A DNA stretch of 34,847 nt from Flavobacterium sp. (GTDB taxonomy: Bacteria > Bacteroidota > Bacteroidia > Flavobacteriales > Flavobacteriaceae), in the NCBI RefSeq assembly GCF_023151265.1, contig NZ_JAKLJH010000005.1:1-34847 (forward strand). The letters are read 5' to 3'. Positions 1 to 34,847 of this stretch are shown in pieces. The notes beneath the pieces were generated by a model. The model was given only the letters and a program-made list of their open reading frames with translations. It was not told where the DNA came from and did not search any database. The position numbers were made by a program, and so were the translations under genes. Position 1 is the stretch's first letter, and every line of letters starts with the position of its first letter.

Positions 1-2221
1 TAATAAATCAATTACATGTTCTTCTAATTCTTGTTTGTTGATGACGATTTTCATTCCTTGTCCACCCAACACATAAGAAGGACGAACTAATAATGGAAAG
101 TCTAACGAATCTGCTAATTTTGAAGCTTCTTCAGCACTTTCAGCAATTCCAAACTTAGGGAATGGAATATTCAATTCGGTTAATAAATCCGAGAAACGTC
201 CTCTGTCTTCGGCTAAATCCAAAGCATCGAATGAAGTTCCTAAAATTTTGATTCCGTATTTTGCTAATTTTTCAGCTAATTTCAAAGCGGTTTGTCCACC
301 TAACTGAACGATTACTCCTTCAGGTTTTTCATGTTGGATGATATCGTAGATATGTTCCCAAAAAACTGGCTCGAAATATAATTTATCAGCCGTATCAAAA
401 TCGGTAGAAACCGTTTCTGGATTACAGTTAATCATGATGGTTTCATAACCACATTCTTTTGCTGCTAAAACTCCGTGAACACAAGAATAATCAAACTCGA
501 TTCCTTGTCCAATTCGGTTTGGTCCAGAACCTAAAACCACTACTTTCTTTTTATCAGTAACAATACTTTCGTTGTGAACGTATTTCGTTCCGTCTGCTTT
601 TTCAATTTCAGCTTCAAAAGTCGAGTAGAAATAAGGTGTTACTGCTTTAAATTCTGCCGCACACGTATCTACTAATTTGTAAACACGTTTGATATTTTGT
701 TCGTCACGCAGTTTGTGTACTTGACTTTCCAAACAACCCATCATGTGAGCAATTTGACGGTCTCCGTATCCTTTTTGTTTTGCTTCTAACAGCAATTCTC
801 TAGGTAATGTATCTACTTTATAATTCGAAATTTCTCTTTCTAAATGGAATAATTCTTCATACTGTTTTAAGAACCACATATCGATTTTAGTAATCTCATG
901 AATTCTGCTCAATGGAATTCCCATCGCGATGGCATCATAAATTACGAAAACTCTATCCCAACTCGCAAAAGTTAATTTTTCGATGATTTGTTCGTAGTTT
1001 TTATAACCTTTTCCGTCAGCTCCTAACCCGTTACGTTTGATTTCTAAGGACTGAGTTGCTTTGTGAAGTGCTTCTTGAAACGAACGTCCAATTCCCATTA
1101 CTTCTCCTACCGATTTCATTTGAAGTCCTAATGTTCTATCAGAACCTTCAAATTTATCGAAGTTCCATCTTGGTATTTTTACGATTACATAATCTAACGT
1201 TGGTTCAAATAAAGCCGAAGTTGATTTTGTAATTTGATTTTGTAATTCATCTAGGTTGTATCCTAAAGCTAATTTCGATGCGATTTTTGCAATTGGATAA
1301 CCCGTAGCTTTTGAAGCTAATGCCGAAGAACGCGACACACGAGGATTAATCTCAATCGCTACAATATCTTCTTTATCATCTGGTGAAACTGCGAATTGTA
1401 CGTTACAACCTCCCGCAAAATTTCCGATTGAGCGCATCATTAAAATAGCCATATCACGCATTTTTTGGAATGTCGTATCTGATAAAGTCATTGCTGGCGC
1501 TACTGTAATCGAATCTCCTGTATGAATTCCCATTGGGTCCATATTTTCAATTGTACAGATGATTACCACGTTGTCGTTGCTGTCACGTAATAACTCTAAT
1601 TCGTATTCTTTCCAACCCATTAAAGCCTTATCAATTAAGACTTCGTGAATTGGAGAAGCTTCTAATCCGTAAGTTAAAGCACCATCAAAATCTTCTTTTT
1701 TGTAAACAATTGCTGCTCCAGTTCCTCCTAACGTAAACGAAGGACGAATTACCAATGGAAAACCAAATTCCTGAGCAATTTCTTTTCCTTGTAAGAAAGA
1801 ATTAGCCGTTTTAGCAGGCGCTTGCGGAATTCCGATTTTGTGTAATGTTGATAGCATTGATATCTACACCAATTAATCTTACGTTGAAATCTTTCCAAAT
1901 TCCTTTTTCATCGGCTTCAATCGCTAAATTAAGTGCCGTTTGCCCACCCATTGTTGGTAAAACAGCATCAATTTGTGGATGCGCTTTTAAGATTTCGATG
2001 ATTGATTTTGTGGTAAGTGGTTTTAAATAAACATGATCGGCCATTGATGGGTCGGTCATAATCGTTGCAGGATTTGAGTTGATTAAGATAACTTCAATTC
2101 CTTCTTCTCTTAATGAACGCGCTGATTGAGAACCTGCGTAGTCGAATTCGCAAGCTTGACCAATAACGATAGGTCCAGATCCAATAATTAAAACCGATTT
2201 GATTGTGGTGTCTTTAGGCAT
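1..2221 (-). pseudogene. carB: carbamoyl-phosphate synthase large subunit, frameshifted in this window; C-terminus runs off the window start
   Basis: The N-terminal frame reads [41 protein letters not shown]...[11 protein letters not shown], then stops at 1811. The CarB frame resumes as [40 protein letters not shown] and continues to position 1 (...ELEEHVIDLL). The disruption is at about 1838-1846. Confidence 0.9.
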
Positions 2222-2337
2222 TGTGTTGTTGTTTTGTTGTTGTGGGTTGTAGTTATATTGTGATTATAAAATTACTAATTTTCAAAGAGTTGCACTGAAA
2301 AGAGCGTTAAAACTTATTCAAATTTTATAAACAGTTT

Positions 2338-2370
2338 AAAAAAAAGCCGCTACTAATAAAAGTAACGGCT
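2338..2370 (-). terminator. rho-independent terminator downstream of rpmH
   Basis: AGCCGcTACT-AATAAA-AGTAaCGGCT stem with an A-run on + (U-run on the minus transcript). Confidence 0.75.
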
Positions 2371-2394
2371 GATATATTGTTTTAAGCTAAAACA

Positions 2395-2556
2395 TTATTT
2401 TTTGTGTCTTGGTTCGCAAGAAACAGTTAATTTATGTCTTCCTTTAGCTCTTCTACGAGCAAGCACTTTTCTTCCATTAGCAGAAGCCATTCTATCCATG
2501 AAACCGTGCTTATTTCTTCTTTTTCTTTTTGATGGTTGAAACGTTCTCTTACTCAT
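2395..2556 (-). CDS. rpmH: 50S ribosomal protein L34
   Basis: Read manually, too short for the ORF track: [53 protein letters not shown]. Classic L34 signature. Confidence 0.97.
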
Positions 2557-2694
2557 TGTAGTATCTTTTAAAATCTATAAATAAAAATCTTTTTTAAAAC
2601 TCATAGGTTTCCTATCCTGAAAACCGAGTGCAAATATACAAAGACTTTTTTCATTCGCAAGTACTTTTTTAAAAATATTTTTAATTCATTTTAT

Positions 2695-2702
2695 TATCTT
2701 TG
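2695..2702 (+). promoter_or_regulatory. putative Bacteroidota -7 element (TAnnTTTG)
   Basis: TATCTTTG about 22 bp upstream of the 2725 start codon. Confidence 0.5.
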
Positions 2703-2724
2703 CACACAACAAATATACACTATA

Positions 2725-3240
2725 ATGTTTCATAAAAATATCAAATTAGTTTTAGCAGCGTTAGTTATTGCTTTCGGAATTTATCAATTCACGGAAAACA
2801 ACATAGGTAATGGTATCTTTTTATTATTATTTTCAACCATTTTTATTTTCTTATACTTTAAAAACGAATTTATTTTATTAGCTTTTTTAAAATTAAGAAA
2901 GCAAGATTTTCCTGGAGCACAAAAGTGGTTATCGCACATTAAAAACCCAGAAGCGGCTTTAGTGAAAAAACAACAAGGTTATTTCAATTACTTACACGGC
3001 TTAATGGTTTCGCAAACGAATTTAATTGAAGCTGAAAAATATTTCAAAAAAGCAATTGCTCTTGGCTTATCAATGGATCAAGATTTAGCTTTAGCGAAAT
3101 TACAATTAGCAGGTATTGCCATGACAAGAAGAAGAAAATTGGAAGCAACCAATTTATTGAACGAAGCTAAGAAATTAGACAAACAAAACATGTTGAAAGA
3201 TCAGATTAAAATGATGAAAGATCAAATGAAAAAAATGTAA
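2725..3240 (+). CDS. membrane-anchored TPR-like protein
   Basis: 171 aa; two N-terminal hydrophobic helices followed by helical repeats (AEKYFKKAIALGLSMDQDLALAKLQLAGIA). Confidence 0.6.
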   Translation: MFHKNIKLVLAALVIAFGIYQFTENNIGNGIFLLLFSTIFIFLYFKNEFILLAFLKLRKQDFPGAQKWLSHIKNPEAALVKKQQGYFNYLHGLMVSQTNLIEAEKYFKKAIALGLSMDQDLALAKLQLAGIAMTRRRKLEATNLLNEAKKLDKQNMLKDQIKMMKDQMKKM

Positions 3241-3260
3241 CTATTTCATCTTCAATACAA

Positions 3261-3286
3261 AAAAGCACCTTTTGGTGCTTTTTTTG
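3261..3286 (+). terminator. rho-independent terminator
   Basis: AAAAGCACC-TTTT-GGTGCTTTT followed by a T-run, just after the 3240 stop. Confidence 0.8.
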
Positions 3287-3570
3287 TTTATTTATCGAGT
3301 TATCTTTTCGTTTGACGAGTTTTTTAGCTTTAAATATTTCTTTTTCATAGTTTAGCTAAGTAAAAAATAAAAATTTCCCTAAAATTAAATATCCACTATA
3401 ATTTTTATGAGAAGATTTATTCTAAAAAAATGGAAAAGGGGAAATTCCAACTTTTAAAAAATCTACTAAATAAACATGAAAAGATTAAAAGTTATAGTGG
3501 TTTTTTAGTCCGTAAAAAATGTTTACGTTTTTAGAAATTAATTTCTTAAAAAAAGCGTAACATTAAAAAT

Positions 3571-3646
3571 TCATACAGAAAAGCAAGCTTTTGAGTTTTT
3601 TAAATTCTACTCTATCCTCTCAAAAATTTATTGATTTTCTGTATGA
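3571..3646. repeat. nested inverted repeat (long hairpin)
   Basis: Outer arms TCATACAGAAAA (3571-3582) / TTTTCTGTATGA (3635-3646), perfect 12 bp. Inner arms TTTTGAG (3589-3595) / CTCAAAA (3619-3625). Confidence 0.7.
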
Positions 3647-3649
3647 TTT

Positions 3650-4018
3650 TTATTTTCCCAATAACATCTTTCCGGCAATTAACAAAAGAATAAATCCAAA
3701 TACTTTCTTCAACATTTTTTGGTCTAAATTAACTGCCATTTTACTTCCGAAATAACCTCCGATAACGAAAAATACCGCAATTATTCCCACATAACGCCAA
3801 TCAATGTAGCCTTCTTTATGATAAGTATATACAGCAATTGCAGTAACTGGAACCACTAAAACCGCTAAACTAGTTCCTTGAGCTTGATGCTGATTGAATC
3901 CAAGAAGCAAAACCAACAAAGGCACCATAATTACACCACCACCTACTCCAACCAATCCGCTTAGAATACCAGCTAATATTCCAATTAAGACTAAAGATAG
4001 CACTACTTGAATATCCAT
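3650..4018 (-). CDS. half-size TSUP (TauE/SafE-type) membrane protein
   Basis: MDIQVVLSLVLIGILAGILSGLVGVGGGVIMVPLLVLLLG...; the GVGGGVIMVP motif is typical of TSUP. Likely start is the internal ATG at 4018 rather than 4066. Confidence 0.75.
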   Translation of the reverse strand: MDIQVVLSLVLIGILAGILSGLVGVGGGVIMVPLLVLLLGFNQHQAQGTSLAVLVVPVTAIAVYTYHKEGYIDWRYVGIIAVFFVIGGYFGSKMAVNLDQKMLKKVFGFILLLIAGKMLLGK

Positions 4019-4025
4019 TGGTCGC

Positions 4026-4916
4026 TTATTGTTTGTTATATCCTGAAGTTGGGATTTCGATTTCATATTTTTTTCCTGAAGTGTTTGTTAGTTTTTTATC
4101 GCGTAACCAAGGATTGTGAATTTTTAAAATTTTATAATTTACCCCTTGTGTTTTGGCAAACTTTGCTAAATCGGTAATTGAAGAATCAATTACTATTTTT
4201 TTCGTTGGAATAGTATAATACAAAGCCTCTTTTGGAATTGAAAAACCATACTTATCTGATTTCGACATAATTTCTTTCAAAGCTAAAATTCTAAAAACGT
4301 AACGCGAAGTTTCTTCAGTAAGTAACAAATCGTAATAATTATCAACTTGTTGCTCTTCCATTTTTTTGGAAATTCCGTTCATTCCACCATTATATGAAGC
4401 CGCTGCTAACGTCCAAGAACCGAATTTTTCTTTCGCACTTAATAAATACTTACAAGCCGCTTCGGTTGATTTTTCTAAATGATAGCGTTCGTCTACCTCA
4501 TCACTTACTTCCATTCCTTTTTCTTTAGCGGTTGCTGGCATAAATTGCCAAACACCTCTTGCTCCTGCAGGAGAAACCGCATTCACTAAACTACTTTCAA
4601 TAACTGCCAAATATTTGAAATCATCAGGCACTCCATATTTTGCAAGAATGGGTTCAATTATTGGGAACACTTTATTAGCACGTTTGATTACCAAAGTAGT
4701 ATTCGTGTGATAATTCATATTGGTAATCATTTCTTTATCCAAACGCTCTTGAACATCGGCCATAAACGTTGGCACTTCTTCACCCGAAAAATCCATTTTT
4801 AAACTATAACCTACTGGCGAATATTTCGTATCATTTGAAACTACTCCATAAATAAGAAAACTTGCTAAAAGAGCAACCGTTCCTAAAATCACTATCTTCT
4901 TCATATGCTTTTTCAT
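4026..4916 (-). CDS. lytic transglycosylase domain-containing protein (SLT-like)
   Basis: AVIESSLVNAVSPAGARGVWQFMPATAKEKGMEV...AAASYNGGMNGISKKM matches the SLT catalytic signature; N-terminal TM/signal. Confidence 0.9.
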   Translation of the reverse strand: MKKHMKKIVILGTVALLASFLIYGVVSNDTKYSPVGYSLKMDFSGEEVPTFMADVQERLDKEMITNMNYHTNTTLVIKRANKVFPIIEPILAKYGVPDDFKYLAVIESSLVNAVSPAGARGVWQFMPATAKEKGMEVSDEVDERYHLEKSTEAACKYLLSAKEKFGSWTLAAASYNGGMNGISKKMEEQQVDNYYDLLLTEETSRYVFRILALKEIMSKSDKYGFSIPKEALYYTIPTKKIVIDSSITDLAKFAKTQGVNYKILKIHNPWLRDKKLTNTSGKKYEIEIPTSGYNKQ

Positions 4917-4919
4917 TTT

Positions 4920-5588
4920 TTAATCGTTTAGAATTAATTTAGGTAAATTTTCATTCAACCACTTGAATTTATTAATTATCATGATATGAGTTCCGCCTTT
5001 TACAACAATACATTTTTCAATGTTTTTGATTGGGAAAACCTCATCCGCATCACCATGAACATGAATTACCGATTCGTTTACTTCTTTTTGTTTCCAACAC
5101 AAAATAGTTTCAATAGCCCAATCTAAATATTTCTTATCTCGAACCGATAAATATTTCTCATATAACTTTAATCGCTTCGCTACGATGTTATCGCCAAATG
5201 CATATTTAACCAATTTTTCAATATCAGCTAAAAGTTGGGTTGGAATTAACTTATACGCTTTTGTTGTCTTCGCGACTTTAAAACGCTGTGGAAATTCGGT
5301 ATTGGATTTTACACTTGAAATGATAATTACTTTACGAACTTTCATTTGCTTGGCCATTTCCTGCACCAAAACACCACCAAAAGAAACTCCAACTAAAACC
5401 GGATTTTCATCTTGAATTTGCTCCGTCATTCGAAGTGCGTAACTTTCGATACTTTCTTTATCATTAGGCAAAAACCATTCCAAAAAATGCATTTCAAATT
5501 GGTCTTCTGGTAATTTTATATTTTCGAAAATTGTAGGACTTGCAGCCAAGCCAGGCATAAAATAAACTGGAATCTTACTCATTACCAT
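4920..5588 (-). CDS. alpha/beta hydrolase
   Basis: VLVGVSFGGVLVQEMAK (nucleophile elbow GxSxGG); VHGDADEVFP and GGTHIM near the C-terminus. Confidence 0.8.
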   Translation of the reverse strand: MVMSKIPVYFMPGLAASPTIFENIKLPEDQFEMHFLEWFLPNDKESIESYALRMTEQIQDENPVLVGVSFGGVLVQEMAKQMKVRKVIIISSVKSNTEFPQRFKVAKTTKAYKLIPTQLLADIEKLVKYAFGDNIVAKRLKLYEKYLSVRDKKYLDWAIETILCWKQKEVNESVIHVHGDADEVFPIKNIEKCIVVKGGTHIMIINKFKWLNENLPKLILND

Positions 5589-5606
5589 TATTTTAAAAAA
5601 GTTTCG

Positions 5607-5614
5607 TAAATTTG
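5607..5614 (+). promoter_or_regulatory. putative Bacteroidota -7 element (TAnnTTTG)
   Basis: TAAATTTG upstream of the 5623/5635 start. Confidence 0.45.
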
Positions 5615-5634
5615 CACCTTAATTGAAAGGCATC

Positions 5635-5916
5635 ATGGAAATCAAAGATAATGAACTTTTAAGACAATTTGAAGTTATTTCCGAAACTGGATTGGTTTCA
5701 ATCGAGTATTCTATTCAAGAACGCAAGTTGTTTTTGACTAAATTTTGCAGCAATAATAACGAAGATGAAGAGTTACACAACGAATTTATCAAAACAGTTT
5801 TAGAGATTGCGCAAGATCGAAAATTAAAAGTAGTTCCAACACACGCAAAATTTATCAGTTTCTTTAGAAAGAATCGAAAATTTCAAGAAATGTTGCCTCC
5901 TGGAATTAAGATTTAA
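5635..5916 (+). CDS. small GNAT-like N-acetyltransferase domain protein
   Basis: MEIKDNELLRQFEV...GLVSIEYSIQERKLFLTKF...VVPTHAKFISFFRKNRKF resembles the YjdJ-type small GNAT fold; start chosen at the second ATG. Confidence 0.6.
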   Translation: MEIKDNELLRQFEVISETGLVSIEYSIQERKLFLTKFCSNNNEDEELHNEFIKTVLEIAQDRKLKVVPTHAKFISFFRKNRKFQEMLPPGIKI

Positions 5917-5923
5917 TTCTAAG

Positions 5924-5959
5924 AAAAATCCCAAGTCTATTAAACTTGGGATTTTTTTT
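5924..5959. terminator. bidirectional terminator between convergent genes
   Basis: AAAAATCCCAAGT-ctattaa-ACTTGGGATTTTTTTT. Confidence 0.8.
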
Positions 5960-7286
5960 ATGCTTCTACGTTAAGAAATTCCATTCTTACGCTTCCGTCT
6001 TCGTCAATCTTGGTTAGATTAATTTCGTGCAATGTATTTACTAATTCTGGATTCCAAGGTGTTTTTACTTTTACGTAATTTTCTGTAAATCCGTGAATAT
6101 AGCCTTCTTTGTTTTCACTTTCGAATAAAACGGTTCGGTTGGTTCCAATTTGACTTTCATAAAATGCTCTTCTTTTCTTAACCGAAAGTCCGCGTAGCAT
6201 TTTACTTCTTTTCGAACGTACATTCATTGGCACTACACCATCCATTTCTACCGCTTCGGTATTATCTCTTTCCGAATAGGTAAAAACGTGTAAATATGAA
6301 ATATCTAAATCATTTAAGAAATGATAGGTTTCTAAGAAATGTTCATCGGTTTCACCTGGAAATCCTACAATAACATCGACACCAATACAAGCATGAGGCA
6401 TTACTTCACGAATTTTAGCTACTCGTTCTGTATAGACTTCACGCAAATAACGACGCTTCATTTTTTTCAAAACATCATTAGAACCCGATTGTAGCGGAAT
6501 GTGAAAATGCGGCACAAATGTGCGACTTTGTGACACGAATTCAATAGTTTCGTTTTTCAATAGATTAGGTTCGATGGAAGAAATTCGCAAACGTTCGATT
6601 CCTTCTACTTCATCTAATGCTTTTACTAAATCTAAGAAAGTGTGTTCGTGTTTTTTATTTCCGAATTCACCTTTTCCGTAATCGCCAATATTTACTCCAG
6701 TTAAAACAATTTCTTTGATACCTTGTTCTGAAATTTCTTTAGCATTTTTCAATACATTTTCTAATGCATCACTTCTAGAAATTCCACGAGCTAATGGAAT
6801 CGTACAATAGGTACATTTATAATCGCAACCATCTTGTACTTTTAAGAAAGCACGCGTTCTGTCGCCAATTGAATAACTTCCTACATAAAAATCGGCTTCT
6901 TCGATTTCGCAGGAATGGACTTCACCCATGTCGTTTTTCGACAAGTCATTAATATAATCTGTGATTTTGAATTTTTCTGTTGCACCTAAAACCAAATCCA
7001 CACCATCAACTGCAGCCAATTCTTCTGGTTTTAATTGAGCATAACAACCCACCGCAGCAACAAACGCTTTATCATTCAGCTTCATTGCTTTTTTAACAAT
7101 CTGCTTGAATTGTTTATCGGCATTATCCGTAACCGAACACGTATTGATTACATAAATATCTGCAATTTCTTCGAAATCAACTCGTTCAAAACCTTCATTT
7201 TGAAAATCACGTGCAATAGTAGACGTTTCTGAGAAGTTCAATTTGCATCCTAAAGTGTAGAATGCGACTTTTTTCTTGTTTTCCAT
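5958..7286 (-). CDS. mtaB: tRNA t6A37 methylthiotransferase MtaB
   Basis: MiaB-type radical SAM: YTLGCKLNFSETSTIARDF, INTCSVTDNADKQ, VQDGCDYKCTYCTIPLARG. Confidence 0.92.
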   Translation of the reverse strand: MENKKKVAFYTLGCKLNFSETSTIARDFQNEGFERVDFEEIADIYVINTCSVTDNADKQFKQIVKKAMKLNDKAFVAAVGCYAQLKPEELAAVDGVDLVLGATEKFKITDYINDLSKNDMGEVHSCEIEEADFYVGSYSIGDRTRAFLKVQDGCDYKCTYCTIPLARGISRSDALENVLKNAKEISEQGIKEIVLTGVNIGDYGKGEFGNKKHEHTFLDLVKALDEVEGIERLRISSIEPNLLKNETIEFVSQSRTFVPHFHIPLQSGSNDVLKKMKRRYLREVYTERVAKIREVMPHACIGVDVIVGFPGETDEHFLETYHFLNDLDISYLHVFTYSERDNTEAVEMDGVVPMNVRSKRSKMLRGLSVKKRRAFYESQIGTNRTVLFESENKEGYIHGFTENYVKVKTPWNPELVNTLHEINLTKIDEDGSVRMEFLNVEA

Positions 7287-7361
7287 AAGTAAAACTCAAT
7301 TAATGAAATCGTTGTCAAAAAATTGAGAGTGCAAAGATAGATAAATTTGAAAATTATTTCA

Positions 7362-7429
7362 TTTGAAAATTTGAAAATGTAATTAGAGTCAAAGTAATTT
7401 TCAAATCAATACATCTTCAAATTTTCAAA
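7362..7429. repeat. intergenic inverted repeat
   Basis: TTTGAAAATTTGAAaATGT / ACATcTTCAAATTTTCAAA, 19-bp arms with one mismatch, between mtaB and the GlmU-like gene. Confidence 0.7.
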
Positions 7430-7433
7430 TTAA

Positions 7434-8609
7434 TTACTCTTTTCTATACTTCTTTGTTTCTTCAAAAACGTGTTCTAAAATTTTAGCATCTTGTTCCGTA
7501 AATTCTACATGACGGCGACTCATTACAATTTTAGCGGTTTCGAAAGCTTTTTTAGTGATGTAAGTGGTGAATCCTGAAGCGCCACCCCATGAAAAACTTG
7601 GTACAAAATTTCTTGGAAATCCAGAGCCAAAAATATTCGTTGAAACACCAACTACTGTTCCTGTGTTAAACATTGTGTTTATACCACATTTACTGTGATC
7701 GCCCATCATTAATCCGCAGAATTGCAAGCCTGTTCTTGCAAAGCCTTCCGTTACATAACTCCATAAACGCACTTCTTCGTAGTTGTTTTTTAAGTTGGAA
7801 TTATTCGAATCGGCACCGATGTTACACCATTCACCCAAAACCGAATTTCCTAAAAATCCGTCATGACCTTTATTAGAATACCCGAATAAAACCGAGTTAT
7901 TTACTTCTCCACCAATACGACAATGAGGCCCAACAGTTGTTGCTCCGTAGACTTTTGTCGCTAATTTTACTTGCGCTTCTTCACACAAAGCAAACGGCCC
8001 TCGAATAACCGAACCTTCCATGATTTCAGCATTCTTTCCGATGTAAATTGGTCCGGTTGAAGCGTTTAAGGTTACGAATTCCAACTTCGCTCCTTCTTCA
8101 ATAAAGATGTTCTCTGGAGCAATTACATTTACGCTTTTTGGAATTGGTTGTGAAAATCTATCTTCTGTAAGTAATTCAAAATCTTCGCGAATTGCGGCAT
8201 CATTCTTTGCGAAAATATCCCAAGTGTTTTCAATTCTTAAAACGTCACCTTCGTATTCAATTAGTTCATATTCATCAAAATCGATATCTTCTTGCGTATC
8301 ATGCGAGTGAAAAGCGATGATTTCTTCACCAAAAAGAATCGCTTCTTTTGGATTCAGATTTTGAACCATATCAATTAAAATCGGATTAGGTAAAAACGAA
8401 GCATTAATCATGATGTTTTCTTCCATTTCTACCATTGGATATTTCTCCATCAAATACTCTTCAGTAAGCGTTGTGGTGGTATATCCCAAATATTTTTCCC
8501 ATTTTTCACGAATGGTTAAAATTCCGATACGAATATCAGCTACAGGACGCGTAAAAGTAAAAGGGAGTAATGCATTGCGAACGGTTCCGTCAAAAAGTAT
8601 GTAGTTCAT
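7434..8609 (-). CDS. GlmU-like sugar nucleotidyltransferase/acyltransferase (left-handed beta-helix)
   Basis: MNYILFDGTVRNALLPFTFTRPVADIRIGILTIREKWEKYLG...; hexapeptide repeats (IYIGKNAEIMEGSVIRGPFALCEEAQV). Confidence 0.85.
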   Translation of the reverse strand: MNYILFDGTVRNALLPFTFTRPVADIRIGILTIREKWEKYLGYTTTTLTEEYLMEKYPMVEMEENIMINASFLPNPILIDMVQNLNPKEAILFGEEIIAFHSHDTQEDIDFDEYELIEYEGDVLRIENTWDIFAKNDAAIREDFELLTEDRFSQPIPKSVNVIAPENIFIEEGAKLEFVTLNASTGPIYIGKNAEIMEGSVIRGPFALCEEAQVKLATKVYGATTVGPHCRIGGEVNNSVLFGYSNKGHDGFLGNSVLGEWCNIGADSNNSNLKNNYEEVRLWSYVTEGFARTGLQFCGLMMGDHSKCGINTMFNTGTVVGVSTNIFGSGFPRNFVPSFSWGGASGFTTYITKKAFETAKIVMSRRHVEFTEQDAKILEHVFEETKKYRKE

Positions 8610-8694
8610 ATTTTAATATTTTGTTGAGACAAGTCGGTGATTTGTCTGTACTTTTAATTTTTATTAGATTGTAAATTCAAAAATACAATTTATT

Positions 8695-8727
8695 CCATAA
8701 AAAAAGCTTCACAAAATGTGAAGCTTT
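8695..8727 (-). terminator. terminator downstream of rpmE2
   Basis: AAAGCTTCACAaaaTGTGAAGCTTT with an A-run on + giving a U-run on the minus transcript. Confidence 0.75.
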
Positions 8728-8752
8728 CTTATTATTTTGGAAAAGCGAAAAA

Positions 8753-9004
8753 TTATTTAGCTTTTTTAGCGTATTTGCTGTTGAATTTATCGATACGACC
8801 TGCAGTATCAATAAGTTTAGATTTACCTGTGTAAAAAGGGTGAGACGTTCTAGAAATCTCCATTTTGAAAACTGGATACTCAACACCTTCGTGAGTAATA
8901 GTTTCTTTAGTTTCTACTGTAGATTTAGTGATAAAAACATCCTCATTTGACATGTCTTTGAAAGCAACTAATCTGTAATTTTCTGGGTGAATACCTTTTT
9001 TCAT
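8753..9004 (-). CDS. rpmE2: 50S ribosomal protein L31 type B (zinc-independent)
   Basis: MKKGIHPENYRLVAFKDMSNEDVFITKSTVETKETI...EISRTSHPFYTGKSKLIDTAGRIDKFNSKYAKK; no Cys ligands. Confidence 0.95.
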   Translation of the reverse strand: MKKGIHPENYRLVAFKDMSNEDVFITKSTVETKETITHEGVEYPVFKMEISRTSHPFYTGKSKLIDTAGRIDKFNSKYAKKAK

Positions 9005-9198
9005 TTTGTAAATCTTTTATTAAGCGATTATAACTTGTTCCGCGGCTTTATTTCTATAAAGGTGTAAACATTTTATAACCTTTTGGTTTATAAACTTTTT
9101 TATTTGAGAGTGCAAAATTACATTTAATTTTTAATTTACCAATGTTTCTGTAACTTTTTTTTATTTTTTAACTCTTATATTACAACGATTAGAATTCT

Positions 9199-9206
9199 TA
9201 TATTTG
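9199..9206 (+). promoter_or_regulatory. putative Bacteroidota -7 element
   Basis: TATATTTG upstream of the 9232 start. Confidence 0.45.
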
Positions 9207-9231
9207 TAAATTAATTAAACCAGAACAAACT

Positions 9232-9771
9232 ATGAACGAAATTATCAAAAAAAACGGAATTAACTTTGGTATTACATTAGGTGTATTAGGTATCGCATCT
9301 CAAATGATTGTGTATGCAATGGGAGGTGTTTCTAAAGAAAATGCAATATTAAATTCAATACTTCAATTTGTGTTTTGGCTAGCTTTCCTAGCAATAAGAA
9401 TTGTTCAATGTAACAAAACAAAAAAAGAGTTTAACGGTTTTATTTCTCTAAAAGAATTATTTACAACACTAACAGTTACTGTAATTATTGGAATCTTGAT
9501 TTCACAATCATTCACTTTTTTATTCAATAACTTTATTGATGTAGAATACGGAAATGCCATGAATGAATTCATGAACGAACAACAAATTGTAGCTCAGAAT
9601 GCTATGAAAAGCTTCACAAAAGTTACTAGTGAAGACCTAAAGAAAATTGCAGAAACTAATAATTTTTCCATATTAAATATTCTACAAGGAACATTGATTG
9701 CTTTTTTACTTTCATCAGTTATGAACTTAATTTTAGCAGCAATCTTCAAAAAAAATCAACCTGTATTCTAA
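9232..9771 (+). CDS. DUF4199-like membrane protein
   Basis: 179 aa, four hydrophobic segments; sits directly upstream of a GT2 gene. Confidence 0.7.
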   Translation: MNEIIKKNGINFGITLGVLGIASQMIVYAMGGVSKENAILNSILQFVFWLAFLAIRIVQCNKTKKEFNGFISLKELFTTLTVTVIIGILISQSFTFLFNNFIDVEYGNAMNEFMNEQQIVAQNAMKSFTKVTSEDLKKIAETNNFSILNILQGTLIAFLLSSVMNLILAAIFKKNQPVF

Positions 9772-9775
9772 ATAA

Positions 9776-10717
9776 ATGAATTTATCCATAGTTATCCCAT
9801 TATTAAACGAACAAGAATCGTTACCCGAATTACACAATTGGATTGTGAAAGTGATGCAAGCGCATAACTATTCCTATGAAATCCTATTTATTGATGATGG
9901 TAGTACTGATGAATCTTGGAATGTTATTCAAAAATTATCTAATCAAAATTCAAATGTAAAAGGCATCCGTTTTCTTAGAAATTATGGAAAATCACAAGCC
10001 TTACATGCTGGTTTTGCAAAAGCACAAGGTGATGTAGTAATTACCATGGATGCCGATTTACAAGATAGTCCAGATGAAATTCCAGAATTATTCCGTTTAA
10101 TTAAAGAAGATAATTATGATTTGATTTCAGGTTGGAAGAAAAAGCGTTATGATTCTGTAGTAGCGAAAAATATTCCGTCTAAATTATTCAATTGGGCAGC
10201 TAGAAAAACGTCTGGTGTTCATTTAAATGATTTCAATTGCGGATTAAAAGCATACAAAAATATTGTCATCAAAAACATAGAAGTTTCAGGCGAAATGCAC
10301 CGCTACATTCCTGTTTTAGCAAAAAATGCTGGATTTGGGAAAATCGGTGAAAAAGTGGTTATTCATCAAGCTAGAAAATACGGAAGTTCTAAATTTGGAA
10401 TGAGCCGTTTTATCAATGGTTTCTTAGATTTAATTACAATTTGGTTTCTTTCTACTTTTGGAAAACGACCAATGCATCTTTTCGGATTATTAGGTTCTAT
10501 TATGTTTGTGATTGGATTTTTATTCGCTTTCTATTTAGGAATCGACAAATTATTCATCAACACTTCAGGAAGATTAATTACGGAAAGACCGCAATTTTAT
10601 TTATCGTTAACCGCAATGTTAATTGGAACGCAATTATTCTTAGCCGGATTTTTAGGTGAAATTATCCTACGAACCAAAAACAACGAAGAACGTTATAAGA
10701 TTTCAGAAGTATTATAA
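9776..10717 (+). CDS. family 2 glycosyltransferase (polyprenyl-phosphate type, DPM1/GtrB-like)
   Basis: MNLSIVIPLLNEQESLPELHNWI...LFIDDGSTDESW...MDADLQDSPDEIPEL; two C-terminal TM helices. Confidence 0.9.
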   Translation: MNLSIVIPLLNEQESLPELHNWIVKVMQAHNYSYEILFIDDGSTDESWNVIQKLSNQNSNVKGIRFLRNYGKSQALHAGFAKAQGDVVITMDADLQDSPDEIPELFRLIKEDNYDLISGWKKKRYDSVVAKNIPSKLFNWAARKTSGVHLNDFNCGLKAYKNIVIKNIEVSGEMHRYIPVLAKNAGFGKIGEKVVIHQARKYGSSKFGMSRFINGFLDLITIWFLSTFGKRPMHLFGLLGSIMFVIGFLFAFYLGIDKLFINTSGRLITERPQFYLSLTAMLIGTQLFLAGFLGEIILRTKNNEERYKISEVL

Positions 10718-10746
10718 CTTGAGGTCACAATTTGCGACCTCAAGTT
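10716..10746 (+). terminator. hairpin overlapping the GT2 stop codon, possible terminator
   Basis: AACTTGAGGTC-acaatttgc-GACCTCAAGTT; no strong T-run. Confidence 0.5.
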
Positions 10747-10780
10747 TAATCAAAAATAAATATCCTTATCAAGATTAAAA

Positions 10781-12508
10781 ATGCATATCGAACAAAGTAT
10801 TTTAAACAAAGTAAACGAGTGGTTAACCCCAACATTTGACGAAGTAACTCGAAACGCTATAGAAGAAATGATGACTTCGGCTCCAAAAGAGTTAGAAGAA
10901 AGTTTCTATAAAAATTTAGAGTTTGGAACAGGCGGAATGCGCGGCGTTATGGGTGTTGGAACCAATCGTATCAACAAATATACATTAGGTAAAAACACGC
11001 AAGGATTATCGGATTATTTACACAAATCGTTTCCAAACGAACAATTAAAAGTAGCAATTGCTTATGATTGTCGCCATAACAGTGATACCTTAGCTAAAGT
11101 AGTTGCAGATGTTTTCTCTGCAAACGGGATTCACGTGTATTTGTTTTCGGATATGCGTCCTACTCCTGAATTATCATTTGCGGTTCGTTATTTGAATTGC
11201 CATGCTGGAATTGTTTTAACGGCTTCTCACAATCCGCCAGAATACAACGGATACAAAGTATATTGGCAAGATGGTGGTCAATTAGTACCGCCTCAAGATG
11301 CCGAAATTATCAAAGTAATTGAAGATTTAAAATACAGTGATATTAAATTCGAAGCGAATAACGATTTAATTGAATATATCGATACTGAAGTAGATGAAGC
11401 TTTCGCGAAATCAACTGTTGAAAATGCAAGTTTCAATACGCCAACTGAAGCTAAAGCGAATTTAAAAATTGTTTACACTTCTTTACATGGAACTTCAATT
11501 AAAGCGATTCCAAATGTATTGGCAAAAGCTGGCTATACCGATGTTAACATCGTTCCTGAACAAGCGGAACCTAATGGTGATTTCCCAACCGTAGTTTCTC
11601 CAAATCCAGAAGAACCAGAAGCATTGTCGATGGCAATTTCTTTGGCAGAAAAAATTGGTGCGGATATAGTCGTTGGAACTGACCCAGATTCTGACCGCTT
11701 AGGAGTTGCTGTTCGTGATTTAGATGGGAAAATCAAATTATTGAATGGAAACCAAACAATGGTTATCATGACCGCATTCCTATTAGAACAATGGAAACGC
11801 GCTGATAAATTCCAAGGAAATGAATTTATTGGTTCGACTATCGTTTCTACGCCAATGATGTTAGAATTAGCAGCAGCTTATGATGTGGAATGTAAAGTAG
11901 GATTAACAGGTTTCAAATGGATTGCGAAATTTATTAAAGATTTCCCAAATCAAAAGTTTGTAGGTGGTGGTGAAGAAAGTTTTGGTTTTATGGTAGGCGA
12001 TGCTGTTCGCGATAAAGATGCGGTTGCCGCTATTTTATTAGTAAGCGAAATTGCAGCTCAAGCTAAGGCTTCTGGAAGTTCGTTATATCAAGAATTATTG
12101 AATTTATATATTGATTTCGGTTTTTACAAAGAATCATTGATTTCAATTACCAAAAAAGGAATTGAAGGTGCCAACGAAATCAAACAAATGATGATTGATT
12201 TACGCGAAAATCCAATGAAAGAAATCAACGGACAACGTGTGATTTGCATTGAAGATTATCAAGCTTCGAAAGGAAAAGACTTTATGAATAACGAAGAATT
12301 TGAAATCAATATTCCAAAATCAAACGTATTAATTTACTATTTAGAAGATGGAAGCAAAATCTGTGCAAGACCAAGTGGTACCGAACCAAAAATTAAATTC
12401 TATTTCAGCGTAAATGGAATTTTAGATACGATTGAAAACGCTGAATCAGTTGAAAAAGAATTAGATAACAAAATTGCAGGAATTATTTCGGCAATGAAAT
12501 TAAACTAA
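10781..12508 (+). CDS. phospho-sugar mutase (phosphoglucomutase/phosphomannomutase)
   Basis: FGTGGMRGVMGVGTNRINKYT, TASHNPPEYNGYKVYW, GTDPDSDRLGVAVRD, GGGEESFGF, ARPSGTEPKIKFY. Confidence 0.93.
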   Translation: MHIEQSILNKVNEWLTPTFDEVTRNAIEEMMTSAPKELEESFYKNLEFGTGGMRGVMGVGTNRINKYTLGKNTQGLSDYLHKSFPNEQLKVAIAYDCRHNSDTLAKVVADVFSANGIHVYLFSDMRPTPELSFAVRYLNCHAGIVLTASHNPPEYNGYKVYWQDGGQLVPPQDAEIIKVIEDLKYSDIKFEANNDLIEYIDTEVDEAFAKSTVENASFNTPTEAKANLKIVYTSLHGTSIKAIPNVLAKAGYTDVNIVPEQAEPNGDFPTVVSPNPEEPEALSMAISLAEKIGADIVVGTDPDSDRLGVAVRDLDGKIKLLNGNQTMVIMTAFLLEQWKRADKFQGNEFIGSTIVSTPMMLELAAAYDVECKVGLTGFKWIAKFIKDFPNQKFVGGGEESFGFMVGDAVRDKDAVAAILLVSEIAAQAKASGSSLYQELLNLYIDFGFYKESLISITKKGIEGANEIKQMMIDLRENPMKEINGQRVICIEDYQASKGKDFMNNEEFEINIPKSNVLIYYLEDGSKICARPSGTEPKIKFYFSVNGILDTIENAESVEKELDNKIAGIISAMKLN

Positions 12509-14338
12509 ATGGACGAAAATTTTAAAAAGATAATTCCTTTTGCGCTAAACTATAAAAGAGATGTTACATTAAACATTATTTTCAACGTTTTGTACGCTTT
12601 ATTTAGCACGCTATTAATGGTTTCATTAATGCCTACACTTGATGTTATTTTTGACAAAGGCGAAAAAGTCCAAACTAAACCTATTTATACTGGAATTGAA
12701 AACATAAAAGATTACGGAGTCGATTATTTAAACTATATTATTACAAGCGTTTCTGATGAACATGGAAAACAAAATGCTTTATTACTTGTAATAGGAATTG
12801 TATTAATAACTGCATTACTAAAAAACTTGTTTAATTACTTAGCATCGAGACATGTTACTGCTCTACGTAATGGAGTGCTACGCGATTTAAGACAAAAATT
12901 ATATAAAAAAATAATTCATCTACCAATTTCGTATTACTCAGACAAACGTAAAGGAGATGTAATGGCGCGAATGCTTGGAGACGTAGCAGAAGTACAAAAT
13001 TCTTTCTTCCAAATTCTTGAATTAATTGTTAGAGAGCCATTAACTATTATCTTTTCAATTGTAGCTATGCTTGCCATTAGTGCAGAACTAACATTGTTTG
13101 TATTTTTATTCATCCCAATTTCCGGATTTATCATTTCAAGAATTGGGAAAAGCTTAAAATCAAAATCTCAACGTGCACAACAAGAATCAGGAATTTTCAT
13201 ATCAACTCTTGATGAAACATTAGGCGGATTAAAAGTGGTTAAAGGATTTAATGCCGAAAATATTTTTATTTTAAAATTTAATGAATCTATTAATCGATTA
13301 TTAAAATTATCTAACAGCATTTCTAATAAAAATAATTTAGCTTCACCAATGAGTGAATTTTTAGGTATTGTAACCATAGGTACATTACTTTGGTATGGTG
13401 GGAAATTAGTTTTAATAGACCAAACTTTAAGCAGCACAGCTTTTATAACCTACATTGCCTTAGCTTATACGATTTTAACTCCAGCTAAAGCAATTTCGAA
13501 AGCTTCGTATCAAGTAAAAAGTGGTTTAGCTGCTGCCGAGAGAGTATTCTTTTTATTAGAACAAGAAAACACAATTACAAACAAAACTGATGCAGTCGTA
13601 AAAACTTCTTTTGAAGATAAAATAGCTATTGAAAATATCAATTTCAGATATGCAGAAGAAAATGTATTGAAAAACTTCTCTTTGGAAATTCCTAAAGGGA
13701 AAACTGTGGCCTTAGTTGGACAATCTGGTTCTGGAAAAAGTACCATTGCCAATTTATTGACTCGTTTTTATGATGTTCAAGAAGGAACCGTAAAAATTGA
13801 TGGAATCGACATCAAAGATATGACGTTAGAATCGCTTCGTGATTTGATGGGATTAGTTACCCAAGATTCGATTTTGTTTAATGACACCATTAAAAATAAT
13901 ATTCGTTTAGGGAAAGAAGATGCAACAGACGAAGAAATTATTGCGGCTTTAAAAGTAGCTAATGCATACGAATTCGTAAAAGATTTACCTAACGGAATTG
14001 AAACCAATATTGGTGATGCTGGAGGAAAACTTTCGGGCGGACAAAAACAACGTTTATCGATTGCGAGAGCCGTTTTGAAAAATCCACCAATCATGATTTT
14101 AGATGAAGCAACTTCGGCTTTGGATACCGAAAGTGAAAAATTTGTTCAAGTGGCCTTAGAAAATATGATGCAAAACCGTACGTCAATTGTAATCGCTCAC
14201 CGTTTATCTACAATTCAAAAAGCAGATAAAATTGTGGTAATGCACAAAGGTGAAATCGTTGAACAAGGAACACACGATGAATTATTAGCTTTGAATGGCA
14301 CGTATTCGAAGTTAGTGATGATGCAGAGTTTTGAATAA
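12509..14338 (+). CDS. ABC transporter ATP-binding protein/permease (MsbA-like)
   Basis: N-terminal TM domain; VALVGQSGSGKSTIANLL (Walker A), LSGGQKQRLSIARAVLKNPPIMILDEATSALD (signature and Walker B). Confidence 0.93.
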   Translation: MDENFKKIIPFALNYKRDVTLNIIFNVLYALFSTLLMVSLMPTLDVIFDKGEKVQTKPIYTGIENIKDYGVDYLNYIITSVSDEHGKQNALLLVIGIVLITALLKNLFNYLASRHVTALRNGVLRDLRQKLYKKIIHLPISYYSDKRKGDVMARMLGDVAEVQNSFFQILELIVREPLTIIFSIVAMLAISAELTLFVFLFIPISGFIISRIGKSLKSKSQRAQQESGIFISTLDETLGGLKVVKGFNAENIFILKFNESINRLLKLSNSISNKNNLASPMSEFLGIVTIGTLLWYGGKLVLIDQTLSSTAFITYIALAYTILTPAKAISKASYQVKSGLAAAERVFFLLEQENTITNKTDAVVKTSFEDKIAIENINFRYAEENVLKNFSLEIPKGKTVALVGQSGSGKSTIANLLTRFYDVQEGTVKIDGIDIKDMTLESLRDLMGLVTQDSILFNDTIKNNIRLGKEDATDEEIIAALKVANAYEFVKDLPNGIETNIGDAGGKLSGGQKQRLSIARAVLKNPPIMILDEATSALDTESEKFVQVALENMMQNRTSIVIAHRLSTIQKADKIVVMHKGEIVEQGTHDELLALNGTYSKLVMMQSFE

Positions 14339-14339
14339 A

Positions 14340-14371
14340 AGTTAGGAGTTGGGAGATGGAAGTTAGGAGTT
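14340..14371. repeat. short direct repeat, 21-bp spacing
   Basis: AGTTAGGAGTT at 14340-14350 and again at 14361-14371. Confidence 0.7.
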
Positions 14372-14474
14372 TAGCAAAATAAATTAATCTCATTTCAAGA
14401 TTTTTTAGATTATGTAAATTTCTTAAATCTGTGTTCCAAAATTTGATTTTTGAACTTGTAATTGAACTTTAAAA

Positions 14475-15176
14475 ATGTACATAAACCATCCAAATATTAC
14501 GTTACCCGAAGACAATGATACTATTGTTTGGAAATATTTGGACTTGTCTAAGTTTTTAGACATGTTGTTGTCGCAACAGTTGTTTATGTCGCGTTCGGAT
14601 AAGTTTGAAGATCAATATGAAGGGACATTTTCAGAACCCACTTTTGAAGAAATTAAGAAAATTGCCGCTAACAATCCGAAGTTTTTGGATTACTATAAAT
14701 CACATCGAGAAAAAGTAGTGATTAGTAGTTGGCATATTAACGAGTATGAATCGTTTGCGATGTGGCAAATTTTCACTCAAAATACAGAAGGTTTAGCGAT
14801 TCAAACAACTATTGGCAGACTAAAGGAAGCCTTACAACCTGAAAGACAAACCGAACAATATATTGGCGCTGTAAATTACATCGATTACAAAAAAGAATTT
14901 ATTCCGTTTGAAGATACGTTTTTCCCGTTTTTGTTTAAACGTAAAAGTTTTCAGTACGAAAGAGAAATTCGAATTATTTCAGACGTTTCAGCTAATGGAA
15001 TGAAAATCGATAATGGTTTAAAGGTTGATGTTAATTTGAACCAATTAATCGAAAAAATCTACATTCACCCTAAAAGTGAAAACTGGTATAAAAAACTGGT
15101 AATTGAATTGGTTTCTAAATTAGGATTTGATTTCGAAATTGAAAAATCAGATTTAGAGAGTGATATTTTGATTTAG
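14475..15176 (+). CDS. DUF2971-like protein
   Basis: VWKYLDLSKFLDMLLSQQLFMSRSDKFEDQYEGTFSEP...SSWHINEYESFAMWQIFTQNTEGLAIQTTIGRLKEAL...FKRKSFQYEREIRII. Confidence 0.8.
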   Translation: MYINHPNITLPEDNDTIVWKYLDLSKFLDMLLSQQLFMSRSDKFEDQYEGTFSEPTFEEIKKIAANNPKFLDYYKSHREKVVISSWHINEYESFAMWQIFTQNTEGLAIQTTIGRLKEALQPERQTEQYIGAVNYIDYKKEFIPFEDTFFPFLFKRKSFQYEREIRIISDVSANGMKIDNGLKVDVNLNQLIEKIYIHPKSENWYKKLVIELVSKLGFDFEIEKSDLESDILI

Positions 15177-15625
15177 AGTTTTTGTTTAGCTACTCTTAGT
15201 ATAAGATTTGTTGCAGATAAAAAGTCCCTCCATTGAGTATTTTCATCTAAGCTTAACAAACAATCTATTTCATAACTTATCATTGTTGTAGATAAAAAAT
15301 TTGGTCCAATAAAACTAATTTTTGTTCTTGAAGCGTCTAAACAATCTCTAACATCTGTTAATAAATCAGAAGGTTTTATTTTTAAAATAGATTCTCCTAT
15401 TAAATTAAATTCGCTCATTGAAATATAATATTTTTCTAAAGTATTATTTTTCTCTACAGTTACAGTAGCTTCTTTTCCTTCAATATTTGGCGAAATAGTA
15501 ATTAATATGGTATGATTAATTACATTTGAATTAACATCAGAGAACATAATATAAGAAATCTTATTTTGGGTAAAACTCAAAAAAGAAGAAAAACAAAATA
15601 AAACAGCAAATATTAATATCTTCAT
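15173..15625 (-). CDS. hypothetical secreted protein
   Basis: 150 aa with N-terminal signal peptide (MKILIFAVLFCFSSFLSFTQ); converges with and overlaps the DUF2971 stop. Confidence 0.6.
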   Translation of the reverse strand: MKILIFAVLFCFSSFLSFTQNKISYIMFSDVNSNVINHTILITISPNIEGKEATVTVEKNNTLEKYYISMSEFNLIGESILKIKPSDLLTDVRDCLDASRTKISFIGPNFLSTTMISYEIDCLLSLDENTQWRDFLSATNLILRVAKQKL

Positions 15626-15632
15626 TATTAAT

Positions 15633-16346
15633 CTAATTAGGTGTATACATTTCCACTTTCCACTCGTCTGCTAACAAGTTTACGAAATGGTAATGTACTT
15701 TATCATTTTTATCAAAAGCACCGTTTTTGTTGATATCTTCGATGCATCTAAAGTACAAACGATTTTGTGCTTCGATGATATTCCAATCGATTAATTCAAG
15801 AAGATTTTCTGAAAGTTTAGTGAAATTCTCACCACTTGCCGAACTCAAATACAACGAACGAATATCATTTTGATTGATTTTTCCATCTTTGTTAGTATCG
15901 GAATCTACTAAAGTATAAACGATGATTTGCTTTTTGGTTTTAGTAGCAATTCCGTCTAAAAAAGTTGCGGTTTGAATTTGGATTTTCTTATCGGTTAAAG
16001 GTTTTACAGTAGTTGAATCGATATGCTGAAAATTCAAATTATCGAAGTAGCCTGTAATTTCAAATCGGTTATAATTAGAAATCGCATAACTAACCTGATT
16101 GGTTTTACTGCTTCCATAAACTTTACTATTGGTATCATACACACGGACATCACCAACAGGATGAATTAAATATTTCGTTCCTTCCATCAAAATTGGCAAA
16201 TCGGCCACTTTGATAGACGACGTATCTTTAGCTTCAACTTCTACCTTAGTTTTTCCTTCTTCGTAGATAACCTTTGGAGTTTCTGCCTCTTTCTTACAAC
16301 TCATTAAAGTTGCAACCAAGCTAAAAGTAAAAAGAATACGTTTCAT
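15633..16346 (-). CDS. lipoprotein with two EF-hand/dockerin-like Ca-binding loops
   Basis: MKRILFTFSLVATLMSCKKEAE (lipobox LMSC); DTNKDGKINQNDI and DINKNGAFDKNDK. Start moved from 16403 to the signal-peptide Met. Confidence 0.75.
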   Translation of the reverse strand: MKRILFTFSLVATLMSCKKEAETPKVIYEEGKTKVEVEAKDTSSIKVADLPILMEGTKYLIHPVGDVRVYDTNSKVYGSSKTNQVSYAISNYNRFEITGYFDNLNFQHIDSTTVKPLTDKKIQIQTATFLDGIATKTKKQIIVYTLVDSDTNKDGKINQNDIRSLYLSSASGENFTKLSENLLELIDWNIIEAQNRLYFRCIEDINKNGAFDKNDKVHYHFVNLLADEWKVEMYTPN

Positions 16347-16389
16347 CTGTTTAAATTTTATAGTCAAATATACTAAAATAATAATTGGC

Positions 16390-18852
16390 TTACAATCGGG
16401 CAACTAATTTGATATTGAAAACACGAGTAGTCATGTAGTTTGGAATTCCGTATTGTGATTTAGTGTACACATCGCGAACCCATGTATTCGTAATCGAATT
16501 TTGATTGTTGAATAAATTGAAAATTTCCAATCCTAATGATAGCTCATTAAAAGGCTTCAACCAAACTTTACTTGATTTGATTTTCTCATCTTTAAACACA
16601 TAAGAAAACCCAACATCGGCTCTACGATAATCGTTTAAACGTAATTGATAATTGTAAGGATCAGCATAAGCAGGCGAACCACCTGGTAATCCTGTATTGT
16701 AAACCAAATTAAGATACAATCTTAAGTTTGGAATATTTGGCATATAATCTTGAAACAAAACGCCAAATTTTAATCGCTGATCTGTTGGGCGAGCAATAAA
16801 ACCTTTTCCGTCTTGATTTTCTTCTGTCTTTAAATACCCGAAAGTAAACCACGATTCGGTTCCTGGTACAAACTCTCCGTTTAAACGAGCATCAAAACCA
16901 TAAGCGTAAGCTTCTGCATCGTTGTTGGCTCTGTAACGAATACGAACGTTATCAATTGTATAGGTGTTTACATCGGTAATGTTTTTATAATACGCTTCAG
17001 AAACCAATTTGAATGGTCTGTTCCACATTTTAAAACTGTAATCATTACTCAAAACAACATGAATCGATTGTTGTGCTTTTACATTGGTTTGCACTACTCC
17101 ATCATAATCTCGCAATTCTCTGTAAAATGGTGGCTGATGATATAAACCTCCTGACAATCGGAACAACATATCTTTATTCCAATTGGGTTTAAATGCAAAT
17201 TGAGCTCTTGGAGAAAACGTAATTTGACTATCTCCTTTTGGTCTACCATCAGCTTCAACTTGCCATTGATGCGCACGAACTCCGGCATTTATCCAATAAT
17301 CATGTTCACCTATATTTCCTCTATAATTCCATTGTGCATAACCCGAAAATCTATTTATTTTGGTAAAATTTGTAGCTCTTACATTTTGATAAGGCGCTAA
17401 TGGTCCAACATACGGATTATAAGGTTGATCGTTTTGATAATCTAAAATAGGATTTGGCAATGAAAACCCGGCTGAATCTACAACTTCCCATTCTACAATT
17501 CTATCACGAATATCTTCTTTTGTGAATTTTGCCCCCCATTCAAATTGGGATTTTTCGTTTAATTCGTGAAAACCTTTTACTTCAGCATTTACGATTAAAG
17601 CATCTAAATCGTTACGTGCGTGATTTAATTGCGAACCAATTCCACGAGTAAAAACAACATCACCAAAAGTTTCAGAACCAATATTCGCATCAACTTCACC
17701 CAAACGATATTGTGCTAAAATATCATAATATTCTTGTTCTTGCGTATGATATCCGGAAAGGATAAACTTCAATTTATTTTTTTCATTGTATTGATAAACG
17801 GCTTTTCCGGCACCAAAAAATGTTAGGTATTTATCTTTTTCTTGTCCTTCGTAAAATACTAACAAAGCAATTGGTTCGTCGATTGTTCCGAAATTGGTTT
17901 GACGTGTTAACGGTTCGTAATTGTATCTATTTTGCGAAATGTTTCCTAAAAAACTAAAATTCCATTTGGTTGAAGCATTAAAATTCAACAAAGTTTGGAC
18001 ATCAAAAAATGTGGGTCTAAAATTAGTTTCTGTTTCCTGACTATTAACTAAAAGACTGTTATCTCTGTATCGAACACCTGTGATATTACTCCATTTTTGA
18101 TTTTTGGAAACACCTTCAAGTGTTAGACTTCCTCCTAACAAACTAGCTTCTAAACTAGCGCCAAAACGTTTTGGATTTCGATAGGTAATATCTAAAACCG
18201 ATGATAATTTATCTCCATATTTTGCTTGAAAACCTCCAGCGGAAGCATCAACATTGTAAATCATATCAGTATTGGTAAAACTCAAACCTTCTTGTTGCCC
18301 TGAACGAATTAAAAACGGACGATAGACTTCGATTTCATTGACATACACTAAATTCTCATCAAAATTACCACCACGTACCGCATACGAAGTACTTAATTCA
18401 TTACTAGCATTAAATCCCGGCAATGTTTTTAAAATATTTTCGATTCCAGCATTAGCACCGGGAATTTTTCTAATGATTACCGGATCAATTGTGGTAACGC
18501 CTTCAATTCGTTTTTTACTACTTCCAATGACTGTAACTTCACCAAACTCCTCAACTTTTGAATTCATTACTGGATTTAACTCAAAATCTTCATTGGATTT
18601 TAAATTTACGTCAATCGTAATTTTCTTTAATGAAATGTGAGAAAAAGTAATCGTTACTTTTTTATTGGCATCTATTTCTAAAATATAAAAACCATTTTCA
18701 TTAGAAACGGTTCCTTTGTCGCCCACTTTTACCGTTACATTTTCAACAGGATTATTAAATTCGTCTAAAATAACACCTTTAATACGTGCTTTTTGAGCCG
18801 AAACAGTCAAAGAAAAAAGACCTATAATGAATACAAAAATTATATTTTTCAA
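16390..18852 (-). CDS. TonB-dependent receptor with carboxypeptidase-like regulatory domain
   Basis: Signal peptide; KARIKGVILDEFNNPVENVTVKVGDKGTVSNENGFYIL; plug region (IPGANAGIENILKTLPGFNASNELSTSYAVRGG); C-terminal aromatic/basic end. Confidence 0.9.
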   Translation of the reverse strand: MKNIIFVFIIGLFSLTVSAQKARIKGVILDEFNNPVENVTVKVGDKGTVSNENGFYILEIDANKKVTITFSHISLKKITIDVNLKSNEDFELNPVMNSKVEEFGEVTVIGSSKKRIEGVTTIDPVIIRKIPGANAGIENILKTLPGFNASNELSTSYAVRGGNFDENLVYVNEIEVYRPFLIRSGQQEGLSFTNTDMIYNVDASAGGFQAKYGDKLSSVLDITYRNPKRFGASLEASLLGGSLTLEGVSKNQKWSNITGVRYRDNSLLVNSQETETNFRPTFFDVQTLLNFNASTKWNFSFLGNISQNRYNYEPLTRQTNFGTIDEPIALLVFYEGQEKDKYLTFFGAGKAVYQYNEKNKLKFILSGYHTQEQEYYDILAQYRLGEVDANIGSETFGDVVFTRGIGSQLNHARNDLDALIVNAEVKGFHELNEKSQFEWGAKFTKEDIRDRIVEWEVVDSAGFSLPNPILDYQNDQPYNPYVGPLAPYQNVRATNFTKINRFSGYAQWNYRGNIGEHDYWINAGVRAHQWQVEADGRPKGDSQITFSPRAQFAFKPNWNKDMLFRLSGGLYHQPPFYRELRDYDGVVQTNVKAQQSIHVVLSNDYSFKMWNRPFKLVSEAYYKNITDVNTYTIDNVRIRYRANNDAEAYAYGFDARLNGEFVPGTESWFTFGYLKTEENQDGKGFIARPTDQRLKFGVLFQDYMPNIPNLRLYLNLVYNTGLPGGSPAYADPYNYQLRLNDYRRADVGFSYVFKDEKIKSSKVWLKPFNELSLGLEIFNLFNNQNSITNTWVRDVYTKSQYGIPNYMTTRVFNIKLVARL

Positions 18853-18867
18853 AAGAATGGATTTTAA

Positions 18868-20550
18868 TTATCTAAAAAAGTAAGATTCAAAGGTAGTAGA
18901 ATTTTGTAAATTATCAGTCACAACAATCTTTAAATCGTTTCTTCCTTGAACGTAAATATTATCATCTAAATTGTGTACCAACTTTTTTGTCTTATAATCG
19001 TATTCCATTAAAATCCATTTTCCGTTTAAATAAGCATTGTAAGAATCAATATCGGAATGCAAATCTGTAATAGAAACACTAATTGTTTTTTGCTCTTTAA
19101 TTGTCTTTCCTTCTACAAAATTTACGTTGTAAATTCTTGGAGGAGTTGTGTCTTGCGCTAATTTGAATTTACCTAAAGACTTTGTTTTAAGAGAAAATGT
19201 ATTCCCTTTTCGATATGTTTTATTGTATTCTAATTTATAACCGTCTAAAGTTGCAATGTAAGTTTTTGCTAATTGCTCTTCGGTTAAGCCTTGAACATTA
19301 TTGAATGTAATTGTAATATTTTTATGAACTGGGACACTATCATCATGCAACGTAAGAATATCGTTACTAACATCAAAATTCAAATAAAAATTAGAATAAA
19401 ATGCATTTTCTGGAATTTGAACCGAAACATTATTCTTTTCAAAAATAGATTCGTTTTTAGCTTTTACATAGTAAGGCGTTTTTTGAATCGTATTTTTTAC
19501 AGTGGCTTGCGTATTATAAAATTCGATTGGAATAACTAAATCTACCTTATTTCCATGAAAATCATATACTTCTACTCGATAGGTGTAATTTATTGCAGGT
19601 TGTACTTTTATTGTACCATCTTTTTTATTTCCAGCCACAATAGATAAGGGATAATCAGATAATTGAAACAATTTTTGAACGCGTTGTCCCATCAAATGAA
19701 AACGTTCGTAATCAATAAAATTATTAATGTAGCGCGATTCATCAAAGGCAAAACCATCAAAACCATATTGGTAATACAAAACACCATTCAAATAGGCTTT
19801 TACTTTATATAATCCGTTTTTATTGTAGGCATTGGTACAAAAATCGTAGGCATTAATTCCGAATGCAACTTTACCATTCGCTCTAACTTTTGTACTCAAA
19901 TAACTTCCATCGGCTTGTTTAGAAAATGAAATATTAATTGGTTTTTGAGAAGTATTTACTACTGTAGAATCTAAAGGATAAGCCACAACACCTTGAATAA
20001 CAGGTTTTCTATCATCATTGATGATTTTCTTAAACCCAAAATGCATTGGATTTAGTATTTCTTCTGATTTAGTATTTCGGAATTCAAAATGCAAATGAGG
20101 ACCACCACTTCCACCCGTATTTCCGGTAAAAGCAATAATATCACCTTTTTTTACTGGTAATTCTGTTGGATACAAATACATTTCTACTTCATAGGATTGT
20201 TCCTTGTATTGTCTTGCTTTAATGAAAGATTCGATAGCACCATTTGCTTTTTGGAGATGTCCATAAACAGAAGTATAACCATTTGGATGTGTAATATAAA
20301 TGGCTTTTCCATATCCAAAAGTTGAGATTTTAATCCTTGAAATATAACCATCACCGGCAGCATAAACGGGAAGACCTTCTACTCCTTTTGTTTTAAAATC
20401 CAAACCAGAATGAAAGTGGTTACTTCGTAATTCTCCGAAAGAACCCGATAAATCGAGCGGAATATCTAAAGGAGATTGAAAATAATCTTGAGGAAAATCT
20501 TGACTAAAAATAAAAAGAGGGGCGAATAAAATGGCTAATACGAATCTCAT
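18868..20550 (-). CDS. M23 family metallopeptidase
   Basis: GSFGELRSNHFHSGLDFKTKGVEGLPVYAAGDGYISRI...YGKAIYITHPNGYTSVYGHL...GGSGGPHLHFEFR. Confidence 0.93.
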   Translation of the reverse strand: MRFVLAILFAPLFIFSQDFPQDYFQSPLDIPLDLSGSFGELRSNHFHSGLDFKTKGVEGLPVYAAGDGYISRIKISTFGYGKAIYITHPNGYTSVYGHLQKANGAIESFIKARQYKEQSYEVEMYLYPTELPVKKGDIIAFTGNTGGSGGPHLHFEFRNTKSEEILNPMHFGFKKIINDDRKPVIQGVVAYPLDSTVVNTSQKPINISFSKQADGSYLSTKVRANGKVAFGINAYDFCTNAYNKNGLYKVKAYLNGVLYYQYGFDGFAFDESRYINNFIDYERFHLMGQRVQKLFQLSDYPLSIVAGNKKDGTIKVQPAINYTYRVEVYDFHGNKVDLVIPIEFYNTQATVKNTIQKTPYYVKAKNESIFEKNNVSVQIPENAFYSNFYLNFDVSNDILTLHDDSVPVHKNITITFNNVQGLTEEQLAKTYIATLDGYKLEYNKTYRKGNTFSLKTKSLGKFKLAQDTTPPRIYNVNFVEGKTIKEQKTISVSITDLHSDIDSYNAYLNGKWILMEYDYKTKKLVHNLDDNIYVQGRNDLKIVVTDNLQNSTTFESYFFR

Positions 20551-20683
20551 AGTGCTTGTGTTTAGTGCTAAAATACTAAAATAATTTTACATAAAGTAAA
20601 CAAAAACCATACCTACAATAATTATTTAATAATCAATTAGTTATAAATAATAAAAATTAATTCACAAAATTTAATAAAAAGTA

Positions 20684-20714
20684 TTGCAATTTTTGAATAC
20701 TAATGCTAACTTTG
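20684..20714 (+). promoter_or_regulatory. putative Bacteroidota promoter (-33 TTG, -7 TAnnTTTG)
   Basis: TTG at 20684-20686 and TAACTTTG at 20707-20714, spacing 20, upstream of 20743. Confidence 0.55.
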
Positions 20715-20742
20715 TGAAATAATGAAATGAATTTTATCATTA

Positions 20743-21033
20743 ATGAATGGATTATCTGAATTAATTGATTCTCTCGAAGTTAAATTTTTTAAGCTCAACC
20801 AAAAAGTGGCACAGCTTGAAAAGAAAAACCAAGAGTTACAGGACGAATTGTTGCTTTCTAAAAAAAACCAACAAAAACAATCAAGCGAAATTGAAGTTCT
20901 AAAAAATCAATTGGATACTCTAAAAATGGTAAACTCATTACTAGGCAGTGAAGAAAATAAACGAGAAACAAAACTCAAAATAAATTCATTAATCAGAGAA
21001 ATCGATTATTGTATAGCCCAACTTTCGGATTAG
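20743..21033 (+). CDS. coiled-coil protein, ZapB-like
   Basis: 96 aa continuous coiled coil (LNQKVAQLEKKNQELQDELLLSKKNQQKQSSEIEVLKNQL), immediately upstream of zapA. Confidence 0.6.
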   Translation: MNGLSELIDSLEVKFFKLNQKVAQLEKKNQELQDELLLSKKNQQKQSSEIEVLKNQLDTLKMVNSLLGSEENKRETKLKINSLIREIDYCIAQLSD

Positions 21034-21040
21034 AAACCGC

Positions 21041-21334
21041 ATGAGTGAAAAACTGAAAATTAAAATATCGATAGCAGACCGCGTGTATCCCTTAACGGTA
21101 GATCCATCGCAAGAAGAAGGACTTAGAAGTGCTTCAAAAAAAATAGACGCTATGATTAAACAGTTTGAACAAAGCTATGCCGTAAGAGACAAACAAGATG
21201 TTTTAGCAATGTGTGCCTTGCAATTTGCAGCTCAGGTTGAACAAAAACAAATCAACAACTCTCAGGATAATGAAAGCAACATAACCAGATTGCAAAATTT
21301 GGATAAAAAATTGAGTGAGTTACTCTCAAAATAA
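21041..21334 (+). CDS. zapA: cell division protein ZapA
   Basis: MSEKLKIKISIADRVYPLTVDPSQEEGLRSASKKIDAMIKQFEQSYAVRDKQDVLAMCALQFA. Confidence 0.88.
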   Translation: MSEKLKIKISIADRVYPLTVDPSQEEGLRSASKKIDAMIKQFEQSYAVRDKQDVLAMCALQFAAQVEQKQINNSQDNESNITRLQNLDKKLSELLSK

Positions 21335-21361
21335 ATACGTTCTTACATAACAAACAAAGAT

Positions 21362-21522
21362 ACTGCCTACATTAGTATATATTTGATAAACTCAACACTA
21401 ACAAATTAAACGAGTGAATCTTTGCAACTATAACAGGCCCTTAAGTGGGAAGTTTGAACTGCAGGTTAGCTCAAATCTTGTATAACAGAGTTTATACAAA
21501 CACCTAATGTAGGCTTTTTTTA
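21362..21522 (+). ncRNA. ssrS: 6S RNA candidate (6S-Flavo-like)
   Basis: Terminal stem GCCTACATTAG (21365-21375) / CTAATGTAGGC (21504-21514), perfect 11 bp, followed by a T-run. Second stem TTTGATAAACTC (21382-21393) / GAGTTTATaCAAA (21488-21500). Unpaired central region and apical hairpin; located between zapA and rny. Confidence 0.82.
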
Positions 21523-21543
21523 TATAATTTTTTTAACACACAC

Positions 21544-23106
21544 ATGGATATACTAAGCATAATAATTGGAATTGTTGTTGGTCTTGCGGGAGGTTTTGGA
21601 ATTGCTAAATTTTTAGAGAAAAGCAATGTTTCTAACCTAATTAAAAATGCCAAAAAAGAAGCAGCTTCGATTTTAAAAGACGCTAAAACAGAAGCTGAAG
21701 CAGCAAAAAAAGATAAAATTTTACAAGCTAAAGAGAAGTTTTTAGAATTAAAAGCAGAACACGAACAAGTAATTTTAGCACGCGATAAAAAAATGGCGGA
21801 AGCTGAAAAAAGAACGCGTGATAAAGAATCTCAAGTTTCAAATGAATTAGCAAAAGCTAAAAAAGTAAACGATGAAGTTGAAGCTAAAATTGCAGATTAC
21901 AACAATAAAATCGAATACTTAGACAAGAAACAACAAGAAATTGATAAACTTCACAGAAGCCAAGTAGAGCAATTAGAAGCTATTTCTGGATTATCTGCTG
22001 AAGATGCTAAAAATCAATTGGTAGAAAGTTTAAAAGCGGAAGCTAAAACAAATGCCATGTCATTCATCCAAGATACTGTGGAAGAAGCAAAAATGACAGC
22101 ACAACAAGAAGCTAAGAAAATCATCATCAATACTATTCAACGTGTAGGTACTGAAGAAGCAGTTGAAAATTGTGTTTCTGTATTTAACATTGAATCGGAT
22201 GATGTGAAAGGTAGAATCATTGGTCGTGAAGGTCGTAACATTAGAGCTTTGGAAGCTGCAACTGGAGTTGAAATCATCGTTGACGATACACCAGAAGCTA
22301 TCATCTTATCATGTTTTGATCCAGTAAGAAGAGAAATAGCTCGTTTAGCATTACACAAATTAGTAACTGACGGACGTATTCACCCAGCACGTATTGAAGA
22401 AGTTGTTGCTAAAACAGCAAAACAAATCGACGAGGAAATCATCGAAACTGGAAAACGTACGGTAATCGATTTAGGAATCCACGGATTACACCCTGAATTA
22501 ATTAAAGTGGTAGGTAGAATGAAATATCGTTCATCTTACGGACAAAACTTATTACAACACTCAAGAGAAGTTGCTAAGTTATGTGGTATCATGGCGGCTG
22601 AATTAGGATTAAATGTTAAATTAGCTAAAAGAGCTGGTTTATTACACGATATTGGAAAAGTACCAGATACAGAAAGTGAATTACCTCACGCAATCTTAGG
22701 TATGCAATGGGCTGAGAAATATGGTGAAAAAGAAGAAGTTTGTAACGCAATTGGAGCGCACCACGACGAAATTGAAATGAAATCATTGATTTCTCCAATT
22801 ATCCAAGTTTGTGATGCTATTTCTGGAGCACGCCCTGGAGCAAGAAGACAAGTATTAGATTCTTACATCCAACGTTTGAAAGACTTAGAAGATATCGCTT
22901 TTGGATTCAACGGTGTTAAAAACGCTTATGCAATTCAAGCAGGTAGAGAATTACGTGTTATTGTAGAAAGTGAAAAAGTATCGGATGATGCAGCAGTAAA
23001 CTTATCGTTTGATATTTCTCAAAAAATTCAAACTGAAATGACTTATCCTGGTCAAGTTAAAATTACGGTTATCCGTGAAACTAGAGCAGTGAATATTGCG
23101 AAGTAA
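21544..23106 (+). CDS. rny: ribonuclease Y
   Basis: N-terminal TM, long coiled coil, KH ([35 protein letters not shown]), HD ([10 protein letters not shown]). Confidence 0.96.
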
Positions 23107-23130
23107 GTATTAGACATTAGACAAAAATAA

Positions 23131-23167
23131 AAAATCGTATTAATTCATTTTAATGCGATTTTTTTTG
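23131..23167 (+). terminator. terminator downstream of rny
   Basis: AATCGtATTAA-ttcatt-TTAATgCGATT followed by a T-run. Confidence 0.75.
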
Positions 23168-23174
23168 TACTCAA

Positions 23175-23309
23175 TTTTGTCATTCCGTTAGGAATCTCTT
23201 TAGTGAGTGATTTTTGTTATTTGTTTTAAACATATAAGTCATGTAAGTTTTATGTTGAACTTAATTCCGATTTGAAGTTAATAAAAGAGATGCTTGACAG
23301 CATGACAAA
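23175..23309. repeat. imperfect inverted-repeat element (GTCATTCCG...GAATCTC type)
   Basis: TTTGTCATTCCGTTAGGAATCTCTTTA at the left; AAAAGAGATGCTTGACAGCATGACAAA at the right in inverted orientation. Confidence 0.7.
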
Positions 23310-23340
23310 CTAAACGTAAACCAAATAGAATTAAGATATA

Positions 23341-23415
23341 TGAAATGTCTTTGTGTAGCTCTCTCAACACAAAGTATTTCAAAAAAACTCTGTGTATCTC
23401 TGTGTAAAAACAAAC
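23341..23415 (+). repeat. solo CTCTGTG-family repeat with hairpin
   Basis: TGAAAT-gt-CTTTGTGT-agctctctca-ACACAAAG-t-ATTTCA hairpin followed by CTCTGTGTATCTCTGTGTAAAAACAAAC. Confidence 0.75.
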
Positions 23416-23416
23416 A

Positions 23417-24316
23417 CTACTTCCTCGGATGATAATTATTCAAAACTTCCGATAAGAATTTTCTATCTAAATGCATATACACCTCGGTAGTAGTAATCGA
23501 TTCGTGTCCGAGCATTAATTGTATCGAACGTAAATCGGCACCATTTTCTAATAAATGTGTTGCAAAAGAATGTCGGAATGTGTGTGGACTAATGGTTTTA
23601 TTTAAATTGATTTTTACCGCTAAATCTTTAATAATTGTAAAAACCATAGCGCGCGTTAATTGCCTTCCTCTCCTATTTAGAAAAAGCGTGTCTTCGTGTC
23701 CTTTTTGGACTGGATAATGCACTCGTATTAAATTTACATAAGAAGTTATGTATTTAATTGTAGAGCCTCCTACGGGCACAAAACGCTGCTTATTTCCTTT
23801 ACCTGTGATTTTGATAAAACCTTCTTCAAAAAATAAATCGGAAATTTTTAAACTTACTAATTCTGAAACACGCAAACCGCAACTGTACAAGGTTTCTAAC
23901 ATAGCTTTATTGCGTTCGCCTTCTGGAGTGGATAAATCTATTGCCGAGATTAACGCATCAATTTCTTCTGTTGCTAAAGTATCGGGTAATTTTCTGCCTG
24001 TTTTAGGAACTTCAATTAATTCTAAAGGGGTGTCTTTGCGATAATCCTCAAAAACTAAGTAGTTGAAAAAGCTTTTTAATCCTGAAATTATTCGCGACTG
24101 ACTTCGAGCATTTACTTGAGATGAAATTTCGTAAATGAATTGCTGAACCGTATCTTCTGTAATTGTAATGGGAGAAACCCGTATTTCATGTTGATGCAAG
24201 AACAACACTAATTTTTCGATATCAAACGTATAGTTTTCAATGGTATTTTTAGAAAGACCACGTTCTAAACGAAGATAATTTTGATATTCTTTAATATACG
24301 ATTGCCAAGTACTCAT
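23417..24316 (-). CDS. xerD: site-specific tyrosine recombinase XerD
   Basis: SAM-like N-terminal domain; catalytic residues in SCGLRVSELVSLKISDL, HTFRHSFATHLLENGADLRSIQLMLGHESITTTEVYMHL. Confidence 0.92.
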   Translation of the reverse strand: MSTWQSYIKEYQNYLRLERGLSKNTIENYTFDIEKLVLFLHQHEIRVSPITITEDTVQQFIYEISSQVNARSQSRIISGLKSFFNYLVFEDYRKDTPLELIEVPKTGRKLPDTLATEEIDALISAIDLSTPEGERNKAMLETLYSCGLRVSELVSLKISDLFFEEGFIKITGKGNKQRFVPVGGSTIKYITSYVNLIRVHYPVQKGHEDTLFLNRRGRQLTRAMVFTIIKDLAVKINLNKTISPHTFRHSFATHLLENGADLRSIQLMLGHESITTTEVYMHLDRKFLSEVLNNYHPRK

Positions 24317-24344
24317 ATATCAAATGTAGGCAAATTACAGCAAT

Positions 24345-24372
24345 AAAAAAATCCCGCCGAAGCGGGATTTTT
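24345..24372 (-). terminator. terminator of the 24394 outer membrane protein gene
   Basis: ATCCCGC-CGAA-GCGGGAT with A/T flanks on both sides. Confidence 0.85.
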
Positions 24373-24393
24373 GACTTATTTGTTTTTTACAAA

Positions 24394-24984
24394 TTAGAAT
24401 TTGTAGATAACACCAAATCCAAATGATCTTAAGTCAGCACCTAAACCAAAAGAATTAGTTTTGTCAGCACCGTCTCCACCATTGTCATTAGTTGTGTAAC
24501 CTAAACCAGCCCAAGTAGCCTCGATAGCCCAGTTGTTGTTTAAGAAATAGCTTAAACCTAATCCTAAGTTTACACCAATTTCGTTTTCTTGAACATCAGC
24601 TAATTTGTTATCCCATGAAGTGTAATCAACTCCAAACTCACCGAATAATGAGAATTGAGAAGCTGGAGTCATGTAGTAACGTCCAAAAGCACCAACTGTT
24701 AAAGCTGTTCTATCAGTTGTATCTACAAAACCGTTATCAGCTTTCATTGACTCATAACCTAATTTACCTCCAATTGCAATGTTCTCAGTTACGAAGTAAC
24801 CAAATTTAGGAGCGATTTCAAAACCTGAAGATTTAGCATCACCAGTTTTTTCTGAATCAATTGATACAGCACCAGAAATAAACATAGACCCTTTAGAGAA
24901 TCCACCGTTTCCTTTTTCTTCTTCTTGTGCGTTAGCAAAACCGAAAGCCAATAATGCTACAGCAGATAATAAAACTTTTTTCAT
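24394..24984 (-). CDS. outer membrane beta-barrel protein (porin family)
   Basis: Signal peptide MKKVLLSAVALLAFGFANAQ; alternating beta strands; terminal ...GFGVIYKF. Confidence 0.85.
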   Translation of the reverse strand: MKKVLLSAVALLAFGFANAQEEEKGNGGFSKGSMFISGAVSIDSEKTGDAKSSGFEIAPKFGYFVTENIAIGGKLGYESMKADNGFVDTTDRTALTVGAFGRYYMTPASQFSLFGEFGVDYTSWDNKLADVQENEIGVNLGLGLSYFLNNNWAIEATWAGLGYTTNDNGGDGADKTNSFGLGADLRSFGFGVIYKF

Positions 24985-25215
24985 GTTTAGTTTAAATTTA
25001 AAGTTAATAGAGCAAATTTATAGCATTTTTTTATACGAAATAACATATTTTGTTATGTTATTAACAATTTTATTAACAAGTAAAAACGATTATGTTCATA
25101 ATCAAGCAGTTGAAAGTTGTGAAATTTAAAATTTTAAACTTTTTTTAATAAAAAGTAAACCTTCAAAAAATAACAAAAAAAACATAAACACCTCACAATC
25201 AATAAAATCCAAAAA

Positions 25216-25239
25216 TCGATAAAAAGTGCATTTTATCGA
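25216..25239. promoter_or_regulatory. hairpin/operator-like inverted repeat upstream of an outer membrane protein gene
   Basis: TCGATAAAA-agtgca-TTTTATCGA, perfect 9-bp arms, in the divergent intergenic region between two beta-barrel genes. Confidence 0.45.
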
Positions 25240-25289
25240 CAATCATACTAAAAAGCGCTAGCAAGCGTTACTACTCTAAAGATTTTAAT

Positions 25290-25844
25290 ATGAAAAGAAC
25301 AATTGTAACAATGATTTTACTGGTTCTAGGAACTGGTTTTTCGCAGGCTCAAATGCTAAAATTTGGTGTAAAAGGTGGTGTAAATTTTGCTAACTACACA
25401 GGCGGAGATGTTTCGGGTGTAGATTTTAAAACTATTACAAGCTATCATGCAGGTGCTGTAATGGAATTAAAAGTATTTGAAAACTTCGCCATTCAACCCG
25501 AACTCTTATATTCTACACAAGGTGCAGAATTGGAAGGTTTAGGCGAACAAGTTAAAAATGAGTTGGGTTACTTATCACTTCCTGTTCTTGCTAAATTTTA
25601 TTTAACTTCTAATAAACTTAGTTTAGAATTAGGTCCACAAGCTTCTGTATTAGTAAGCGAACGAAATGAAGTTGACTCAAACGACACAAATTCTTTCGAC
25701 TTTGGCTTAGCTGGTGGTTTAAGTTATAAGATTACAAACGGATTATTTGTATCAGGGCGTTATGTTGCGGGTTTAACAGAAGCTAAAAAAGATGCTGATG
25801 TGAAAAACTCTGTAATTCAATTTTCAGTAGGTTATATGTTTTAA
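25290..25844 (+). CDS. outer membrane beta-barrel protein (PorT-like/OMP_b-brl_2 type)
   Basis: Signal peptide; FGVKGGVNFANYTGG...FAIQPELLYSTQGAELEG...GLSYKITNGLFVSGRYVAGL...FSVGYMF. Confidence 0.85.
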   Translation: MKRTIVTMILLVLGTGFSQAQMLKFGVKGGVNFANYTGGDVSGVDFKTITSYHAGAVMELKVFENFAIQPELLYSTQGAELEGLGEQVKNELGYLSLPVLAKFYLTSNKLSLELGPQASVLVSERNEVDSNDTNSFDFGLAGGLSYKITNGLFVSGRYVAGLTEAKKDADVKNSVIQFSVGYMF

Positions 25845-25868
25845 CACTAAAAGTTATAATATTTTGCT

Positions 25869-25898
25869 AAAACCATTCTCAAAAAGAATGGTTTTTTT
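25869..25898 (+). terminator. terminator
   Basis: AAAACCATTCT-caaaa-AGAATGGTTTTTTT. Confidence 0.85.
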
Positions 25899-25919
25899 AC
25901 TTTTACAAAAACAATTCTC

Positions 25920-26333
25920 ATGAAGCTTATCATTATAAATGGTCCAAATCTTAATTTATTAGGAAAAAGAGAACCCGAAGTTTACGGCAATGCCACTTTT
26001 GAATCGTATTTTGAAAAATTACAAAGTGAGTTTCCAACTATCACATTAGAATATTTCCAAAGTAATATTGAAGGGGAAATTATCAGTAAAATTCAAGAAG
26101 TAGGTTTTAGTTATGATGGTATCGTTCTTAATGCTGGTGCTTACACACATACTTCTATAGGAATAGGCGATGCTATTAAAGCAATTACAACTCCAGTTGT
26201 AGAAGTTCATATTTCCAATACATTTTCAAGAGAATCTTTTCGTCATCAATCGTACATTTCACCAAATGCTAAAGGTGTAATTATTGGTTTTGGATTGCAG
26301 AGTTATGAGTTGGCTTTAAGAGCTTTTGAGTAG
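25920..26333 (+). CDS. aroQ: type II 3-dehydroquinate dehydratase
   Basis: IINGPNLNLLGKREPEVYG, FQSNIEGEII, LNAGAYTHTSIGIGDAI, VVEVHISNTFSRESFRHQSYIS. Confidence 0.95.
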   Translation: MKLIIINGPNLNLLGKREPEVYGNATFESYFEKLQSEFPTITLEYFQSNIEGEIISKIQEVGFSYDGIVLNAGAYTHTSIGIGDAIKAITTPVVEVHISNTFSRESFRHQSYISPNAKGVIIGFGLQSYELALRAFE

Positions 26334-26528
26334 CGTTTCACTTGTTTTTTTTACACAGAGATGCTCCGAGTAAAAAGAGATTCACAGAGGTTTTTATATA
26401 CTTTGTGTTGAATGAGGAAAAGAGAGCGTTGCACTTAGTTGTTACACAGAGATACACCGAGTTAGATGAGATTCACAGAGGGTTTTATTTGCATTGTGTT
26501 AATTTGAGAGATAGAAAGAGCGTTATAT
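26334..26528 (-). repeat. upstream arm: two degenerate CTCTGTG-family units in inverted orientation
   Basis: ACACAGAG at 26353 and 26444 (91-bp spacing). The reverse complement of 26334-26360, CTCTGTGTAAAAAAAACAAGTGAAACG, closely matches 27049-27074 CTCTGTGAAATAAAACAAGTGAAACG. Confidence 0.8.
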
Positions 26529-26563
26529 TTAATTTAATTAAAGAATATTTATAAAATTAAAAT

Positions 26564-26935
26564 ATGGAAATTGATAAGTTAACAGAACAAGTAATTGGCT
26601 TGGCTATTGAAGTTCATCGTCATTTGGGTCCGGGTTTATTAGAATCTGCTTATCAAGAATGTTTATATTATGAATTAAAAAAAGCTAATTTAAAAGTTGA
26701 ACGAGAATTAAAACTTCCTCTTGAATATAAAGAAATCAAACTTGATCATGGTTATAGAATAGATTTACTAATAGAAGATAGATTAGTAATCGAAATAAAA
26801 ACAGTTGAAACTTTCACCGATGTTCATAAAGCTCAAATATTAACTTACATGAAATTAGGAAATTACAAAACAGGATTATTAATTAATTTTAATACTAAAC
26901 TATTATCTAAAGGAATTAAACGATTTGTATTATAA
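26564..26935 (+). CDS. GxxExxY protein (PDDEXK-like nuclease family)
   Basis: GLLESAY (GxxExxY); RIDLLIEDRLVIEIKTVETFTDVHKAQILTYMK fits a D-Xn-E-X-K...Q PD-(D/E)XK core. Confidence 0.88.
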   Translation: MEIDKLTEQVIGLAIEVHRHLGPGLLESAYQECLYYELKKANLKVERELKLPLEYKEIKLDHGYRIDLLIEDRLVIEIKTVETFTDVHKAQILTYMKLGNYKTGLLINFNTKLLSKGIKRFVL

Positions 26936-26949
26936 AAGTAAAAAATCTC

Positions 26950-27209
26950 GAAGAAGCTCTCAATCAAAAAAACTCTGTGTAAAGAACAAGTAAAACGCCT
27001 CAGTGTAACTCTCTAAAGACAAACAAAATTAAAAAAAGCTCCGTGAAGCTCTGTGAAATAAAACAAGTGAAACGCCTCAGTGTAACTCTCTAAAGACAAA
27101 CAAAATTAAAAAAAGCTCCGTGAAGCTCTGTGAAATAAAACAAGTGAAACGCCTCAGTGTAACTCTCTAAAGACAAACAAAATTAAAAAAAGCTCTGTGT
27201 AAAAACAAA
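26950..27209 (+). repeat. downstream arm: CTCTGTG-family units including a 77-bp tandem repeat
   Basis: Units start at 26996, 27073 and 27150 with CGCCTCAGTGTAACTCTCTAAAGACAAACAAAATTAAAAAAAGCT...; the first two 77-bp units are identical and the third is partial with an internal deletion. The array ends in CTCTGTGTAAAAACAAAC, identical to the end of the 23341-23415 solo copy. Confidence 0.9.
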
Positions 27210-27213
27210 CAAC

Positions 27214-29679
27214 ATGAAACAACAAATTACGCTATTCTTATTATTCTTAACAACAATTTCGTTCGCTCAAATTAAAGGAACCATAAAAGATAAAGATGGA
27301 AATGCTTTACCATTTGTAAACATATATATAGAGAACACCTATATAGGTACAACGTCAAATGAACATGGTAAATACGAATTAAACACTACACAGAAAAACA
27401 ATGTGCACTTAGTTTTTCAATATTTGGGATATAAAACTCAGAAACACATTTTAAACATCAGTAGTTTTCCTTTTGAGTTTGATGTAACTTTACAAGAAGA
27501 AGATTTTCAACTGAAAGAAGTTGTGGTTGTAAATGGAGAAAATCCTGCTAATGAAATTATTCGAAATACTATAAAAGAAAAAAAGAAAAATGCCGCTAAA
27601 ACCGATAAGTTTGAAGCCGATTTTTATTCGAGAGGAATTTTTAGAGCAAAAGATATTCCTAAGAAATTCATGGGCGTTGAAATTGGAGATTTAGAAGGCA
27701 ACTTAGATTCTACTAGAAGTGGTATTATTTATCAATCGGAAACTGTATCAAAAATTAAATTCCAAAAACCTGATGATTTAAAAGAAGAAATCATTGCTTC
27801 TAAAATTGCTGGTGACGATAACGGGTTTAGTTATAATACTGCACTAAAAACAAATTACGATTTTTACGACAACTACGTTGAGTTTAACATCAACATGGTT
27901 TCGCCTATTGCTGATAATGCTTTTAATTATTACAAATACAAATTAGAAAGCACTTTTTATAACGAAAGTAATCAGTTAATCAATAAAATTTTAGTTACGC
28001 CAAAACGAGACAAAGAGCCTGTTTTTGAAGGTTATATTTATATAGTTGAAGATACTTGGGCAATTTACGGAATTGACTTAGACATTAAAGGTTACAGAAT
28101 GCAACAGCCAATTCTTGAAACCATGAAATTAACACAAAGTTTTAGTTACAATTCGGATAATAAGATTTGGGCAAAAAATATTCAAACACTAGACTTTAAA
28201 GCCGGACTTTTCGGGATGAAATTTGATGGAAAGTTTACTTATGTATTTACTAATTACAACTTCAAAGATGCTTTCGAAAAGAAAACATTTGGTAAAGAAG
28301 TTGTCACTTTTGCAGAAAATGCGAACAAAAAAGAAGATTCGTATTGGAATGAATTCAGACCTGTTCCATTAACCGAAGAAGAAACGACAAATTACATTAA
28401 AAAAGATAGTTTACAAACTCTAAGGAAATCACAAGTATATTTGGATTCAGTTGATGCCAAAGGAAATAAATTCAAGTTATTGAAGATTATTACGGGTTAT
28501 ACTTATAAGAATTCGTTTAAAAACTGGAGTTTCAATTACCAAGGGTTAACCAATTTAACTTCTTTAAGTTTTAATACCGTTCAAGGTTGGAATTTAGACA
28601 GTGGTTTTTCTTTTAGAAAATGGAATGAAGAAACAGGGAAATATACTTCCATTTCATCTATAGTTAATTATGGTTTTGCCGAAGATAGATTACGCGTAAA
28701 AGGTAACTTTTATCACCGATTTAATAATATAAACAACGCTTACATAAGTTTAAACGGAGGAAGCGCCATAAGTCAGTTCAATCCAAATGAACCAATAAGT
28801 AATTTAGTAAATTCGGTAGCAACATTATTCTTTAAAAATAATTACATGAAATTGTATAATAAAGAATTTGCCGAAATTAATTACGGAAGAGAAGTCACCA
28901 ATGGTGTTTTTGCTTCAGGTAAATTATTGTACGAAAACCGAAGAGCGTTATTTAACAACACCGATTATACAATGATTAAAAATGATGATTTGTATTTTTC
29001 GAACGATCCATTACAACCTAATAATTATACTTCGGTTCCTTTTGAGAAACATCATATCATGAAAGCGAGTTTAGGAACACGAATTCGTTTTGGTCAAAAA
29101 TACATTTCGCGTCCTGATGGAAAGGTTAACATTCAAAACGATAATTATCCGATACTAAGTTTCTATTACGAAAAAGCTTTTGGAGCTTCGAACAGTAATT
29201 ACCACTATGATTTAATCAGTGGAACCGTTGATTACAACAAAACCCTAGGAAATAAAGGTGATTTTGGCTTACGCTTTAAAGCAGGAAAATTCTTTAATGC
29301 CGATAATATTTCGTTTGTAGATTATAAACACTTCAACGGAAATCAAACGCATATTAATTTGTTGAACAATTCATTGAACTCATTTAATTTACTTCCATAT
29401 TACAGTCATTCTACAAATGATGCGTATTTGGAAACTCATATTGAACATAATTTTAAAGGTTACATTATGAATAAGATTCCGTTACTAAATAAGTTACAAT
29501 GGAATTTAATTGGAGGATTTCATCAATTAAACATTCCAAATATGAAACCGTATCAAGAGTTTACTGTTGGATTTGATAATATTGGTTGGGGTAAATTTAG
29601 ATTCTTACGCGTTGATTATGTAAGAAGCTACCAAAACGGATTTCAAGGTGATGGCGTAATGTTTGGATTGAAATTTTAA
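27214..29679 (+). CDS. DUF5686 / carboxypeptidase-like regulatory domain outer membrane protein
   Basis: Signal peptide; IKGTIKDKDGNALPFVNIYIENTYIGTTSNEHGKYEL; large beta-barrel-like C-terminal region. Confidence 0.85.
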   Translation: MKQQITLFLLFLTTISFAQIKGTIKDKDGNALPFVNIYIENTYIGTTSNEHGKYELNTTQKNNVHLVFQYLGYKTQKHILNISSFPFEFDVTLQEEDFQLKEVVVVNGENPANEIIRNTIKEKKKNAAKTDKFEADFYSRGIFRAKDIPKKFMGVEIGDLEGNLDSTRSGIIYQSETVSKIKFQKPDDLKEEIIASKIAGDDNGFSYNTALKTNYDFYDNYVEFNINMVSPIADNAFNYYKYKLESTFYNESNQLINKILVTPKRDKEPVFEGYIYIVEDTWAIYGIDLDIKGYRMQQPILETMKLTQSFSYNSDNKIWAKNIQTLDFKAGLFGMKFDGKFTYVFTNYNFKDAFEKKTFGKEVVTFAENANKKEDSYWNEFRPVPLTEEETTNYIKKDSLQTLRKSQVYLDSVDAKGNKFKLLKIITGYTYKNSFKNWSFNYQGLTNLTSLSFNTVQGWNLDSGFSFRKWNEETGKYTSISSIVNYGFAEDRLRVKGNFYHRFNNINNAYISLNGGSAISQFNPNEPISNLVNSVATLFFKNNYMKLYNKEFAEINYGREVTNGVFASGKLLYENRRALFNNTDYTMIKNDDLYFSNDPLQPNNYTSVPFEKHHIMKASLGTRIRFGQKYISRPDGKVNIQNDNYPILSFYYEKAFGASNSNYHYDLISGTVDYNKTLGNKGDFGLRFKAGKFFNADNISFVDYKHFNGNQTHINLLNNSLNSFNLLPYYSHSTNDAYLETHIEHNFKGYIMNKIPLLNKLQWNLIGGFHQLNIPNMKPYQEFTVGFDNIGWGKFRFLRVDYVRSYQNGFQGDGVMFGLKF

Positions 29680-29688
29680 AATAACGAG

Positions 29689-29716
29689 AAGCACTTCTAA
29701 ATGGAGTGCTTTTTTA
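29689..29716. terminator. terminator
   Basis: AAGCACT-tctaaatgg-AGTGCTTTTTT. Confidence 0.75.
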
Positions 29717-30481
29717 TTTTAAAAACACATCATAACCAAAACGAAGTAACGCCAATCCAACCACAATTAAAAAGAAAACACGAATAAATCCGTTACCTTT
29801 TGAAATAGCTAATCGTGCGCCTAACCACGAACCTGTAACGTTACAAATTGCCATTGGAACAGCAATTGACCAAATAATTTTTCCTTTTAAAACGAATAAA
29901 GTTATGGAACCAATGTTTGTTGCCAAGTTGACTAATTTCGCATAGATATTCGCTTTTAAAAAATCAAAACCGAGAATTGCAATAAACGCCATAATTAGCA
30001 AACTTCCTGTTCCTGGACCAATGAATCCATCGTAGAAACCTAAAAAAATTGAAATTATAATTCCGTAAATATAGGTTTGCTTTTGAGTCAGTTTATTGAT
30101 TTGAAATTGTCCGAAATCTTTTTTGAAATAGGTATAAAGCAAGAGCAAAATCAAAACCACAAAAAGCAAGGGTTTCATGAAATCGTTTTGCATTACATTG
30201 AGTAAACTCGAACCTAAATAAGCAAATGAGAAAGAAACAATTGCCATTACAATAAATAATTTCCAATTGACTTTTGCCGATTTCAAATAATGGTATGTTG
30301 CCATACTAGTTCCACTAAAACCCGGGATTTTTAACGTTCCAATGATGGAAGCTACAGGCACATTCGGCAACAAAATTAAAGCGGCTGGAGTTTGAATTAA
30401 TCCGCCTCCACCCACAATAGCATCGATAAAACCAGCTACGAAGGAAGCGATGCAGAGAAAAATGATGATGTAGGTTTCCAT
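29714..30481 (-). CDS. TSUP family transporter (TauE/SafE-like)
   Basis: 255 aa, 8 predicted TM; GFIDAIVGGGGLIQTPAAL and GFYDGFIGPGTGSLLIMAF repeated motifs. Confidence 0.88.
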   Translation of the reverse strand: METYIIIFLCIASFVAGFIDAIVGGGGLIQTPAALILLPNVPVASIIGTLKIPGFSGTSMATYHYLKSAKVNWKLFIVMAIVSFSFAYLGSSLLNVMQNDFMKPLLFVVLILLLLYTYFKKDFGQFQINKLTQKQTYIYGIIISIFLGFYDGFIGPGTGSLLIMAFIAILGFDFLKANIYAKLVNLATNIGSITLFVLKGKIIWSIAVPMAICNVTGSWLGARLAISKGNGFIRVFFLIVVGLALLRFGYDVFLK

Positions 30482-30498
30482 TTTTTAGTAATCAGTCT

Positions 30499-30542
30499 CA
30501 GTGTTAAGTCACAGTAACACTGCTTACTGCGACTGAACACAG
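30499..30542. repeat. CAGT-rich imperfect palindrome
   Basis: CAGTGTTAAGTCACAGTAA / TTACTGCGACTGAACACAG: 19-bp arms, 3 mismatches, 6-bp loop. Confidence 0.7.
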
Positions 30543-30551
30543 AATACTAAA

Positions 30552-31862
30552 TTATACTCTCACGATATTAGCTCCAATTGCACGTAGTCTTTCATCAATA
30601 CGCTCGTAACCTCTGTCGATTTGTTCGATATTTTGAATGGTTGACGTTCCTTTTGCAGTTAAAGCAGCAATTAATAAGGAGATTCCGGCTCTAATATCTG
30701 GCGAACTCATTGTTGTAGCTTTTAATTGCGATTGGAAATTATGCCCCATAACCACCGCTCTGTGTGGATCACACAACATAATTTTTGCACCCATATCGAT
30801 TAATTTATCCACGAAGAACAAACGGCTTTCAAACATTTTTTGGTGAATCAACACATCGCCTTTAGCTTGCGTACAAACAACCAAAACGATACTTAACAAG
30901 TCAGGTGTAAATCCTGGCCATGGGGCATCAGAAACAGTTAAAATAGATCCGTCGATATCGGTTTTAATTTCATATCCATCTTTATGAGCTGGAATGTAAA
31001 TGTCTTCTCCTCTTCTTTCTAATGTAATTCCAAGTTTTCTAAATACGTTTGGAATTTGTCCTAAGTTCTCCCAACTTACATTTTTAATTGTGATTTCACT
31101 TCGTGTCATAGCCGCAAGACCAATCCAAGAACCGATTTCTACCATGTCAGGTAAAATTCTGTGTTCGCAACCGCCTAATGTCTCAACACCTTCAATCGTT
31201 AATAAGTTTGACCCAACTCCAGAGATTTTAGCTCCCATTGAGTTCAACATTTTACACAATTGTTGTAAGTAAGGTTCGCAAGCTGCGTTATAAATAGTAG
31301 TTGTTCCTTCCGCTAAAACCGCAGCCATTACAATATTAGCCGTTCCGGTTACCGAAGCTTCGTCTAACAACATATAAGAACCTTGTAATCTTCCATCGAT
31401 TTCCACTCCGTAGAAATGATCTTCTCTTTCGTATCTGAATTTTGCTCCAAGATTAATAAAACCTTCAAAGTGTGTGTCTAAACGACGACGCCCAATTTTA
31501 TCACCTCCTGGTTTTGGAATATATCCACAACCAAAACGCGCTAACAAAGGTCCAACAATCATAATAGAACCTCTTAAACTTCCACCTTCTTTTTTGAATG
31601 CTTCTGTTTTTAAGTAATTTACATTTACTTCATCGGCTTGAAACGTGTAATCTCCAGGTCCATTTTTTTGGATTTTAACACCTAAATTACCTAAAAGCGT
31701 AATCAATTTGTTAACATCAATAATATCTGGAATATTCGTTACTCTTACTTTTTCAGAAGTTAACAAAACAGGACATAACACTTGTAACGCCTCATTTTTA
31801 GCGCCTTGTGGTGTAATTTCTCCTTTTAATGCTTTTCCTCCTTCAATTTTAAATGTTCCCAT
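30552..31862 (-). CDS. murA: UDP-N-acetylglucosamine 1-carboxyvinyltransferase
   Basis: MGTFKIEGGKALKGEITPQGAKNEALQVLCPVLLTSEKVRVTNIPDIIDVNKL...IGRRRLDTHFEG...DLLSIVLVVCTQAKGDVLIHQKMFESRLFFVDKLIDMGAKI. Confidence 0.95.
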   Translation of the reverse strand: MGTFKIEGGKALKGEITPQGAKNEALQVLCPVLLTSEKVRVTNIPDIIDVNKLITLLGNLGVKIQKNGPGDYTFQADEVNVNYLKTEAFKKEGGSLRGSIMIVGPLLARFGCGYIPKPGGDKIGRRRLDTHFEGFINLGAKFRYEREDHFYGVEIDGRLQGSYMLLDEASVTGTANIVMAAVLAEGTTTIYNAACEPYLQQLCKMLNSMGAKISGVGSNLLTIEGVETLGGCEHRILPDMVEIGSWIGLAAMTRSEITIKNVSWENLGQIPNVFRKLGITLERRGEDIYIPAHKDGYEIKTDIDGSILTVSDAPWPGFTPDLLSIVLVVCTQAKGDVLIHQKMFESRLFFVDKLIDMGAKIMLCDPHRAVVMGHNFQSQLKATTMSSPDIRAGISLLIAALTAKGTSTIQNIEQIDRGYERIDERLRAIGANIVRV

Positions 31863-31870
31863 GTAACTGC

Positions 31871-32572
31871 CTATTTTTTAAATGTATTTTTATTTTGATT
31901 GTTCTTGTTCAAATGCCCTTTTGGATTGTTGTTTTTCTTAACAATTCCGGGTTTATTTGTACCAAATTGTGTTTTATTCGAAACTTTCTTGTTCACTTTC
32001 ATTAAATCGTGCGTGTTCGAAAGTTCTTCGTTTGATTTTGAAAGATTTAATTTTCCTCCTGAAAGTTCTAATAAATGCTCAAAAATCACTTCATCAGTTA
32101 CCGTGTCTTTGTTCCAACTCAGGTAACACTTTTTCATGTGATTAGCGATTACTAAAACTAAAGCGTTTTTCAATTCGCTTTCTTCCCAGCTGTTCGCTAC
32201 ATCAATCATATATTTGATATTATTTCCGTAAAAACGATATTTCGGGAAATTTTGAGGATATTTTAAACGATCTGGTTTCTGAGTTAAAATATCTTTTGAA
32301 GGAATAGGATAAGGCGAATCTACATCCAATTTAAAATCAGACATAATAAACAACTGATCCCACAATTTATGTTGAAAATCTAAAACGTCTCTCAAATGCG
32401 GATTCAAAGAACCCATCACAGAAATAATGTATTTTGCTGCTTTGTTTCGCTCTTCTCGATCTTCAATTTCAGTAGCTTGATCGATCAATTTCTGCAAATG
32501 TCTTCCGTATTCGGGAATAATCAAATGCGGACGTTCTGAATTATATTCTAAGTAACTTACTTCTTCTTGCAT
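31871..32572 (-). CDS. DUF4290 domain protein
   Basis: MQEEVSYLEYNSERPHLIIPEYGRHLQKLIDQA...; located directly upstream of murA; basic/Asn-rich C-terminal tail. Confidence 0.85.
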   Translation of the reverse strand: MQEEVSYLEYNSERPHLIIPEYGRHLQKLIDQATEIEDREERNKAAKYIISVMGSLNPHLRDVLDFQHKLWDQLFIMSDFKLDVDSPYPIPSKDILTQKPDRLKYPQNFPKYRFYGNNIKYMIDVANSWEESELKNALVLVIANHMKKCYLSWNKDTVTDEVIFEHLLELSGGKLNLSKSNEELSNTHDLMKVNKKVSNKTQFGTNKPGIVKKNNNPKGHLNKNNQNKNTFKK

Positions 32573-32578
32573 GTTTTT

Positions 32579-32887
32579 TTATAATGAAATGATGCCTTCA
32601 ATATCCGAAACTTCAATGTATTTATCTATCACACTCTGAGCGCTTGCCATAGTTACACTAATTGAAACACTGGTAAATTTACCTGTTTTAGATTGTTGCG
32701 TAGTAATTACAGCTCCCATATCATTAAAAGCAGCTTCTACTTTTGCAATACTATGCACATCAGAAGGCATAATAAATTTGTACAAATACTCTGAAGGCCA
32801 AAGCGTTGAGTTTGTTAATTCTTCTTTTAATCTTGCGTAAAAATCTTCTGTTTTCTTATCCATCATCATTTCGTATTGGAAAAGCAA
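32579..32887 (-). CDS. DUF493 family (YbeD-like) protein
   Basis: FYARLKEELTNSTLWPSEYLYKFIMPSDVHSIAKVEAAF...SKTGKFTSVSISVTMASAQSVIDKYIEVSDIEGIISL. Confidence 0.85.
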   Translation of the reverse strand: MLFQYEMMMDKKTEDFYARLKEELTNSTLWPSEYLYKFIMPSDVHSIAKVEAAFNDMGAVITTQQSKTGKFTSVSISVTMASAQSVIDKYIEVSDIEGIISL

Positions 32888-32939
32888 ATATACTTTTTTA
32901 TGTTCAGAATTGTAATGTAGTAACTTATAAATTTTTAAG

Positions 32940-32970
32940 TTGATTAGATTTTTAAAAAAACTTACTTTTG
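32940..32970 (+). promoter_or_regulatory. putative Bacteroidota promoter
   Basis: TTG at 32940-32942 and TACTTTTG at 32963-32970, spacing 20, upstream of 32989. Confidence 0.55.
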
Positions 32971-32988
32971 CGCCTTAGTATTTCCAAT

Positions 32989-33528
32989 ATGAATAAAGAA
33001 ATTGTGGTTTTAATTGGTGGACCAAGCTCTGGAAAAACCACCTTAATCGATGCATTAAAAGAAAAAGGACACACTTGTTATCCTGAGGTTTCGCGCGAAG
33101 TTATTCGTGAAGCCCAAGAACAAGGAATTGAACAATTGTTCTTAGAAAAACCACTTTTATTCAGTGAATTATTGCTAGAAGGCAGAAAAAGACAATTCAA
33201 AGAAGCTTTAAACGAAGAGGCAAATATCGTCTTTTTAGATCGAGGCATTCCAGATGTTTTGGCGTATATGCATTACATAGGCGATTCGTATCCTGCATTT
33301 TTTGATAAAGCCTGTCAAGACCACAAATATTCTGCGATTTTTGTTTTACCACCTTGGAAAGAAATCTATGTAAGTGATGCTGAGCGTTATGAAAACTACG
33401 AGCAAGCGATTTTAATTCACGAACATTTGATGGAAACTTATAAAAAATACGGCTATTCGATTACGGAAGTTCCAAAAGATACGGTTGAAAATCGTGTGGA
33501 TTTTATTATGAAACATCTTGTTAAATAA
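32989..33528 (+). CDS. AAA family ATPase (NadR/AAA_28-like)
   Basis: MNKEIVVLIGGPSSGKTTLIDALKEKGHTCYPEVSREVIREAQEQG...VFLDRGIPDVLAYMHYIG; Walker A GGPSSGKTT. Start moved to the internal ATG. Confidence 0.85.
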   Translation: MNKEIVVLIGGPSSGKTTLIDALKEKGHTCYPEVSREVIREAQEQGIEQLFLEKPLLFSELLLEGRKRQFKEALNEEANIVFLDRGIPDVLAYMHYIGDSYPAFFDKACQDHKYSAIFVLPPWKEIYVSDAERYENYEQAILIHEHLMETYKKYGYSITEVPKDTVENRVDFIMKHLVK

Positions 33529-33566
33529 TTTTTTTCGTAATTTAGTGTTTCTAAAAGCCAATTTAC

Positions 33567-34847
33567 ATGTCGGAAGCCTTACAAATTCTTCAAAAATACT
33601 GGAAACACGATAATTTTAGAACACCACAAGAAGAAATCATTCAATCGGTTTTAAGTGGAAATGATACGTTTGCACTTTTACCAACTGGAGGAGGAAAATC
33701 GGTATGTTTTCAGATTCCGGCTATTCAATTAAACGGAATTTGCTTAGTGATTTCGCCGTTGATTGCCTTGATGAAAGACCAAGTTCAGAATTTACAAAGT
33801 AAAAATATCAAAGCGATTGCTTTAACTGGTGGTGTTTCCCAAGACGACATTATTGATATTTTAGACAATTGTCAATTCGGAAATTACAAATTCTTATATC
33901 TTTCTCCTGAACGTTTACAACACGATTGGATTGTTGAACGCTTGAAACAATTACCTATCAATTTAATTGCAATCGACGAAGCGCATTGTGTGAGCCAATG
34001 GGGACATGATTTTAGACCGGCGTATTTGAAAATTTCGGCTTTAAAAGAACACTTCCCTACTACACCATTTTTAGCATTGACAGCAACTGCTAACAAAAGA
34101 GTTCAGGAAGACATTTGCACGAATTTGGCTTTGGTTAATCCAAAAATATTTACAAAGTCATTTACTAGAGAAAACTTAGCGTATCACGTGATTAAAACCG
34201 AAGATAAGTTTTTCAAAATACAGCAGATTTTAACTAAAAATCCGCAATCTTCTATTATTTATGTTCGCAATCGAAAATCGTGTATTGAAACTTCGCAACA
34301 GTTGAACCAATTGGGATTTACGTCAACAATTTATCACGGTGGATTGCCTGCAAAAGAGAAAGAAAAAAACATGCAATCTTGGTTAGAGAATAAATCGCAA
34401 GTCATGGTTGCAACGAATGCCTTCGGAATGGGAATTGACAAACCCGATGTAAAAACCGTAATCCACATCCAACTTCCAGAGAACATTGAAAATTATTATC
34501 AAGAAGCTGGAAGAGCTGGACGAAATGGCGAAAAAGCCTTTGGAATCATCGTTACCAATCCTTCGGATATCACTTATACTAAAGCACAATTTATTGATGT
34601 TTTACCCGATAAAAAATTCGTGAAAGACGTTTACATCAAACTGAACAATTTCTTCCAAATTGCCTATGGTGAAGGTTATAATGAAAGTTTTGCTTTCAAT
34701 TTGAATCAGTTTTGTGCGCATTATAATTTCCCAGTAATCAAAGCATTCAATAGTTTGCAATTTTTAGACCGTCAAGGGATTATAACTTTTCAAAGCGAAT
34801 CAACTGAAAAAATAAGCTTACAGTTTATCATTCCGAGTAAGGAAGTT
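33567..34847 (+). CDS. recQ: RecQ family ATP-dependent DNA helicase, truncated by the window end
   Basis: Read manually: MSEALQILQKYWKHDNFRTPQEEIIQSVLSGNDTFALLPTGGGKSVCFQ...LIAIDEAHCVSQWGHDFRPAY...QEAGRAGRNGEKAFG; frame open to the window end (427 codons). Confidence 0.93.
   Translation, partial: MSEALQILQKYWKHDNFRTPQEEIIQSVLSGNDTFALLPTGGGKSVCFQIPAIQLNGICLVISPLIALMKDQVQNLQSKNIKAIALTGGVSQDDIIDILDNCQFGNYKFLYLSPERLQHDWIVERLKQLPINLIAIDEAHCVSQWGHDFRPAYLKISALKEHFPTTPFLALTATANKRVQEDICTNLALVNPKIFTKSFTRENLAYHVIKTEDKFFKIQQILTKNPQSSIIYVRNRKSCIETSQQLNQLGFTSTIYHGGLPAKEKEKNMQSWLENKSQVMVATNAFGMGIDKPDVKTVIHIQLPENIENYYQEAGRAGRNGEKAFGIIVTNPSDITYTKAQFIDVLPDKKFVKDVYIKLNNFFQIAYGEGYNESFAFNLNQFCAHYNFPVIKAFNSLQFLDRQGIITFQSESTEKISLQFIIPSKEV

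Follow-up and report, generated by a model that had tools for sequence, protein, structure and literature searches.

In the genome of a Flavobacterium sp., a small gene annotated as GxxExxY is found between aroQ and a DUF5686 gene and is enclosed by inverted arrays of one short word, which raises the question of whether nuclease and repeats belong together as a single unit and what such a unit would do. The block occupies ~880 bp of the window (the whole 34,847-nucleotide stretch of DNA that was analysed), running from the aroQ stop codon (26331–26333) to the DUF5686 start (27214), and its one intact gene is also its only open reading frame. The inverted arrays described in the initial annotation were confirmed, with CACAGAG on the left and CTCTGTG on the right. 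The left arm (26334–26562, plus orientation) contains the two degenerate units that had been noted after the aroQ stop codon, at 26348–26409 and 26439–26500: these are spaced by 91 bp, are 84% alike and carry CACAGAG at 26354, 26383, 26445 and 26474. At the start of this arm, directly after the stop codon, lies a GCGTTTCACTT box (26333–26343) that recurs in solo units and in the CACATAG MITE-like units described below. The right arm (26973–27208, minus orientation), whose CTCTGTG words (26973, 27049, 27126 and 27193) are the reverse complement of the left arm, comprises three tandem units of 77 nt (26985–27061, 27062–27138 and 27139–27215) that can be aligned with solo units dispersed elsewhere. 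This array had been said to stop about 5 bp short of the following start codon; it is present, but its last word ends 14 bp before 27214. The proposed terminal match (CGTTTCACTTG.. against ..CAAGTGAAACG) was confirmed and extends over 20 nt with 95% complementarity. Comparison of the two arms gave an inverted match score of 33, against 17.2 ± 2.8 for 500 dinucleotide shuffles (maximum 31) and 11 for the same-orientation match, and thus the inverted layout lies well above chance.

The gene itself (26564–26935, plus strand) encodes the intact 123-residue GxxExxY/PDDEXK-like protein that had been annotated, as borne out by full-length profile matches to TIGR04256 (E = 2e-44, 150.7 bits against a curated cut-off of 35) and to PF13366, PDDEXK_3 (E = 5.7e-43, 146.4 bits, cut-off 22). 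Residues E27, D67, E77, K79, Q91 and Y95 are invariant in an alignment of 30 relatives, a pattern that fits a predicted PD-(D/E)XK active site with a RecB-like QxxxY motif. The AlphaFold model (pLDDT 94) has as its nearest solved structures SSO0001, which we take to be a Cas4 protein, and lambda exonuclease, together with a weak fold match to I-Bth0305I (3r3p); a sequence-based search for relatives of solved structure returned no credible match. Among orthologues at the aroQ site dN/dS values are 0.04–0.12 (0.09–0.12 for the window gene against three of these), and the protein is therefore under selection to work. GxxExxY pseudogenes are frequent. GxxExxY is a common annotation, for which to our knowledge a role has never been described; in the open-access literature on GxxExxY, PF13366, Flavobacterium MITEs and dispersed repeats we found no description of a link between GxxExxY and repeats.

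The same genome (2.76 Mb in 240 contigs, 96% complete) contains four GxxExxY loci, one of them a pseudogene, and each has a word of its own in inverted orientation on its two sides: CACAGAG in the window, CGCAAAG on contig C11, a GCGGAT-type word on C150 and CACATAG around the pseudogene on C229. Pattern searches, from which all repeat counts for this genome derive, located roughly a dozen further intergenic solo units of the window word, and 12 of these align with the 77-nt right-hand unit around TTTTTACACAGAGatnCACnGAGTTTTTTTGAttttgattgtgtt..AGAGntACACAGAGnCGTTT. One such unit of ~72 bp is present in the window (23340–23411, minus orientation), between a gene at 21544–23106, presumably rny-like, and a xerD-like gene (23417–24316, minus strand); it is missing from the same junction in the relative L035, where the flanking genes are 100% and 94% identical. 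Pieces of several word families adjoin in the interval before the xerD-like gene (23107–23411), namely two copies of TTAGAC (23110 and 23117), a piece of ATATAAG (23232) and the CACAGAG solo unit, with a possible inverted pair around GTCATTCC / GACAGCATGAC. A GCGTTTCACT box was also seen to recur at 26333–26343, 27066 and 27143, in L293–L312, in L221 and in C229 of G000, that is, within units of differing word families (CACAGAG, CACATAG and others), which suggests a shared functional or ancestral part.

The words could instead be regulatory or RNA-processing signals (terminators or UTR structures) that serve the nuclease gene and others alike. This would suit the position of at least eight of the 12 solo units (L006–L028), which follow a stop codon at a distance of 4–78 bp and point the same way as the preceding gene, and the T-run present in every unit. 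Against this, the solo unit shows no conserved or significant hairpin (0 pairs by RNAalifold; DNA fold z = +1.4), folding being confined to inverted pairs such as the CACATAG units (z = −6.3), and an RNA hairpin or terminator unit was rejected on this ground. The flanking genes are moreover intact in relatives lacking the unit, and neither clade-specific words nor empty sites are explained by such signals: we consider a purely regulatory role highly improbable.

The arrangement seen in the window is general. For 159 unique GxxExxY genes from many Bacteroidota (pooled from 80 close homologues in public genomes and 82 genes of relatives), the two 300-bp flanks were searched for an inverted match, with a score of at least 20 counted as strong. 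Such a score was reached by 64% of the GxxExxY genes but by only 15% of 431 neighbouring genes, by 20% of the neighbouring genes with intergenic DNA on both sides and by 12% of randomly paired flanks from the relatives' genes; inverted words are hence far commoner at GxxExxY genes than at their neighbours, and the check on repeat enrichment suggested in the initial annotation does not refute the unit. In a phylum-wide sample of 29 loci, strong inverted flanks were present in 55%, compared with 5% of shuffled pairs. The polarity is constant over the word types, with the CACAGAG-like strand on the left and its complement on the right. Chance, or an artefact of AT-rich sequence, was ruled out as the origin of the inverted arms by the shuffles, the neighbouring-gene controls and the random pairing of flanks.

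Whilst the layout is maintained, the word is not: paralogues carry CGCAAAG, CACATAG, ATATAAG, ATTAAG, GCGGAT, CGAATTA and others, and on the protein tree the clades are marked by CACATAG, CATATAAG, ATTAAG, CGAATT, ACGGAT, CGCAAAG, GCAGAT and CACAGAG/CACAAAG. Word similarity was scored between the left arm of one gene and the reverse-complemented right arm of another from a different neighbourhood, and at such non-orthologous sites it is predicted by protein identity (Mantel r = 0.535, 0 of 500 permutations). The word is shared in 70% of non-orthologous pairs with at least 70% identity and in 6–8% of those below 45%; it is common to a gene and its nearest non-orthologous relative in 99 of 151 cases, against 12 of 151 for random distant genes. 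Orthologous flanking DNA as the source of this correlation is reduced by the choice of pairs with different neighbours and by the cross-arm comparison. At the map/methyltransferase site, the CAAAG and CAGAG versions change in concert between the left and right arms (rho 0.64, n = 50), a value to which shared ancestry contributes. Because related nuclease genes carry different, matching words, the gene and its repeat have the appearance of a single selfish unit that copies itself, although the correlation of word and protein could also reflect simple linkage within a unit that is moved by another enzyme.

Comparison with relatives reveals that the unit comes and goes. The window species and L034–L043 have the unit between aroQ and DUF5686, and a junction without the block, the other check suggested in the initial annotation, was found in at least 13 relatives and so likewise does not refute the unit, the closest being G012 (aroQ 90% and DUF5686 88% identical). 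The terminal inverted repeat of the L043 unit is perfect over 31 bp, and native intergenic sequence follows it; neither a target-site duplication nor an exact boundary is readable at L043 or at the MITE-like L297 sites, where the flanks have diverged. Empty sites are known for the gene unit, the solo unit and one MITE-like unit. Further evidence comes from a clade (L078, L086, L091, L099, L103, L105 and L113) found in Bacteroidales and Lutibacter MAGs, whose members are 84–94% identical yet lie in unrelated neighbourhoods and in different taxonomic orders: their homology spans the gene together with an upstream inverted dyad and ends sharply on the 3' side near the stop codon, so that gene and repeats travel together. 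This clade (L078/L091) is at the same time the exception to two-sided flanks, with an inverted dyad upstream and none downstream; it is probably the most recently mobile group. Gene and word arrays thus form one unit, with presence/absence polymorphism and dispersed gene-less derivatives, and the proposal that they belong together is supported by this polymorphism, by the clade-specific words and by the enriched inverted flanks.

Mobility of this kind might also be ancient and mostly over, with the nuclease now beneficial to its host (its substrates being, for example, foreign DNA or replication intermediates) and the arrays kept as anchoring or self-recognition sites. The purifying selection on the gene would agree with a domesticated or defensive role, as would the long time for which it has been inherited vertically at the map site in different Flavobacteriaceae genera and the lack of any match for the window clade in viral contigs (on which ground a phage-borne origin was rejected). 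Of the 159 GxxExxY units, 55 are found at or beside the map/methyltransferase site, and such long-lived occupancy of one site by many units is unlike a restless transposon and counts against a selfish unit. However, the patchy presence, the many pseudogenes, the paralogues with different words and the recent movement of one clade across taxa all fit a selfish element better, and we regard the domesticated alternative as improbable.

The gene-less derivatives are clearest for the CACATAG word. In G006 and G015 this word forms many units (L293–L312), each ~133 bp long with inverted ends of 20 bp and amounting to tens of copies per genome, and the gene-bearing copies in the same genomes, L276 (G006) and L273 (G015), have the same ends and share an internal box, GGCGTTTCACT, with the gene-less units; L276 and L273 have one in-frame stop each. 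Within the MITE-like units there is also a palindrome, CACATAGCTATGTG, as well as a second hairpin, AGAAACTAGTTTCT. One intergenic site is occupied by a CACATAG unit in G006 and by an inverted pair of CGCAGATT words in G015, with neither in G004, which hints at insertion hot spots; the CGCAGATT unit of G015 lies at G015:C9:220280-220477 (L318).

Repeat number tracks gene presence, imperfectly in the case of ATATAAG. At least four CACATAG dyads are present in 7/7 genomes with the cognate gene and in 7/30 other genomes of the same genus (p = 0.0003), CACAGAG dyads in 20/30 GxxExxY carriers and 1/7 non-carriers (p = 0.017), and ATATAAG in 5/5 carriers of its type and 12/32 others (p = 0.014), these p-values being only a guide because carrier status was set by inspection of the flanks and the genomes are related. 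Mean dyad numbers within the genus, in genomes without and with GxxExxY respectively, are 0.9 and 12.6 for CACATAG, 1.4 and 10.7 for ATATAAG, and 0.1 and 3.5 for CACAGAG. There are genomes in which many copies occur and no cognate gene was found, with 44 CACATAG copies in G004, 50 CACATAG and 95 ATATAAG copies in G008, and 10 ATATAAG copies in G011, which has no GxxExxY whatever; gene loss or another driver may account for these. Such genomes speak against a selfish nuclease unit and in favour of the nuclease as a passenger, in which case MITE-like word units would owe their movement to another enzyme (IS transposase or host recombinase) and GxxExxY would be cargo retained for some other role such as repair or defence.

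The passenger explanation also draws on a second gene family. TIGR02436 genes, which encode four-helix proteins of the S23 type, are common in the same genomes as GxxExxY, and those of the relatives (L223–L242) likewise have inverted word arrays on both sides: 63% reach a score of at least 20, against 6% of shuffled pairs (n = 19), and the flanks are therefore not specific to one enzyme. Their words are of the TTAGAC, GTGACAAAG and GTGAATAG types. In spite of this, each GxxExxY clade retains its own word across unrelated sites, the window block contains no other gene, and dyads are scarce in same-genus genomes without GxxExxY, all of which weighs against a passenger; we consider it unlikely that the nuclease is only cargo. 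The Coxiella S23p ORF offers a precedent of a kind, being part of an intervening sequence of ~430 nt in 23S rRNA that has been called selfish and in which tandem heptamers (GACAGAT) precede the ORF (PMC4990558). The likeness lies in a small ORF accompanied by tandem short words; the differences are that the S23p/TIGR02436 fold is a four-helix bundle, unlike GxxExxY, and that the known S23p elements are located in rRNA, from which they are excised by RNase III (PMC4990558).

Returning to a selfish nuclease–repeat unit, one close parallel is REP/RAYT (TnpA-REP) with its BIMEs and REPINs, in which inverted repeats flank a nuclease gene and are also dispersed, including as inverted doublets (PMC2817692, PMC3116915), whilst gene and repeat co-diversify and repeat number tracks the gene (PMC2817692). 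GxxExxY shares the gene between inverted repeats, the dispersed repeats, the co-diversification and the tracking. The enzymes differ, RAYT being an HUH Y1 tyrosine transposase and GxxExxY a PD-(D/E)XK protein: no Y1 domain (Transposase_17, PF01797) was found in the window protein, which matches PF13366 and TIGR04256 only. The repeats differ as well, consisting here of tandem words of 7–8 bp, and the CACAGAG solo unit has neither a hairpin nor a GTAG/GTGG head. Lacking both an HUH enzyme and a palindromic repeat, the block is not a member of REP/RAYT. With IS elements and their MITEs (for example ISCca4/MITECca01, PMC9769881) the units have in common terminal inverted repeats, empty sites and gene-less derivatives with the ends of the gene-bearing unit (L293–L312 and L276/L273); unlike an IS, they can be only ~500 bp and have inverted arrays rather than one TIR pair, and no known transposase (DDE, HUH, serine or tyrosine recombinase) is present in the window block. 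PD-(D/E)XK homing endonucleases such as I-Bth0305I are likewise encoded by a small gene, and GxxExxY could similarly cut an empty allele that is then repaired from the occupied one; the GxxExxY unit differs in lying outside any intron, intein or essential gene, in having its own inverted repeats and in leaving dispersed gene-less copies. Dispersed repeats away from the gene are what is expected of a RAYT/REP- or IS/MITE-like pair, and by analogy the unit may work as these do with an unrelated PD-(D/E)XK enzyme.

Taken together, we judge it probable that the block is a small selfish nuclease–repeat unit, in which the nuclease acts on its own word arrays and copies are thereby spread or homogenised. 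To judge from the sequence patterns, the nuclease would recognise and spread its own word. Binding would take place at the arrays, where words of 7–8 bp recur every 8–10 bp, roughly one turn of the helix. As the solo unit has no hairpin, the nuclease would read the word in linear form and not, in the manner of REP/RAYT, as a folded strand. The nuclease would then cut at or near these arrays, and copying could follow by either of two routes. In one, a second copy would serve as the template for repair (homing or gene conversion), a process that would in addition maintain the likeness of the arms and expand the tandem units; in the other, the unit would be excised and reinserted in an IS/MITE-like manner.

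Should the nuclease turn out to be the driver, the family would constitute a new class of mobile element. In its broadest form, to which we give even chances, GxxExxY would be a bacterial mobile-element class in which a single PD-(D/E)XK enzyme of ~120 residues reads a tandem word particular to its clade and multiplies gene-less word units as well as its own gene, with at least eight word specificities across Bacteroidota and with four-helix S23-type proteins as a second, unrelated driver. If the block is indeed a selfish nuclease–repeat unit, GxxExxY would be the enzyme of an overlooked selfish system that would explain much of the short intergenic repetitive DNA of Flavobacteria, representing an independent, non-HUH solution to the task performed by REP/RAYT. 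The pairs of enzyme and word would be a natural specificity table, in which the recognised word is predictable from the flanks, and such a table would make DNA recognition by the PD-(D/E)XK fold directly testable.
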